DNA of 64,000 bases from Lentisphaera profundi. GTDB lineage: Bacteria; Verrucomicrobiota; Lentisphaeria; Lentisphaerales; Lentisphaeraceae. Positions 1 to 64,000 of the stretch are shown here, piece after piece (position 1 is the stretch's first letter; each line of letters opens with the position of its first letter). The stretch spans positions 1,798,001 through 1,862,000 of the forward strand of contig NZ_CP117811.1 of NCBI RefSeq assembly GCF_028728065.1, written 5' to 3'. The notes below the pieces were generated by a model, which was given only the letters and a program-made list of their open reading frames with translations, made no database searches and had not been told where the DNA came from. The position numbers were made by a program, and so were the translations under genes.

Positions 1-1235
1 CTAAGAACTAAATACCTTTGATGGATAAGATCATCCTGTACAGGCTTGTACCTAATATCTTTTACTTTTTCATTGTTCAAGCTAATGCCATTACCTTGAA
101 CCATCTTACGAGCTTCGCCCGAAGATTTACATAAAGTACTTGCAGTCAATAAGGATAACACACCCTCTACTTCATCCAAAGAACTAAAACTAGGGGCTTC
201 CGTTGCCTTATGCAATGCTTCCATTGTCACTGCATCAACTTCACGAATATCTTCTCGACCAAAAAGTGCGTCCGCAGCAAAAATAGCTTTTTCAACTTCA
301 GGTTCACCATGAATCATCGCGGTCATTTCCCAAGCTAATGTCTTTTGCGCTTTACGCAAATGAGGCTCTTCTGCAACTGATTTCTCAAGCTCTTCTACCA
401 CATCTTGAGACAAGAACGTAAAGAACTTAATAAAGTGCATCACATCAGCATCTGCCACATTGAACCAATATTGATAAAAATCATAGGGACAAGTTTGCTT
501 AGGATCTAACCAAATAGAGCCCCCGGCAGTCTTACCAAATTTAGTACCATCAGATTTCATAATGAGCGGAACCGTCAAACAAAAAGCTCGACTATCAGTT
601 GAACGGCGAATTAAATCCATTCCCGAGGTCATATTGCCCCACTGATCACTGCCACCAATCTGCAGGGTACAATTATGCTCACGATTTAAGTGCAAGAAGT
701 CATAGGCCTGTAAAACCATGTAACTAAACTCAGTATACGACAGACCCGCATCTTTACTCTTTAAGCGCGAAGAAACTGAGTCTCTATTCATCATCACATT
801 AACCGAAAAGTTTTTACCTATATCGCGTAAATACTCAATGATATTGATTTTCGAGATCCAATCATAATTATTAACCAAAGTTGCTGTGTCACTACTAAAA
901 TCAATAATTTGCTTAAGCTGCGACTTAATACAGTCAACATTATGGGCTATATCATCTGAACTTAAAAGGTTGCGCTCCTGACTTTTGCCACTAGGATCAC
1001 CAATCATGCCAGTTGCTCCACCTGCTAAAGGCAAAACACTGTGACCATAATTCTGAAAACGTCGTAAAGTAATCAAAGGAACTAGGTGGCCTATATGTAG
1101 ACTGTCCGCAGTTGGATCAAATCCACAGTACACACTAACCTTAGCATCCGTAAGATATGAACGGAGTTCATCTTGACCTGATTCTTGGAAAATAAGTCCA
1201 CGCCACTTAAGCTCGTCGTATATATTATCAGCCAT
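1..1235 (-). CDS. tyrS: Tyrosyl-tRNA synthetase, 3' end outside window
   Basis: Charges tRNA-Tyr with tyrosine in the cytoplasm. I translated the open frame from the ATG at 1235: 411 codons are visible with no stop, so only a handful of residues are missing at the left edge (bacterial TyrRS is about 420 aa). The class I signature HIGH is at residues 47-50 in a typical context (GFDPTADSLHIGHL), and the KMSKS-type loop appears as KFGKT near residue 232, the form usual in bacterial TyrRS. The C-terminal part resembles the S4-like tRNA-binding domain. The gene begins 2 bp after the asd stop, so fabI-asd-tyrS is probably one transcript. Confidence 0.95.
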   Translation of the reverse strand, partial: MADNIYDELKWRGLIFQESGQDELRSYLTDAKVSVYCGFDPTADSLHIGHLVPLITLRRFQNYGHSVLPLAGGATGMIGDPSGKSQERNLLSSDDIAHNVDCIKSQLKQIIDFSSDTATLVNNYDWISKINIIEYLRDIGKNFSVNVMMNRDSVSSRLKSKDAGLSYTEFSYMVLQAYDFLHLNREHNCTLQIGGSDQWGNMTSGMDLIRRSTDSRAFCLTVPLIMKSDGTKFGKTAGGSIWLDPKQTCPYDFYQYWFNVADADVMHFIKFFTFLSQDVVEELEKSVAEEPHLRKAQKTLAWEMTAMIHGEPEVEKAIFAADALFGREDIREVDAVTMEALHKATEAPSFSSLDEVEGVLSLLTASTLCKSSGEARKMVQGNGISLNNEKVKDIRYKPVQDDLIHQRYLVL

Positions 1236-1237
1236 TC

Positions 1238-2239
1238 TTAGTTCTCTAAAAGAAGCTCAGCAATTTGCACTGCATTTAAAGCTGCCCCTTTACGTACTTG
1301 ATCGCCAACTAACCATAACTCTAAGCCATTATCGATAGTAACATCACGACGTAAACGACCAACATAAACAGGATCTTTTCCAGACACATCTAAAGGAGTT
1401 GCCCAAAGGTTCTCATCGCGGTTCTCAAAAACCTCTACACCTGGAGAATCTTTTAAAACTTCATAAGCTTCTTCTATTGTGTAAGGATTATTAAACTCAA
1501 TATTTAAACTTTCAGAGTGCGCACGCATAATAGGAACGCGTATACAAGTAGCTGTCACTTTTGAATCTTCATGAAAGATTTTACTCGTTTCATTCATCAT
1601 CTTTAACTCTTCTTCTACATAGCCATTTTCTTGCATCGGAGAATTATGTGGGAACAAATTAAAAGCGTAAGGCTGATCAATCACTGTATTAGTAAACTCT
1701 TCACCTTTAAGTTTCGCTGCTGTTTCTTGCTCAAGTTCTTGCATCGCCAAGGCACCTGCACCTGAAGCGGCCTGATACGTCGAGCATACAGTTCTTTTCA
1801 CACCAAACTTTTTATGAAGAGGCCACAGTGCCAAAACCATAAGAATTGTTGAGCAATTTGGATTTGCAATAATACCTTTATTCCATTTGATATCTTCTGG
1901 ATTAATCTCTGGAACGACTAAAGGAACTTCTGGATCCATTCTATAATGTGACGTATTGTCAACGACTATAGCACCTGCTTTTACTGCTGAAGGAGCAAAC
2001 TCTTTTGACAAAGATCCACCTGCTGAAGCAAGAACAATATCCACACCTTCAAAACTGTCATGCGTCAATTCTTCTACAGTTAATTCTTCACCACGAAAAG
2101 TGATTTTCTTACCTGCAGAACGCGCTGAAGCAAGTAACTTAAGAGAATTAAGCGGGAACTCACGCTCAGCCAGTAAATCTAAAAGCTCGGCACCAACTGC
2201 ACCAGTGGCACCCATAATGGCTACATTAGGTTTTTTCAT
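1238..2239 (-). CDS. asd: Aspartate-semialdehyde dehydrogenase
   Basis: Reduces L-aspartyl phosphate to aspartate semialdehyde with NADPH, the branch point to lysine/diaminopimelate, threonine and methionine. At 333 aa it is normal length. The N-terminal Rossmann motif is GATGAVGAEL at residues 10-19, the catalytic cysteine is C129 in NPNCST, and the substrate-binding RVPIMRAHSES motif is present near residue 235. It sits 2 bp downstream of fabI and 2 bp upstream of tyrS, implying co-transcription and coupled translation. Diaminopimelate supply fits the peptidoglycan genes elsewhere in the window. Confidence 0.97.
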   Translation of the reverse strand: MKKPNVAIMGATGAVGAELLDLLAEREFPLNSLKLLASARSAGKKITFRGEELTVEELTHDSFEGVDIVLASAGGSLSKEFAPSAVKAGAIVVDNTSHYRMDPEVPLVVPEINPEDIKWNKGIIANPNCSTILMVLALWPLHKKFGVKRTVCSTYQAASGAGALAMQELEQETAAKLKGEEFTNTVIDQPYAFNLFPHNSPMQENGYVEEELKMMNETSKIFHEDSKVTATCIRVPIMRAHSESLNIEFNNPYTIEEAYEVLKDSPGVEVFENRDENLWATPLDVSGKDPVYVGRLRRDVTIDNGLELWLVGDQVRKGAALNAVQIAELLLEN

Positions 2240-2241
2240 GA

Positions 2242-3042
2242 TTATTTTTCCAAGTTGTAGGCTTCCATTGGGCCTACACCCACATTGCTAAAACCGCAAT
2301 CAACATGAAGAACTTCAGACGTGATACCACGACTTAAATCTGAACAAAGGAACATTGCCGCATCGCCAATCTCATCAACCGTATTAACTCGACGCAATGG
2401 GGAGATTTTCTCCTGAATCGTTAACATACGAGTAAAACCTGAAATACCGCGTGCCGCTAAAGTATTAACTGGGCCAGCAGAAATAGCATTAACACGTACA
2501 CCCTTAGGTCCAAGATCGTTTGCGAGGTAACGAGTACTACACTCAAGACCAGCTTTCGCTACGCCCATAACATTATAGTTTGTACAGATTTTTTCTGCAC
2601 CGAGATATGTTAAGCAAACAATACTCGCATTTGCACTTAGGTAAGGCTGAGCAGCTTTAGAGACTGCTACTAATGAGAAAGAACTTACTTCTCCCGCCAT
2701 TGCATAGCCTTCACGACTCGTATCAATAAAATCACCTTCAAGCTCAGATTTATTTGCAAAAGCTAGGCAGTGCACAACAAAATCAATTTCACCGTGTTTT
2801 TCGCCCAGTGTCGTGAAAGTAGAATCAATCGTAGCTTGATTAGTCACATCACACTCGAGTAAATCGACATCATTAATATCGAATTTCTTGAAGAGTTTTT
2901 CAATTCCATCTTTCATGCGATCATTCATGTAAGTCAAAGTGACATCAGCACCTTGATTTCTAAGGGATTCGAAAATACCCCATGCGATTGATCTATGATT
3001 TGCTACTCCAAGGATGATACCTTTTTTGCCTTTCATTAACAT
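2242..3042 (-). CDS. fabI: Enoyl-[acyl-carrier-protein] reductase (NADH), FabI type
   Basis: Last reduction step of type II fatty-acid elongation. With the start at 3042 the protein is 266 aa (E. coli FabI is 262) and the catalytic pair falls at Y156 and K163, the same numbers as in E. coli, inside NYNVMGVAKAG. The nucleotide-binding segment GVANHRSIAWG is at residues 12-22. The frame stays open upstream to an ATG at 3099, but the extra 19 residues match nothing in the family, while a GGAG lies about 8 bases before the ATG at 3042; I therefore prefer the shorter form. It appears to be the first gene of the fabI-asd-tyrS unit. Confidence 0.95.
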   Translation of the reverse strand: MLMKGKKGIILGVANHRSIAWGIFESLRNQGADVTLTYMNDRMKDGIEKLFKKFDINDVDLLECDVTNQATIDSTFTTLGEKHGEIDFVVHCLAFANKSELEGDFIDTSREGYAMAGEVSSFSLVAVSKAAQPYLSANASIVCLTYLGAEKICTNYNVMGVAKAGLECSTRYLANDLGPKGVRVNAISAGPVNTLAARGISGFTRMLTIQEKISPLRRVNTVDEIGDAAMFLCSDLSRGITSEVLHVDCGFSNVGVGPMEAYNLEK

Positions 3043-3200
3043 GGCTAAACTCCGTAAGTTGTTGGGATTATTTATAAATAAACTCGCAGATAATAGCACA
3101 ATTCAGAATAAAAAAAAGAAAAAAAAATCTTTTTCTCCCGATCATCATCCTAAAATCTTGATATGTATTGGAATGTAGTAAAAATTTATTGATTAAATAC

Positions 3201-3467
3201 TTATTTTTTCAGGTGATCATTACAGCATTGACGCACTTCTTCTTTTAACTTTTCTTTGAAGCACTCATCAAGTTTATGACCCGAATTATCGTCTACATCA
3301 GCAAACTTACTTTCAGCCTCTTGGAATTTTGAAGCATCGCGCTGATATTTCCCGCAGCATACGCAGGCTTTAATATGTAAGCTTATCCACCAACGTTTTA
3401 AGGGATGCATTGTATGCAACTTTTGATCAGCCATTTTTCGAGCTACCTGTTTACAAGTGAAAATCAT
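3201..3467 (-). CDS. Small zinc-binding protein, candidate anti-sigma factor
   Basis: An 88-aa soluble protein with an H-x3-C-x2-C motif (HIKACVCC, about residues 31-38), the pattern used by zinc-dependent anti-sigma domains. It also has a late Cys pair near residues 81-82. It starts inside the last codons of the upstream ECF sigma gene (ATGA-type overlap at 3464-3467), the arrangement typical of sigma/anti-sigma pairs. No membrane segment is visible, so it would act in the cytoplasm. The role is inferred from the motif and the coupling; sequence similarity alone is weak. Confidence 0.7.
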   Translation of the reverse strand: MIFTCKQVARKMADQKLHTMHPLKRWWISLHIKACVCCGKYQRDASKFQEAESKFADVDDNSGHKLDECFKEKLKEEVRQCCNDHLKK

Positions 3468-4021
3468 TTGTAGGTCTCACCCCAGTTTTTATTTAAACAG
3501 AGCTTCATTGATTTTCTAACCCTATGAGTAATCACCCATAAATTAGCTTGGCTGATTTCAAATTGATCACAAATCGTCTTTGTATCCACATTATCAATTT
3601 CTTTCATCATATAAATCGCTCGTAAGGGGTCTTTTACTTTTTCTAAACATGATCTAAAGATCTGCCAAAACTCATCTTTCTCAAATGATTGCAAGGGATC
3701 AAAGTCCCAATCCACTACTTTCCGAGAAAAAATCCCCATTGTTTTAAATACTCTACTATCAACTTCGGGAAAAGAATCCAAGTCAATCTCTTTAAGATCT
3801 CGTTTAATGCTATCAAGAATCTTATACTTCATTATTCCACGTAGCCAAAATTTAATAGGCACCCTGCCATCATACTTTTCTATTGACTTTACTGCGGACA
3901 AAAAAGTTTCTTGTAGTACATCTTCTGATTTATGAACATCATTTAATCTGGAATAAGCAAAGCCAAACAAATAGTCAGAATATTCCTCTACCCAAAACTC
4001 TGGATCACGCTCATTACTCAT
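3464..4021 (-). CDS. ECF-type RNA polymerase sigma factor
   Basis: A 185-aa sigma-70 family protein of the extracytoplasmic-function type. Region 2 is visible at about residues 11-80: YLFGFAYSRLNDVHKSEDVLQE is matched in part by the sequence there, followed by a region rich in basic and aromatic residues (FWLRGIMKYK). Region 4 with a helix-turn-helix lies at about residues 125-175 (DTKTICDQFEISQANLWV). It follows the kinase gene by 19 bp and overlaps the small zinc-binding gene, so kinase, sigma factor and anti-sigma candidate form a probable signalling operon. Confidence 0.85.
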   Translation of the reverse strand: MSNERDPEFWVEEYSDYLFGFAYSRLNDVHKSEDVLQETFLSAVKSIEKYDGRVPIKFWLRGIMKYKILDSIKRDLKEIDLDSFPEVDSRVFKTMGIFSRKVVDWDFDPLQSFEKDEFWQIFRSCLEKVKDPLRAIYMMKEIDNVDTKTICDQFEISQANLWVITHRVRKSMKLCLNKNWGETYK

Positions 4022-4040
4022 AGGGTCACGCCTAGATCCA

Positions 4041-5297
4041 TCATCTATAATACTGGATTAAAAGCAAGAGTATAATAACAATTGTTAAAACGGTGAAAAC
4101 TGAAATCAAAACCAAAACAATACTTTTTTGATTGCGGTAAATAAATTGAGAAAAATGACGATTCAGACCAGCGCTTTTATCCGCATCCGGAATATACCCT
4201 GCCATATAAACTTCGACATCTCTCATCAAATCTCCGACTTTCTGATAACGCTCAACCAACTTCTCATCCAAAGATTTCATGCATATGGCAGCCAAGGATC
4301 GCGGTACTTTACTATCTGGCAAATGTACCAAACGCACACAATCAGGATTATTCCCAACAGCTTCTTCATTAAACAACAAGGGATGCTTAATTTTCTCATT
4401 CAACTTTCGGCGCAAGACCGCCGTAGTCGTTTTCCCATTTGCTGGAGCTCGTAAGGTTAGAATTTTATATAAAATCCCTCCTAATGCATAAATATCACTA
4501 CGTGTACCCACTAAATCAGAATTACCTATGGCTTGTTCTGGAGACATAAATGCAGGTGTTCCGATAACCTTCTCTTTTTCAGAATCTATTATGAAATCTA
4601 TATCTTCATCAATATCAACCATTTCCAACTCCGATATATCTTCCATCCCACGCCGCAATCTAGCTAAACCCCAATCCGTTACCTGAACATCACCAAGATA
4701 TCCAACTAAAATATTATCGGGCTTCAAATCCAAATGAACCACACCCTTGGCATGGGCATAGGAAACAGCTTCGCATACTCTGCGGTATATCTTCATCAAA
4801 CTAGGAAGAGGAAAACGTTCTATCATCGAAATATCCCCCATGCGAATCCCTTCTAATATCCCATCTAAAGTCACGCCCTGAACCAACTTCATGACATAAT
4901 AAATTTCGTCATTCTCAGTCATACCTAGTTCGTACAAGGGAATGATATGAGGATGCTGTAATTGCCCTGTGATTTTCGCCTCTTTTAAAAAATATCTCAA
5001 GGCTATTTCACTGGCTTTATCGGATCGGATAAATTTAATTGCCACACGTCGCCGAACATTTTTGTCATAAGCAGCTATAACTCTGCCCGCACCACCCTCA
5101 CCTAAAACCAAGCCCAATTCATATCGCTCAGAAAAATTTGATGCAATACTAAAACCTGAATCTTGCTCAGAATCATTCGCTTCGCGAAGCTTCGCAAGCA
5201 ATTCTTCAGGCAATTGTGTTGCCATACTCTGGTTTTTCACTGTTTCTTCTTGCGTCATCCACATATCCACATCTATAATAATCCTCAGATTATACAT
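4041..5297 (-). CDS. Membrane-anchored Ser/Thr protein kinase
   Basis: A 418-aa Hanks-type kinase. The glycine loop LGEGGAGRV is near residue 64, the ATP lysine is in VAIKFI, the catalytic loop reads HLDLKPDN and the metal loop reads DWG instead of DFG. The Arg before the catalytic Asp is replaced by Leu, so this is a non-RD kinase. A single strongly hydrophobic segment sits at the extreme C terminus (about residues 392-415) with only a few residues after it, so there is no extracellular sensor domain. The start is uncertain: an ATG at 5297 lacks a ribosome-binding site, and a GTG or ATG around 5264-5270 lies behind a GAGG. It lies upstream of the ECF sigma gene in the same direction. Confidence 0.9.
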   Translation of the reverse strand: MYNLRIIIDVDMWMTQEETVKNQSMATQLPEELLAKLREANDSEQDSGFSIASNFSERYELGLVLGEGGAGRVIAAYDKNVRRRVAIKFIRSDKASEIALRYFLKEAKITGQLQHPHIIPLYELGMTENDEIYYVMKLVQGVTLDGILEGIRMGDISMIERFPLPSLMKIYRRVCEAVSYAHAKGVVHLDLKPDNILVGYLGDVQVTDWGLARLRRGMEDISELEMVDIDEDIDFIIDSEKEKVIGTPAFMSPEQAIGNSDLVGTRSDIYALGGILYKILTLRAPANGKTTTAVLRRKLNEKIKHPLLFNEEAVGNNPDCVRLVHLPDSKVPRSLAAICMKSLDEKLVERYQKVGDLMRDVEVYMAGYIPDADKSAGLNRHFSQFIYRNQKSIVLVLISVFTVLTIVIILLLLIQYYR

Positions 5298-5388
5298 AAG
5301 TAGTGCAAGACATGCAAGAACTCATTTTTTAATTTTCACTTAAGGCTCTATTTATTTTCTATATTTAATTTAAAATCAACCTGGAATC

Positions 5389-5937
5389 ATGAATAAACTT
5401 AATATCACCGTCTACTGCGCGTCTAGCCCTAATATTCACCAAGATTACTTCGATAGCACAAAAGAGCTTGGCGAATTGCTCTCTCTAATCCCTTGTACAG
5501 TGTCTTACGGAGGAGGCGCAAGTGGATTAATGGGCGCCTTAGCTGACAGCATGATTCACCATGGAGGCGAAATAAGAGGTTTCATCCCGCAATTTATGAT
5601 TGAGCGAGAATGGCAACACCTCGGCGTACCCACCATGCATATCGTTAAAACCATGCATGAACGCAAAGAAAAATTACTGGAAAACTGTGATGTTGCAATC
5701 GCTCTCGCGGGCGGTTGCGGAACGCTAGAAGAGTTTATGGAAGCCTTAACATGGAAACAACTTGAGCTCTTCAAGGGAAAACTTATGATCTTAAATACAA
5801 AATCATATTACAATCCTTTACTAGAACTTCTAAACGGAGCAATCCATGAAAATTTCATGGCCGCCGACTCTGCTGAAATGTGGGAAGTCCACCAAAATCC
5901 ACAAAGTATTTTAGACTCAATTCTCAGTAAAAAATAA
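5389..5937 (+). CDS. LOG-family protein (lysine decarboxylase-like fold, TIGR00730)
   Basis: A 182-aa Rossmann-fold protein of the family whose characterised members hydrolyse nucleoside 5'-monophosphates to ribose phosphate and base (cytokinin-activating LOG enzymes). The opening TVYCASSP and the segment YGGGASGLMG are typical. The family motif PGGxGTxxE reads AGGCGTLEE near residue 106, so the first proline is alanine while the catalytic-loop Arg/Glu context (MHERKEKL, GTLEEF) is kept. It is divergent from the kinase gene and starts a run of plus-strand genes. The substrate cannot be told from sequence. Confidence 0.85.
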   Translation: MNKLNITVYCASSPNIHQDYFDSTKELGELLSLIPCTVSYGGGASGLMGALADSMIHHGGEIRGFIPQFMIEREWQHLGVPTMHIVKTMHERKEKLLENCDVAIALAGGCGTLEEFMEALTWKQLELFKGKLMILNTKSYYNPLLELLNGAIHENFMAADSAEMWEVHQNPQSILDSILSKK

Positions 5938-6014
5938 GCTCTCATTAGTATTGAATCTTAATGAACTCCGCTTACTTTGTGAGCCATTTGATCTGAACTC
6001 CCAGGATATTCACC

Positions 6015-6692
6015 ATGAATAAAAAATACTCTTTCATCATTATCATATTTTTAGCAACCATAATCTCAGTATTAATAGCCCTGTCTTCCATGGGGTTTAT
6101 CATTAAAAAAACTATCAATCAGGTTACTCACAACATAACCGGCACCGATGTGGAACTCTCAAAATCAAGTTTCAGTCTTTTGACGGGAAAAGCCACTATG
6201 CAAAAGCTACTCATTGCCAACCCAAAGGGATCAAGCACTCCCCTAGCAATGATCATGACTTCTGCAAAAATGAAAATAAATCCGATGTCTATAACTAAGG
6301 ACACCGTTATTATCGAAAACTTAGAGACCGATAATTTAGAAATTTTCTGGATTGGAAAAGAAGGTAAAAACTTTCGCGAAATCGAAGCCCACATCATAAA
6401 GTTCGCCACTAGAGAACGTGCAATTATTGAAGATATAACAAGCCGCGGACTTGAGGATGAGCATAAATATTTTGCGCTCCAACAAATGACTTTAACAAAT
6501 ACTAAAGTCCATTACTATCAGGATTCAAAAAAAATAAACGAAATCATCATACCCGAAATCACCTTAAGCAACATTGGCGACACAAAAATAGGCGCATCAT
6601 TTGTTGATCTAATGGAAAAATCTTTTAAAGAAATTATTGTCTCATGTGAAAAACATGTAAACGCGCATATAATTTCAACGAATAAAAAATAA
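6015..6692 (+). CDS. AsmA-like membrane-anchored protein
   Basis: A 225-aa protein with one N-terminal membrane segment (about residues 5-30) and an otherwise extracytoplasmic body. The stretch around residues 43-110 (GTDVELSKSSFSLLTGKATM, then NPKGSS, then a DTVIIENLE segment) resembles the N-terminal repeat of AsmA-type proteins in which a short strand-rich module follows a membrane anchor. It is far shorter than classical AsmA or TamB, so it is either a single-module relative or a truncated descendant. A ribosome-binding AGGA precedes the ATG. Function unknown; an envelope role is inferred only from the anchor and the family resemblance. Confidence 0.6.
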   Translation: MNKKYSFIIIIFLATIISVLIALSSMGFIIKKTINQVTHNITGTDVELSKSSFSLLTGKATMQKLLIANPKGSSTPLAMIMTSAKMKINPMSITKDTVIIENLETDNLEIFWIGKEGKNFREIEAHIIKFATRERAIIEDITSRGLEDEHKYFALQQMTLTNTKVHYYQDSKKINEIIIPEITLSNIGDTKIGASFVDLMEKSFKEIIVSCEKHVNAHIISTNKK

Positions 6693-6733
6693 CCCTATAC
6701 CTTAAAACACCACCATTTACCTTAGGATAAAAC

Positions 6734-7507
6734 ATGAAACTTAATCTCCAGCGACCTATCGTTTTTTTTGATTTGGAAACCACAGGGCTTAACCCCACTG
6801 AAGACCGCATTATTGAAGTCTGCTGCATCAAGATTCATCCCGATGGTAAACGAGATATCAAAACCCGTCGCGTCAATCCTGAAAAGCCCATTTCAAGTGA
6901 AGCATCTGAAATCACTGGCATTACTGATGATGACGTAAAAGACGAGCCCACTTTCAAACAAATGGCTAAGGGCATCTATAACTTTTTTGAAGGTTGTGAT
7001 ATCTCTGGTTATAATATTTTGCGTTTTGACCTCCGTGTTTTAACTGAAGAATTTAAACGCGCTGGAATAAAATTTGACGCTTCTGCTCACAAACTTGTGG
7101 ATGTACAAAGAATCTTTCATAAAAAGGAGCCCCGCACTCTGGAAGCCGCTTTGCGTTTCTATTGCAAAAAGGACCTGGAAGGCGCACACGCTGCAGAAAA
7201 TGATGTAATCGCAACAATCGACGTCTTAGAAGGACAACTAGACATGTATGACGACATCGAAAATGACATTGCTCTATTAGCTGAGTACTGTAAAGATGAA
7301 CGTTGGATCGACATGAATGGTCGCCTCCACTGGAAAGGTGAAGATGCCTCTATCGGCTTTGGTAAAAACCAAGGTAAATTACTCAAAGATTTAGTAAAAA
7401 CTGATCGTGGCTACTTAGATTGGATCCTGCGAGGAGAATTCCCCGAAGACACCAAGAGCATCATTAAAAATGCCATCGAAAAAGGCATATATCCCTCAAA
7501 AGAATAA
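6734..7507 (+). CDS. DnaQ-like 3'-5' exonuclease (DEDDh)
   Basis: A 257-aa exonuclease of the DNA polymerase III epsilon superfamily. ExoI motif FFDLETTGL is near residue 11, ExoII lies around NILRFDLRVL, and ExoIII reads HAAENDVIAT, giving the DEDDh set. The C-terminal third (after about residue 190) carries a module containing GFGKNQGKLL, which recurs in bacterial exonucleases of this subgroup and is not the polymerase-binding tail of replicative epsilon. An AGGA ribosome-binding site lies 6 bases before the ATG. A repair or RNA-processing role is more likely than replicative proofreading, but this is inference. Confidence 0.88.
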   Translation: MKLNLQRPIVFFDLETTGLNPTEDRIIEVCCIKIHPDGKRDIKTRRVNPEKPISSEASEITGITDDDVKDEPTFKQMAKGIYNFFEGCDISGYNILRFDLRVLTEEFKRAGIKFDASAHKLVDVQRIFHKKEPRTLEAALRFYCKKDLEGAHAAENDVIATIDVLEGQLDMYDDIENDIALLAEYCKDERWIDMNGRLHWKGEDASIGFGKNQGKLLKDLVKTDRGYLDWILRGEFPEDTKSIIKNAIEKGIYPSKE

Positions 7508-7530
7508 CGCAAAGTTAAGTAATAAATATC

Positions 7531-9198
7531 ATGAAAAAATATTCCGCTATCCCCGAAATTGGCATCACAAATAGAACTTGGCCAGATACTCCCATTACAC
7601 AAGCCCCAAGATGGTGCGCCGTTGACTTGCGCGACGGAAATCAAGCACTTCCTGACCCTTTAACCCTCGAGCAGAAAAAAACCTACTTTGATATCCTTGT
7701 CAAAATTGGCTTCAAAGAAATTGAAATTGGCTTCCCCTCGGCGTCTAAAGATGATTATGACTTCTGCCGTCATTTGATCGAAAACAAACTCATCCCAGAT
7801 GATGTTATGATTTCAGTACTCGTCCCTGCTCGCCCCGACTTGGTAAGTAAAACTATGTACGCCTTGCGTGACGTGCCTAAAGCAACAGTTCATTTTTATG
7901 TAGCGACTAGTGACCTTCACCGCGAACATGTCTTGGGAAAATCACGACAAGATGTTTTTGAAATGTGTACGGCAACAGTCCAAGCTATTAAAGAAGAAGC
8001 CAGCAAACTTAACCCTAGTAAGTTTTACTTAGAATTTTCTCCTGAAGAGTTCACAGATACTGACCTAGATTTTGCTGTAGAGATCTGTGATCACGTCATT
8101 AATGAATGGCAACCTGCGGAAGGCGAACAAGTCATCCTCAACCTTCCTGCCACCGTAGAGCGTCGTCCGCCGACTCATTACGCAGACATGATTGAGCTCT
8201 TTCAACGCAAACTCAAATCCACCCAAGCTATCATATCTCTCCACGCTCATAACGACATGGGATGTGCCGTCGCTTCTTCACAATTGGCTATCCAAGCAGG
8301 AGCTCATCGCGTAGAAGGCACTCTCTTTGGTCAAGGCGAACGCTCTGGCAATGTTGATTTGATAACACTGGTCTTGAACTTGCAGTACCTCGGCGTTGAT
8401 ACGGGATTAGATTTCTCTGATTTGATGAATATCACCGAGACTATTTCTCAACTTACGAACATGCCTCCACATGAGCGTCACCCCTATGTGGGTTCATTAG
8501 TTTTCTCTGCGTTTTCTGGATCGCACCAAGATGCCATTCATAAATCCACTCTCAAAAAAGATGCACTCATGGAAACTTTTGGCCGTTGGAAAATCCCTTA
8601 TTTACACATCGACCCCGCCGATATCGGTAGAGAATTCGAAAACCTTATTCGCATTAATAGCCAATCAGGAAAAGGTGGAATTGCTCATATAATTGAAAAA
8701 GAGCACAACATAAAATTGCCTCGCTTTGTACAAATTGACTTTGCTAAACGTGTCCAGGCTTATGCCGAAGCCGTAAGTCGTGAAGTCTCTACACAAGAAG
8801 TTTGGAGAGTTTTTGAAGAAGCCTATATCAATCCTAAAAATGCTAATTTAAGCTTGAGTAATTACTGGCCCTACCCGGATGAAAAGCATCCAGAGATTAT
8901 CAATGCAAAAATCGAAGTCCTTTTCAAAGGTAAAAAAGTCACTCTCGAAGCAAGAGATAATGGCCCCATCTCAGCTTTTGTAGCTGCACTCAAACAACTT
9001 GAGATCCCTAGCTTCACTCTAGAGCATTTTGGTGAAGACTCGATTGGCGACTCAGCTCAGGCAGAAGCCGTTTCCTGTATTTCGATTAAGAATATTACAG
9101 ATGAAAATGTTTTCATTGGTTTTGGATATCATTCTAATATCAATCAAGCTGCTGTTCGTGCTATTGTTGCTGCGGTTAACAACCTACTCAATCAGTAA
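7531..9198 (+). CDS. leuA: 2-isopropylmalate synthase (long LeuA2 form)
   Basis: Condenses acetyl-CoA with 2-oxoisovalerate in the first committed step of leucine synthesis. At 555 aa it belongs to the longer actinobacterial/PVC-type subfamily. The HMGL-like TIM barrel starts with WCAVDLRDGNQAL (about residues 28-40), containing the catalytic Arg-Asp, and the metal-binding HAHND is near residue 237. The C-terminal regulatory domain (about residues 430-555) is present, so leucine feedback is plausible. It forms a run with the exonuclease gene upstream and the epimerase-family gene downstream. Other leucine genes are not in the window; ilvD lies 18 kb away. Confidence 0.95.
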   Translation: MKKYSAIPEIGITNRTWPDTPITQAPRWCAVDLRDGNQALPDPLTLEQKKTYFDILVKIGFKEIEIGFPSASKDDYDFCRHLIENKLIPDDVMISVLVPARPDLVSKTMYALRDVPKATVHFYVATSDLHREHVLGKSRQDVFEMCTATVQAIKEEASKLNPSKFYLEFSPEEFTDTDLDFAVEICDHVINEWQPAEGEQVILNLPATVERRPPTHYADMIELFQRKLKSTQAIISLHAHNDMGCAVASSQLAIQAGAHRVEGTLFGQGERSGNVDLITLVLNLQYLGVDTGLDFSDLMNITETISQLTNMPPHERHPYVGSLVFSAFSGSHQDAIHKSTLKKDALMETFGRWKIPYLHIDPADIGREFENLIRINSQSGKGGIAHIIEKEHNIKLPRFVQIDFAKRVQAYAEAVSREVSTQEVWRVFEEAYINPKNANLSLSNYWPYPDEKHPEIINAKIEVLFKGKKVTLEARDNGPISAFVAALKQLEIPSFTLEHFGEDSIGDSAQAEAVSCISIKNITDENVFIGFGYHSNINQAAVRAIVAAVNNLLNQ

Positions 9199-9202
9199 TT
9201 GA

Positions 9203-9219
9203 GCCCCGTCCTCCGGGGC
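9203..9219 (+). promoter_or_regulatory. GC hairpin in front of the 9231 gene
   Basis: GCCCCG at 9203-9208 pairs with CGGGGC at 9214-9219 across a 5-base loop. The 3' side merges into the purine-rich GGGGCGGGA just before the ATG at 9231, so the hairpin can hide the likely ribosome-binding site. There is no U-run, so it is not a typical terminator. Confidence 0.45.
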
Positions 9220-9230
9220 GGGATCTAACT

Positions 9231-10226
9231 ATGAAAAACCTTATTACTGGTGGAAGCGGCTTTCTGGGTCGCTATATTGCTCGACAATTACTCGAGCAAG
9301 GACATGAAGTCGTTTTATATAATCGTTCTCAAGCTCCTGACGACTTAAAGCAATGTACCTGGATACAGGGTGACATCAACGAAACCATGAAGTTAACCCG
9401 CGCTATGGATGGCTGCCACAACGTTTTTCATACTGCTGCAATTGCTGGTGTATGGGGAGACGAAAAATTATTTTATAAAGTCAATACCCAGGGAACACAA
9501 TCAGTAATCAATGCATGTCTTGGTGCAAAGGTTACTAATTTAATTTACACGTCCTCGCCCTCAGTAGTTTTTGGAATTGATGCCATTGAAAATGGCAATG
9601 AGTCCCTCCCTTACCCTGACAAATACTTAACTAGCTACCCCAAAAGCAAGGCTGAAGGTGAAAAATTAGTTTTAGCCGCAAATGGCGAACAACTCAAAAC
9701 CTGTTCATTACGCCCGCATTTAATTTGGGGCCCTGAAGATCAACATCTCATCCCACGATTGCTAGAAAAGGCCAAAAGTAAAAAACTCAAACAAGTAGGC
9801 GATGGCAATAACCTTGTCGATCTAACCTACGTAGAAAATGCTGCAAAAGCCCACCTACAAGCAGCTGCAGAACTCGATAAAACTTCGAAGCCTGCAGGAA
9901 AAGCTTACTTTATCTCCGATCCAAAACCAGTAAGCCTATGGCCTTGGATCAAAGAACTCCTAAGCCTGAGTGACTGCCCCCTTCCCAACGGAAAAATATC
10001 CTATGCGAAAGCCGCAAAAATCGGTGCAATATTAGAGTGGGTTTACAAATCTTTTAAACTCAGTGGTGAACCACCCATGACCCGTTTTGTCGCAGCTCAA
10101 CTGGCTAAAGCACATTACTTTGATAACACTGCTGCCAAATCTGACTTCGGCTATGCCCCCTCAATTGATAATGAAGAAGGGCTAAAGCGAACCTTTGCAT
10201 GGCTCAAAAAATCAGGTAAAATTTAA
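9231..10226 (+). CDS. NAD-dependent epimerase / 3-beta-hydroxysteroid dehydrogenase family protein
   Basis: A 331-aa extended short-chain dehydrogenase. The cofactor motif TGGSGFLG is at residues 6-13 and the active-site pair is in SYPKSK (about residue 136). The HTAAIAGVWG and LRPHLIWGPEDQ segments are those of the 3beta-HSD-like branch, which includes OleD, the 2-alkyl-3-oxoalkanoate reductase of bacterial long-chain olefin synthesis. No oleA, oleB or oleC homologue lies in the window, so OleD is only a possibility. The nuclease gene starts 1 bp after its stop, suggesting an operon. Confidence 0.85.
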   Translation: MKNLITGGSGFLGRYIARQLLEQGHEVVLYNRSQAPDDLKQCTWIQGDINETMKLTRAMDGCHNVFHTAAIAGVWGDEKLFYKVNTQGTQSVINACLGAKVTNLIYTSSPSVVFGIDAIENGNESLPYPDKYLTSYPKSKAEGEKLVLAANGEQLKTCSLRPHLIWGPEDQHLIPRLLEKAKSKKLKQVGDGNNLVDLTYVENAAKAHLQAAAELDKTSKPAGKAYFISDPKPVSLWPWIKELLSLSDCPLPNGKISYAKAAKIGAILEWVYKSFKLSGEPPMTRFVAAQLAKAHYFDNTAAKSDFGYAPSIDNEEGLKRTFAWLKKSGKI

Positions 10227-10227
10227 C

Positions 10228-10938
10228 ATGAGTCACTTTCTCTCGGATGACATTTATCTGCTAAAAGAAGAACATGAATATAAGCTCAAATCTGATCCCA
10301 ATGCTCAATTCACATCTTGCACCACTTTCATCAAACAATTCTTCAGCCCCTTCAATGCCGATGAAGTAGCAAACAAACTTGTTAATAATGTCCCAAAATA
10401 TTTCGGCATGACCGTTGAACAACTTAAAGATGAATGGAATGCCGCAGCCGATCATGGAACACAAGTTCATGAAGAGTTAGAAGAATTCATTATAAACAAG
10501 TCTGAACCGAAAGAGCTCAAAAGCATCATTGGGAAAAACTGGCTTACAGAAAATATTGATTTAGAAAAATTTGAACTTTTTCCCGAAGTCATCATTTATT
10601 GCAAGGAACTCAAACTTGCAGGAACTATAGATTTAATTGCGCAGCATAAAAAATCTGGCACCTTATTACTTTTTGACTGGAAAACCAATAAGCGCATCAA
10701 CAAACGTTCCTATCAAGGACAAAAAGGCCCTCATACTGCCAGCTCCAATCTAGATGACTGCAACTTCAGCCACTACAGCGCACAGCTCTCACTCTACCGC
10801 TATCTGTTGGAAAAAACTTACCAATGTAAAATCCACCGCCAAATCATCCTTCACCTCAGCGATGAACAATCTACCGTTATTGATTGTGATTATCTCGAAG
10901 ACAATATCCACAAAATGCTTAGCACACTTGAAGTTTAA
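10228..10938 (+). CDS. PD-(D/E)XK superfamily nuclease
   Basis: A 236-aa protein with a recognisable nuclease core: an upstream acidic residue in HEELEEF, then GTIDLIAQ followed by LFDWKTNK, the D...(D/E)xK pattern of RecB-like and Cas4/EXOV-like nucleases. No cysteine cluster for an iron-sulfur site is evident. The ATG at 10228, 1 bp after the preceding stop, is preferred over an in-frame ATG at 10195 that lies inside the upstream gene. Its last 4 bases overlap the end of convergent murG. The substrate is unknown; no helicase or CRISPR genes accompany it. Confidence 0.8.
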   Translation: MSHFLSDDIYLLKEEHEYKLKSDPNAQFTSCTTFIKQFFSPFNADEVANKLVNNVPKYFGMTVEQLKDEWNAAADHGTQVHEELEEFIINKSEPKELKSIIGKNWLTENIDLEKFELFPEVIIYCKELKLAGTIDLIAQHKKSGTLLLFDWKTNKRINKRSYQGQKGPHTASSNLDDCNFSHYSAQLSLYRYLLEKTYQCKIHRQIILHLSDEQSTVIDCDYLEDNIHKMLSTLEV

Positions 10939-11999
10939 GAAAAAATTTCTTTAAGCACTTTCTCGGCTGCATTTGGATAAGAAACCTGACTGAAATCTAA
11001 ATCATCTCCTTGGCGCAACTGTAACTCAATTGCATTCGCCAAACTAAATTTATCAATTTCAGACTGATTCAATTTATAAAAACCTTTCGACTTACACGCA
11101 AAATCTGCATTGATTTCTTGATGATTCTCAGCTGCAATGGGGTAAGGAATCAAAACGGTCTTCGTTTTAAAATGTATGAGTTCGGCAATACTCGAAGCGC
11201 CTGCTCGACAAACCACTACAGAAGCTCGATTAATTAAGGCCCCCATTTCATCACTCTGCTTAGCCACAACAACTGGAGCTTCACCATACCTTTCTATAAG
11301 CATTTGATTATCGTCCGTCCCTGTCAATTGAACCAACTGCAATGAATACTTCCTCGCTAGTAAAACCTCGTAACAATAGGGAAGCATTTGATTAATAGCT
11401 TGAGCTCCCTGACTACCACCAAAACAGAGAATCATCGGGTCCTTATCATTAAGCGTAGAAATGAACTCTGGCTTCGAAAACTCTTCTCTCAGAAGCTCCG
11501 GTCTAATAGGCATGCCCACAACCACCGTAGAACACTGGATGGCCGATTCGTTCTTCACTGGAAAACTTGCAAAGAATTTTTTAGAATATTTAGATAAAAA
11601 GCGATTAGCTTTACCCGCCCATACATTACCTTCATGAAGATAAATAGGAATTTTTAAACTCTTGCAAGCCATCCCCAAAGGAACTCCTGCAAAACTCCCC
11701 ATAAACAACACCGCATCGGGCTCCGTTTTTCTTAAGAACTTTTTTGCATTTAAATAATCACAGTAAAACCTATAAGCAAAAACTAGCGCCAGCCAAGGTT
11801 TCCTCGGCAAACTTAATGCCCGAGCTAAAGTCGACTCCAAGCCATGCTGCCTAGCCAATTCTGCTTGCCCAGGCGCACGCTTTCCCGTAAGGAACAGACT
11901 CACATCAAGTCCTTGTTCTTTTGCCTTCCTCGCAATCGATAAACCTGGGTAATAATGCCCTCCAGTTCCACCACATGAGACAAGTAACTTATTCAACAT
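10935..11999 (-). CDS. murG: UDP-GlcNAc--undecaprenyl-PP-MurNAc-pentapeptide GlcNAc transferase
   Basis: Makes lipid II from lipid I at the inner face of the cytoplasmic membrane. At 354 aa it is normal length. The N-terminal donor/acceptor loop GGTGGHYYPG is at residues 10-19, HEGN is near residue 122, and the second glycine loop GGSQGAQAIN is near residue 193. UDP-GlcNAc binding is supported by RAGASSIAEL near residue 264. It overlaps the end of ftsW by 11 bp, so the two are translationally coupled in the order ftsW-murG. Confidence 0.95.
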   Translation of the reverse strand: MLNKLLVSCGGTGGHYYPGLSIARKAKEQGLDVSLFLTGKRAPGQAELARQHGLESTLARALSLPRKPWLALVFAYRFYCDYLNAKKFLRKTEPDAVLFMGSFAGVPLGMACKSLKIPIYLHEGNVWAGKANRFLSKYSKKFFASFPVKNESAIQCSTVVVGMPIRPELLREEFSKPEFISTLNDKDPMILCFGGSQGAQAINQMLPYCYEVLLARKYSLQLVQLTGTDDNQMLIERYGEAPVVVAKQSDEMGALINRASVVVCRAGASSIAELIHFKTKTVLIPYPIAAENHQEINADFACKSKGFYKLNQSEIDKFSLANAIELQLRQGDDLDFSQVSYPNAAEKVLKEIFS

Positions 12000-13197
12000 T
12001 CTCTCCGGGCAGCATCAAAGGACCTTTAACATGGGAATTCGAAGGTTTCTCAGGTACGTATTCACCATTAGACGTAATCCTATCCACACTCATTAAAAGC
12101 CCTACTGAAATAAAGGCTGAAACCATACTCGATCCACCATAACTTATAAATGGTGCCGTAATTCCTGTCGTAGGCAATAAACCACAAATCACACCCATAT
12201 TAACAAAGGCGTGCTGCACTACTGTACAACCTAAAGTAGCGGCTAAAATCACCCCTCGTACATTGCGTGCCTGCCCTGCTACTCTAAGTGAAGAGACGAG
12301 AAATAGTAAGTAAAAAAAACAAACAAAGAGGATGCACAAAAAACCTAATTCCTCACCGACAATTGCGAGAATAAAATCTGTATGAGCTTCTGGTAAATAT
12401 TCATTTTTCATCCGACTTTCAGAAAAACCCTGCCCTGTCCAACCACCTGAACCCAAGGATAAAAGTGAATGCCATAATTGATAACCCTTATCACCTGAAA
12501 GTTCTTCTGGAGTTAAAAATGATTCAAAACGCGATGCTCGAACTGGAGAAACTTTTGCTATCGCAAGCACGCCTCCAATCCCTAAGGCTATACAGGCTAA
12601 GAGCCAGCGTAAACGAGTTCCCGCTACAAACATTACAGTTAAAATAACCGTACCAGTTAAGACTGTCATCGATAAACTCCCCCCCAAGAGGATGAGCAAC
12701 ATCACGACTCCTCCTATAATAGCAGGATACACAAAACCATACTTGGTTTCATGGACTCTCTTTATATTGTGATGATAATATTCTGCCAAAACTAAAACGA
12801 GGCCAATTTTTGTGAACTCCGCGGGCTGAATACCAAAACCTCCAATCCGAAACCACCGATAAGATCCTTTTATCGCCTTAATCAAAGGAAATTTTTTAAC
12901 TAAATCAGAGTAGCCTGCTTTGCTCAAGACATTGGCTAATACTAAATAAAGTAAGGCTACACAGCAAATAACTAACAGCCAACGGCCATTTCGACATAGC
13001 CAGTTATAATCAATATACTGAATAAAAAAGGCTAAACTCGCACCTATACAAACAAATAAAGTCTGATTGAAAAAATATTTATTCCCATGCACAGGAGCAC
13101 TCGTTGAGTAAAGCATAGGCAGACTAAAGCAGATAAGTATAAAAACACTTACAAGCATCAGAACCTTAAACTGAGGACGGTAAGGTGCCTTCTCCAT
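11989..13197 (-). CDS. ftsW: FtsW/RodA/SpoVE-family (SEDS) peptidoglycan glycosyltransferase
   Basis: A 402-aa polytopic membrane protein with about ten hydrophobic segments that polymerises lipid II. Signature stretches include GSYRWFRIGGFGIQPAEFTK (about residues 110-129), the catalytic-loop context PEAHTDFILAIVGEELG and the C-terminal PTTGITAPFISYGGSS. FtsW rather than RodA is chosen because murG follows directly, as in division and cell-wall clusters; sequence alone does not fully separate the two. A partner class B penicillin-binding protein is not in the window. Confidence 0.92.
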   Translation of the reverse strand: MEKAPYRPQFKVLMLVSVFILICFSLPMLYSTSAPVHGNKYFFNQTLFVCIGASLAFFIQYIDYNWLCRNGRWLLVICCVALLYLVLANVLSKAGYSDLVKKFPLIKAIKGSYRWFRIGGFGIQPAEFTKIGLVLVLAEYYHHNIKRVHETKYGFVYPAIIGGVVMLLILLGGSLSMTVLTGTVILTVMFVAGTRLRWLLACIALGIGGVLAIAKVSPVRASRFESFLTPEELSGDKGYQLWHSLLSLGSGGWTGQGFSESRMKNEYLPEAHTDFILAIVGEELGFLCILFVCFFYLLFLVSSLRVAGQARNVRGVILAATLGCTVVQHAFVNMGVICGLLPTTGITAPFISYGGSSMVSAFISVGLLMSVDRITSNGEYVPEKPSNSHVKGPLMLPGENVE

Positions 13198-13235
13198 TAT
13201 TTAGCCAAAAAATAAATTATCGCAATCTGCATAAA

Positions 13236-14072
13236 CTAAAACTTTAGATCCTTATCTCCATAATGATGCGAAACTCGATCGAGTAGCTCCGTATGAACAT
13301 CTGCACGAGCCGTCACTAACATGCGATCTACATTCATATCGTAAGCTTCACCCTTATGATTAGTAGCTTTCATTCCCATTTCCTCTAGAAATAGTAAACC
13401 TGCTCCTACATCATAAGGCTGTAAATCACTTTCCCAAAAACCTTGTAACCAACCCGCCGCTACATAACTCAAGTCTAAGGCCGCTGAACCAAAACGTCGA
13501 ATCCCACGGCAACGAGGCATTAGGTCTTCTATCAAAGTAAAAAAAGGATCTTTTAAATCAGGCGAACGATAAGGAAAGCCCGTTCCTAACATCGCTTTAC
13601 GAAATTCTCTATGTCCTGTTCGAGGAATTAATTGCTTGTGGTTATGAAAAAATCCCACACCTTTAAACGCATGAAAAAACTCGCTACTTATGGGTTTATA
13701 TACAGCGCCGAACTGAGGTTTACCTTTATAGAGTAGTGCTACTGAAATTGAAAATTGATCTAAGTGATTGAGGTAATTAGTCGTTCCATCTAAGGGATCC
13801 ACGAGCCACATCCAATCAGCTTCTCCTCGTTTACCAGTCTCTTCACCCCAAAATTCAGCCTCTGGAAAAAGTGGTGTCAGACCTTCAAACAAGAGGGCTT
13901 CGCTTTGACGATCAACAAAAGAAACCAACTCACGTGGCTCCTTTTCTTCTTCTTGTACTTCTAAATCCCGAAAATTATCTAACTGAAAGTCTCCGACTCC
14001 TTGGAGCAACCTTTCGACTTCTTCAATAAACTTATATCTATCCACATCTAAAAGCATACTCTTCTCACTCAA
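13236..14072 (-). CDS. Inositol monophosphatase family protein
   Basis: A 278-aa Mg2+/Li+-type phosphatase. The metal-binding motif WLVDPLDGTTNYLNH is near residue 90, an upstream Glu is in FWGEETG, and the second motif reads PYDVGAGLL instead of the usual WDxAAG. Substrates in the family include inositol phosphate, fructose bisphosphate, histidinol phosphate and PAP, and sequence does not decide. The start overlaps the last 8 bp of the ribonuclease gene, so the two are probably co-expressed with ftsW-murG downstream. Confidence 0.88.
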   Translation of the reverse strand: MSEKSMLLDVDRYKFIEEVERLLQGVGDFQLDNFRDLEVQEEEKEPRELVSFVDRQSEALLFEGLTPLFPEAEFWGEETGKRGEADWMWLVDPLDGTTNYLNHLDQFSISVALLYKGKPQFGAVYKPISSEFFHAFKGVGFFHNHKQLIPRTGHREFRKAMLGTGFPYRSPDLKDPFFTLIEDLMPRCRGIRRFGSAALDLSYVAAGWLQGFWESDLQPYDVGAGLLFLEEMGMKATNHKGEAYDMNVDRMLVTARADVHTELLDRVSHHYGDKDLKF

Positions 14073-16068
14073 AAATTTTCTCTAAACTTAACTTCGCATG
14101 ACTTAGTTTAGGGTCTACTTCTTGAATTTTCACCTCTAGGCGCGTACCAATATCTAGCTTTTTACCATGATTCAATTTAAGTCTCATCGCAATTCCATCT
14201 AATTCAACCAAGAGCCCGCCATTTAGATGCGCCACTACTGTTGCTTCATAGACTTCCTCTAATTTGAATTGCCTTAAATACTCGTACAACCAAAAGCTTT
14301 CTGATTGTCTTTGCACATCTCTTACTTCTCCAAGACGACTCTCACCCTTTGCCTGAAGCTCCAATAAATCTTCTTCTTGATAAATAAATTCTCTTTTCTC
14401 GATTGCTGCAATCAGCTGCCTTTGCATCACGAGATCCGTATAACGACGAATAGGAGAAGTGAATTGTGTGTAACAATCCAAACCTAAGCCTGCATGCGCT
14501 CCTGCATAGAGTGTCATTCTCGATTTTTTCATACACTTAATAGCTGCATCAAAAGATATCGGATCATACACATCTGGCATAGGAACAATTTTATCCGACT
14601 TTTCTTGGACCCTATATAAAACGGGAACATCATGATCAAGACAATATTGTGCTCCCATATTATTTGCAAAAATCATGAATTCACCAATCAAGGCACGACT
14701 AGCGGAATTCGCTCTCACTTCCGTTACAGTAACTTCGTCACCTTTCACTGTGATTTTATTCTCAGGCCGATTAAACGTCACCGCTCCGTTCGCTTTGCGC
14801 TTTTCCATAAGCTGAATAGATAAATCATGCAGACTATGCAAATCTTGCTCTAAACCTTCTGTGGCTTCTACTTCGCCATCCAACACGTCATCACAAAATG
14901 AATAACTCAATTTTTCGCTCACATGGATGAGGCTTCTCTCAATTTTTTTATCGATGACTTCTGCGTCACTATCAAAAGTAGCATAATACGAGAGTGCAGG
15001 TTTTGCTTCTCCTGGCAATAAGGAAGCTCTATTAGTAGAGAGTTCCTGGGGGAACATATTCACTGTACCCGTAGGTAAATAAATACTCGTAGCTCGATTT
15101 TGTGCTTCTTGATCAAGAACGCTTCCTTTGACGACATATGAACTAACATCCGCAATGTGAATTCCCACTTTTAGCTTACCTTCAGCTAAACGCTCTACAC
15201 TAAGTACATCATCGACATCACTTGTGGATTCGTCATCTATACTAAAACAATAAAAATCAGGACCTAAAATAGTTCTATCTGCCTCTTCTACCTCAAGTTC
15301 ATCTGCTAAATCTAATAGCTTTTGAGAAAAGTCAGGACGAATCCCCGCCAATAATAAATGCTCGTCATGACCTTCTCCAATACTTCCCGTTTTCTTAAGA
15401 AACTCTAAAGCTTTAATTCTCACCGGGGTTTTGCCTATCAACTTATCCAAAAAACGCGAGGCATCTGAATTCTGCTTGGACCAAATCAAGTTGCATAACT
15501 GACCGACAAAAGACGTGAACTTTTCGGGTACTTCAATAGCTTCTTCATCAGTGCTAACTAAGACTTTTTTAACCCAAGGCTCGAGCTCAGCTTCATACTC
15601 TTCTTGTAATCGTTTCTTTTCTCTGCTTTTCAGGATTGCTTGTACTTGCTCTGAATCTCTTATAGTAAACTCAGCGAGCCGCTGTTTAAAGTAAACAATA
15701 TCTTGGCATAAAACATCAAATAAGGCTGACATTGAATAATCTGCTTTCTCGGAAAAATAAAAGTCACATAAGTCTGTTAACGAAAAAGTTTTACACTCTT
15801 CGCCATCAAGCATCTCCCACAGCATTTCTAAATCAATTTGTTCGGCAATCTTCGCAATCTTCTCTTCATGATCTCTATGCTTTAAGCGAAAATCATCTTC
15901 ACTAATCTGAGTATCAAAACTAAATAACACATTCTTTAGAGGCAAGGGAATAGTTCGGCCACTTGCTATCAATGCTTGAGCACGTTTTTTTTCTATCCCC
16001 AAGACATACGCTAACTTTAATCGAGTCCCATCGGTGTAGGCACTTAGCCCGCGAAATTCTTCTATCAT
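14065..16068 (-). CDS. RNase II/R-family exoribonuclease (RNB domain)
   Basis: A 667-aa 3'-5' exoribonuclease. The RNB catalytic site with clustered aspartates is visible as DDESTSDVDDVLSVE (about residue 275), followed by GIHIADVSSYV and, later, the signature FTSPIRRYTDLVMQRQL. A C-terminal S1-like RNA-binding region covers roughly the last 80 residues. No clear N-terminal cold-shock OB pair is visible; the first 200 residues look helical, so it is not a canonical RNase R. AAGGAAGAGA directly precedes the ATG at 16068. It heads the minus-strand run that continues into ftsW and murG. Confidence 0.9.
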   Translation of the reverse strand: MIEEFRGLSAYTDGTRLKLAYVLGIEKKRAQALIASGRTIPLPLKNVLFSFDTQISEDDFRLKHRDHEEKIAKIAEQIDLEMLWEMLDGEECKTFSLTDLCDFYFSEKADYSMSALFDVLCQDIVYFKQRLAEFTIRDSEQVQAILKSREKKRLQEEYEAELEPWVKKVLVSTDEEAIEVPEKFTSFVGQLCNLIWSKQNSDASRFLDKLIGKTPVRIKALEFLKKTGSIGEGHDEHLLLAGIRPDFSQKLLDLADELEVEEADRTILGPDFYCFSIDDESTSDVDDVLSVERLAEGKLKVGIHIADVSSYVVKGSVLDQEAQNRATSIYLPTGTVNMFPQELSTNRASLLPGEAKPALSYYATFDSDAEVIDKKIERSLIHVSEKLSYSFCDDVLDGEVEATEGLEQDLHSLHDLSIQLMEKRKANGAVTFNRPENKITVKGDEVTVTEVRANSASRALIGEFMIFANNMGAQYCLDHDVPVLYRVQEKSDKIVPMPDVYDPISFDAAIKCMKKSRMTLYAGAHAGLGLDCYTQFTSPIRRYTDLVMQRQLIAAIEKREFIYQEEDLLELQAKGESRLGEVRDVQRQSESFWLYEYLRQFKLEEVYEATVVAHLNGGLLVELDGIAMRLKLNHGKKLDIGTRLEVKIQEVDPKLSHAKLSLEKIFE

Positions 16069-16196
16069 TCTCTTCCTTGTTAAATTTTACTGTAAAATGC
16101 CTTCACGGGATCACTTTTCAAACCCTTTTCATCAAGTAAAAGAAACTCCTTTTACACTCGAATTAACCTTTTCTTAACATTTGTCGCCGTAAAAAT

Positions 16197-16224
16197 TTGA
16201 AATGTATATTTTTATGAATATTAT
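16197..16224 (+). promoter_or_regulatory. Candidate sigma-70 promoter for the stem-loop RNA
   Basis: TTGAAA at 16197-16202 and TATTAT at 16219-16224 are separated by 16 bases in an AT-rich stretch. Transcription would begin near 16231, about 25 bases before the first stem-loop. The call rests on the match to consensus and on position. Confidence 0.5.
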
Positions 16225-16230
16225 ATAAGT

Positions 16231-16409
16231 AAGAAACAAAGGAATTTTTCAAACGATTTTTTAAGTCGCCGTCCCGAACACTCCTCCCCTCCTATTGACA
16301 CTCCCAGGGGCGGCGACTTAAAAAATCGAAACAAGCAAACTTTAAACTGCCGTCCTACTCCTCACTCCTCCTATTGACACACTCCCAACACTCAGGGCGG
16401 CAGTTTTTT
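16231..16409 (+). ncRNA. Candidate small RNA with two homologous stem-loops carrying CU-rich, anti-Shine-Dalgarno loops
   Basis: The divergent gap between the RNB gene and mreB contains two long hairpins. Stem 1 is 22 bp (16254-16275 with 16307-16328) and stem 2 is 13 bp (16344-16356 with 16394-16406). Each has exactly one non-Watson-Crick pair, at the same place (T16272 with G16310, T16353 with G16397): a U.G wobble if the plus strand is transcribed but an A.C mismatch on the minus strand. The 31- and 37-base loops are clearly related, sharing CTCCTATTGACAC and one or more CCTCC cores, the complement of a ribosome-binding site. A T6 run follows stem 2. Neither flanking gene ends here, so these are not their terminators. 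RNA boundaries are estimates. Confidence 0.7.
16344..16409 (+). terminator. Rho-independent terminator of the candidate small RNA
   Basis: The second stem (13 bp including a U.G wobble) ends in six consecutive T residues at 16404-16409. The loop is unusually long (37 bases) for a terminator because it carries the CU-rich repeat. Confidence 0.6.
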
Positions 16410-16555
16410 CTCTTAAATACCAACCACCCCCGCAATTAATCTCATAATACTGACGATTAACTTGCTTTTTAGCCACTTTTTATCGAGGGGCTTTTTTGCA
16501 AAATCCATTATCGAACTATCTTAAGACTTGTTTAAAATTTTAAAATCAGTTTCCT

Positions 16556-17617
16556 ATGAGTCTAGTTAATAAAATCAGATCAGTTTTCGTCAAAGATATC
16601 GGTATCGATCTTGGTACAGCCAATAGCCTTGTTTTCGTTCGCGACCAAGGCATCGTCCTCAATGAGCCCAGCGTAGTTGCTGTACACGAAGATACTGGCA
16701 AAGCTCTAGCCGTAGGTATTGAAGCTAAAAAAATGCTTGGTAGAACTCCCGGTTCAATCAGAGCTATTCGCCCAATGAAAGATGGCGTCATTGCAGATTT
16801 TGACATTACTGAAATCATGTTGCGTTACTTTATTAACAAAGTTCATTCACGTGCCCGTAATTTAACCATGCCTCGTGTACTTATCGCTGTTCCTTCTGGA
16901 ATTAACGAAGTCGAAATGCGTGCGGTTAAAGAAAGTGCTAAAAAAGCTGGTGCAGGTGAAGTAGAAACAATTTTCGAACCGATGGCTGCCGCCATTGGCG
17001 TAGGACTACCGGTCGCCGACCCTACAGGCAATATGATTGTAGATATTGGTGGGGGCACAACTGAAGTTGCCATGATTTCCTTAGCTGGCATCGTAGAAAG
17101 TAGAAGTGTGAAAGTTGGTGGTGACGCTATGGACATGGCTATTACTAATCACATAAAAAATAACTACAATTTGAAAATTGGCCCTCGAATGGCGGAAGAC
17201 ATCAAGATTAATCTTGGCTCTGCCTTCCCTCTTGACGAAGGTGAATTAACCATGGAAGTACGTGGTAATGATCAGCTCGCAGGACTCCCGAAAGCGATCA
17301 CCATCACCAGTACTGAAATTCGTGAAGCTCTCATGCCTCCGGTTACATCAATTGCTGAAGCTGTTCGCCAAACTCTCGATAGATGCCCACCGGAACTTTC
17401 TGCTGACCTTATTGATCACGGCATCTATTTAGCTGGCGGTGGTGCTTTGCTCCGTGGCTTAGATAAATTACTCCGCCAAGAAACAGGTCTTCCTGTTACC
17501 GTAGCCGATGACCCACTCTGTGCTGTTGCTAATGGCACTGGTTCTGCACTGCAAAATATGGACACTCTTTTTAGAAACTCACACGAAGCAGCCAAGCGCA
17601 ATAAAAAATACCGTTAA
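16556..17617 (+). CDS. mreB: Rod-shape-determining actin homologue MreB
   Basis: A 353-aa actin-like ATPase that organises lateral peptidoglycan synthesis under the membrane. Phosphate-1 motif DIGIDLGTANSLVFV starts at residue 14, phosphate-2 is VDIGGGTTEVAMI (about residue 162), and the adenosine motif is LAGGGALLRGL (about residue 293). A short basic and hydrophobic N terminus could serve as membrane contact. No mreC or mreD follows; instead plsY, gpsA and murA do, joining cell shape to phospholipid and peptidoglycan precursor synthesis. It lies downstream of the candidate small RNA. Confidence 0.97.
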   Translation: MSLVNKIRSVFVKDIGIDLGTANSLVFVRDQGIVLNEPSVVAVHEDTGKALAVGIEAKKMLGRTPGSIRAIRPMKDGVIADFDITEIMLRYFINKVHSRARNLTMPRVLIAVPSGINEVEMRAVKESAKKAGAGEVETIFEPMAAAIGVGLPVADPTGNMIVDIGGGTTEVAMISLAGIVESRSVKVGGDAMDMAITNHIKNNYNLKIGPRMAEDIKINLGSAFPLDEGELTMEVRGNDQLAGLPKAITITSTEIREALMPPVTSIAEAVRQTLDRCPPELSADLIDHGIYLAGGGALLRGLDKLLRQETGLPVTVADDPLCAVANGTGSALQNMDTLFRNSHEAAKRNKKYR

Positions 17618-17620
17618 TCC

Positions 17621-18253
17621 ATGCTTTATTTAGTAACTATTGGCTTCTGCTATCTCTGCGGATCTATTCCTTTTGGCTTAATTCTAGCCAAAGCCAACGG
17701 CGTTGACATTAGAAAACATGGCAGCGGTAATATTGGTGCGACCAACGTATTAAGAACCCTTGGTAAAAAATGGGGATACGCCTGTTTTACTTTAGATTTT
17801 CTCAAGGGCTTACTACCCGTCTTAATCATCTCTATCTTTTTCAATAAAAACTATCCCGAGCTTGCGGACTTCGCAACAATAATTGCATTACCAGCGACAA
17901 TATCGGGTCATATTTTTAGTATATTCCTCAAATTCAAAGGTGGAAAAGGTGTCGCTACCGGTGCCGGTGCTGTTATGGCGATTTGTCCTCCTGCAGTCTC
18001 ACTTGCCTTAGTTATCTGGTTCATTTGCTTCAAGATGACTGGCTACGTCTCCCTTGCCAGTATAATTGCCGCTATATTTGTTCCCATTATCGCCATTGCA
18101 CTCTCTAGTACTCAAATCATTGAAGTGAGTCAAGCTCAACTTATCCTTCTCACTATCCTTGCAACTTTAGTCACTTACATGCATCGCAGTAATATTAAGC
18201 GCTTGTGGAATGGCACTGAAAGTTGCTTTAAAAAGAAGGAAAAGCAATCATGA
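17621..18253 (+). CDS. plsY: Acyl-phosphate:glycerol-3-phosphate acyltransferase
   Basis: A 210-aa membrane enzyme that makes lysophosphatidic acid from acyl phosphate and glycerol-3-phosphate. The characteristic loops GSIPFGLILA, HGSGNIGATNVLR and FKGGKGVATGAG are all present, with about five hydrophobic segments between them. It starts 3 bp after mreB and overlaps gpsA by 4 bp. Pairing with gpsA, which makes its glycerol-3-phosphate substrate, is functionally consistent. Confidence 0.95.
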   Translation: MLYLVTIGFCYLCGSIPFGLILAKANGVDIRKHGSGNIGATNVLRTLGKKWGYACFTLDFLKGLLPVLIISIFFNKNYPELADFATIIALPATISGHIFSIFLKFKGGKGVATGAGAVMAICPPAVSLALVIWFICFKMTGYVSLASIIAAIFVPIIAIALSSTQIIEVSQAQLILLTILATLVTYMHRSNIKRLWNGTESCFKKKEKQS

Positions 18254-19245
18254 AAATCACCGTATTATCATCTGGAAGCTGGGGTACCGCCTTAGCCAAA
18301 ACTCTTTGCGACAATAATCACGAAGTCTACCTCTGGTCTCGTTCTAAAGAATATTCTGATGCCATGGAAGCAAAAAAAGAAAATTTTCGCTATCTTCCTG
18401 GCTATACTTTACCTGATAATTTACACTTGACTGCGGACTTCGCTAAAGCCATTGAAAATGCTGACTTAATCGTCACTGCAACTCCCACTCAATATATTCG
18501 TCAGACTCTAGAGATGCTTAAAGAACAAAACTGTTCTGCCCCCATCTGCAATGTCTCCAAGGGCATTGAGGTTAGTTCCTTAAAACGAATAAGTGAAATC
18601 ACAAGTGAAATCCTAGGTGAAACCCATCCTTTTTGTGTACTTGTTGGCCCTAGTCATGCCGAAGAACTTATCAAAAATATGCCCACCGCAGTTGTTGCTA
18701 GCTCACAATTCACTTTTCTCGCTAAGAAAGTTCAGTCACTTTTCATGAATCAAAATTTCCGAGTCTATACTAGCTCGGACCTTGTTGGAGTTGAGTTAGG
18801 CGGAGCTCTCAAAAACATCTTTGCTATTGCAGCAGGAGTTATTGATGGTCTAGGCTTAGGCGATAACACAAAAGCAGCTTTAATGACTCGTGGAAATGTA
18901 GAAATGGCTCGCTTAGGTCGAGCTCTAGGTGGCTTCGAAGAAACATTTAACGGTCTCTCAGGAATCGGCGATCTCATTGTTACTTGTACCAGTAAACATA
19001 GCCGAAATCGCAGCGTGGGAGAAATGCTAGGCAAAGGCCTAAGCATGGAACAAATCAAAGAAAAACTTGGCCACTCAGTTGCCGAAGGTGTAGCTACCAC
19101 AAAAAGTGCCTACCAACTTGCCCAAAATCATGGTGTTGAAACTCCCATTATCGAACAATGTTATCAAGTACTCTACGAAAATAGATCTCCTGCTGAGGCC
19201 ATTAACTACCTCATGACTCGTGATGCCAAAAAAGAACGTAATTAA
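18250..19245 (+). CDS. gpsA: Glycerol-3-phosphate dehydrogenase [NAD(P)+]
   Basis: Reduces dihydroxyacetone phosphate to sn-glycerol-3-phosphate for phospholipid synthesis. At 331 aa it is normal length. The Rossmann motif SSGSWGTALAK is at residues 7-17, GPSHAEEL is in the middle, and the catalytic lysine is in GGALKNIFAIAAG (about residue 190). ATG overlaps the plsY stop, indicating translational coupling to the enzyme that consumes its product. Confidence 0.96.
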   Translation: MKITVLSSGSWGTALAKTLCDNNHEVYLWSRSKEYSDAMEAKKENFRYLPGYTLPDNLHLTADFAKAIENADLIVTATPTQYIRQTLEMLKEQNCSAPICNVSKGIEVSSLKRISEITSEILGETHPFCVLVGPSHAEELIKNMPTAVVASSQFTFLAKKVQSLFMNQNFRVYTSSDLVGVELGGALKNIFAIAAGVIDGLGLGDNTKAALMTRGNVEMARLGRALGGFEETFNGLSGIGDLIVTCTSKHSRNRSVGEMLGKGLSMEQIKEKLGHSVAEGVATTKSAYQLAQNHGVETPIIEQCYQVLYENRSPAEAINYLMTRDAKKERN

Positions 19246-19248
19246 AGT

Positions 19249-19929
19249 ATGAAGCAAACAATAATTACTCTGCTAATTACGGTCGTTTTAATTTTTTGTT
19301 GTTCTTTCCAAGATGCTCCTAATCGCGACATCCAATACCAAGGACGCAATCCCATAATCCGTCCCATAAAACATTCTAATGGAAACATTGAGCTCGGCGG
19401 CATTTTGCTGGATCGTAAAGCAGAAGAAATTAGCTTCCCCGCTGAATACATCATCGGCGCCGAAGTCACAAAAGAATATCTCATCACCAGTAGCCCAGAA
19501 TTCAGCCACGAGAGTCTATTCTTCACTAAAACACAGCCTTTTCACCTCCAGTTCATGCTTTTACTTTTAGGAGCAGATAACAAAATCCCTAGAGTTCAAG
19601 AAGGCCGACGAGGCTCCATCATTGATATTGATGTTGAGTACCTATCAAATAATAAGAAAATTCGTCGGAACATCGAATCCTGGCTGAATGACGAAGCTAA
19701 GCCAATGAAAAGGCGAGGATTTTATTTCCTCGGATCCCGCGTTCATAAAAAGTTTTTCCAAGCTCAAGGTAGCGGTAAAATCTGCTCCTTATGGCACCAA
19801 GATGATGCAATACTTGATATCATACATCCAAAAAATGATGCGAGTGACCTGTTCACTTTGAACTACAAAAATATTGCCATGCACAAATTCTCTCATGTAA
19901 AAATCATTTTAAGTCTTCGCAAGGAATAA
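19249..19929 (+). CDS. Hypothetical exported protein in the mreB-murA operon
   Basis: A 226-aa protein I do not recognise. It opens with a hydrophobic export signal (residues 1-20) containing two adjacent cysteines (IFCCS); the site is not a good lipobox, so an ordinary signal peptide or a weak lipoprotein signal are both possible. The remainder is soluble and mixed alpha/beta with several basic patches. It is 3 bp after gpsA and 1 bp before murA, so it is very likely expressed with the envelope genes and may act in the periplasm. Confidence 0.7.
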   Translation: MKQTIITLLITVVLIFCCSFQDAPNRDIQYQGRNPIIRPIKHSNGNIELGGILLDRKAEEISFPAEYIIGAEVTKEYLITSSPEFSHESLFFTKTQPFHLQFMLLLLGADNKIPRVQEGRRGSIIDIDVEYLSNNKKIRRNIESWLNDEAKPMKRRGFYFLGSRVHKKFFQAQGSGKICSLWHQDDAILDIIHPKNDASDLFTLNYKNIAMHKFSHVKIILSLRKE

Positions 19930-19930
19930 C

Positions 19931-21211
19931 ATGTCAAAACTCATTATCGAAGGTGGCACTCCCCTTCACGGCAGCATAAAAGTCTCCGGAAATAAAAATG
20001 CCGCCCTGCCCATGATCGCAGCCTGCCTACTGACCGACAAAGTCATAACCCTACATAACCTCCCTAACATTGTCGATGTAACACACATGCTCGAGGCCCT
20101 GCAATCTTTAGGTGCAAAAATTGAACGACATACCGACTCTGTAACTATCCATGCCAAAGACCTCATTAAATCCTCTTTGGACCACGAGACTTGTTCAAAA
20201 ATCAGAACGAGTATCCTCTTAGTGGCTCCCATCCTCTACCGTACTGGCAAAGTCGAACTTCACCCACCCGGCGGAGATGTCATTGGTAGAAGACGCTTAG
20301 ATACACATTTTTATGGTCTAGAAAAACTCGGTGCCACTCTCAAAGAATCCTTTCCTGCTTTTATTTTTGAAGCAAAAAAAGGCTTCGAAGGCGCCGATCT
20401 TTTCTTTGATCAAGCGAGCGTTACTGCGACGGAACATATTTTAATGGCTGCTGTTATCGCAAAAGGGAAAACCTGGATTCGCAACGCTGCTAGTGAGCCC
20501 CATGTTCAGAATCTAGCAGAAATGCTCATCAGCATGGGTGCTCGCATTAAAGGACTGGGGACAAACTGTTTAGAAATTGACGGTGTTAATTCTCTTGATG
20601 GTGGCGATATTCATATCGGCGGCGACTATATAGAAGCCGCTAGTTTCTTAGCACTTGGTGCGGCGACTGGTGGTCAAATCACCGTGACTGGCACAAATAA
20701 ATCTGATTTTTGGATGGCTCGTCGAGTCTTTGAGCGTCTCGGAATTCTTTTAGATATGGAACATAGTCAAATTTCAGTCAACCCAAACTCGAGCCGAAAA
20801 ATACAGCCTGATTTTGGCGGTGCCATACCCGTTATTGATGATGGCCCTTGGCCGCAATTCCCTTCAGATATGATGAGCTGCATGATTATCTTAGCCAGCC
20901 AAGTAGAAGGCACTGTTTTATTCTTTGAAAAAATGTTTGAAAGTCGACTCTATTTTGTCGATCGCTTAATAAGTATGGGTGCAAATGCCATTGTTTGTGA
21001 TCCTCATCGCGTAGTCATCTCTGGTCCAGCTAAACTTCGCGCCAACACCTTAAGCAGCCCCGATATTCGTGCGGGCATGGCTTTACTAGGCGCGGCTCTA
21101 TGCGCACAGGGAACAAGTACAGTGAAAAATATCCAGATGATTGATCGTGGATATGCCAATATAGAAAATCGCTTACTTCAGCTTGGTGCCAAAGTAAAAC
21201 GAGTTAATTAG
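19931..21211 (+). CDS. murA: UDP-N-acetylglucosamine 1-carboxyvinyltransferase with Asp in the catalytic Cys position
   Basis: Transfers enolpyruvate from PEP to UDP-GlcNAc in the first committed step of peptidoglycan synthesis. At 426 aa it has the standard length. K22-N23 match the E. coli catalytic residues in position (SGNKNAALP). The loop that holds C115 in E. coli reads PGGDVIGRRRLDTH, so residue 116 is Asp (codon 20276-20278). Natural Cys-to-Asp MurA enzymes, as in mycobacteria and chlamydiae, are active but not alkylated by fosfomycin, so intrinsic fosfomycin resistance is predicted. It is last in the mreB operon. Confidence 0.96.
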   Translation: MSKLIIEGGTPLHGSIKVSGNKNAALPMIAACLLTDKVITLHNLPNIVDVTHMLEALQSLGAKIERHTDSVTIHAKDLIKSSLDHETCSKIRTSILLVAPILYRTGKVELHPPGGDVIGRRRLDTHFYGLEKLGATLKESFPAFIFEAKKGFEGADLFFDQASVTATEHILMAAVIAKGKTWIRNAASEPHVQNLAEMLISMGARIKGLGTNCLEIDGVNSLDGGDIHIGGDYIEAASFLALGAATGGQITVTGTNKSDFWMARRVFERLGILLDMEHSQISVNPNSSRKIQPDFGGAIPVIDDGPWPQFPSDMMSCMIILASQVEGTVLFFEKMFESRLYFVDRLISMGANAIVCDPHRVVISGPAKLRANTLSSPDIRAGMALLGAALCAQGTSTVKNIQMIDRGYANIENRLLQLGAKVKRVN

Positions 21212-21213
21212 TT

Positions 21214-22506
21214 CTAACTAACTTCTTGGTGTAAATCCTGCAGAGTTTCGACAATCTCATCTAACAAGGCGTCCGCGTCTTTACGGTCAATTAAATGCGC
21301 TGGATAAGTCAAATTCAAAATCAGTTCGTTATTATGCGTGGAACTGGCTAAGCAATAAAAAGGCTTATCAATTAAATGGCTTGCGGGTATATGGTAGCAG
21401 TGCTGAACTTTGAGCCCCCCATATTGATTCTTCAGACCTGTCACGCCAATATTTGTCACTAAGCCCACTGCGTTTTGATTCTCCTGGAAGGCTTGAAGAA
21501 ATTCTTCCGGCTGAGGGAATTTTTTCAGCGCTAAAGAGCGCGTGAATTTATCAAAGGCAAACTGAATGGGAGTACACTTCTCTCTAAACTCATCTTTAAA
21601 CTGTTTAGTCACAGTGGATAACTTTGTTGACTTAGAAAATTTAGTTCCCACTTCTATCGTGCCAACGGCATAGTTTAAGGCACTGTAATCACTATCTTTG
21701 GCATAGGGACGCGTATCGACGGCTACCAAAGAATGAATCGGTTTACTCAACTCATACTTTTTTGCTATTGTACTTAAAAAAACTGTAGATAGAGTCGAAG
21801 TAAAAGAAGCTTCATACAAGCGACTAAAGGATAAAATCTTATTGAGTTGACCTGAGTCCATGCGGCGACTTACATAGGCAGATCTACCCTTAATATCATC
21901 TCTCTTAATTTTATCTCTTTTATCTTTAGCACATGGGATAGTAGCTTTGCGAGCAAACTTATTTTTCACGCCCCAAGAATAAGTCTTCAGAGTTTGCATG
22001 ACATCTTTTTGCTGCGAGTAACTATGCTCAAAACTCTTAACTGGTTCGGCTTTTGGTATTTGGTAATTCGAATCTGCCATGGTATTTAAAAGGTAGTCAA
22101 AAAACTTTATGCCTGTACGCCCATCTGCTAACAAATGATTAAAAGTTAAAACTAAACTATGCTGAAAACGACCTATTGAAATGATTTTCATATTCCAATA
22201 CGGGCAATTATCTATGGGAGTATTTAAACACTGATCTACAAGGTAGTCACGCTCATCTCTATTACTCACTGAGAAGCTCTCGAGAGGCACATCTTCAAGT
22301 TCACCCTGTATAAAATAAAGTTTCTCTCCTTTACTGAGTAGGTCGTAACTTAAAATGGCTTGAGATTGTATAAGTTGAACTAAAGAATCATGTAATTGTC
22401 TTTCATCTAAAGCTCCACTTAGCTCAGCAATCACTATAAAATTATTCGAATCAAGCTCCCCCACTCTGTGCCACGAGTGCTCCGTAGGACTTAATTGTCT
22501 TAGCAT
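21214..22506 (-). CDS. Condensation-domain-like acyltransferase
   Basis: A 430-aa protein resembling the alcohol acetyltransferase/condensation superfamily of CoA- or carrier-dependent acyltransferases. The active site motif HxxxD appears as NHLLADGRT near residue 129, and a two-lobed layout with a conserved N-terminal block (LSPTEHSWHRVG) is apparent. Members form wax esters, polyketide-lipid esters or peptide bonds; nothing nearby identifies the substrate, and there is no synthetase module. It is convergent with murA (2-bp gap) and has its own upstream AT-rich region of about 230 bp. Confidence 0.7.
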   Translation of the reverse strand: MLRQLSPTEHSWHRVGELDSNNFIVIAELSGALDERQLHDSLVQLIQSQAILSYDLLSKGEKLYFIQGELEDVPLESFSVSNRDERDYLVDQCLNTPIDNCPYWNMKIISIGRFQHSLVLTFNHLLADGRTGIKFFDYLLNTMADSNYQIPKAEPVKSFEHSYSQQKDVMQTLKTYSWGVKNKFARKATIPCAKDKRDKIKRDDIKGRSAYVSRRMDSGQLNKILSFSRLYEASFTSTLSTVFLSTIAKKYELSKPIHSLVAVDTRPYAKDSDYSALNYAVGTIEVGTKFSKSTKLSTVTKQFKDEFREKCTPIQFAFDKFTRSLALKKFPQPEEFLQAFQENQNAVGLVTNIGVTGLKNQYGGLKVQHCYHIPASHLIDKPFYCLASSTHNNELILNLTYPAHLIDRKDADALLDEIVETLQDLHQEVS

Positions 22507-22690
22507 ATAACTTACCCATTTATCTTTTCGTTAAAATAATACAACTTAATGCTTTCTTAATATATCCTTAATGTTTATGTATTTATAGATATATTCGTAA
22601 AAAAAACTAGATTCTCGTAAGTTTTATAGATATAAAACACTCACACCTGATAATTGTTACAATTTATTTTAAATTATAAGTAAATAAAAA

Positions 22691-22722
22691 AAAAGCTCTC
22701 TTCAGATGAAGAGAGCTCTTTT
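22691..22722 (-). terminator. Rho-independent terminator of carB
   Basis: On the minus strand AGCTCTCTTC and GAAGAGAGCT form a 10-bp stem with a 4-base loop, followed by a run of eight T. It begins 18 bases after the carB stop and separates carB from the acyltransferase gene. Confidence 0.85.
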
Positions 22723-22739
22723 AAGAAACTTAAAAAAAA

Positions 22740-25700
22740 CTATGAATGAATTTCTTGTAAACTCAAGACTCCAAAAGACTGACCTGAACCCAAGTGCTTA
22801 AGGCCAGATACCGCTGCCGCAAGTGCCGGGATAGTTGTCGTCATTGGAATGTTATTCATAATTGCAGCCGCTCGCATGGCGACTTCATCCTTGCGTGGCT
22901 GTGAACCCGTAGGAGTATTAATAATCCACTTAATCGAACCATCTTTAATCAAATTCAAGGTATTAGGCTGACCTTCACTTATTTTAAAAAGAGCGTTTAC
23001 TTTTACGCCATTCTCACATAGGAAAGTCGCGGTACCCTTTGTTGCATAGAGCTCGAAGCCTAATTCTGCTAAGTCTTTTGCATGAGGTAAAATCTTATCT
23101 TTATCACGGTCCATTACAGTAATCATAACTGCGCCACCCTCAGGGATTTTATTCCCCGCCATAACCTGAGCTTTCAAGAAAGCTAAACCAGAGTTACCAG
23201 ATATACCCATAACTTCACCAGTAGATTTCATTTCTGGGGAAAGTATCACATCGTGACCAGGGAATCTAACAAATGGGAAAACAGCTTCTTTCACTGACCA
23301 ATATTTAACTTCAACTTCTTCAGTAAAACCAAGTTCTTTCAGCGTTTGACCCGCCATAACTAATGACGCGTACTTAGCCATTGGAACTCCAATCGCTTTC
23401 GATACATAAGGAATGGTACGTGATGCACGTGGATTCACTTCAATGATATAAACTTCTCCTTCTTGAACTGCGTACTGAATATTCATTAATCCACGTACTT
23501 TCAGTGCTTTCGCCAAGTTATAGGTATGCTTGCGAATCACATCCTTTATATCATCACTCAAAGTCATTGATGGAATGCATGTTGCCGAATCACCTGAGTG
23601 AACTCCTGCAGGCTCAACGTGTTCCATGATCGCGCCAATAACCGAAGTTTCGCCATCAGAAATACAATCTACATCAACTTCTACTGCGTCATCAAGAAAT
23701 TTATCTACGAGAATGGGTCTATCATCAGAAACATCTACGGCCGTTTCCATATATTTACTGAGCTCAGCTTCATCATAGACAATTGCCATAGCTCTACCAC
23801 CGAGAACAAAAGAAGGACGAACCAACACTGGGTATTCAATTCTCTCTGCAATGATAAGGGCCTCTTCAACGTTCACGGCCATACCATTTTCTGGCTGCTT
23901 GATATCTAACTCAGTCACTAATTTCTGGAAGAAATCACGATCTTCAGCTTGTTCAATACTTTCTGGACTCGTACCAATAACATTAACGCCATTCTCTTTG
24001 AGCTTCGCAGCTAAATTCAATGGTGTTTGACCACCAAACTGAACAATTGCTCCATCACAGTCTTCGGCTTCATAAATCGCCAAGACATCTTCTAGAGTTA
24101 ATGGCTCAAAGTAAAGCTTATCAGATGTATCGTAATCAGTCGACACTGTTTCCGGATTGGAGTTAACCATAATTGTTTCAAAGCCAGCTTCACGTAAGGC
24201 AAAAGAGGCATGCACACAACAGTAATCAAATTCAATACCTTGACCAATTCGATTGGGTCCACCACCAATAATCATAATCGTCTTTTTATCATTCGTTGGA
24301 CGAACTTCATTAAGCTCTGAATACGTTGAATAATAATAAGGTGTCACTGCAGAGAATTCTGCGGCACAAGTATCCACTAAGTTGAACGAAGGAGTGAGAC
24401 CAATCTTTTTGCGAGCAGCGCGAACTTTGTCTGCATCACTAGATAAAAGGTAAGCAATCTGTGGATCGGAATAACCAAACTCTTTGGCTTGTCGGAAAAG
24501 CGCTGCGTCTGCAGTTAAACCTTCTAGATCGCCAGCAGATTGAATTTCGCCTTCATAAGCCACTAATTCTTCTAGGTGACGAAGGAACCAAGGATCAATT
24601 TTACAGATATCAAAAACTCTCTCAACTGACCAACCACGCTTAAAAGCGGCTCTCAGTGCAAATGTTCGTTGTGAGTTTGGATCGGCAAGAAGCCTAGTAA
24701 TTTCTTTATCGTCTGCATTTTCGAAAGGCGCATCTTTACCATCAGCACCAAAACCGAAGCGACCAATCTCCATTCCACGTAGAGCTTTTTGGAATGACTG
24801 TTTAAATGTTTTACCAATAGCCATAACTTCACCAACAGATTTCATCTGTGTATTAAGTGAATCTTCTGCACCGGCAAATTTCTCGAAAGTGAAACGTGGA
24901 ATCTTTGTTACGACATAATCAATTGATGGCTCAAAACAAGCAGGAGTTGATTGCGTAATATCGTTTTGAAGTTCATCCAGTGTATAACCTACTGCTAACT
25001 TAGCTGCAATTTTCGCAATGGGGAAGCCTGTCGCTTTAGAGGCGAGAGCTGATGAACGTGATACACGTGGGTTCATTTCGATAATAACCATACGCCCAGT
25101 CTCAGGACAAACTGCCCACTGAACATTTGATCCTCCCGTTTCAACACCAACTTCACGTAAAACCGCAATAGATTTATCACGCATGATTTGATATTCACGA
25201 TCACTCAAAGTTTGAATCGGTGCAACCGTAATTGAATCACCTGTGTGTACGCCTACTGGATCAAAATTTTCAATTGAACAGACAATGATAGCATTATCAT
25301 TTTTATCGCGAATCACTTCAAGTTCATACTCTTTCCAGCCCAATATCGATTCGTCAATCAAAACTTCATGAGTTGGGCTATAATCCATTCCAGTACCACA
25401 AATACGATCGAAATCTTCGTCATTATAAGCTATTCCGCCACCTGATCCACCCATAGTAAAACTTGGACGAATAATGAGCGGGTAATCACCAAGCCATTCA
25501 CGAACCTTATAACAACCTTCCATATCGGTAGCAGTCGCACAGCGGGGCATATCAAGACCAATATTTTCCATCGCAATACGGAAACGGTCACGGTTTTCGG
25601 CTTTATCAATGACATCTGGCGTAGCACCAAGCATCTGAACATTATATTTTGCTAAAATTCCTGCTGCATCTAAATTGATAGCTGCATTTAAAGCCGTTTG

Positions 25701-25976
25701 TCCACCAAGAGTTGGTAGAATCGCATCTGGGCGCTCACGGTCAATAATCTTTTCAAGGAATTCATTTGTAAGGGGCTCAATATATGTGCGATCAGAAAAC
25801 TCTGGATCCGTCATAATTGTTGCAGGATTACTATTTACGAGTACGACTTCGTACCCTTCTTCTCTTAAGGCTTTGCAAGCCTGGGTTCCGGAGTAATCAA
25901 ATTCACAGGCTTGACCAATAACAATGGGGCCTGATCCGAGGAGTAAAATTCTTTTTATGTCATCGCGTTTGGGCAT
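22740..25976 (-). CDS. carB: Carbamoyl-phosphate synthase large subunit
   Basis: Makes carbamoyl phosphate from glutamine-derived ammonia, bicarbonate and two ATP for arginine and pyrimidine synthesis. At 1078 aa it is full length with both homologous ATP-grasp halves: the first with [18 protein letters not shown] near the start and [20 protein letters not shown] around residue 305, the second with [17 protein letters not shown] near residue 570 and [15 protein letters not shown] near 855. The C-terminal MGS-like allosteric domain (about residues 940-1078) is present. carA is not in the window, so the operon is split. Confidence 0.98.
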
Positions 25977-26238
25977 CTAGGACTCTCTTAAAATCTAAAA
26001 TTAAGGCTTTATCTATATCGAAGCAAATAGAAACTAAGGATCCATTTTTGCAAGGTAAATAATATTTTTTCAAAAGGCTTTTTTTATCACTGCTAAAGCT
26101 CTGTAAAAAGAATTGTTTAAGAAAAATACCTCAGTTTTAAATTCAGCTTGGATTCTTAGCTAAAATCATTTATCCTGCGAGTAAAAAAATTGTACATGGG
26201 TATATTCAGCGGATCAATTAAGGAGATCGTCAAACAAT

Positions 26239-27288
26239 ATGAAAGTTTTTATCAAAGGCATGCTAATGGGCACCGCAGATGTGGTCCCAGGAATTAGCGG
26301 AGGCACACTAGCTTTAATTGTCGGCATATACGAAAGACTCATCAATGCACTCAAAAATTTATCTCCACAAATTATATATAAATTACTCCGCTCACTATTT
26401 TTCTGTATCCAGAAACAAGGACGCGAAAATTTTGTCCAAGAGTTCAAAAAAATTGACGGTCAATTCTTAACACAACTCGGATTTGGCGTACTTTCTGCGA
26501 TTATCATTGGCAGTAGTTTTATCCCTCAACTCATCATTCATCATACTGCACTTACTTTTTCCTGCTTTCTCGGACTTATCGTTCCTTCCATCTTCCTCCC
26601 CTGGAGCATGATTAAAAAAAACCGTCTCTCTAACTACATTTTTTTCTTTATCGGCTTAGCCATCACAATAGGCAGTACTATGGCCGTCAAAGGCTCCGTA
26701 TCTGGATCAAGCGAATTGATTAGCTTTGCCAATGCCACATGGATTTGTTTTACATCTGCTTTTATTGCCATCTGTGCCATGATCCTCCCTGGAATTAGTG
26801 GTTCTTTTATCCTCATGCTTCTTGGTCAATACATTTTTATTCTAGGCCTAATCGTTCGCTTAAAACAGAGTGTCACGGGGAAAGTATCCGCGGAAAAAGC
26901 AGACGCATTGAGTTTAGTTCAGCATTTCTCTACTATCGAAACTATTATATTACTCTCAATTTTTGGCCTAGGCTGCCTCATTGGGCTCGGAGTGATGAGT
27001 CGAGTTATCCACAAAGCTTTAGAAAAATTCCATGATCATACAATGGCCCTACTCACCGGCATGATTGCCAGTGCACTCTACGTCTTATGGCCTTTTAAAA
27101 TAGACATGCTCAATGCTGACGGCTCAATTCTTGCTAATAAGGGGATATGGATTCCAAGGGCCTATAACACCCTACCCGATTTCTCTTCCGATAGCTTTGT
27201 TCAATCCACCATTCTTTTTGCTATCAGCTTGAGCCTCTCTTACCTTCTTATTCGCAAGGGAAACAAGGCAAATAAAAAGGCCGCCTAA
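26239..27288 (+). CDS. DUF368 polyprenyl-phosphate transporter (PopT family)
   Basis: A 349-aa polytopic membrane protein with about nine hydrophobic segments. It carries the DUF368 repeat signatures DVVPGISGGTLALIVGIYERL (near residue 14, quoted in part) and the second copy MILPGISGSFILMLLGQY near residue 186. Members of the family have been shown to recycle undecaprenyl phosphate across the cytoplasmic membrane. That role complements murG, ftsW and murA elsewhere in the window. AAGGAG precedes the ATG by 13 bases, which is longer than ideal. It is divergent from carB and convergent with ilvD. Confidence 0.88.
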   Translation: MKVFIKGMLMGTADVVPGISGGTLALIVGIYERLINALKNLSPQIIYKLLRSLFFCIQKQGRENFVQEFKKIDGQFLTQLGFGVLSAIIIGSSFIPQLIIHHTALTFSCFLGLIVPSIFLPWSMIKKNRLSNYIFFFIGLAITIGSTMAVKGSVSGSSELISFANATWICFTSAFIAICAMILPGISGSFILMLLGQYIFILGLIVRLKQSVTGKVSAEKADALSLVQHFSTIETIILLSIFGLGCLIGLGVMSRVIHKALEKFHDHTMALLTGMIASALYVLWPFKIDMLNADGSILANKGIWIPRAYNTLPDFSSDSFVQSTILFAISLSLSYLLIRKGNKANKKAA

Positions 27289-27300
27289 AGGCGACCTTTT
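27275..27300 (-). terminator. Bidirectional terminator between popT-like gene and ilvD
   Basis: AAAAGG-CCGCC at 27275-27285 pairs with GGCGACCTTTT at 27290-27300. On the minus strand the single non-canonical pair is a U.G wobble and a T-run follows, so it is the better terminator for ilvD. On the plus strand the hairpin overlaps the last codons of the transporter gene and also ends in TTTT. Confidence 0.75.
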
Positions 27301-27324
27301 ATAAAGCATGCTTAGTTCTTTATA

Positions 27325-29169
27325 TTAGAACCAATCAACATCTCTTACAGCACCCTTATCAGCAGAAGTTGCCATCGCACCATAAGCTTTCAACGCTTTT
27401 GATACCGTGCGCTTTCTACTTATAGGTCGCCAAGGCTTATCCGAGGCTTCCATCTTTTTACGACGAGCCGCTAAATCTTCATCAGAAATATCAATCGCTA
27501 TTATCCGGTTTGGAATATCAATATTGATCGTATCACCCTCTTCTATCAGTGCAATAGCACCGCCGGAAGCTGCTTCAGGCGAGACGTGACCAATAGATAA
27601 ACCCGAAGTACCGCCAGAGAAACGTCCATCAGTAAGTAGTGCACAAGCTGCACCTAAGCCACGTGACTTGAGGTAAGTTGTTGGGTAAAGCATTTCCTGC
27701 ATACCAGGTCCGCCTTTAGGACCTTCATAACGAATCACAACGACGTCGCCAGCTACAATTTTATCAGCAAGAATGGCTGCCACTGCAGTATCTTGACTCT
27801 CGAAAACACGAGCTGGACCTGAGAATTTAAGAATAGATTCATCCACACCCGCAGTCTTAACAACACAGCCATCAAGCGCCACATTACCATAGAGTACGCC
27901 TAAGCCACCATCTAGCGAGTAAGCATTGTCGATACTTCGAATACAGCCATTTTCACGATCGGTATCGAGTGTATCGTAGCGAGTACTCTGACTGAAAGCC
28001 GTTTGCGTCGGAATTCCAGCTGGACCCGCTCTGAAAAATTCTTTAACCGCTTCATCTTTAGTTGTGAGGACATCGTATTCATCAATTGCTTGACCAAGCG
28101 TCGGCGTATGCACTGTACTCGTTTCAGTATTGAGCAAACCTGCACGCTTGAGTTCCCCCATGAGAGCATAAATACCACCCGCACGGTGAACGTCTTCCAT
28201 GTGATAAGTCTGAATTGCCGGAGCTACTTTACAAAGGTTAGGAACTTTACGTGAGAGTTCATCAATATCCTTCATAGTGAAATTCACACCAGCTTCTTGA
28301 GCCGCTGCAATAATATGTAATACCGTATTTGTTGAACCGCCCATAGCGATATCAAGCGTCATCGCATTCTGAAATGCTTCGAAAGTAGCAATTGAGCGTG
28401 GGAGAACTGAATCGTCGAAATCTTCGTAGTAACGTTTAGAAATATCTACGATGATACGCCCTGCTTTCAAGAAAAGCTGTTTACGATCGGAGTGAGTCGC
28501 CAAAGTTGAACCATTGCCCGGCAATGATAAACCGAGGGCTTCAGTTAAGCAGTTCATTGAGTTCGCAGTGAACATACCTGAGCAAGAACCACAAGTCGGA
28601 CAGGCCGTACGTTCATAGCTAGTCGCATCTTCATCACTTACATCGCGATCAGCACCTGCAATCATCGCATCGACCAAGTCAGTCGCATGAGTCGTACCAT
28701 CAGCAAGCTTAGTCTTACCAGCTTCCATTGGACCACCTGAAACAAATACTGCAGGAACATTCAATCTCATTGCGGCCATTAACATACCAGGAGTAATCTT
28801 GTCGCAATTAGAGATACAAACAATGGCATCTGCTTTATGACCATTCACCATATACTCAACTGAGTCAGCAATAATCTCACGCGAAGGTAGACTATAGAGC
28901 ATACCATCATGCCCCATCGCAATCCCATCATCAATGGCGATCGTATTAAATTCTTTTGCTACACCACCGTGTTTTTCAATTTCTCTTGCAACCAACTGGC
29001 CCATGTCTTTTAAATGAACATGACCTGGAACAAACTGAGTAAATGAATTCACTACAGCAATAATTGGCTTACCAAAATCTTCATCTGTCATGCCTGTTGC
29101 GCGCCAAAGTGCACGTGCCCCAGCCATATTGCGACCCTCAGTGGTCGCTTTTGAGCGATAATTACCCAT
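27325..29169 (-). CDS. ilvD: Dihydroxy-acid dehydratase
   Basis: Dehydrates 2,3-dihydroxy-isovalerate and -methylvalerate in valine and isoleucine synthesis. At 614 aa it is full length. Cluster-binding cysteine motifs are [10 protein letters not shown] (about residue 120) and [19 protein letters not shown] (about residue 190), and the C-terminal signature [19 protein letters not shown] is intact. It feeds 2-oxoisovalerate to leuA, 18 kb away. It is transcribed divergently from the nitrite reductase operon across a 367-bp gap; no leader peptide with branched-chain codons was found there. Confidence 0.97.
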
Positions 29170-29536
29170 GTCTAAATACCTTATATATATAATACACTTT
29201 TTAAGTCTCCTATTTTATCTCGCCTTATTACATACTCAATTCAAGTAGCCATCTTTTTACAAACTAAAAGTCTCAACAAGGCTAATAGCTTCAATAATGA
29301 TGCCAAAAACTAAGTAAGCCAAAAAGCTACTTATTTTGTTACTTATATAATTAGATTACATTTTTGTAATTAATTGTTTTATATATTCTATTTTATGTTG
29401 TTTTTGTTAAGTAATGACTTTTTCCAGCTAAAAAGAACTTGGAAAAGTTTTTCCCCTTGCTACACTTAAGACATAAATCGAAATAATAATAAAGTTATTT
29501 ACATAAACGTAATAACGGAAAACGCAGGTAAGAAAA
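29170..29536. promoter_or_regulatory. Divergent regulatory region between ilvD and the nitrate operon
   Basis: A 367-bp AT-rich gap with two visible structures. ATTACATTTTTGTAAT at 29355-29370 is a perfect 6+6 inverted repeat with a 4-base spacer and is a candidate protein-binding site. At 29417-29454 three short blocks (TTTTTCC, GGAAAA, TTTTCC) allow two mutually exclusive hairpins. No leader peptide or FNR-type TTGAT-N4-ATCAA box was found. Promoters for both neighbouring operons must lie here. Confidence 0.45.
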
Positions 29537-32047
29537 ATGAAAGAACAAATTGTTGTTATTGGAAATGGCATGGTCGGTTACAAATTCTGTGAACGACTCC
29601 TCGAGAAAGATACACAGAACAAATTCCAAATCACAAGTTTCTGTGAAGAACCACGTCCGGCTTACGATAGAGTTCACCTCTCGTCATACTTTGATGGAAA
29701 AACTGCTGACGATCTCTTAATGGCAAAAATCGAATGGTATGAAGATAACGGCATCACTCTCCACCTTGGCGACAAAGCCACAATCATTGACCGCAAAGCT
29801 AAACTCGTTACTTCTTCAAAAGGAATCACTATTCCTTACGACAAACTCATTCTCGCTACTGGCTCAGATGCTTTCGTCCCTCCAGTACCTGGAATTGATA
29901 AAGAAGGTGTCTTTGTCTATAGAACCATCGAAGACTTAGATAAAATGCTCGCATACTCAAAAAATGTTGATCACTGTGTGGTAATCGGCGGCGGCCTACT
30001 AGGTCTCGAAGCAGCGAAGGCGGCTCAAGACATGGGACTCACTACTGAAGTCGTAGAGTTTGCTCCACGACTCATGCCTAGACAAGTCGATGATGAAGGT
30101 GGCGAAATGCTCAAAAATCTTATCGAAGATATCGGCATCAAAGTCAACCTTAACAAAGCGACTTCAAACATTGCTGGCGAAGGCAAAGTTACAGGCATGG
30201 AATTTGCCGACGACACCAGCCTTACAACTGACATGATTATCGTTTCTGCAGGCATTAGACCTCGCGATGAAATCGCTCGTGAAGCTGGTTTAACTTTAGG
30301 TCCACGCGGCGGCATTCTTGTCAATGACAACTTAAAAACATCCGATGAAAATATCTACGCCATTGGTGAATGCGCACTCTATAATAATATGATTTACGGT
30401 TTAGTGGCTCCTGGCTACACAATGGCTGATGCTGTTGCCGAACAACTTGTTGGTCGCGACGCAGAATTCAAAGGCGCTGATATGTCCACTAAACTCAAAC
30501 TCCTTGGTACTGACGTAGCAAGCTTTGGCGATATCGAACCTAAAGATAGTAGTGTTAAACACCTGAGATTTAATAATCCGCATTCAGGCGTTTACAAAAA
30601 AATCGTCGTTTCAGCTGATGGTGAAAAACTTCTTGGTGGCGTACTTGTAGGTGATGCCGATGAATATGGCACACTTTTACAAATCTATCAAAACGGCATG
30701 AAACTTCCAGAAGATCCCATGACTCTAATCTTACCTGCAAATGATGACGCCCAAAGTGGCATTGGTATTGGCGACCTCCCTGATACTGCTCAAATTTGTT
30801 CTTGTGAAAATGTCACAAAAGGTGATATTTGCAGTGCTATCGAAAATGGTGCTTGCAGTATTGGTGATCTCAAATCTTGCACAAAAGCAGGTACTGGATG
30901 CGGTGGATGTATGCCCCTACTTACAGACCTCTACAAACATCAAATGGCTGAATCTGGTGTTGAAGTCTCTAATGCTCTTTGTGAACACTTTGATATGTCT
31001 CGCTCTGAAATGTACGACCTCGTTCGCAAAACAGGCATTGATAACTTTGCAACACTCTTAGCTAAACATGGCAAAGGTCTAGGTTGCGAAGTCTGCAAAC
31101 CTACGGCAGGATCAATTTTTTCCACCGTTTTTAATCGCCCTATCCTTGAACATGCTCCTCTTCAAGATACCAACGATATCTATCTCGCCAATATCCAAAA
31201 AGATGGTACATACTCAGTCATACCTCGTATACCTGGCGGAGAAATCACCCCAGATAAACTTATCGTTATCGGACAAGTTGCGAAAGATTTTAATCTTTAC
31301 ACAAAAATCACCGGTGGCCAACGTGTTGACCTCCTAGGTGCACGCCTCAATGATCTCCCTAAAATCTGGCAGATACTCGTCGACGCAGGCTTTGAATCTG
31401 GCCATGCTTACGGTAAATCATTGAGAACAGTCAAATCATGTGTTGGTGAAAGCTGGTGTCGTTATGGCGTCGGTGATTCAACGGCACTTGCTATCCTAAT
31501 TGAAGAACGTTACCGCGGCTTGCGCTCACCGCACAAATTAAAGTCTGCCGTTTCTGGCTGTACACGTGAATGTGCCGAAGCTCAAAGCAAGGACTTTGGT
31601 ATTATTGCTACTGAAAAAGGTTGGAATCTCTACGTTTGTGGGAATGGTGGAATGAAACCACGCCATGCCGATTTATTAGCTTCTGATCTCGATCAAGAAA
31701 CTTTAATCAAATACATCGATCGCTTCCTCATGTATTACATCAAAACTGCTGAGCGTCTCGAACGTACATCAACTTGGATGACCAAACTTGATGGCGGCTT
31801 AGAATTCCTAAAAGATATTGTCATCAATGACTCATTGGGAATTAATGAGGAACTCGAAGCTCAAATGCAACACGTCGTCAATACATACGAGTGTGAATGG
31901 AAAAACGCGATCAACGATCCCGAAAAGATCAAGCGTTTTACTCACTTCAATAATTCACAAGCACAAGATGAAACAGTTCAATTCGTACTCGAACGCGATC
32001 AAATTCGCCCCGCAAACGAAGAAGAAAAACTCAGCGTAACAATTTAA
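29537..32047 (+). CDS. nirB: Assimilatory nitrite reductase [NAD(P)H], large subunit
   Basis: Reduces nitrite to ammonium in the cytoplasm. The 836-aa protein shows, in order, an FAD/NAD(P)H reductase (about residues 1-400; GNGMVGYKF at the N terminus, VIGGGLLGLEAA near 152), a BFD-type [2Fe-2S] domain (CSCENV... GCGGC, about 422-460), a second BFD-like pair (GCEVCKP, near 520), a ferredoxin-like half domain and the siroheme/[4Fe-4S] domain with C-x5-C (CVGESWC, about 634) and C-x3-C (CTREC, about 674). It heads the operon nirB-nirD-nitrate reductase-rubredoxin protein. Confidence 0.97.
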   Translation: MKEQIVVIGNGMVGYKFCERLLEKDTQNKFQITSFCEEPRPAYDRVHLSSYFDGKTADDLLMAKIEWYEDNGITLHLGDKATIIDRKAKLVTSSKGITIPYDKLILATGSDAFVPPVPGIDKEGVFVYRTIEDLDKMLAYSKNVDHCVVIGGGLLGLEAAKAAQDMGLTTEVVEFAPRLMPRQVDDEGGEMLKNLIEDIGIKVNLNKATSNIAGEGKVTGMEFADDTSLTTDMIIVSAGIRPRDEIAREAGLTLGPRGGILVNDNLKTSDENIYAIGECALYNNMIYGLVAPGYTMADAVAEQLVGRDAEFKGADMSTKLKLLGTDVASFGDIEPKDSSVKHLRFNNPHSGVYKKIVVSADGEKLLGGVLVGDADEYGTLLQIYQNGMKLPEDPMTLILPANDDAQSGIGIGDLPDTAQICSCENVTKGDICSAIENGACSIGDLKSCTKAGTGCGGCMPLLTDLYKHQMAESGVEVSNALCEHFDMSRSEMYDLVRKTGIDNFATLLAKHGKGLGCEVCKPTAGSIFSTVFNRPILEHAPLQDTNDIYLANIQKDGTYSVIPRIPGGEITPDKLIVIGQVAKDFNLYTKITGGQRVDLLGARLNDLPKIWQILVDAGFESGHAYGKSLRTVKSCVGESWCRYGVGDSTALAILIEERYRGLRSPHKLKSAVSGCTRECAEAQSKDFGIIATEKGWNLYVCGNGGMKPRHADLLASDLDQETLIKYIDRFLMYYIKTAERLERTSTWMTKLDGGLEFLKDIVINDSLGINEELEAQMQHVVNTYECEWKNAINDPEKIKRFTHFNNSQAQDETVQFVLERDQIRPANEEEKLSVTI

Positions 32048-32057
32048 GGAATATATT

Positions 32058-32390
32058 ATGTACACTCAATGGCACGCAGTAGGTAAAAAAACAGATTTCC
32101 CCCAAGATTTAGGAACATGTGTTAAAGTTAATGATAAACAAATTGCTATCTATCATCTTACAGATGGGAACTGGTACGCAGTACAAAATTTATGTCCTCA
32201 TCAAAAACGTATGGTGCTTTCCAGAGGTTTAGTTGGTGGAGACCTTGAAAAACCAAGCGTTATCTGTCCTTTGCATAAACGTTCTTTCAGTTTAAAAGAC
32301 GGCCAACTCCTCAGTGAGAGTAAGGACTGCGATAATATCAAAACTTACCCCGTCAAACTCGAAAACGACTTGATCCTTATAGAAGTTTAA
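32058..32390 (+). CDS. nirD: Nitrite reductase small subunit, Rieske-type
   Basis: A 110-aa Rieske-fold subunit. Unlike E. coli NirD, it keeps a full set of possible [2Fe-2S] ligands: CPH near residue 46 and CPLH near residue 74, the C-x-H...C-x2-H pattern. It could therefore carry electrons, not just provide structure. It begins 10 bp after nirB behind a GGAATATATT leader. Confidence 0.93.
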   Translation: MYTQWHAVGKKTDFPQDLGTCVKVNDKQIAIYHLTDGNWYAVQNLCPHQKRMVLSRGLVGGDLEKPSVICPLHKRSFSLKDGQLLSESKDCDNIKTYPVKLENDLILIEV

Positions 32391-32424
32391 ATCTTAACGG
32401 CGAACTACGCCCAAAGAGAACATT

Positions 32425-35400
32425 ATGAAAAACTGTAAAACAACCTGCTCTTATTGCGGTGTTGGATGTGGTATTTCTTTAAGCAAAGACAAAGACGATT
32501 TTCTCGAATTAGAAGGTAATGAGCAATACCCCGTAAATGAGGGGATGCTCTGCTCCAAGGGCATGAACCTTCATAACGTAGTCATGGACAAAAGTGATCG
32601 TTTGCTAGAACCACAAATGCGTTCTGCCAAACATCACCAGCTCCAAAATGTCTCTTGGGACACGGCTATGACACGTGCCGCCGCCGTCTTTAAATCTATC
32701 ATAAAGAAATACGGCCCTGATTCCGTCGGCCTCTATGTTTCAGGTCAACTACTAACCGAAGAATACTACTTAGCGAATAAACTCACTAAAGGGTTTTTAG
32801 GGACTAATAACATCGATACCAACTCACGCCTCTGCATGAGCTCTGCTGTTGTGGGCTATAAAAAAACTATTGGTGACGATACCCCTCCTATTTCTTATGA
32901 AGACATAGAACATAGCGATTGTTTTTTTATTGCCGGAGCTAACCCTGCATGGTGTCACCCTATCTTATTTCGTCGTATTGAAAAAAGAAAAGAGCAATTC
33001 CCCGATACAAAAATAATCGTCGTTGACCCACGCAAAACCCAAAGTGCTGAAATGGCGGATCTTCACCTACCCCTTATCCCCGGCACAGATGTCTATCTTT
33101 TTAATGCTATCGCAAAACTCCTCGTTCAATATGGTGCGGTAGATTATAACTTCCTCGAATTACACTGTAATGGTGGACATCAACTACTCGAATTTCTTAA
33201 AGACCTAGACTTAAATGAAACTGCACAAGCCTGTGGCCTTGAGCTTTCACTCATAGAGCAAGCCGCCCGACTCATTGCAGACTCAAAAACATTGCTCTCT
33301 ATGTGGACTATGGGTCTTAACCAAAGCTCCATAGGCACCAATAAAAATCTAGCTCTAATTAACCTCAATTTACTAACAGGTCGCATTGGCAAAGCCGGGA
33401 GTGGACCATTTTCACTCACAGGCCAACCCAATGCAATGGGAGGTCGCGAAGTTGGCGGCCTTTCCAACCTCTTAGCTGCCCATCACGACCTCGACAACCC
33501 TGCTCATTGTAATAAAGTCGCCAATTACTGGGGTTGCGGGTCGGTTCAATCTAAGCCAGGTTTAAGCGCCACGGAAATGATTGACGCTCTTGACGACGGT
33601 CGCCTCAAGGCCATCTGGATCATTTGCACCAATCCCGCCGTGAGCTTACCCAACCTCGAAAAAGTCGAGCGTGCTTATAAAAAAGCTAAATTTGTCATGG
33701 TCTCTGATATTTCCTCGAAGTCAGATACCCTAAAGTTTGCCGATATGATTTTACCTGCCGCTGGCTGGGCTGAAAAAGAAGGCACTATGACCAACTCTGA
33801 ACGCAGAGTCTCGCACCTTCCCAAAATCATTGATCCCCCAGGAAATGCACGTCCAGACGTAGATATACTCAAACACTTCGCACAGAAAATGGGCTGGGAA
33901 GATGCCTTCACCTATCCCAACGAAGAAGCTATTTTCGATGAACATAAAGAACTCACTCGCGGAACTAATATTGATATCTGTGGCATTACTTATGATCGTT
34001 TAAAAAAGAAGTCAATTCAGTGGCCCTGCCCTAGTGAAGATCACCCTGGAACAAAACGCTTATTTGAAGACTTTAAATTTTTCACTCCTGACAAAAAAGC
34101 GAAGGTTCACGTCGTCGAACCTGAGCATAAATCTGAAAAAACTTGCGGTGATTATCCTTTGATTTTAACCACCGGTCGTATCCGCGATCAGTGGCACACC
34201 ATGACCCGCACGGGAAAAGTTCAACGCCTCAATCAGCATACACCTGCTCCTAAACTCGAAATTCACCCCGATGACGCGGCTAAACTCAAAATCCTAGATG
34301 GCGAGAATGTAGAAATCACTAGCCGTAGATCCTCGGTTATCGTCGCTAGTCAAGTCTCCACGGCTATCCGTCCCGGTACAGTATTTTTACCCATGCATTG
34401 GGGCTATATAAATAAGTCTAATAAAGCCCGTGCTAATAACTTAACTTCAGATATAATTGACCCTATTTCTAAAGAGCCCGATTTTAAATTTAGTGCTGTA
34501 AAAGTCCAGGCTTTAAGCAAGAAAAAAAGAAAGATTGTACTTGTAGGTGCTGGTGCTGCCGCACTTGAGTTCATCCATTCCTATCGCAAAGTTAATGAAG
34601 ACGACGAAATCCATGTTTTTGGACGTGAACCTCACCTCTTCTATAACCGCGTCCTCTTACCTGACTACATTAATAATGAAAAAAGTTGGGAGGCTATTTT
34701 ACTTTCTGAAGCACAAGAGTTAACCAAACTTAAAGTCAATTACCATCAGGGCAATGCCATAGAAAAAGTATCTCCTGAATCAAAAAAAATTACTGATGCC
34801 AAAGGCGAAACCCATTCTTACGATACGCTGATACTTGCCACGGGTAGCCGCCCGACGCAAACCATGAAAACACCCAAAAATATGCAAGGTTTCTTTGGTC
34901 TGCGTACACGTCGTGATGCTGACCTTATTAAATCCTACCTAAAAGATGGCGGCAAGGCTGTCATTATTGGTGGCGGTTTATTAGGTTTAGAACTCGCGGG
35001 TTCACTCGCCTCACTAGGAATTGAAGTCACCATTATTCAACGCTCATCACGCCTCATGCGCGGCCAGCTAGATGACATGGGAAGTGATATCCTGCACGAT
35101 GAAATCACAAGAAGAAATATTGAGATTATTTACAATGATGAAGTCAGTAAATTTGAGGGCGACACACATCTCAAAGCTATTGAATTAAAATCAGGCAAAA
35201 AATTAGACTGTGATGCCCTCTTTTTTGCTGCGGGAATTAAACCCAACTCAGAACTTGGCCAAGACGCGGGCTTGAAATGCGACCGTGGTATAATCGTCAA
35301 TGATCAATTACTCAGCTCTGACCCTAATATCTTTGCCATGGGCGAAATTGCTCAACATCGAAACAAAACTTATGGTACAACTCCCTCAGCCCAAGATCAA

Positions 35401-35931
35401 GCACGTGTTGTCTCCGCTTACCTCAATGGCGATCGCTGGGCCACCTACAAAGGTTCATTGAGCTTTAACATCCTCAAGTTAAAAGACCTTCAACTCGCCT
35501 CTTTGGGGCAAGTCCGCAAACCTGAAGGGCCTGAATACGATGAAATCACCCTCATTGATCGTCGCAAAAATTACTACAAAAAATGCATCCTCCGCAATGA
35601 TGTCCTTATTGGTGCTATCCTCATTGGCGACAAATCTGAATTCAATCATTTCAAAGATCTCATTGAGCAAAAAATTGAACTTGCGGACCAACGTCTTCCT
35701 TTACTGAAAGGAAGTGCTGAACCCACAGAAGCTCCCATTGGAGAAATCATTTGCTCTTGTAATAATGTAGGCGTCGGAAATATCGAAAATATTATTGGTG
35801 AAGGCTGCTGTGATTTTGAACAAATATGTACGAAATCTGGTGCTGGTACTGGTTGTGGATCCTGTCGTCCTGAAGTCAAAAGGATACTCATGAAAAGTAT
35901 TGCTACACAAGCCGAAGAGGTAAAATCATGA
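32425..35931 (+). CDS. Assimilatory nitrate reductase fused to an NAD(P)H-type flavin reductase and a [2Fe-2S] domain
   Basis: A 1168-aa fusion. Residues 1-690 are a molybdopterin nitrate reductase of the NasA/NarB type with an N-terminal [4Fe-4S] site (C8, C11, C15, C43) and the MGLNQSSIGTNKNL and GGREVGGLSNLL segments. Residues about 700-1085 form a pyridine-nucleotide disulfide oxidoreductase (VLVGAGAAALEF near 702; VIIGGGLLGLELAGSL near 850) related to the NasB/NasC electron-transfer subunit and to the N-terminal part of NirB. Residues about 1107-1160 are a BFD-type domain (CSCNNV...GCGSC). One chain would pass electrons from NAD(P)H to nitrate. The last bases overlap the next gene (ATGA). 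Confidence 0.93.
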   Translation: MKNCKTTCSYCGVGCGISLSKDKDDFLELEGNEQYPVNEGMLCSKGMNLHNVVMDKSDRLLEPQMRSAKHHQLQNVSWDTAMTRAAAVFKSIIKKYGPDSVGLYVSGQLLTEEYYLANKLTKGFLGTNNIDTNSRLCMSSAVVGYKKTIGDDTPPISYEDIEHSDCFFIAGANPAWCHPILFRRIEKRKEQFPDTKIIVVDPRKTQSAEMADLHLPLIPGTDVYLFNAIAKLLVQYGAVDYNFLELHCNGGHQLLEFLKDLDLNETAQACGLELSLIEQAARLIADSKTLLSMWTMGLNQSSIGTNKNLALINLNLLTGRIGKAGSGPFSLTGQPNAMGGREVGGLSNLLAAHHDLDNPAHCNKVANYWGCGSVQSKPGLSATEMIDALDDGRLKAIWIICTNPAVSLPNLEKVERAYKKAKFVMVSDISSKSDTLKFADMILPAAGWAEKEGTMTNSERRVSHLPKIIDPPGNARPDVDILKHFAQKMGWEDAFTYPNEEAIFDEHKELTRGTNIDICGITYDRLKKKSIQWPCPSEDHPGTKRLFEDFKFFTPDKKAKVHVVEPEHKSEKTCGDYPLILTTGRIRDQWHTMTRTGKVQRLNQHTPAPKLEIHPDDAAKLKILDGENVEITSRRSSVIVASQVSTAIRPGTVFLPMHWGYINKSNKARANNLTSDIIDPISKEPDFKFSAVKVQALSKKKRKIVLVGAGAAALEFIHSYRKVNEDDEIHVFGREPHLFYNRVLLPDYINNEKSWEAILLSEAQELTKLKVNYHQGNAIEKVSPESKKITDAKGETHSYDTLILATGSRPTQTMKTPKNMQGFFGLRTRRDADLIKSYLKDGGKAVIIGGGLLGLELAGSLASLGIEVTIIQRSSRLMRGQLDDMGSDILHDEITRRNIEIIYNDEVSKFEGDTHLKAIELKSGKKLDCDALFFAAGIKPNSELGQDAGLKCDRGIIVNDQLLSSDPNIFAMGEIAQHRNKTYGTTPSAQDQARVVSAYLNGDRWATYKGSLSFNILKLKDLQLASLGQVRKPEGPEYDEITLIDRRKNYYKKCILRNDVLIGAILIGDKSEFNHFKDLIEQKIELADQRLPLLKGSAEPTEAPIGEIICSCNNVGVGNIENIIGEGCCDFEQICTKSGAGTGCGSCRPEVKRILMKSIATQAEEVKS

Positions 35932-37304
35932 ACATGAAAAATCTTTTGACTATCAATGCTCCTGGAGGAATGCTCACTCCAAATGATTTACTTAAACTTG
36001 TAGAACCCGAGGCCATTGATGGCTTCATTTTAGGTAGGCGTCAAAATATCCTTATCAATTATCCTGGTAGACCCACAGACCTATCCCGACGAGTCAACAT
36101 AGACAAGGTCCCTCTAACTCATCCCAATATTATTTGTTCACATGCCTCTGGCGGCATTGATCTAGAAAAAAATGACTGGGCCTATATTAACGAAGATTAT
36201 CAAACAATCTTTGATGCCTTCCGATTCGAACCCACTATCTCAGTCAGCATCTGCAGTTTTCAACAGAGTATATTCCCACTCTTCTCGAGTAAATTAAATT
36301 TCATTTCATCCAAAATTGAAGGTCTTTGGCATTTAGTTATCATGCTTAATCAAGAACGCGTTTTATTAGCCCATCTATTTAAAACTGATCAAGTTGCGCT
36401 TGCGGTAAAAACAGCTCAGGACTTTGTAGATAAAGATCAGTTCATCACCTCGCATCACCTCGCTGAACTCATAGAATCTACTCTCCACCTAAGTGAAAAT
36501 AAAAGCTCCGACCTCATCCTTCCTCCTTTACTTAATCGTGATTTCGAAGGCTTCACGCCCATGAAAAATGGACGTCTCGCACTCAATATTTTTTCCAATC
36601 ATAAATCATGGAAGAAAGAGTTTATCCAAGACTTTGCGAAGCTCGCACAATCACAGGATTTAAATAGACTTTATGTCACTGCGGGTCGCTCATTACTCAT
36701 GAAGCATATCAGTAAAAAGGATCTCCACACTTGGGAAGCACTGCTCGGGCGTCACAACATCAGTATTCGTCATTCTGAACAGGACCTTGCTTGGATTGTT
36801 CCATCACATAAACCCCACGCAATTAAACTCAAAGAACAAGTCATACATGAGTTAAACCGTGAAGGCTTTGCGTGTCATGGACTCAACATTGCCATTGACC
36901 CCCGAGATTCCGATTGTGGTGCACCCATTATTATCTATACCTCAAAAAACTTCATGAGCCTTTCCTGTAAAGTCATCTATAAGCCCAATTTTGATTATCG
37001 TTATTCAGGTTTTAAAATAGCAGGAAAAAACCTCAACTTTGATGATTTAATCAAATGTTTACGTTCACTTCAGCAAGAATTCCATACTCGAAAAATCAAT
37101 TCTGAAGGTGTACTTATTAAGGCTATCAGTTTAGAAGATTCTAAACCTGAGCATTATCAATGCCCCGACTGCTTAAGTGAATATCACAAAACTAGCGGTG
37201 ATCCAGAAAAAAATATTATGCCTGATACTGATTTCAGTGATCTCCCAAAATCTTGGACTTGTCCTTTATGCGAGTGCCCTAAAACAAAGTTTCTACCCAT
37301 TTAA
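35928..37304 (+). CDS. Rubredoxin-tailed protein of the nitrate operon with a sulfite/nitrite-reductase-like N-terminal part
   Basis: A 458-aa protein. The last 49 residues are a complete rubredoxin: CPDC near 412, GDPEKNIMPDTDFSDLP, then CPLC and a KTKF ending, so an Fe(Cys)4 site is predicted. The N-terminal 70 residues (PGGMLTPNDLLKLV, then GRRQNILIN) and a second block around residues 220-330 recall the ferredoxin-like half domains of siroheme nitrite/sulfite reductases, but the siroheme Cys motifs are absent. It overlaps the fused nitrate reductase gene by 4 bp, so it is tied to nitrate assimilation, perhaps as electron carrier or assembly partner. The family assignment of the first 400 residues is tentative. 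Confidence 0.75.
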   Translation: MNMKNLLTINAPGGMLTPNDLLKLVEPEAIDGFILGRRQNILINYPGRPTDLSRRVNIDKVPLTHPNIICSHASGGIDLEKNDWAYINEDYQTIFDAFRFEPTISVSICSFQQSIFPLFSSKLNFISSKIEGLWHLVIMLNQERVLLAHLFKTDQVALAVKTAQDFVDKDQFITSHHLAELIESTLHLSENKSSDLILPPLLNRDFEGFTPMKNGRLALNIFSNHKSWKKEFIQDFAKLAQSQDLNRLYVTAGRSLLMKHISKKDLHTWEALLGRHNISIRHSEQDLAWIVPSHKPHAIKLKEQVIHELNREGFACHGLNIAIDPRDSDCGAPIIIYTSKNFMSLSCKVIYKPNFDYRYSGFKIAGKNLNFDDLIKCLRSLQQEFHTRKINSEGVLIKAISLEDSKPEHYQCPDCLSEYHKTSGDPEKNIMPDTDFSDLPKSWTCPLCECPKTKFLPI

Positions 37305-37316
37305 TCTCCCTTTTAG

Positions 37317-37378
37317 AAAAAAGTAAGTCTAAAAATATTGCTCTGCTGAAAAGAAGCCTCATATTAGACTAACTTTTT
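37317..37378 (+). terminator. Imperfect hairpin after the nitrate operon
   Basis: AAAAAAGTAAGTCTAA (37317-37332) pairs with TTAGACTAACTTTTT (37364-37378), with one internal mismatch and a 31-base loop. The 3' arm ends in five T, so it can terminate the nitrate operon. It also abuts the AGGAG of the next gene, so a regulatory role is possible. Confidence 0.6.
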
Positions 37379-37392
37379 AGGAGTAGGCAATA

Positions 37393-37995
37393 ATGAGTTC
37401 AGATTATAATACCCGACACACTTTAATCGCTAAGATCCGCAATCAGCATGATGATCGTTCATGGGAAGACTTCGTCTACTTTTATCGCCGCTATATCTAT
37501 GTCGTCATTGTAAAAATGGGCGTCTCCCATCAAGATGCCGAAGATTTGGTCCAAAGAGTCTTACTCGCCCTTTGGGAAAAGTTACCGAGCTTTGAATATG
37601 AACCCAATAAATGTAAATTCCGTACCTGGATGAATCAAATCACACGCAATACAGTAATTGCTTATTTTCGTAAACAAAAGCGCTACAAGAATGATTTAGA
37701 TCGTGCCGCTAGTATTCGCCTCAATGAAGAAGATCCTGAGGAAAATGAACCCGAGATCTACAACATGGCTGAACAAGAATGGAAACTTCACGTTTCCAAT
37801 TTAGCTTGGGAAAACGTAAAAGATGACTTCAAGGGTAAAGCCGCACAAGTCTTTTTACTTTTTAGTGAGGGCAAAGAAATCGAGACTATCTGTGAAGATC
37901 TCGATATAAAAAAGAACACGGCCTATGTTTTAAAAAACCGTGTTCAAGATAAACTCTACAAAGAAATCAGACGTCTCGATGACGAACTTAGTTAG
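37393..37995 (+). CDS. ECF-type RNA polymerase sigma factor
   Basis: A 200-aa sigma-70 family factor. Region 2 is clear at about residues 20-95 (HQDAEDLVQRVLLALWEKL, then FRTWMNQITRNTVIAYFRK), and region 4 lies in the last 50 residues (EGKEIETICEDLDIKKNTAYVLKNRV). It belongs to the PVC-type ECF group in which the linker carries an acidic stretch (NEEDPEENEPE). An AGGAG lies 8 bases before the ATG. No anti-sigma gene is adjacent; the convergent neighbour is a lipoprotein whose end overlaps by 8 bp. Confidence 0.87.
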   Translation: MSSDYNTRHTLIAKIRNQHDDRSWEDFVYFYRRYIYVVIVKMGVSHQDAEDLVQRVLLALWEKLPSFEYEPNKCKFRTWMNQITRNTVIAYFRKQKRYKNDLDRAASIRLNEEDPEENEPEIYNMAEQEWKLHVSNLAWENVKDDFKGKAAQVFLLFSEGKEIETICEDLDIKKNTAYVLKNRVQDKLYKEIRRLDDELS

Positions 37996-38662
37996 CTCTC
38001 ATTCCTGTATTTGCTAAACGCGCAAAAAACGTACACCATTCTTTACTCAAAGGCTTCACCTGGCTATAGCGCTGAAGCTTACCTGTCATTTCTGTCTTTG
38101 GGTGATTTTCAATACGACGATCACTAAACATCATTAACAGTTCTCCTGTCCCACCATTAAATACCTTACCTTCAATTGCCATGGATCCTCCTTTTACTGA
38201 ACCCATACTAGGTAAATATTTTTTGATAGGTACTAACTCGATAATTTGTACTTCCATTAAAAGCGTTTCATTATCGACAAAGGTATGAGGAACTAAACGC
38301 ACATCTTTCTGTGGATCATTCAAAAATGCTTGACGTATTTCGTAATCAAATATCTTAGCTGCTTCCACAGCAACCTTTCTATTATCTCCACTATCAAAAC
38401 CTGGAAAAATATCATTTTCTTGATAGCTCGTGGCATTCTTTTTATCCCACCAGCCTAAACGTCTCATATAAGTGACTCCAACAGGCTTAAAGGCAAACTT
38501 TGTGTAATTTCCTACATGCGCATTTGGAGCTTTCCACATCAATTGTAAATTCCTTCCTTCTTCCATCTTCCAAGGATCTTTCAAAAAGCTTGTTGGCGAA
38601 GCCGGTGAAGTCCCACACGAAGACAATAATACCGCTATCAATACCACTAAAATAATTTTCAT
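37988..38662 (-). CDS. DUF3313-like lipoprotein
   Basis: A 224-aa protein with a lipoprotein signal: hydrophobic residues 4-14 then LLSSC, cysteine at 16. The body matches the general layout of DUF3313 proteins (SFLKDPWKM near the start, WKAPNAHVGNYTKFAFKPVGV), outer-membrane lipoproteins of unknown function. Its end overlaps the sigma factor gene in tail-to-tail orientation. The anchoring membrane cannot be read with confidence. Confidence 0.7.
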   Translation of the reverse strand: MKIILVVLIAVLLSSCGTSPASPTSFLKDPWKMEEGRNLQLMWKAPNAHVGNYTKFAFKPVGVTYMRRLGWWDKKNATSYQENDIFPGFDSGDNRKVAVEAAKIFDYEIRQAFLNDPQKDVRLVPHTFVDNETLLMEVQIIELVPIKKYLPSMGSVKGGSMAIEGKVFNGGTGELLMMFSDRRIENHPKTEMTGKLQRYSQVKPLSKEWCTFFARLANTGMRAN

Positions 38663-38789
38663 TTCTTTCTCCTAATTAAAATCGTCATTAAGATAACCCA
38701 AGTCTCAATTTCGACTAGCATGACTGAGTTTTGCACTTGTTTAATCTGAATAAAAAGTCATTTTATTTAGATAAATTTGGAGTCGTCAC

Positions 38790-39872
38790 TTGGTGAATCA
38801 ACATCGCAATACCCTAAGCATTGATTTAGCAGCTTTAAAAAGGAATTTTCTCAGCTTAGAGAACTTGAGTCAGCCTTCTCAAGTTATGCCTGTTTTAAAA
38901 GCTAACGCCTACGGCTTAGGGGCTAAAAGAATTGCTACTGAATTAAAAAATTCGGGCGCTACAATCATTGCCGTGGCCGACTTAAACGAAGCCCTAGAGC
39001 TGAGAGATCTCGATCTAGACATCCTCATCTTGGGTGATATCATTCCTGAAGAAATCCCTTTGGCCATTAGAAACAATTTCATTCTACCCATTGGTTCTAT
39101 CGAAAGTGCAAAACTTATTTCCACACATGCTAAAAACCGCAGCGTATTCTGCCACCTAGTTCTGGATACAGGAATGGGGCGCTTAGGCATCCCCATTGAC
39201 AAGGCTTTAGAAGAATTTGCGCAGATCGCAGCATTCGAAAATTTACATTTTGATGGCGTCTACTCACATTTCGCCGTTGCCTATGGCGATCGGGGTTTCT
39301 CTCTGCAGCAAGTAGATAAATTTAAAGATTTTCTCACTCAATGTAATTATAACTTTAATCGCATTCACCTCGCCAACTCCGATGGTATTCACAATATACC
39401 AGAAGCTTGCCAAGCCCCCTTCAACTTAGTTCGCACTGGCCTCAACCTCTATGGATGCTTTGACTTAGAAGGCCAGCAAAGAATTTGTTTAGATCCTGTA
39501 CTGAGCCTAGAATCACGACTCATTAGAGTTCGCGAACTGGAAGCCGGCACCAGTATCGGCTATGGACGCGAATGTATTTTAACGAAAAAAACTTTAGTCG
39601 GCACAGTTGCAATAGGCTATGCAGACGGATTCCCATTTAACTCACAAGCCTATATTATTCACAAGGGGCAGCAATGTCCTTTATTAGGCAGAATATCAAT
39701 GGATTATATCACTGTAGATTTAAGCCTAAGTCCCGAAGCAAAAAGCGGAGACTCTGTTCTCTGTCTTGGCAAAGAGCTGCCCATCGCACAGTGGGCTAAA
39801 TGGAAAGCAACTATAACTTACGAAATAATTTGTTCACTTGGACAAAGAATCAAACGCATATACAAACAATAG
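38790..39872 (+). CDS. alr: Alanine racemase
   Basis: PLP enzyme giving D-alanine for peptidoglycan. About 360 aa. The PLP lysine is K37 in MPVLKANAYGLG and the second catalytic base is the Tyr in SIGYGRE near residue 256. The start is not ATG: TTG at 38790 and GTG at 38793 are adjacent in frame behind GGAG at 38779-38782, at 7 and 10 bases. The gene stands alone in the plus direction with the lactonase gene following at 8 bp. Confidence 0.95.
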   Translation: MVNQHRNTLSIDLAALKRNFLSLENLSQPSQVMPVLKANAYGLGAKRIATELKNSGATIIAVADLNEALELRDLDLDILILGDIIPEEIPLAIRNNFILPIGSIESAKLISTHAKNRSVFCHLVLDTGMGRLGIPIDKALEEFAQIAAFENLHFDGVYSHFAVAYGDRGFSLQQVDKFKDFLTQCNYNFNRIHLANSDGIHNIPEACQAPFNLVRTGLNLYGCFDLEGQQRICLDPVLSLESRLIRVRELEAGTSIGYGRECILTKKTLVGTVAIGYADGFPFNSQAYIIHKGQQCPLLGRISMDYITVDLSLSPEAKSGDSVLCLGKELPIAQWAKWKATITYEIICSLGQRIKRIYKQ

Positions 39873-39880
39873 GAGAACCC

Positions 39881-40990
39881 ATGAATAGAAGAACCTTTAT
39901 CACAGCCAGTTCGCTAACACTCGTAGCCAGCTCTTGTGCTTCAAGTAAAAATGAAAGTAAAAGCAAAACACTTTATTTTGTCGGCGGTGGCTCAGGAAAA
40001 AATGGCGGCCTACACCTCTATAAAAGTGCTGACAAGGGCGAAACTATTGAACTCTTGTCAATTGCCGGAAAAGAACAAAATCATGGTTTTCAGGTCTTCC
40101 ATAATGACACTCTTTATTCCTGTGTAAGTATGGGTCAAAAAAAGGATAAATGCCACTCTGTCAAAGCTTACAAATTTAACCATAAAACTAACAACTTAGA
40201 CGAAGTAAGCTCTATCGAAACTGAAGGCAGCCTTTGTCATGTTGCCGCTCATGGCTCACTCCTTGTCGTAACTGCTTATGGAGCTGGCTATATCGAAAGT
40301 TTCCAATTAGGCCCAAAAGGCGAAATCCAGAAACAACTTCAAAAATATCGTTTTACTGGCGGCAGTAATGTTGACCCCAAACGACAAAATGCTCCACACC
40401 CCCACTGCTTTACTTTTGATCACATCGGCAAATTTGGCTTCATGCCCGATCTAGGTCGCGATTTAATACAAACTTTTGAAATCCGCAATAATCAACTTAT
40501 TTATCGCCGTGATCTCGATTATAAATCCACTCCAGGTGCAGGCCCTCGCCACTTAACTTTCCACCCCGATGGCCATCGTGCTTATCTTATTAATGAGCTT
40601 GATTTCACTCTTGTCGCCTTCATCTACCAAGATGGTAAACTTACTGAAACTGATGCTAAGAGATGCCTCCCTAAAGACTTTACTGAATGGAATAGCTGTG
40701 CCGATGTTCACGTTCATCCCGATGGTCATTATGTCTACGCTTCAAATCGTGGCCACAATAGCCTAGCCATCTTCAAAATCCTTGAAGAAAAAATAGATTT
40801 ACTGGCTCATGAACCGACTCAAGGTGAGACCCCACGCAATTTCGGAATTTATAAAGATTATGCGCTCGTGGCAAATCAAAATAGTGATAACATCATCTTC
40901 TTTGATCTCGACCCTGACACCGGCTTACTTAGCTTCAAAAGTAAAACCGAGGGCATTGGTCGCCCCAGCTGCGTCAACGTAATTGACTAG
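39881..40990 (+). CDS. Exported lactonase-family beta-propeller protein
   Basis: A 369-aa protein of the 6-phosphogluconolactonase/cyclase beta-propeller family. Blade motifs such as HPDGHRAYLINE and VHVHPDGHYVYASNRGHNSLAIF are repeated through the sequence. The start at 39881 is chosen because AGGAG lies directly upstream; the frame is open further but runs into alr. The N terminus has twin arginines (NRRTFI) and then VASSC, so it combines Tat and lipoprotein signals and the protein should be outside the cytoplasm. A cytosolic pentose-phosphate role is therefore unlikely; the lactone substrate is unknown. Confidence 0.85.
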   Translation: MNRRTFITASSLTLVASSCASSKNESKSKTLYFVGGGSGKNGGLHLYKSADKGETIELLSIAGKEQNHGFQVFHNDTLYSCVSMGQKKDKCHSVKAYKFNHKTNNLDEVSSIETEGSLCHVAAHGSLLVVTAYGAGYIESFQLGPKGEIQKQLQKYRFTGGSNVDPKRQNAPHPHCFTFDHIGKFGFMPDLGRDLIQTFEIRNNQLIYRRDLDYKSTPGAGPRHLTFHPDGHRAYLINELDFTLVAFIYQDGKLTETDAKRCLPKDFTEWNSCADVHVHPDGHYVYASNRGHNSLAIFKILEEKIDLLAHEPTQGETPRNFGIYKDYALVANQNSDNIIFFDLDPDTGLLSFKSKTEGIGRPSCVNVID

Positions 40991-41007
40991 ATTCCCAAAA
41001 CCATAGA

Positions 41008-41063
41008 ATAAAGCTAAGGCCTTTCCCTGTCACATTTCTTGCAGTTGAAAGGCCTTACTTTAT
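41008..41063 (+). terminator. Long hairpin after the lactonase gene
   Basis: AAGGCCTTTC and GAAAGGCCTT form a perfect 10-bp stem, extended outward to about 17 bp with one bulge (41008-41025 with 41047-41063) and a 21-base loop. The T-rich tail is short, so it is a probable terminator of the lactonase gene but could also be a leader structure for the phosphofructokinase gene. Confidence 0.6.
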
Positions 41064-41110
41064 ATTGGCTTCTCTTTATATAAAACATGATAAATACAAA
41101 GGATTATTCT

Positions 41111-42751
41111 ATGTCTGCGATTTCCGCACTCCAAGCTGCTCGTGCTGCCTACCAACCAAAACTCCCTACCGTTTTTGCTAATGGTGCCGCTGTAAATATT
41201 GTCGAAGGTGTGGCCACTACTGCTGCGGCTGATTTAGAACAAATCCAAGCACTTTTCCCCGAAACTTATGGCGCTCCAAAAATTAACTTTGAGGCTAACT
41301 CAAACAAAACTTCTGTCGCAACCAATGTTGCCGTTATCCTCTCTGGTGGCCAAGCTCCTGGTGGTCACAATGTTATTGCAGGCATTTTCGACGGTATCAA
41401 ATCACTTAATGCAGATTCCAAACTTTACGGCTTCCTCGGTGGCCCCGGTGGCGCTGTAGATAACAATTACATGGAAATTGATGCGGCTATCATGGATGCT
41501 TATCGCAATACTGGTGGTTTCGATATTATTGGCTCTGGTCGTACTAAACTAGAAGATACGGCACAATTTGATCAAGTGATTGCCAATTGCAAAGCACTTA
41601 ATCTTGCGGCACTCGTCATCATTGGTGGTGACGACTCCAATACCAATGGCTGTGTTCTTGCTGAATACTGCAAAGCTCAAAATTCTGGCATCCTTGTAAT
41701 CGGTGCCCCTAAAACTATTGATGGCGACTTAAAGAATGAAGATATCGAAGCTTCATTCGGTTTCGATACTGCCTGCAAAGTCTACAGCGAACTTATCGGT
41801 AATATCTCACGTGATGCTTGTTCTGCACGTAAATATTGGCACTTCATCAAAGTCATGGGCCGTTCAGCTTCTCATATAGCTTTAGAATGTGGTTTACAGA
41901 CCCGCGCTAATATAACTCTCGTCTCTGAAGAAGTTGAAGCAAAAGCTATGACTCTCGGCGGAATCGTTGCGGATATCGCAGATAAAGTAGTGAAACGCGC
42001 ACAAAAAGGTGAACACTTCGGTATGGTCGTTATTCCAGAAGGCGTCATCGAATTTATCCCGCAAATGAAAGTTCTCATTGCTGAACTCAATGATTTGCTG
42101 GCTCATGATTTAACTCTCTCTGCATCTCTCCCGCTTTCCACTGATATTGCTCAACTCCAAGCAAAAGGTTTAAGCGAAGAATCTGCGGGGGTTTACATCT
42201 CAATGCCTGCAAACATTCGTCAGCAACTCGTCATGGATCGCGACCCCCACGGCAATGTTCAAGTTTCGCGTATTGAAACAGAGAAACTCATTGCCAGCAT
42301 GATTGAAATGTACATGCAAGAAAAACATGCCGATATTCACTTCTCTGAACAACATCACTTTTTCGGTTACGAGGGTCGTTGCGCAGCTCCTTCAAATTTT
42401 GATGCCGACTACTGCTATAGCCTTGGCTACACTGCTTCAGCTTTAATTGGTGCAGGAAAAACTGCTTGCCTAGCATCAGTCAAAAACCTTAAATCCCCTG
42501 CTTCACAATGGATCGCCGGCGGTATCCCCCTCACTTCTATGATGAATATCGAGCGTCGTCATGGTGCAGATAAACCCGTGATCAAAAAAGCTCTCGTTGA
42601 ATTAGATGGTGCTCCATTCAAAGAACTTTCAGCTAATCGCGAGCAATGGGCTTTGCATTCCAACTACGTTTTCCCTGGCCCTATCCAATACTTCGGCCCG
42701 ACTGAAGTTTGTGATCAGCCAACAATTACCCTTACTCTAGAACAAGCGTAA
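41111..42751 (+). CDS. pfp: Diphosphate--fructose-6-phosphate 1-phosphotransferase
   Basis: Reversible PPi-dependent phosphofructokinase of glycolysis/gluconeogenesis. About 546 aa, the long form related to plant PFP beta subunits. GGQAPGGHN binds phosphate, and IIGGDDSNTNG contains the GGDD signature that marks PPi rather than ATP use; PKTIDGDLKN is the catalytic segment. I start at 41111 because AAGGA precedes this ATG by 7 bases, whereas the in-frame ATG at 41087 has no ribosome-binding site. It is followed by a strong terminator. Confidence 0.95.
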   Translation: MSAISALQAARAAYQPKLPTVFANGAAVNIVEGVATTAAADLEQIQALFPETYGAPKINFEANSNKTSVATNVAVILSGGQAPGGHNVIAGIFDGIKSLNADSKLYGFLGGPGGAVDNNYMEIDAAIMDAYRNTGGFDIIGSGRTKLEDTAQFDQVIANCKALNLAALVIIGGDDSNTNGCVLAEYCKAQNSGILVIGAPKTIDGDLKNEDIEASFGFDTACKVYSELIGNISRDACSARKYWHFIKVMGRSASHIALECGLQTRANITLVSEEVEAKAMTLGGIVADIADKVVKRAQKGEHFGMVVIPEGVIEFIPQMKVLIAELNDLLAHDLTLSASLPLSTDIAQLQAKGLSEESAGVYISMPANIRQQLVMDRDPHGNVQVSRIETEKLIASMIEMYMQEKHADIHFSEQHHFFGYEGRCAAPSNFDADYCYSLGYTASALIGAGKTACLASVKNLKSPASQWIAGGIPLTSMMNIERRHGADKPVIKKALVELDGAPFKELSANREQWALHSNYVFPGPIQYFGPTEVCDQPTITLTLEQA

Positions 42752-42770
42752 TTAGGACTTAAACCCAAAG

Positions 42771-42801
42771 AAAAAGCCACTCTGATACAGAGTGGCTTTT
42801 T
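42771..42801 (+). terminator. Rho-independent terminator of pfp
   Basis: AAAAAGCCACTCT (42771-42783) and AGAGTGGCTTTTT (42789-42801) form a perfect 13-bp stem with a 5-base loop, and the T-run extends to six. It lies 20 bp after the stop. Confidence 0.9.
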
Positions 42802-42937
42802 TGTGCCTATATGAGTAATATCGAATAAAATAGCTAGATCTAATTTAACGCTCTTACAAAATTTCACGTACTGATTTCGTGCCTAGTCACTAGAGTGTTT
42901 ATTGCCAGAGTAAACTTCCCATTCTCACTCGCTAAAC

Positions 42938-42970
42938 AAAAAAAAAGAGCGAACAATTACTTGTTCGCTC
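42938..42970 (-). terminator. Rho-independent terminator of the S1 protein gene
   Basis: On the minus strand GAGCGAACAA and TTGTTCGCTC form a 10-bp stem with a 4-base loop, followed by nine T. It begins 20 bases after the stop of the S1 gene at 42991. Confidence 0.9.
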
Positions 42971-42990
42971 AAAATTTATCTGGCTAGCTT

Positions 42991-44391
42991 CTAAAGATCT
43001 AAACCGTCAAATAAACCACCCAAGCTACCAAAGCTCTCAGATTTATTTTTCTTATGAAGCTCATTAAGCATCTTAGCCGTATTCTCACTTGCTACTGCCT
43101 TACCAGGAAGACAAAGAGAGATTTTACCACCTTCTACTTTGAATGCTTCTATCTTATGCTCAGTACCTTTAGCATAATTGATTTCTAAAAACTTTGTTGA
43201 GTCACCACTCTTTGGAATATCGAGTTGACTTACATGAAGCAAACCACTGCGACCATCAGACAGGCCCATAAATACGCCATAAGGCTTAATGTTCTCAACT
43301 GTGCCCGTTAAATCTTTCGCTTCGACTTCTTCAACAAGCTCACTAACATCACCTTTGAAGAGGCTTAAAGAAACGCGATGTTGATCCAAATCGAGTGAAT
43401 CAATTTTCACTTTAAGTGACTCACCAACTTCAGGTTGAATACCTTTGAACTGCGAAATATGCAGAAGACCATCTACACCTTCAATGAGTTCTAAAAATGC
43501 ACCAAACTCTTGAACCGAACTAACCTTGGCTTCAAATGTCGCACCATTAAAGAGTTCATCCGAATCCCATGGGTCTTGTAGGCACGCGCGAAGTGAGAGC
43601 GTGATACGCCCTTTTTCCCAATCGAGGGCCAAAATCTTACAGCTTACTTCATCTCCCACAGAAACAAATTCATTCAGATCTACATTGCGCTTCCAAGAAA
43701 CTTCTGAGGCTGGAACTAAACCATCAACACCACCAATATCTACAAAAAAACCAAAGCGCTCAATGTGACGAATGACGCCCGTTATTTCATCGCCTTCAAC
43801 AAGCTCTTCTTGGAGTTTCTCTCTCTGCTTTTCCGCTAAAGTATTTAAGTAATCACGACGTGAAACTACCGCACCACGATCATCAATTTTAGTGATCAGA
43901 AAACTAAAAGTTTGTCCAAGATAAAGTGACGCATCACCAGGACGAGAATCCATTTGTGAATAAGGACAAAAAGCCATATTCCCACTTAAGTTAACTGTAT
44001 AACCACCCTTGCGTTCTTCGATAACTTTGCCTTCTACAGGAATTTTCTCTGTAAAAGCAGCTTCAAAAGTTTCATTAAGAGCATCACCAGAGAGTTTCAC
44101 TGTAAGGCTAATTTCACCATTGCGGTCACTTATTACCCAAGCGTCGATCTCATCACCAACTTCAAACTCAAGTACACCTTTGTTATCGAGAAGTTCACCA
44201 ATGGGGATTATACCTTCGCAGCGTGCACCGATATCTACAAATAAAGAACTCTTATCAATTAGAGTGATTTTTCCTTTTACGGCATCGCCTGACTTAAAAT
44301 CAATTTTCATACTTCCAGACTTAGCTTCAAATAAGGAAGCAAAATCTTCATCAACACTAATAAAATCAGGTATCTCGTTCATTGTAGGCAC
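42991..44391 (-). CDS. Ribosomal protein S1-like protein with five S1 domains
   Basis: A 466-aa RNA-binding protein. Five S1 modules can be counted by their repeated G-x-V/I...GFFVDIGG...G-V-P-x-S pattern, starting near residues 30, 112, 197, 285 and 358; modules 3 and 4 are the best conserved (FGFFVDIGGVDGLVPASEV; FGAFLELIEGVDGLLHISQ). E. coli S1 has six. A 50-residue tail with LGGLFDGLDL ends the protein. It probably binds mRNA on the 30S subunit. Its own terminator follows, and it is divergent from the FHA gene. Confidence 0.85.
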   Translation of the reverse strand: MPTMNEIPDFISVDEDFASLFEAKSGSMKIDFKSGDAVKGKITLIDKSSLFVDIGARCEGIIPIGELLDNKGVLEFEVGDEIDAWVISDRNGEISLTVKLSGDALNETFEAAFTEKIPVEGKVIEERKGGYTVNLSGNMAFCPYSQMDSRPGDASLYLGQTFSFLITKIDDRGAVVSRRDYLNTLAEKQREKLQEELVEGDEITGVIRHIERFGFFVDIGGVDGLVPASEVSWKRNVDLNEFVSVGDEVSCKILALDWEKGRITLSLRACLQDPWDSDELFNGATFEAKVSSVQEFGAFLELIEGVDGLLHISQFKGIQPEVGESLKVKIDSLDLDQHRVSLSLFKGDVSELVEEVEAKDLTGTVENIKPYGVFMGLSDGRSGLLHVSQLDIPKSGDSTKFLEINYAKGTEHKIEAFKVEGGKISLCLPGKAVASENTAKMLNELHKKNKSESFGSLGGLFDGLDL

Positions 44392-44512
44392 TTTTGTTTA
44401 ATTAAAAATATTTTGGCCCTTACTATCACTCGAAGCAGTTTTTTTTAAAGTCGGTAAACAAAACTCCTTAGATAAAATTTTCTCGGCTTGATCGTAAGTG
44501 TTACTCATATAA

Positions 44513-44541
44513 ATTGACAAACTATAATTATCAACGTTTAA
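44513..44541 (+). promoter_or_regulatory. Candidate sigma-70 promoter for the FHA gene
   Basis: A perfect TTGACA at 44513-44518 and TTTAAA at 44536-44541 are 17 bases apart. The implied start point leaves a leader of roughly 12 bases with GGAG before the ATG at 44560. A TATAAT also occurs at 44523-44528 without a good -35 partner. Confidence 0.4.
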
Positions 44542-44559
44542 AAATTTCACGGAGTACCA

Positions 44560-46212
44560 ATGGCGAACTTAATTCGACTCGACAATGGACAAACCTATTC
44601 GCTCAACAAAGAAAACATCCTCGGCCGACTTTCTGCTGCTGATATTTTCCTCGATGATGTCAGCGTCTCTCGTCACCATGCTCAACTAAATTTCCATAAT
44701 AGCGGTCAATTCCAACTGGTCGATATGGCGAGTTGCAACGGCGTCGCCATTAATGGCTCGAAAATTTCTAAAGGACTTGTTCGTACTGGCGACAAAATAA
44801 CGATTGGTAAAGTTGATCTTATTTTCTCCGATGACGCTCAAGGCGCTAGCTCTAAACCTAGTCAATCTGCAGGGAACAAAACTATTGCTCTGGGATCTCA
44901 TCCCCAAACTCAAAATAGTGGATCTCAAGCATCTAATCGTACCGCAACATCACTTGAAGATTTCATTAGCTTAAGCCCAAATGAATCCATTGACTCTGCG
45001 GTCCACCATGATATAAGCCGCTCTTGGCTTAAAAAGATTGTTTTTACTAACCTCGCCGTCAATGCCGCGAAAAATGAGATGGAAGTTTACGAAGCACTCA
45101 ATGACACTCTTCAATCTTCTATTCAATGCAGCCAAATTTATCTCACTGTGATTAAAGATGACAGCGAAAACAATATCGCGTTAGCCACAGGGGATGATGA
45201 TAGCTCTCGCATGAGTTCTGACCTCATGAGAAAAACTTTAAATGATGGCGCCGCCTTCATGATTCGCGATACCTCAAACAGCAAGTTAGTGGATCGCAAT
45301 ACCTTGGTTAACAATGGCGTTCGCTCGGTGCTAACGGCACCTTTGTTAAATTCTATCAAAAAATCTATTGGCTTTATTTATATTGATAGCAAACTCGATC
45401 AAGCCATTACCAATGCTGAATTTGCTTTTGCACGACTCATCTGCATGCATGCAGGTCTCTTACTTTGTAAACTTTTAAATACCACAATAGTAAGTACTGA
45501 TTCTGACAAAAAGACACTTGCATTACCTGGCCACTCTGACTACGTCCATAAATTAATGAAAAAAATCGAGATTTTCTCAAGCCTAGATTCTCCTGTACTC
45601 ATTGAAGGACATGAAGGCAATGATTTTGCAGAAGTCGCAGATATCCTTCACGGAAATAGTAATCGTAGTAACATGAGGCTCATTCGTATTAATTGCGAAG
45701 ATAATAGTGGCCTCCCTATCTATGAACAACTTTTTGGCTCTTCTAGTAAAATACAACAGGCAAAGCAAGGCTCATTATTTATCGAAAACATTGATCAACT
45801 TGATATTAGTAGCCAAAAAAAGCTCTATGAATTTATTGCATCAGGAAAACTAAACGAGCAAGATACGAATACTCTGGACACACGTATTATCTGTAGTTCA
45901 AAGATCCCCTTTGAAGAAGCCATGAACCAAGGTATCCTTCACCCCATGTTTCGCAATGTTTTTCAGAATTGCACTCTGCATTTATGCGCTCTCCATGAGC
46001 ACCTAGATGACCTGCCCGATATCGTAGAACATTACTTTATGGAAGCTCGCAAACAGTCTAGCAACAAAGAAATCCAATTGGAAGAAGGAGCTCACCTAGC
46101 TTTATATCACTGCCAAGGAAACGAAATGGAAGTCGCCTTCATCTTGAAATTCGCCACGATGAAAGCAAAAACAAATATTATCACTAAAGAACAATTGGAG
46201 AAATACACTTGA
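44560..46212 (+). CDS. FHA-GAF protein with a degenerate sigma-54-activator-like AAA+ domain
   Basis: A 550-aa three-part regulator. Residues 1-95 are a forkhead-associated domain with the phosphothreonine-binding residues (LGR, SVSRHHAQL, CNGVAING). Residues about 165-310 are GAF-like. Residues 325-545 follow the NtrC AAA+ layout (LIEGHEGN...LHGNSNR...RINCED...LFGSS...GSLFIENIDQLD), but the Walker A lysine is gone, the GAFTGA loop is missing and there is no DNA-binding HTH at the end. It should bind phosphoproteins and possibly a ligand without driving sigma-54 polymerase. Its stop overlaps the RsmI-like gene. Confidence 0.8.
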   Translation: MANLIRLDNGQTYSLNKENILGRLSAADIFLDDVSVSRHHAQLNFHNSGQFQLVDMASCNGVAINGSKISKGLVRTGDKITIGKVDLIFSDDAQGASSKPSQSAGNKTIALGSHPQTQNSGSQASNRTATSLEDFISLSPNESIDSAVHHDISRSWLKKIVFTNLAVNAAKNEMEVYEALNDTLQSSIQCSQIYLTVIKDDSENNIALATGDDDSSRMSSDLMRKTLNDGAAFMIRDTSNSKLVDRNTLVNNGVRSVLTAPLLNSIKKSIGFIYIDSKLDQAITNAEFAFARLICMHAGLLLCKLLNTTIVSTDSDKKTLALPGHSDYVHKLMKKIEIFSSLDSPVLIEGHEGNDFAEVADILHGNSNRSNMRLIRINCEDNSGLPIYEQLFGSSSKIQQAKQGSLFIENIDQLDISSQKKLYEFIASGKLNEQDTNTLDTRIICSSKIPFEEAMNQGILHPMFRNVFQNCTLHLCALHEHLDDLPDIVEHYFMEARKQSSNKEIQLEEGAHLALYHCQGNEMEVAFILKFATMKAKTNIITKEQLEKYT

Positions 46213-46949
46213 AAGGAAAACTCATTATGGCTTCTGGTGCCATCGGAAATCCAGAAGACATACCTAGTCGCGCACTCGATGCCGTAAGAGATAGTGACAT
46301 GCTCGTTTTTGAAGAAGATCGCCCTGCGCGTGCTGTTCTCAAAGCAGCTAAAGTTCACCGTGAATACTGGAAATACTCTGAGCAAGATGAAGTTCACACT
46401 CTACGCGAAGTTGAAAAAGCTCTCAAACGCGGCGAAACAGTCTGTTATATGAGTGACCAAGGCTGTCCCACACTAGAAGATCCAGGCTCACCTGTTTTAA
46501 AAGCTGCTTGGTCAGTGAAAGCTCAAATCCAAGTCATTCCTGGACCAAGCTCCGTAACTGCCGCTATCTCGGCATGCCCCTTTACAGTTAAAGGCGTGGT
46601 CGTCGCTGGCTTCTTATCACGTGACCAAGAAATGCGCGAAAGCGAATTACGCAAATTATCGGCTTCTGGCTACCCCTACTTGATTATGGATACGCCCTAT
46701 AGAATCCAACATATCCTCGAAAGTTTAAAGAAAGTTTTAGAACTAGAAAAAAAGTTTGTTCTCGCCATAGACATCAGTGGCAAGCATGAAACTTATTTCT
46801 ACGATAATGCGACGAATATTTTAGCTGAAGCCGCAAAGCTTCCTCCGAAGCTCAACTTTGTCATCATCGTTGAAGGTAAAAAAGAGAAAAAACAGCTTAA
46901 ACAAGTCGTTCGTGGCAATGGATATAAACAAATCCGCCGGAAAAGGTAA
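46209..46949 (+). CDS. rsmI: RsmI-like SAM-dependent methyltransferase (tetrapyrrole methylase fold)
   Basis: A 246-aa protein aligned from its first residues with RsmI, the 16S rRNA C1402 2'-O-methyltransferase: KGKLIMASGAIGNPEDIPSRAL then VFEEDRPAR (quoted in part), SDQGCPTLEDPGSPVL and VIPGPSSVTAAISAC. The start TTG at 46209 overlaps the upstream stop and gives the family N terminus; the ATG at 46227 with a GGA 9 bases upstream is the alternative. The usual EDTR motif reads EEDR, so the orthology is probable and not certain. Confidence 0.8.
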   Translation: MKGKLIMASGAIGNPEDIPSRALDAVRDSDMLVFEEDRPARAVLKAAKVHREYWKYSEQDEVHTLREVEKALKRGETVCYMSDQGCPTLEDPGSPVLKAAWSVKAQIQVIPGPSSVTAAISACPFTVKGVVVAGFLSRDQEMRESELRKLSASGYPYLIMDTPYRIQHILESLKKVLELEKKFVLAIDISGKHETYFYDNATNILAEAAKLPPKLNFVIIVEGKKEKKQLKQVVRGNGYKQIRRKR

Positions 46950-47004
46950 GTAAATAATGCCTTGCTCCTACGCACTCTTTCACTGCCTCAAATAGGTCAC
47001 TAAT

Positions 47005-47784
47005 ATGAAATTAAAGTTAAGCAGTCTTTTTCTTCTTGCTCTTTGTTTATTCTCTTGTAAACAGCCCGACGCTTCTGTAAGTCTATTAAAGATCGAACAG
47101 TTATTTGAACAGAAAGACTGGGAAACAGCTGCGTACGAGCTAAAGAAAATGCTGCCTTTGGGGGAAGATCATCCCCGTATCTACGCCCTTTATGCTTATG
47201 CACAAAATCGTCGAGGACTTGCTCAGGATGTTGAGAAATTCATCCTCAAGGCCAATCCTACCAACGCTCAAGTGGATCCGCAAATCATGACTATGATTGG
47301 CCGTATCCATCTCGAGCGTGGCGAATACCCAGATGCCATCAAAGCTTTGGATATTGCGTATAGAAATGATTTGGATAACGCTATTCCTCTTAAGCTTCTC
47401 ATCTTAGCGGAAATTAGTAATAGCAAAAAGAATGATGGCTCCTATGACATCAAAAAGTACGTCAAATCTGCAAAAGGCCTCAAGTATCTAATGGGGCGTA
47501 AAAACTTGCGCGACGAAGTTTTTTATAACCATGTTGCCATCAAAGAAATTACTAAAGAGGGCAATAGAAACTTCATCATGCCCTTCTTGCAAAAGGCCCA
47601 TACTTTAGATCCCGGCAATCCAAGTACTACACTCAATGCCGCTATTGCTCTCGACATTATTTATAAGGCTCCCAAACTCGCAAGAATTCGTTACGCTAAG
47701 TTCCTCGACATGACCAAGGGAACCAATGATCCACAAATCCCCGAAGTTGAAAGACGACTCAGACAACTTCAGGGTCTTCAATAG
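47005..47784 (+). CDS. Tetratricopeptide-like lipoprotein
   Basis: A 259-aa protein with a lipoprotein signal (hydrophobic residues 5-14, then LFSC with the cysteine near residue 18). The rest consists of helical TPR-like repeats (WETAAYELKKMLP; YPDAIKALDIAYRNDLD; a third near residue 200). It would scaffold other proteins at the envelope. It lies 3 bp before dnaG, so it is co-transcribed with a replication gene, a combination with no obvious functional reason. Confidence 0.75.
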   Translation: MKLKLSSLFLLALCLFSCKQPDASVSLLKIEQLFEQKDWETAAYELKKMLPLGEDHPRIYALYAYAQNRRGLAQDVEKFILKANPTNAQVDPQIMTMIGRIHLERGEYPDAIKALDIAYRNDLDNAIPLKLLILAEISNSKKNDGSYDIKKYVKSAKGLKYLMGRKNLRDEVFYNHVAIKEITKEGNRNFIMPFLQKAHTLDPGNPSTTLNAAIALDIIYKAPKLARIRYAKFLDMTKGTNDPQIPEVERRLRQLQGLQ

Positions 47785-47787
47785 CAC

Positions 47788-49623
47788 ATGGCCCAAGATT
47801 TCGACAGAGCTAAACAACAAGTTAAGGATCGCAGTGATATCGTTGATATCATTGGTTCCCACGTTAAACTTAAAAAGAATGGTCCTAATTTCCTAGGACT
47901 CTGTCCCTTTCACAACGAAAAAAGCCCCTCTTTTAACGTCAATCAAAACAATCAATTTTACCATTGCTTTGGCTGCGGAAAAAGTGGCGACGTCTTTAAC
48001 TTTGTCCAGGATTATGAACAGCTTGATTTTCGTGATGCACTCGAAAAACTAGCTTCTCGAGCCAATGTCATTTTACCCGAATGGGGCAAAGGACAAAGCC
48101 CTGAAGAACGCATTAAACAACGCAATGAAAAAGAAGCACTCTACGATGTCTTAGATAAGGCAACTAACTTTTTTCATCAGCAGTTACTACTTCCCCAAGG
48201 TGCCGATGCACTCAAATACACTCAGGGCCGTGGCCTCGATCAACAAGTAATCAATAGCTACCGCTTAGGTTATGCACCCAACTCTTGGGACGCCCTAATG
48301 AAATGGGCTAATCAACATAATTTTTCAGCTGAGCTCTTAGCCACCGCGGGACTCACTAAGCACAATGAGAAAGGCAAAACTTACGATCGTTTTCGCAATC
48401 GTCTGATGTTTCCTATACACGATATAAGTGGTCGAGTCATTGCCTTCTCTGCCAGAGTTCTAGAAAAAGATGACAAAGCCGCAAAATATATCAATAGTCC
48501 AGAAACTCCTGTTTTTCATAAAGGCAATGTTCTCTATGGCATTCATATTGCTCATAAACACCTCAAAGAAAGCGAACACTTCGTTATCTGCGAAGGCCAA
48601 CTCGATGTTATTGCCTGCCATCGTGCAGGAGTAAAAAATGCCATTGCGGCCCAAGGCACTGCCTTCACCGATCAACACGCCTCCATGATTGCGCGTTACG
48701 CAAAACACGTAAAACTATGTTTTGATGCCGATGCGGCAGGAAAAAAAGCTGCGGTCAAATGTTTAAACGTCTTACTCCCAAAAGGGGTTATCCCAGAGAT
48801 TATTTCTTTAGACGAAGGCGAAGATCCCGATACTGTATTGAAGCAACAAGGACCTGAAGTCCTCAAAGAAAAATTATCTGGTGGCATCAATTTCGTCGAC
48901 TTCATCTTATCTGATTATGGCCCCTCCAGCCCTACTCAAGACAAAGTTAAAATCAGTGAATTCCTGCTCGATATTCTTTCAAAATTACCTAATGTACTGA
49001 TGGGTGATTGGCATTTACGCCTCGCCTCTAAACTGCAACTCGATGCTCAAGCCATTAGCGAGCAGTTGCGCTATCTCGTTTACAATAAGCGCGATCATAG
49101 TCAATACACGAAGCCACAAACTGAACTTCAGCAGGCTCCACAAAAAGTCGCTCCACCACCCCTTAATCTGAACAAAATCAGCAAAAGAGCCATCGCTGAA
49201 ATCGAGCTCATCACACTCGCATTGAGCAAAGAAACATTTGCTAATTTGGTCTTTGAAAATACCATGGATATCAAACCTGAAACTTCAGCCGCATCAATGG
49301 CACTTCACTTTGTGAATTCACATATCGAAATGGGAAATTGGCGCGACTGCAAGCATGACCTCGAAGCTTCTTTCCCCAGTATCTATGAATTAGTTCTTAG
49401 GCAAGGTAATATTTCATCTTATCACAAACGAGAAGCTGAAGGGAATGATTATGAAGCACTACTTCAGCTGGTGGATGATTGTGTTAAGCAAATTAACAAA
49501 GCTTCCATTGAGCAAAATTGCGAAGAAGTCAAAATGCGCCTACTCAGTGAAGAAGATCCTGAAAAGAAACAAGAGCTATTCAAAGAATACATGAGTCTAA
49601 ACCAAGAACTCAAAAACGCCTAA
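47788..49623 (+). CDS. dnaG: DNA primase
   Basis: Makes RNA primers at the replication fork. At 611 aa it has normal length. The N-terminal CHC2 zinc ribbon is C39-H42-C60-C63. The catalytic core runs from about residue 120, with TOPRIM motifs FVICEGQLDVIACHRAG (about 263) and KLCFDADAAGKKAA (about 305). The C-terminal 150 residues form the DnaB-interacting helical region. A low-complexity Gln/Pro-rich linker lies near residue 440. After it the accessory repeat patch begins. Confidence 0.96.
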   Translation: MAQDFDRAKQQVKDRSDIVDIIGSHVKLKKNGPNFLGLCPFHNEKSPSFNVNQNNQFYHCFGCGKSGDVFNFVQDYEQLDFRDALEKLASRANVILPEWGKGQSPEERIKQRNEKEALYDVLDKATNFFHQQLLLPQGADALKYTQGRGLDQQVINSYRLGYAPNSWDALMKWANQHNFSAELLATAGLTKHNEKGKTYDRFRNRLMFPIHDISGRVIAFSARVLEKDDKAAKYINSPETPVFHKGNVLYGIHIAHKHLKESEHFVICEGQLDVIACHRAGVKNAIAAQGTAFTDQHASMIARYAKHVKLCFDADAAGKKAAVKCLNVLLPKGVIPEIISLDEGEDPDTVLKQQGPEVLKEKLSGGINFVDFILSDYGPSSPTQDKVKISEFLLDILSKLPNVLMGDWHLRLASKLQLDAQAISEQLRYLVYNKRDHSQYTKPQTELQQAPQKVAPPPLNLNKISKRAIAEIELITLALSKETFANLVFENTMDIKPETSAASMALHFVNSHIEMGNWRDCKHDLEASFPSIYELVLRQGNISSYHKREAEGNDYEALLQLVDDCVKQINKASIEQNCEEVKMRLLSEEDPEKKQELFKEYMSLNQELKNA

Positions 49624-49710
49624 TAAGCAAGTCTATAATTCAAGATTTTCAGATTCTATTAAGATGAATTTTTCATCTAGTTCTGTGCGAATTTCAATCA
49701 CATTTATAAC

Positions 49711-49800
49711 AACACTCCTCCTGGGAGCGCGGGCCTCTCGCCCGCATTAAACGAAATCTAGTCCTACACTCCTCCTGGGAGCGCGGGCCTCTCGCCCGCA
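49711..49800 (+). repeat. Two tandem copies of the GC-rich palindromic repeat
   Basis: Two units 54 bp apart (AGCGCGGG at 49726 and 49780), each starting CACTCCTCCTGGGAGCGCG and ending CTCGCCCGCATT. They carry GGCCTCTCG in place of GGCGTCTCG, so both share a variant that weakens the stem by one pair. They lie about 90 bp after dnaG. Confidence 0.9.
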
Positions 49801-49801
49801 T

Positions 49802-50319
49802 TTATACTTTATACGCACTAGACCAAGGCCAAGTAGTCAGCTCATTACAGAGCCTGGCTTTTACTGGATTTTGATGAATATATTCAATTGTATTTATAAA
49901 GTGCCTTTCATCTCTAATGAAACGATCCCAATACTCTTCTTGCCATAGCTTCCCTCCCGGGAGCGCGGGCGTCTCACCCGCTTTATTCTCTGATAAAAGC
50001 TTCCTGATTTCGTGAGCCGTATAAGACTTCCAAGAATGAACCACATCACTTAAGCTGTGCTCTTGATAAGTTTTAATTAATAGGTCCCATAACTTTTCTT
50101 ACTCTTTGCAGGCGAGACGCCCGCGCTCCCAGGGCGATGATTCCTCTTCTTATTTTTTATACATGCTCTATTTCCATCACTCATGGATCCCAAAATATCT
50201 TGTGGCACACTATCTGCTAAACGGTACGTAATCATTTGGTATTTATTAGCGACATCATAATGCGGTAAATAGCCCCGATTATGCCAATTTCTATCGTCCA
50301 CAAATTCTTGTCGTCTCAT
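49802..50319 (-). pseudogene. Decayed REP-associated tyrosine transposase (RAYT, Y1/HUH family)
   Basis: Two fragments of one gene. The N-terminal part (50319-50077) reads RGYLPHYDVANKYQMITYRL, the typical RAYT start. The C-terminal part continues in another frame from about 50098 as LLIKTYQEHSLSDVVHSW and then WKSYTAHEI, WQEEYWDRFIRDERHF, YIHQNPVKA and WPWSSA. The central 60 or so residues, which should contain the HUH MPNHVH motif, are missing. In their place lies an inverted copy of the palindromic repeat (50113-50134); a second copy (about 49957-49981) is inserted in frame in the C-terminal part as AGETPALPGG. The gene cannot make an active enzyme. Confidence 0.85.
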
Positions 50320-50396
50320 CCTTAGCTCTCCACGTAGAACAAAATCTAATCGCTCACACGCAAAATAACAAACTTAGTAAATGGGCTAAGTACTTC

Positions 50397-50650
50397 GACT
50401 CCCACTCCGGAAGCGCGGGCGTCTCGCACGCATTAAACGAAGTCGAGTCCTATACTCCTTCTGGGAGCGCGGGCGTCTCGCCCGCATTAAACGAAGTCGA
50501 GTCCTACACTCCTTCTGGGAGCGCGGGCGTCTCGCCCGCAGTAAACGAAGTCGAGTCCTACACTCCTCCTGGGAGCGCGGGCGTCTCGCCCGCATTAAAA
50601 AAGACCGAGTCCTACACTCCTCCTGGGAGCGCGGGCGTCTCGCCCGCATT
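50397..50650 (+). repeat. Five-unit 54-bp tandem array of the palindromic repeat
   Basis: The core AGCGCGGG recurs at 50412, 50466, 50520, 50574 and 50628, exactly 54 bp apart. Each unit has the hairpin GCGGGCG-TCT-CGCCCGC (7-bp stem, 3-base loop), a TTAAACGAAGTCGAGTCCTA-like linker and a CACTCCTCC or CTCCTTC head. The first unit is the most diverged (GCACGC in the right arm); the last two share an AAAAAAGRCCGAG linker. The span is adjacent to a RAYT remnant, as REP-type elements often are. Confidence 0.92.
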
Positions 50651-50652
50651 AA

Positions 50653-50682
50653 AAAAGGCCGAGCTATTAGGCTCGACCTTTT
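50653..50682 (-). terminator. Rho-independent terminator of the GPH symporter gene
   Basis: On the minus strand AAAAGGTCGAGC and GCTCGGCCTTTT form a 12-bp stem (one U.G wobble) with a 6-base loop and a T6 run. It is 22 bases past the stop at 50704, and its T-run is contributed by the last repeat unit's linker. Confidence 0.85.
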
Positions 50683-50703
50683 AAAAGTTATCTGTAAACT
50701 TAT

Positions 50704-52572
50704 TTAAGCTTCTTTTGATTGCTCAGAACTTGCTGCTTGTTCTGATCCTTCAGCTTTGGCTCTACGTTGCTTTAAGACTTCACCAATCTCTTTGAGCTTA
50801 TCTTCGGTGAGCGGATAGAAGAGCATCAGAACAAAACCGAATACACAAGGAATGGCGGACATCCAACTTACCATGCCTGAAATACCATCTTGAGCTTCTT
50901 GTGATTGCACTGTATTCGCTTCAAAGCCAATCCAAACGAGAACTGCCATTGTGAGCATACCGCCGAGCGTGTAACCAAATTTTTGTGCCATTGTACAAGC
51001 TGACATAACGAGACCCGTTGCACGACGACCTGTTTTCCACTCAGAGTAATCTGCCGCATCAGTATACATCGCAAAAACGAGTGCTGCCGTAGGGCCAAAC
51101 ATAAGGTTAATCGCAATATTGACCGCAAAGAGCATTCCAATATTTTCAGGTGAAATCATGCCGAAGACAAAAGTAAGTCCCGCAGTCATGAGCATCAGCA
51201 AAGCAAAACCTTTCTTTTTGCCAAGGTACTTTTCGAGGGAACCAACTGCTACTAGTGATACCAAGTTTGCAATTGTACCTGAAAGCATGAAGAGTGGTAC
51301 GATACCCGTATTACCGACAACGTATTTAAAGTAGTACATGATCGCGCCATTACGCAAGCACACATGGAAGAGTGTAATAATCCCAAGAACAAAAAGAATG
51401 AGCCAAGGCTTATTTGTGAGCAAGTCTTTGATATCAGTTTTGAGAGGAGTCTTAACTTCTTGTTTTGGCGGCTTAACACGTTCTTTCGTAGTAGAGAACG
51501 TAATCAAAAACATCAGCGCTGCAGAAATACCGAATACCGTTGTGGCCCATTGGAAACCATTCTGCTCATTCACGACTTCAACACTTATCTCTGCACCAGT
51601 AAGGTCCACGGGGATCATTTCGTCAGAAATCGTATCTTTGTTCTTTTTAAAGACAGTTCCCATATCAACAGCAGTAGAATCGAAACCTTCGACACAGTAT
51701 TTGATCTTAGCGAACTCTTCTGTGTTGTCACCTATTTTGTGTTCATTCTCAAATTTATCATCCAAAAAGAGTTTATCATCGCTATTCTTATGAAGGATCT
51801 TAGACTCGAGGAAGTAGGTCTCATTATTGATATAGAAAGTTTTTTTACTTTTATAGATCTTCCCTTCATTTTTCTTGTCAGGTACATTCGCCAATTTCAT
51901 CAGAATTTTTTGGAAAGTACTAGGCTCTTCATAACCAGGAAGCTTAGCCGTTGCTTCAACACGTGAAGCCCCGTTGCCATTTTCTTTCACTACAATGACT
52001 TGTTTGTTCTCAATTGTTTCAATTCTAGCTTCAATTACCGTTGTGTCGCCACTTCCGAAGTGTGCCACCATTGGTAGAGTTGTCGCTTGAACGATGATAC
52101 CACCAGAAAAAGCCATCACAAAACGCCATTGCGAGAAGCTCGTTCTAACTTTTGAATCGGGCGAAACAACTCCCATCAGTGAGGAGTAAGGAATATTGAC
52201 AACTGTATAAATAAGAACGAAGGCACCGTGGGTGATGTAAGCCCAAGTGAGTTTTCCGCCTGCGGATAGATCGGGGGTTGTAAACATCAGTATGCCAATA
52301 ATACCGAAAGGCACCGCGCCAAAGAGTAAGTAAGGTCGGAATTTACCCCAACGCGTCTCTGTTCGATCGGCAATAATACCTACGGCTGGATCATTGAGAC
52401 CATCCCAGATACGAACCACTCCCATGAGCGTAACAAGTACTGCTGGAGCTAAACCAAAAACATCGGTGTAAAAGTAATTGAGATACCAGATGAATTGCAT
52501 CCAAAAGAGGTTTGAAGCTAAATCGCCCAAACCATAACCGAATTTTTCTTTAAAGCTGATTTTGTCGCTCAT
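50704..52572 (-). CDS. GPH-family sugar:cation symporter with a large periplasmic insertion
   Basis: A 622-aa major-facilitator-type glycoside-pentoside-hexuronide symporter. Family features are GYGLGDLASNLFW at residues 12-24, RIWDGLNDPAVG (54-65), RTETRWGKFRPY (70-81) and, in the second half, DAADYSEWKTGRRATGLVMS. Normal members are 450-500 aa. The excess is a hydrophilic block at about residues 172-338, between membrane segments 5 and 6, which faces the periplasm. A glycoside or uronide is the likely cargo. It has its own terminator, and the solute-binding gene is divergent from it. Confidence 0.88.
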   Translation of the reverse strand: MSDKISFKEKFGYGLGDLASNLFWMQFIWYLNYFYTDVFGLAPAVLVTLMGVVRIWDGLNDPAVGIIADRTETRWGKFRPYLLFGAVPFGIIGILMFTTPDLSAGGKLTWAYITHGAFVLIYTVVNIPYSSLMGVVSPDSKVRTSFSQWRFVMAFSGGIIVQATTLPMVAHFGSGDTTVIEARIETIENKQVIVVKENGNGASRVEATAKLPGYEEPSTFQKILMKLANVPDKKNEGKIYKSKKTFYINNETYFLESKILHKNSDDKLFLDDKFENEHKIGDNTEEFAKIKYCVEGFDSTAVDMGTVFKKNKDTISDEMIPVDLTGAEISVEVVNEQNGFQWATTVFGISAALMFLITFSTTKERVKPPKQEVKTPLKTDIKDLLTNKPWLILFVLGIITLFHVCLRNGAIMYYFKYVVGNTGIVPLFMLSGTIANLVSLVAVGSLEKYLGKKKGFALLMLMTAGLTFVFGMISPENIGMLFAVNIAINLMFGPTAALVFAMYTDAADYSEWKTGRRATGLVMSACTMAQKFGYTLGGMLTMAVLVWIGFEANTVQSQEAQDGISGMVSWMSAIPCVFGFVLMLFYPLTEDKLKEIGEVLKQRRAKAEGSEQAASSEQSKEA

Positions 52573-52656
52573 ATTATTCCTATCCTTATTAACATCATAA
52601 ATTCCTGCGCGAATATTTTATTCGTGCCTTATTACGCTAATTAATAGCCGTGCTAG

Positions 52657-52669
52657 GTCAGTAATTGAC
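52657..52669. promoter_or_regulatory. Inverted repeat GTCA-N5-TGAC in the divergent promoter region
   Basis: GTCAGTAATTGAC is a short inverted repeat 85 bp upstream of the GPH symporter start and 120 bp upstream of the solute-binding gene. Too short for confidence alone. Confidence 0.25.
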
Positions 52670-52701
52670 ATTCAGAAATAAATATTGTGTAAATAAAGAC
52701 T

Positions 52702-52717
52702 AAGTTCTTAAGAACTT
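52702..52717. promoter_or_regulatory. Perfect 16-bp palindrome, candidate operator
   Basis: AAGTTCTTAAGAACTT equals its own reverse complement. It lies between the divergent symporter and solute-binding genes, close to the GntR/AraR-like regulator at 53595-54584, a class that binds palindromes of this size. No second copy was found elsewhere in the window. Confidence 0.5.
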
Positions 52718-52790
52718 GGAGAATTTAACTTTGTGCTCAATGACTTTTTGCTTGTTTAAGGTAAGATATATCCATCAATAGGAGTCCTTC

Positions 52791-53567
52791 ATCAAACATT
52801 TACTTTCACTACTCATTCTCTCTTCGACATTTTTTTTCTCATCCTGTGAATCGGCTAAAACAGAGCTTCCGCCCATAAGAGTGGGGACTTCAGGAGATTA
52901 CTATCCTATCATTTTCAAAAAAGATGGACAATTCCAAGGAGTTGAAGCAGATCTAGCCGAAGCCCTAAGTATTGAATTAGGTCGACCTATCAAATTTATT
53001 GAAATGCCCTTTTCTTCTTTGATCCCTGCCTTAAATGGTCGCCAAATTGATATAATCATGGCGGGCATGTCTATTACTGATGAGAGAAAGAACTTTGTGA
53101 AATTTGCGGAACCCTATATGGAAATCAGCCAAATGATGCTTATTCGAACACGGGACATGGGGCGCTTTCGCAAGCCCGGCAATAATTATTATGTCAATTC
53201 TGGCATGAAAATGGGTGTCATCTCTGATACCACTGGCGAAACTTTAGCCCAAAAACATTTAAAGAAACAAAACATCAAATCTTACGATAATATTGACCAA
53301 GCAGTTGTGGCTTTAAAGCGCAAGCAAATTGACTGCTTTATCCACGATGCTCCTTATATATGGTCCTATACAAATACTAAAGTAGATAAAGAGCTCACGG
53401 GTGTGTACTGGGATTTATCTAAAGAAAAATTGGCCTGGGGACTAGGCCTCACTAACTTTTCCCTCCAACAAGATATCGAAAAAGTCTTACTCAAGTGGAA
53501 ACTCAATGGCTTCAAAGCTAAAATCATCCAGAAATGGGTACCCTACCGAGTAAATTACTCTAACTAA
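52791..53567 (+). CDS. Family 3 solute-binding lipoprotein, apparently with an ATC start codon
   Basis: A 258-aa periplasmic binding protein. From GTG at 52881 the family body is plain (VGTSGDYYPIIFKKDGQFQG, EADLAEALSIELGR, and DIIMAGMSITDERKNFVKFAEPY in part). Upstream in the same frame 30 more codons give a positive n-region, a hydrophobic core and the lipobox FSSC, an excellent lipoprotein signal. The frame has no ATG, GTG or TTG before 52881; the codon at the right place, 6 bases after AGGAG, is ATC at 52791. Either ATC is used or an ATG was mutated. No permease or ATPase genes are adjacent. Confidence 0.75.
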   Translation: MKHLLSLLILSSTFFFSSCESAKTELPPIRVGTSGDYYPIIFKKDGQFQGVEADLAEALSIELGRPIKFIEMPFSSLIPALNGRQIDIIMAGMSITDERKNFVKFAEPYMEISQMMLIRTRDMGRFRKPGNNYYVNSGMKMGVISDTTGETLAQKHLKKQNIKSYDNIDQAVVALKRKQIDCFIHDAPYIWSYTNTKVDKELTGVYWDLSKEKLAWGLGLTNFSLQQDIEKVLLKWKLNGFKAKIIQKWVPYRVNYSN

Positions 53568-53594
53568 AATTTGAGCTCCATTCGATCTAAACTA

Positions 53595-54584
53595 TTAATA
53601 GTAGATTATTTCAGGCATAATTAATTTTTGGCTACTGATCCCCTTACTAGATCGGGCCCATTCTAAGGCTTGGTCAAACATTAATTTCCAATTTTGTCGT
53701 ATGGTCATTGAGCCTTTATAGAAGCTATCCAATTCACCATCAAATGAAATGATTTTGACGCGTTCCGAATGCCCTTTTTCGGCCATATAAGTTAAAACAA
53801 TGGGTAGCATATCATGATCTGGAACGAAGAGGTAATCGAGCTCTGTTTCTTTAAAAACCGTACTTAAAACCCCTGCCACATCATTAATTTTTTTACTTAA
53901 GGTTCGTTGGTGAATCGCCAGTTTTAAGTCATGTGTATGAAGCAATTCTTGAAAATAGATTTCGCGAACGGCTAAAAAGGGTTCTTCTTCACTGAGCGGA
54001 GGAACTAATAGTCCTATTCGAGCTTCCGCATCCTTCAATTTAATACTGCTTAAAACTTCATCAATTGCCCCAAATGTATCGGTAGCATGAAAGTTGAATT
54101 CAGGATCAGAGCGATTAATTAAAATTTGTTCAATCGCACTTTCTTTAAGTTTTTTGATATAATAACGCGCTCGAATTGAAGGGCGACTCCAGATAACACG
54201 GCTACTGGGATTGAGCATGATTTCCGAAAAATATTCTTCTATATTTGAGCTACAATGAATGCTGTAATCAAGATCATTAATCTCCGACAACATCAGCGAA
54301 AGAATCCCATTAAACTTATTCGATTCTGCACACTCAACATCATTATTTAAAATGATATAAATATGATGCTTATTATCGGGTGATTTTACGTATGTCCCCG
54401 AGCCCTGATGTGACTCGAGTATCCCTTCTTGTACGAGCTGACGAATGACTTTGTCGATAGAGCCCCGAGAAACCGAATATTTCTCCATCAATTCATGACG
54501 CGTGGGCAACAAACTTCCGCCTGGATACAGGCCTGCGTTAATCTCTTTTCGCAGTTCTTGTTTAACTCTATCGGTAATACTCAT
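53595..54584 (-). CDS. GntR-family regulator with a LacI-type sugar-binding domain
   Basis: A 329-aa AraR-like repressor. Residues 1-68 are the winged helix (ITDRVKQELRKEINAG, LPTRHELMEKYSVSRGSIDKV, quoted in parts; QGSGTYVK). Residues 70-329 follow the periplasmic-binding-protein layout of LacI effector domains (LSSIKLKDAEARIGLLVPPL; FVPDHDMLPIV). It lies 17 bp after the cytochrome-dehydrogenase gene and so is last in the catabolic operon; it is convergent with the binding-protein gene. The effector is probably a sugar or its breakdown product. Confidence 0.87.
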   Translation of the reverse strand: MSITDRVKQELRKEINAGLYPGGSLLPTRHELMEKYSVSRGSIDKVIRQLVQEGILESHQGSGTYVKSPDNKHHIYIILNNDVECAESNKFNGILSLMLSEINDLDYSIHCSSNIEEYFSEIMLNPSSRVIWSRPSIRARYYIKKLKESAIEQILINRSDPEFNFHATDTFGAIDEVLSSIKLKDAEARIGLLVPPLSEEEPFLAVREIYFQELLHTHDLKLAIHQRTLSKKINDVAGVLSTVFKETELDYLFVPDHDMLPIVLTYMAEKGHSERVKIISFDGELDSFYKGSMTIRQNWKLMFDQALEWARSSKGISSQKLIMPEIIYY

Positions 54585-54601
54585 ACGAATAAACTCTTTA
54601 T

Positions 54602-56917
54602 TTATTGCAACTCAGAAACGGGGTAAGGAGTACTTTGCTTCTTCGTTGCCATTCTAACTTTTTGAATAGTTTTTTCGGATATCGCTCCCGATTTATTACC
54701 AAAATGATTGCGAATATAAGTTGCGATCCCCGCAATATCTTTATCTTTGAACATGGGATTGGCACCTAAGCCTGGCATCGGCATCGGTGTATTATATTTC
54801 TTTTTGTTCACTGTGATAGGACCATATAAACCATGAAGCATCACTTTAATCAAGCGTTCTTGACTGCCGTTTACCCATTCACTTTTAACCAGTGGCGGTC
54901 CCATATTGGGTAAACCTTCAGCATCGGGACCATGGCAACCAAAACAATTGGCATGACCAAAAAAGAGTTCTTTACCATGATTAAATAATGCCTTATCTGC
55001 TTTTGATAATTTTGCGTAATTACTTTGGACTTTTTTCTTGCCCAATTGCGCATAAGTCGATTTCGCTTTTTTATCCTTAAGTAGTGAAGCATAAGCAGTA
55101 AAGTCTTTATAATTTGAACCGAGACCACTCATAAGTGCCTCAGTCACATACTTCTTTCCTTTAAATTTATTTGCGAGCTCCGCAACCGTTTTAAAATCAT
55201 CGCCAGCAAAGAAATCGGAACTAATCAAAAGGAGCTGTAGCGCTTCTTCATAATTGGCTTGTTTCGCAAATGCTATTAGTTCGCTACGCATTGCCTGACG
55301 ATCTGCTTCATTCATAAATTCAGCTACCGCTAAAGCATTCACTCGCACTTTCACATTATCATTTTTTAATGCAATGCGAACCACGCTTGGGCTAACTGCC
55401 CCAAGGCCTTCTAAAGTCCACAAAGCATTTATAATCAATCGTGGATCTTCACTAGTTCCAACTACCTTAACAATTGCAGGCACTGCAATTTTATCCTGTT
55501 TGAAAACAAGTTGTTGACGGGCCGTATCACGAACTAAACCACTTGGGTGTAATAAGTAAGACACTAATTGACTCGCAGATAAGCCTGATAGTTTTGCCGT
55601 TTTAGAAAGCTTATTTTGCGTACTTCGCAAACGGTATATGCGTCCACGTTCATTATTACCTTTATCCAAACCACGTGATAAGATCTGTTTACGCAAGTAG
55701 CTCGTTACAAATACTCTGTGCTGAAGTATACCGTGATAAATATCTAAAATATAAATGGATCCATCTGCGGCCGTGTAGAGATTAACGGGGCGAAAACGCT
55801 CATCAGTAGAAGCCAAGAGCTCTTGCTTATTATAAATTTCTTTGCCCGCTAATGAACCTTCTTTTTCTTGTATAAAACGAGCTGAAATTAAATTGCCTGC
55901 CGGCTCTGGCGTTAAAGCCATTCCATAATACTTTTCAGGGAATTGATCTCCACGATAAACCAAGCTACCCGAAGCAGCTGTGAAATTCTTTAATTTACCA
56001 TCGGCATGCAGCATACCTTTCATGTAGCCACGGTTAATACCGGGATTCATACGGATAGGATAAATAGCATTTCCTCCAATACGACTTACTCCCATTTTTG
56101 CTCGATAAGCTGGATTTTTTAATAATGAACCGGGTCGTAAATATTCACCCGTGACAGCTGATGAATTACCATTGTGATAAAGACGGCCATAATCATCCAT
56201 TGTCAGTCCCCATTGACCGCGGTTTTCTGTCGTGCGCTTCACTAATTTAAAAAATTGATTTTTATAGATTTCTTTTGAATTCTTAGGGAGCTTTGCCACT
56301 AAAGGCAGGGCTCTGTAAGAGCTCGATGACTTAGAGTTATAGTACCAATTATCCAATGCGAACAACATCGTATTGGGCTTATGCTCAACACTACCACCCT
56401 TGGCATAATCTTTATCGACAAGTTCACGCTTCCCTGCTTTGAGTCCCGGTAAAACTTCTACAAAAAAGAGTTGTGTATTATCAGCATACAAAATCCCTCC
56501 AGGAACAAAGGCAATTGCACGGGGAAGAGTAATATCATTTAAAAACTCAGTTCGCTTATCAACCTTGCCATCGCCATTGCTATCTTCTAAAATAACAATC
56601 TTTGATTTCGCGACTTCCTCTTCAGTACCATCAACATTAGGCATATAAGTATTCATTTCACAGATCCACATCCGCCCATCAGCATCAAAAACCATGGTAA
56701 CAGGATTAAAAACCTGAGGTTCCGAAGCCACAACTTCCAGCTCAAAACCCTCTTGAACTTTAAATGAGGCCAATGCCTTATCAATATCTAAAACCGGTGC
56801 CGCAGGAATTTTATCCGCCGCAATTGGGTCAATCATAATCTGACCTTTCCTATCTCCGGATTGTGCTAAGATACTTAGGGAACTGAATAGAAATAAGAGC
56901 GTTTTTACTTTTAGCAT
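54602..56917 (-). CDS. PVC-type membrane dehydrogenase with HEAT-like region and C-terminal cytochrome c
   Basis: A 771-aa exported protein: signal peptide at residues 1-20, a beta-propeller of the PVC dehydrogenase type (FEVVASEPQVFNPV is represented in FELEVVASEPQVFNPVTMVF, then FDADGRMWICEM), a helical HEAT-like segment at about residues 430-600, and a cytochrome c domain with one heme motif CFGCH near residue 657. Such proteins occur widely in Planctomycetes and Lentisphaerae sugar-degradation loci and are thought to oxidise a carbohydrate and pass electrons to the heme. A methionine ligand is plausible in the PMPGLG segment. The substrate is unknown. Confidence 0.85.
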   Translation of the reverse strand: MLKVKTLLFLFSSLSILAQSGDRKGQIMIDPIAADKIPAAPVLDIDKALASFKVQEGFELEVVASEPQVFNPVTMVFDADGRMWICEMNTYMPNVDGTEEEVAKSKIVILEDSNGDGKVDKRTEFLNDITLPRAIAFVPGGILYADNTQLFFVEVLPGLKAGKRELVDKDYAKGGSVEHKPNTMLFALDNWYYNSKSSSSYRALPLVAKLPKNSKEIYKNQFFKLVKRTTENRGQWGLTMDDYGRLYHNGNSSAVTGEYLRPGSLLKNPAYRAKMGVSRIGGNAIYPIRMNPGINRGYMKGMLHADGKLKNFTAASGSLVYRGDQFPEKYYGMALTPEPAGNLISARFIQEKEGSLAGKEIYNKQELLASTDERFRPVNLYTAADGSIYILDIYHGILQHRVFVTSYLRKQILSRGLDKGNNERGRIYRLRSTQNKLSKTAKLSGLSASQLVSYLLHPSGLVRDTARQQLVFKQDKIAVPAIVKVVGTSEDPRLIINALWTLEGLGAVSPSVVRIALKNDNVKVRVNALAVAEFMNEADRQAMRSELIAFAKQANYEEALQLLLISSDFFAGDDFKTVAELANKFKGKKYVTEALMSGLGSNYKDFTAYASLLKDKKAKSTYAQLGKKKVQSNYAKLSKADKALFNHGKELFFGHANCFGCHGPDAEGLPNMGPPLVKSEWVNGSQERLIKVMLHGLYGPITVNKKKYNTPMPMPGLGANPMFKDKDIAGIATYIRNHFGNKSGAISEKTIQKVRMATKKQSTPYPVSELQ

Positions 56918-56920
56918 GGA

Positions 56921-57820
56921 CTACACCGCCTTAGTTAGTGGATTGTACGGAGTTCTTTGATAACTAATGCCCTTTAGGAGCTCCATCAATTTTTTGCCAT
57001 ATTTAACGTAAACTTCGTAATTCCAATCCCAGTCAATATCACTACGTTCTTTAGCGTGAAAAACACTTGCCATATGTGGCTCGATGGAAATGCCTCCATC
57101 GTAATTGCGCGATTGTAAATCTTTCAAAATCTCTTTCACGTAACCCTGACCTTCACCAGGCAAGGTATATTTCTCTGGATTATCCCCTACTGGATTCATT
57201 GAATCTTTGATATGAATATAAGCAATATGTTCTTTAATCTGTGAGTAGAACTCCCAGCTATCCTGCCAGACATCACCACCTTTACTATAGTCTTTCATAA
57301 ATGGACTATTGCCAGTATCATAAATGAGTTGTAACCCTGGTACGCGCTCCATTAACTCGAGTGTATGCTTCCAGCTCATACCGCCATAATTCATACAATT
57401 TTCGTGAACGGGCTGAATGCCATTTTCTTTAAATAATCTGACCACTTCCGTCAAGCGTTTGAAGCGTTCTTCTTTGTATTGCTCTTCACCTTCACATCTC
57501 GCATAAGACATGATACGTATCATCTTCGTACAAAGACGATTCATACGAGGAATCGCACGCTCAACTTCTTCTAAAGTGATCGAAAAATCATCTTTAATAT
57601 TCTTTGCCCAATTGCCAATAGCGGAACCAAAGCAACTAATATAGACATCTTCTTTTTTCAGTAAATCTACTGTTTTCTCAAATTCTTCTTCACTAATATC
57701 GTGAATATTTTTACCGCCAATATTACGCGACTCGATGGCATTCCAACCAAGTTCTTTGGTCGCTTTAATTTGTGTGGCTAAATCTGCTGCAGCTTCATCT
57801 GCAAATCCGGTTAAATACAT
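56921..57820 (-). CDS. Sugar phosphate isomerase/epimerase-family TIM barrel
   Basis: A 299-aa xylose-isomerase-like TIM barrel. Metal-binding and catalytic acids are in PVHENCMNYGG (about residue 138), LIYDTGNSPF (about 168), HIKD (about 199) and SIEPHM (about 247), the pattern of Glu/Asp/His metal ligands of the family. There is no signal peptide, so it is cytoplasmic. Gene order next to a Gfo/Idh/MocA enzyme suggests they act on the same keto-sugar or inositol. Confidence 0.87.
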   Translation of the reverse strand: MYLTGFADEAAADLATQIKATKELGWNAIESRNIGGKNIHDISEEEFEKTVDLLKKEDVYISCFGSAIGNWAKNIKDDFSITLEEVERAIPRMNRLCTKMIRIMSYARCEGEEQYKEERFKRLTEVVRLFKENGIQPVHENCMNYGGMSWKHTLELMERVPGLQLIYDTGNSPFMKDYSKGGDVWQDSWEFYSQIKEHIAYIHIKDSMNPVGDNPEKYTLPGEGQGYVKEILKDLQSRNYDGGISIEPHMASVFHAKERSDIDWDWNYEVYVKYGKKLMELLKGISYQRTPYNPLTKAV

Positions 57821-57830
57821 AGCTTGCTCC

Positions 57831-58928
57831 TTATTTAAAACGTCTTAATTCGGGGGCTTTCTCGAGCGGCAGAGTCACTTTAGTCCCGCCATTGAGTGCC
57901 GATTGATAAATAGCTTGAATCAGTTCAACCGATTTACGGCCTTCATAGGCATCTGCTGGAACTTTGCGTCCTTCGCGAATGGCCTCTAATACTTCTTCAA
58001 AATTGCGCTGATGCCAAGAGAAATCGATCGCAGAAGGATCGGCGGCACCCGCGGCACCTGCATCGGGATCAAAGCCAAATTCTTCCATGAATTTTTTGTC
58101 TTCATCTTCTTCTTGACGAAATTCCCAATGAGTAAATTTATCATCTTTCAGAAAAGCAGATCCATTGACGCCACAAATGTTAACTTCGGCGGCATGGCCT
58201 TCTTCAGAGAAACAAGAAGTCGATCCTTGGATAATGCCTTTCGCACCATTTTTAAAATTGAGGATCGCAACTGCGGTATCTTCCACTTCGATATTTTCAT
58301 GAGTGAGACAATCCGCAAAAGCACAAACTGAATCGACGTCACCTGCTACATTGAGTAAAAGATCAATGGTATGGATAGATTGATTCATCAAGGCTCCACC
58401 ACCATCCAAGTCCCACGTTCCACGCCAGGCACCAGAATCGTAATATTCCTGTGTTCTATACCATTTGGTCACTGCCTCAACTAAAGTAAGTTGACCAAAG
58501 CGTCCAGATTCCACCGCTTCTTTAAGCTTTATGGTTCCGCCATTAAAGCGACGGGGCAAGATGCTGGCTAATTGCACATTATTTTCTTCTGCGGCTTTTA
58601 TCATCGCATCAATCTTATCAATGCTGACATCAGCAGGCTTTTCAACGAGAACATGCTTCCCTGCTTTTGCTGCGGCAATGGCTGGCTCCATGTGCGCTCC
58701 ACTAGGAGTACAGATAGTAACAACGTCCACTGCGGGATTCGCAAGCATTTTATCTAAATCCGAATAAGCGCTGCATCCATAAGTTTCTGCAAATTGCTCT
58801 CCTCGTTCGGGGCTACGCTCAAAACAGGCCACTAATTTAGCGCCTTCCATTGCTGCAAATGCTTTTGCATGAAAGTTGGCAATCATACCACAGCCAATAA
58901 TTCCAATTCCAAATACTTTTTTACTCAT
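57831..58928 (-). CDS. Gfo/Idh/MocA-family NAD(P)-dependent oxidoreductase
   Basis: A 365-aa dehydrogenase. The Rossmann motif is GIIGCGMIANFHAKA at residues 8-22, the catalytic lysine is in EKPAD (about residue 96), and the substrate domain has the typical GGGALMNQSIHTIDLLL with a histidine near residue 183. Members oxidise or reduce secondary hydroxyls of sugars and cyclitols. It is cytoplasmic, 10 bp upstream of the TIM-barrel gene and 8 bp downstream of the sulfatase gene. Confidence 0.9.
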   Translation of the reverse strand: MSKKVFGIGIIGCGMIANFHAKAFAAMEGAKLVACFERSPERGEQFAETYGCSAYSDLDKMLANPAVDVVTICTPSGAHMEPAIAAAKAGKHVLVEKPADVSIDKIDAMIKAAEENNVQLASILPRRFNGGTIKLKEAVESGRFGQLTLVEAVTKWYRTQEYYDSGAWRGTWDLDGGGALMNQSIHTIDLLLNVAGDVDSVCAFADCLTHENIEVEDTAVAILNFKNGAKGIIQGSTSCFSEEGHAAEVNICGVNGSAFLKDDKFTHWEFRQEEDEDKKFMEEFGFDPDAGAAGAADPSAIDFSWHQRNFEEVLEAIREGRKVPADAYEGRKSVELIQAIYQSALNGGTKVTLPLEKAPELRRFK

Positions 58929-58936
58929 AAGTTTAC

Positions 58937-60349
58937 CTAAATTTTCTTGTTAATCTTTTTTAAAAGTTCTGAAACCACTTCGGGATTTTCTCTTGCCACA
59001 TTGCGGATCTCATCTGGATCATTGCGATGATCATAGAGTTCAATATTTTTATTTTCACCACTCTTTTCTTGCGTCACAATGAGGCGATAATTTTTTGTCC
59101 GTACTGACTTGGCATTCTTCCAAAAAGAAAAGGCGGAATCTCGGCCACGGGTATCAACTGAAAATAAAATGGGCCCGAGATCCTGCCCAGAGAGTTTCTT
59201 TTGTGTTTTTGTGAATGATGTTTGGCAAAGTTCTTTGAGCGTTGGGAAAATATCAACCGTTTCCACCACTGCACTACATTTCCTAGCTTCTGTCCCAGGA
59301 ACTTTAATCATTAGCGGTGAAGCCAAGGCTTGTTCATGTAAATTGTGCTTGCCCCACATTTGGTGATCACCCAAATGCCAACCATGATCTGACCATAAAA
59401 CCACTACCGTATTTTGATCTAAATTGAGTTCTTTAAGTTTATCCATCACTCGACCAATTTGAGCATCTACATAAGAAATGCAGGCATAATAAGCGCGGCG
59501 ATGCTTGAGTTGTTCTTTTTCACTTAGAGGCTTTGTTTTATCCCCTTGGTATTTATAAAACTCTCCACTTCCGTGCCAATAAGCCGTATAACCTTTCTTA
59601 TTATGCTTTGCAAGTTTGATATCAACACCTTCATACATGTCCCAATACTTCTTCGGCGCCACAAAGGGCAAATGAGGTTTATAAAAACCTAGCGAGAGAA
59701 AAAAACGTTTATCCTTAAGCTCATCAAGTTGACGTAAAGCTTCATCAGTATTCATTCCATCAGGAAGCTCATTATCGGCGACATCTTCAAATTCCATGCG
59801 GGGTTTGTAGCCCGAACCATCTTCACGATGTTTGCCATTGGCATAAGCAAAGAAACATCCCCATGCACGCTTCCATTCTCCAAAAGGAGTCTTTTTCCAA
59901 TCCCAAGCAAAGGGAACTTCATCGTCGCCTTTACCTTTCCCATTATAACTGAAATTCCTGCCATCGGCCGTATGCGAAACTTTTCCAATAACTGAAGTCA
60001 CATATCCACTACGACGAAAGAGTTCGGGTAAGCTTTGTGCGCCCTCTTGCTGAACTTTGTTTAACTGCTTAAAGGCACCATTCCCCATACTTGCTTTCGT
60101 CGTGGGATACTGGCCTGTAAGCAAGGCATAACGAGATGCTCCGCAAGTTGGAATCTGAACATAATGATGATCAAACATCACCGACTCAGAAGCTAAGCGA
60201 TCAAAGTTAGGGCTGATAACTTCCTCAACTCCGTAGCAGCCTAATTCATTGCGTAAATCATCCACACAAATCATCACGACATTATACTTGTTTTCAGCAC
60301 TAATATTTGCGATCAATGCAAAAAGAAACAATAAGAACTTTTTATTCAT
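58937..60349 (-). CDS. Formylglycine-dependent sulfatase, iduronate-2-sulfatase-like
   Basis: A 470-aa exported sulfatase. A signal peptide occupies residues 1-19. Metal-binding VDDLRNELGCYG is near residue 30. The modified cysteine motif reads CGASR inside PTCGASRYALLTGQYP (about residue 70), the C-x-[AP]-S-R form converted to formylglycine by a maturase encoded elsewhere. The middle has LWSDHGWHLGDH, also characteristic. It removes sulfate from sugars in the periplasm or outside. GAGGT precedes the ATG, and the start codon overlaps the small membrane-protein gene upstream. Confidence 0.93.
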   Translation of the reverse strand: MNKKFLLFLFALIANISAENKYNVVMICVDDLRNELGCYGVEEVISPNFDRLASESVMFDHHYVQIPTCGASRYALLTGQYPTTKASMGNGAFKQLNKVQQEGAQSLPELFRRSGYVTSVIGKVSHTADGRNFSYNGKGKGDDEVPFAWDWKKTPFGEWKRAWGCFFAYANGKHREDGSGYKPRMEFEDVADNELPDGMNTDEALRQLDELKDKRFFLSLGFYKPHLPFVAPKKYWDMYEGVDIKLAKHNKKGYTAYWHGSGEFYKYQGDKTKPLSEKEQLKHRRAYYACISYVDAQIGRVMDKLKELNLDQNTVVVLWSDHGWHLGDHQMWGKHNLHEQALASPLMIKVPGTEARKCSAVVETVDIFPTLKELCQTSFTKTQKKLSGQDLGPILFSVDTRGRDSAFSFWKNAKSVRTKNYRLIVTQEKSGENKNIELYDHRNDPDEIRNVARENPEVVSELLKKINKKI

Positions 60350-60467
60350 TTGTACCTCGAAAATATTTTATACTCACTAGAAGTAAAACTCCTAGCACTA
60401 AGATTGAAGTCTCTGCAACTTCTTGAAAATGGAAGTGCAGAGCGTGAGCGACAATAAAGCTACTCAC
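60342..60467 (-). CDS. Unannotated 41-aa single-pass membrane protein
   Basis: A small open frame that precisely bridges the gap between the Nramp-like and sulfatase genes. GTG at 60467 overlaps the end of the transporter gene, with GGGAG 9 bases upstream, and the TAA at 60342 lies past the sulfatase ATG, so it is coupled on both sides. The product has an N-terminal His-rich part (SSFIVAHALHFHFQEVAE) and one membrane helix (TSILVLGVLLLVSIKYF) ending in basic residues. I do not recognise it. It could be a small subunit or regulator of the transporter; a chance open frame cannot be excluded. Confidence 0.5.
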   Translation of the reverse strand: MSSFIVAHALHFHFQEVAETSILVLGVLLLVSIKYFRGTNE

Positions 60468-62154
60468 TAGTGCCTGCTCCCTTTGCCAAAGCTTCTTTTT
60501 TATGCTTATTCATGATGTAAATCTGACCAATAATGACCAAGATAATAAATATAATGAGAAAATACTTACCAAAGGCAATACTCGTATCTCCCACAGTCAT
60601 TGTTTTGTTCCATGCCGTATGACCCGCGGCCACACCGGTAATCACTAAAGAAAGCCCTGTAAGTACATTCCAGATAACTCGTTTATTACCCTTAGGTATA
60701 TTTTCGCCAAGGACTTTTTTGGAATTCATCATCATAAAGAAGGCTAAAAACGCCACCGGTAACAATATGTAACCAAAAGTCGAAGTGATAATTGCTAGGT
60801 AAGTACCTGAGCCCGTCCCCCAGATAAATGGCCATAAAACGCCCGTCGTTGCCAAGAGCGTTCCGCGTTTATGCGCCTTGCCACCATGTTCAAAACCAAA
60901 CATTTCACAGACCACAAAACCACTAATCAACATCAACATTGATATTGTAGATAAAGCCATTGCCAATACCCCGAAGCCAAAAATTATATGTGCCATCTTA
61001 GGCCCTACAGCAACTTCCAAAGCTTTAGGGAATTCTTTGGTATCACGTTTCACAAGCATACTGGCCAATAAGATTTCATCATTATCAATCTCAGTTTTTA
61101 CAAGCTTAGTTCTCTTCTCGAGAGCAGCTTGGATTTTGGGCGCTTGTTTGTGACCTTCTACAATTTGAACAATTCCATCTTTCTGTAGCGTCAGCCCCTC
61201 AAAAGGTTTCGCATGAAAAGTCACAGCGGCAGCAATCGCCACACAGGAAGTCGCTAGTACATAAGGAATCACCATACCAGTAGATAAATCAAAAATCGCT
61301 AAGCCACGATGCTTCTTGCCCCAACCCTTATTTAGCATTGAGAAAGGAAGTAAAAAAGTCATATTAATCCCTACGGCAGTCGCTGCAGCAGACACCATAA
61401 TATCGCGCTGAGTTTGAACTACATTCTGAGTCCAAAAGGCACGGGCTGCGGGGTCAGCAATCTGATTAATGACCGCTTGGATCTCGCTAGCTGGCTTAAA
61501 AAGCTTATTAAAATTGGGAATAAAACCTTTGAGAATCTCCCCAAAACCAACATTGCCCGCTGCAATCAATTTGCCCGCAACAATCATAAAACAAAGAACG
61601 ATGGCCGCGACAGTTATCTTAAGTAAGTTCTCATAGATTTTCATGCCCTTGCCCTGCTTGCCATAACACATGGTAATAAAAGCTGAGAAGGCAAAGATGA
61701 TCGCTGTGATAATCAACTTTGTTGTCATGCTTTCCGGATTGGGAATGGAAGGGAATAAATTTTGTGTCATGGCTGAATAAGCCAATGAATATTGGGGTAA
61801 AACCCAAATCATATTCGCCATCAAAGAGGCCAATAACCAACCCCAAGCCAAGACCGGATTGATATTATCTTTCATTGATTTAAAAGGTGATTTCTCTGTA
61901 CTCAAGGTAACGTAAGAAATTGCGGAAAGCATAATAACTCCCATGGCCATCGCAACTAACTGCACCCATAGGAATTCAACCCCACCAATAACTCCTAAAA
62001 ACAAGGCACTTGCAAGTGATCCACCACCCAAAGTAATCGCTGACTGCAACCACCCTGGGCCCGATAACTTCATGTATGTCTTAACTACTGCACCAGTACC
62101 AGCTGCATGAGCGTCATCCAACATTTGTACTTCTTTCGAGACTTTATCACTCAT
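60460..62154 (-). CDS. Nramp-like multi-pass transporter, atypical
   Basis: A 564-aa membrane protein with about eleven hydrophobic segments, recognised by SGPGWLQSAITLGGGSLASA (residues 31-50) and the overall Nramp layout. The metal-binding DPGN of helix 1 in true Nramps is replaced by LGGGS, and the MPH of helix 6 is not evident, so divalent-metal transport is doubtful. Long hydrophilic loops lie near residues 200-245 and 315-375. Its place between DUF1080 and sulfatase genes suggests a sugar or related solute. The start overlaps the preceding stop in TAATG. Confidence 0.7.
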   Translation of the reverse strand: MSDKVSKEVQMLDDAHAAGTGAVVKTYMKLSGPGWLQSAITLGGGSLASALFLGVIGGVEFLWVQLVAMAMGVIMLSAISYVTLSTEKSPFKSMKDNINPVLAWGWLLASLMANMIWVLPQYSLAYSAMTQNLFPSIPNPESMTTKLIITAIIFAFSAFITMCYGKQGKGMKIYENLLKITVAAIVLCFMIVAGKLIAAGNVGFGEILKGFIPNFNKLFKPASEIQAVINQIADPAARAFWTQNVVQTQRDIMVSAAATAVGINMTFLLPFSMLNKGWGKKHRGLAIFDLSTGMVIPYVLATSCVAIAAAVTFHAKPFEGLTLQKDGIVQIVEGHKQAPKIQAALEKRTKLVKTEIDNDEILLASMLVKRDTKEFPKALEVAVGPKMAHIIFGFGVLAMALSTISMLMLISGFVVCEMFGFEHGGKAHKRGTLLATTGVLWPFIWGTGSGTYLAIITSTFGYILLPVAFLAFFMMMNSKKVLGENIPKGNKRVIWNVLTGLSLVITGVAAGHTAWNKTMTVGDTSIAFGKYFLIIFIILVIIGQIYIMNKHKKEALAKGAGTSE

Positions 62155-62855
62155 TATTTAGCGAGCTCCAATTCTTGAATTGTGATATTGCGAAACTTGA
62201 TGATATTATCAGTTTTGCCCGTCTTCGCGAATTTCTTACTGCCATGATGTTGAATGGCAATATGACCTTCAGAGGATTTAGTATCAATCACATGAGTCAT
62301 CAGAGATCCATTTAGGAAAATCTTAATTTCAGGACCACGGCATTCAACGCGATATTTATTCCATTCCAAATGCTTATAAACTTTTTTCTTGGCTTCCGAC
62401 CAAACGGGTTCTTTGCTTTCTTTGAAATCTTCATCACGATCAGAACGCTTAGCATGCAAGGGATATAACCACCCTCTTCTTCCTTGATCATATAAACCAC
62501 CACTCCAAGCACGCTCACTAGGATCGACTTCTGCTTGATAACCAATGATAGATTTACTCTTCCCCTCTTTGACTTGCCCACGAAAAATCACACCTGAATT
62601 CGAATACTCTTCGACATCGGGCATCTTGACTTCGTACTCAAGAATAAAATCTGTATAACGCTTCTTGGTGGCAAAAAAGAAATTCTTTTTTGACGTAAGC
62701 TCTACCACTCCATCTTTTAATTCATACTGACCATCATTATATACATTGAGCGTATCCTTGAACTCAGGATCATTGTATAAGGATTGCTGCTCAGAACTAC
62801 TTACACAGGAGACTGCTAATGAGAACAGTGCGAGAAGTGATATTTTTACATTCAT
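62154..62855 (-). CDS. DUF1080 (3-keto-disaccharide hydrolase-like) lipoprotein
   Basis: A 233-aa concanavalin-like protein. The N terminus is a lipoprotein signal (LALFSLAVSC, cysteine near residue 17). The body has the family segments EYEVKMPDVEEYSNSGVIFR, YQAEVDPSE, WNKYRVECRGPEIKIFLNG and GHIAIQHHGS (quoted in parts). DUF1080 members include enzymes that cleave 3-keto-glycosides. It is the first gene of the catabolic operon and therefore nearest to the TTTGATCAAA sites. Confidence 0.88.
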   Translation of the reverse strand: MNVKISLLALFSLAVSCVSSSEQQSLYNDPEFKDTLNVYNDGQYELKDGVVELTSKKNFFFATKKRYTDFILEYEVKMPDVEEYSNSGVIFRGQVKEGKSKSIIGYQAEVDPSERAWSGGLYDQGRRGWLYPLHAKRSDRDEDFKESKEPVWSEAKKKVYKHLEWNKYRVECRGPEIKIFLNGSLMTHVIDTKSSEGHIAIQHHGSKKFAKTGKTDNIIKFRNITIQELELAK

Positions 62856-62888
62856 AATATTTGCCTATTTTTAATTGATTTTATTGAA

Positions 62889-62974
62889 TTTGATCAAAAA
62901 ATACATGCTCAAGAAGACTAAGACAATTAAAAAGACCCTTTGATCAAATGTTTTATTTGCCTAATTTGATTAAA
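62889..62974. promoter_or_regulatory. Three TTTGATCAAA-type operators in the divergent promoter region
   Basis: TTTGATCAAA, a perfect 10-bp palindrome, occurs at 62889-62898 and 62939-62948, and TTTGATTAAA at 62965-62974. The first and third are embedded in a longer direct repeat of 17 bp with one difference. They lie between the DUF1080 operon and the XylR-like gene, the usual site for binding by such a regulator. Confidence 0.65.
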
Positions 62975-63041
62975 AAATAGGACCGACTTGCAAAAAAAAG
63001 TATTTATTGCTATATTTTGCATAAACTTCTGGATACTTATA

Positions 63042-64000
63042 ATGGCAAAGAAACGCATTGCTCTCGCTTTCCCCATGGGATCAAGTCACTTAGAGAAAAC
63101 CGCTTATGGCATTCGTCAATACTGTAATAGTGAGAGTGATAAGTGGAAATTAATTACTAATCCAGAAACCCACATCTTAAAATTATCCGATATTCAGCAA
63201 AATTCCGTAGACGGTATCATTGCCATGTTGCGCAATCAAGAAGACCTTGACTGGGCCTCAAAATTATCTACTCCAATTATCAATATTTCCGGTACGCTCA
63301 CTCATTCGATCCACCCCAGAGTGTGCCCCGATTTTTTTAGCATGGGAAAATTAGCCGCCGACCATTTTTTTGAACGAGGCTTCACTAATTTTGCTTTTTT
63401 TGGTTTGAGTTCAACTCATTTTTCTAAGCAAATGTTTATGGGCTATAAACAACAAATTGAACAAAGAAATCAGGCCATCGATTGCCTCGAAGTTCCCTTT
63501 GGAGCCGATTTTTTTAATAATGATGAGCAAGTACTTCAATTCTTAAAAGATCTCCCCTTGCCCTGCGCCATCCTAGCCGCTCATGACCCTCGTGCTCAAA
63601 TGCTTATTCAAGCGTGCGAAGAGCTGAATTTAAAGGTCCCCGAAGATATCGCTATCCTAGGATCTAATAATGATACCGTGAGCTGTGAATTTTCATCCCC
63701 TCCTCTTTCAAGTATTGAACGAGATGATCAAAAAATCGGCTTTGAAGCAGCCAAAGCACTCGATATGCTGATGCGTGGAGAAGCTTGCCAACAAGACTTA
63801 CTCATCCAACCTTTGGGGATCCAAGAGCGTAAATCTACCGAAATTTTCACCCCGAAACACCCTGAAATAAAAATCGCCTTAGATTTCATCGAACAACAAT
63901 TCACCCAATCACTTAACGTTCAGATGATTTGTGACCACTTAGGGCGTTCTCGACGTTGGCTTGAGTATGCCTTTCGTGAAGAATTACAACAAAGCCCCAA
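63042..64000 (+). CDS. XylR-like AraC-family regulator with sugar-binding domain, 3' end outside window
   Basis: An ATG at 63042 opens a frame that runs to the window edge (319 codons seen). Residues 5-275 are a LacI/PBP-type effector domain (AILAAHDPRAQMLI, VPEDIAILGSNND, CEFSSPPLSSIERD), and the AraC helix-turn-helix begins near residue 285 (IALDFIEQQFTQSLNVQMIC in part, then LGRSRRWLEYAFREEL). Gram-negative XylR has this order. It is divergent from the DUF1080 operon with candidate operators between, so it probably activates that operon in response to a sugar. Confidence 0.9.
   Translation, partial: MAKKRIALAFPMGSSHLEKTAYGIRQYCNSESDKWKLITNPETHILKLSDIQQNSVDGIIAMLRNQEDLDWASKLSTPIINISGTLTHSIHPRVCPDFFSMGKLAADHFFERGFTNFAFFGLSSTHFSKQMFMGYKQQIEQRNQAIDCLEVPFGADFFNNDEQVLQFLKDLPLPCAILAAHDPRAQMLIQACEELNLKVPEDIAILGSNNDTVSCEFSSPPLSSIERDDQKIGFEAAKALDMLMRGEACQQDLLIQPLGIQERKSTEIFTPKHPEIKIALDFIEQQFTQSLNVQMICDHLGRSRRWLEYAFREELQQSP

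Follow-up and report, generated by a model that had tools for sequence, protein, structure and literature searches.

A putative family of small RNAs with anti-Shine-Dalgarno loops, specific to Lentisphaeraceae

The stretch of Lentisphaera profundi DNA analyzed here, called the window below, spans 64,000 nucleotides (contig NZ_CP117811.1, positions 1,798,001 to 1,862,000), and all positions are counted from its first base. In it, rnr on the minus strand and mreB on the plus strand diverge from an intergenic region that carries two plus-strand hairpins, as described by a first-pass annotation made from the sequence alone. Hairpin 1 (A1; 16254-16328) has a 22-bp stem (16254-16275/16307-16328) and a 31-nt loop (16276-16306) with CUCCUCCCCUCCUAUUGACACUCCC, and hairpin 2 (A2; 16344-16406) has a 13-bp stem (16344-16356/16394-16406) and a 37-nt loop (16357-16393). 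The core CTCCTATTGACAC is found in both loops, at 16289-16301 and 16368-16380, and both loops are CU-rich with CUCC/CCUCC repeats. The stems pair as that annotation had claimed and show compensatory differences from each other. Each also contains, at an equivalent place, the single wobble it had noted (U16272-G16310 and U16353-G16397), which is U-G on the plus strand only and sits inside a GCCGUCC/GGGCGGC core common to both stems. The plus-strand fold, in which both loops are fully unpaired, has a minimum free energy of -56.4 kcal/mol (z -7.5), and none of 200 shuffled sequences was as good. Hairpin 1 matches the covariance model of the family with an E-value of 2.7e-17, a figure obtained with hairpin 1 itself among the training sequences.

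The promoter-like TTGAAA-N16-TATTAT (16197-16224, plus strand; TTGAAA at 16197-16202 and TATTAT at 16219-16224) is also present as first described. This predicted promoter matches the consensus at 10 of 12 positions, and two congeners conserve it, one of them with TAATAT instead of TATTAT as the -10. It is the best of 8 promoter-like sites found in 15900-16700, where 1.6 would be expected, and the promoter score alone is therefore weak. A stretch just 5' of it, TTAACCTTTTCTTAA at 16163-16177, is conserved in all three Lentisphaera species and is a possible regulator site. At the other end, a T6 run (16404-16409) closes hairpin 2 as a predicted intrinsic terminator, and T-runs are also found after the corresponding hairpin of the orthologues and after the copies at the cmk locus described below. 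The loop of hairpin 2 exceeds what a standard terminator scan accepts. From promoter, hairpins and T-run we infer a noncoding small RNA transcribed from the plus strand, about 180 nt long (16231-16410), in which all reading frames are short. The start of mreB lies 147 bases past the T-run, on the same strand. The initial statement that the hairpins are not ordinary terminators was half right: no gene ends into them, but hairpin 2 is itself most likely the terminator of the sRNA, a role that had been overlooked.

A DNA search returned the same double hairpin, with 85% identity and at the equivalent position, from two congeners, one of them L. marina. A third hairpin of the source genome, also missed at first, forms a single-hairpin locus on another contig, which brings the genome to three family hairpins at two loci. 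In each of the three Lentisphaera species this hairpin is found upstream of cmk, in divergent orientation, and is followed by a T-run of 7-9. Two metagenome-assembled genomes (MAGs) of another Lentisphaeraceae genus contain one hairpin each, beside rnr, and in both the far side of the hairpin is occupied by prepilin-like genes, not mreB. The link to rnr is thus wider than the link to mreB, and the hairpin element is a unit of its own. In the three-species alignment, identity is 85-95% in the stems and loop 1, 65% in loop 2 and 50% in the spacer; it drops to 38% over the 80 bases past the terminator and reaches 89% in the 65 bases before mreB. This is the conservation pattern of two separate units, a predicted sRNA gene and the putative promoter/UTR of mreB. 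The strongly conserved region 5' of mreB (16500-16555; 89%) is without a Shine-Dalgarno (SD) sequence.

It had been proposed to ask whether stem differences covary while the loops stay fixed, and they do. Across 10 distinct hairpins with 11 shared pairs, pairing is kept in 110 of 110 cells and four stem pairs have changed on both sides. The covariation score was 0.453, compared with 0.281 (sd 0.032) for shuffled sets, and never exceeded 0.18 when the structure was slid. Kinship of the sequences inflates such scores, but the covarying changes fall between loci and between genera. A further compensatory change, between species, is seen within hairpin 1, where pair 16258-16324 is U-A in the source genome and C-G in both congeners. 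While the stems vary, the loop core CTCCTATT is unchanged in all 10 hairpins; the motif CUCCUAUU is invariant and common to the whole family, and GACAC or GACGC is found in the loop of 9 of the 10. The conserved loop core CUCCUAUUGACAC extends beyond the bare anti-SD. The 12-base loop core has four exact sites in the genome, three of which are family hairpins, and the fourth, as the complement, lies at a ribosome-binding site.

A covariance-model search, the other check that had been proposed, found the family in five of six Lentisphaeraceae genomes and nowhere else convincingly among 198 genomes of the class. Weaker matches there were short-loop, mostly ordinary hairpins or were without the family loop. 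Among 388 genomes of the phylum there was one extra match, which at 35 nt could not accommodate the loop. When 84,980 species, each represented by one genome (a set from which near relatives of the source genome may be absent), were scanned for the exact pattern, L. marina and the two MAGs were the only matches. No Rfam family reached threshold in gathering or E-value searches, and a literature search found no work on regulatory sRNAs of Lentisphaera. Acido-Lenti-1, a candidate structured RNA shared by Lentisphaera and Acidobacteria (PMC2864571), is not the same RNA. The hairpins thus appear to represent a previously undescribed sRNA family specific to Lentisphaeraceae, of a known functional kind and probably of independent origin.

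The explanation that we favor, with moderate confidence, is a stand-alone, noncoding, plus-strand sRNA that acts in trans through anti-SD loops, is Hfq-independent and is specific to Lentisphaeraceae. Transcription from its own promoter would start near 16231, and hairpin 2 with its U6 would end the RNA at about 180 nt. Each stem would keep a loop of 31-37 nt open, with the CUCC/CCUCC repeats and the conserved CUCCUAUUGACAC, and the loops could then pair in trans with the purine-rich SD region of target mRNAs, which would block 30S binding and lower translation. The 3' end of the 16S rRNA is the usual ...ACCTCCTTT, the standard anti-SD that the loops imitate. Such pairing may not require Hfq, because the C-rich loop seeds would be strong and pre-exposed. 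Hfq (Pfam PF17209) was detected in none of five Lentisphaeraceae genomes (G000, G001, G002, G004, G005), with positive controls detected, so any loop pairing must work without it; the class of Hfq-dependent trans sRNAs, which supposes a host that encodes Hfq, does not fit these five genomes. The conserved extension UAUUGAC would add specificity for few mRNAs, with the gene of a small membrane protein conserved in the genus as the leading candidate.

The mechanism of repression and its targets are, like transcription, what we infer from sequence. Our best target candidate is the gene of the MEKQEEKS membrane protein (205-224 aa, with an apparent N-terminal membrane segment): in all three Lentisphaera species its orthologues have the loop complement GTCAATAGGAG 8 nt ahead of the ATG. 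The gene was not found in the two genomes of the other genus. Pattern searches, on which the target candidates rest, also returned TCAATAGGAGG 4-5 nt before the ATG of a gene for a HEAT-like/coiled-coil protein (MSNLDKAL...; Pfam matches below cut-off) in two of the three species. Predicted loop pairing at the two candidate sites is -20 to -30 kcal/mol, compared with a median of -8 to -9 and a best value of -18 for window genes, energies that are a description and not a test since the sites were picked for complementarity. Genome-wide, the 13-nt loop complement is not enriched (72 matches vs 95 in the control, with at most two mismatches), which makes a large regulon with extended pairing unlikely. 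Conserved blocks of similar length are also present upstream of some other genes, so conservation of the target sites is suggestive, not decisive, and for both reasons the targets are candidates only. By crude start calling, an SD-like motif precedes only about half of the window genes.

An alternative is a structured RNA with C-rich loops that capture a protein or sequester another, G-rich RNA and do not block the ribosome-binding sites of mRNAs. This would also account for a loop core CUCCUAUUGACAC that is conserved past the bare anti-SD and whose complement is not enriched in the genome, and the conserved 5' hairpin of the cmk-locus RNA, with its GGAG, could pair with such loops. However, the invariant part of the loop, CTCCTATT, includes the anti-SD CUCC, and loop complements at ribosome-binding sites are conserved across species. 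We therefore consider this reading unlikely.

In our judgment the element is very unlikely to act in cis on mreB as a leader or attenuator, with hairpin 2 terminating transcription 147 nt upstream of the gene under regulated read-through. It is on the same strand and adjoins mreB in three Lentisphaera genomes, but it also lies beside rnr where mreB is not the neighbor, and one copy is upstream of cmk. Moreover, conservation is poor past the terminator (38%), and a fresh 89% block just before mreB looks like the promoter/UTR of that gene itself, which has no SD. The suggestion in the first-pass annotation that the RNA acts on mreB fares no better: the gene is without an SD sequence (AAAATCAGTTTCCTATG), its predicted pairing with the loops (-8.0 to -8.4 kcal/mol) is at background (window median -8.2 to -9.1), and two genomes have the hairpin beside rnr without mreB. 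What stands of its new-sRNA reading is the plus-strand sRNA gene with covarying stems, constant anti-SD loops, no Rfam match at threshold and an arrangement that closely resembles the cuckoo RNAs. The ribosome-binding sites of mreB, rnr and cmk were all rejected as targets, their pairing being near background.

We give hardly any credence to the idea that the hairpins lack a regulatory function and are either ordinary terminators or a dispersed repeat at the DNA level. T-runs do close hairpin 2 and the hairpin at the cmk locus, and most of the weak covariance-model matches in the rest of the class are ordinary hairpins with short loops. However, no gene ends into the hairpins, their loops are both long (31-37 nt) and conserved, neither of which a terminator needs, and each genome has just three copies, which keep their syntenic positions and show compensatory stem change. 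Least credible of all is a functional minus strand with GGAGG/GGAG loops as a sponge for a CsrA/RsmA-type protein, rejected despite the GGA-rich reverse complement of the loops since there the conserved U-G wobbles become A-C mismatches, the fold differs and has a z of just -1.8, and the T-run and conserved promoter are on the plus strand.

Read as an anti-SD sRNA acting in trans, the Lentisphaera RNA would work like the cuckoo/αr14 and mycobacterial 6C RNAs, in which the design of anti-SD or C-rich loops is at work (PMC10746234, PMC3927594; PMC10470900), and by the tests run it is a member of neither family. In cuckoo/αr14 RNAs, three or four hairpins with divergent stems each carry a CCUCCUCCC loop (PMC3927594, PMC10746234). 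Like these RNAs (RF02344; NfeR1, SmelA075/SmelA099; Rhodobacter CcsR1-4), the Lentisphaera family has several anti-SD-loop hairpins in which the stems diverge and the loops stay constant, and the last hairpin of the Rfam αr14 model ends in a U-run, as in the Lentisphaera sRNA. In contrast, CCUCCUCCC is ultraconserved in every αr14 hairpin, whereas the Lentisphaera motif is CUCCUAUUGACACUCCC, with CUCCUCCCCUCC in loop 1 and CUCCUCACUCCUCC in loop 2. There are two hairpins at the rnr/mreB locus and one at the cmk locus instead of three or four, the cuckoo hosts belong to a different phylum, and, in a look made without a profile search, no DUF1127-like short gene was seen beside the Lentisphaera sRNA. 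Among 4227 Rfam families, ar14 was the top match of the window region, at 20.7 bits against a cut-off of 58.8 (E 0.097), and neither of the two orthologous regions matched it at E<=1. The view taken at first, that there is no relation to cuckoo RNAs beyond the idea, holds as far as tested.

Mycobacterial 6C (B11) has two C-rich-loop hairpins, each able to repress a target whose 5' UTR contains a G tract (PMC10470900), and 6C is reported as chaperone-independent in the title of a paper cited in PMC10470900 (Mai et al., 2019). This mycobacterial/actinobacterial RNA shares the two hairpins with C-rich loops, but its loops are runs of six C, whereas those of Lentisphaera, from an unrelated phylum, are CUCC repeats with UAUUGAC; no Rfam 6C match was found in the window or the loci. 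RNAIII of Staphylococcus aureus, named as an anti-SD loop RNA (PMC3927594), and similar sRNAs also block translation by loop-to-SD pairing, but no sequence or architectural relation to the Lentisphaera sRNA was seen. We see an even chance that Lentisphaeraceae independently evolved anti-SD-loop sRNAs that work without Hfq and are directed by UAUUGAC to a small fixed set of mRNAs, in convergence with the cuckoo and 6C RNAs. Should this be confirmed, alphaproteobacteria and actinobacteria would be joined by a further separate lineage that displays the anti-SD in sturdy hairpin loops, which would indicate a simple design that evolves repeatedly, also where Hfq is absent. The candidates provide testable targets in a cultured genus.

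The cmk locus has further conserved features. Its RNA, expected to be about 90 nt long, starts with a small conserved 5' hairpin, GAGAAGGAGAGCTTCTC (L057:4434-4450; equivalents in L058 and L059), the GGAG of which could pair with the CUCC loop. The stretch CTTCACAAAGACTTACATCTAAAGCTTTT, 5' of this hairpin, is conserved without a good -35, which suggests an activator site. Directly 3' of the family hairpin, a second intergenic element, about 155 nt long (L057:4604-4760, plus strand; orthologues in L058 and L059), is strongly conserved and structured. Without an Rfam match at threshold and, terminator-only matches aside, confined to the three Lentisphaera genomes, this element has a fold z of -4.3, ends in a perfect terminator and is a candidate for another sRNA.
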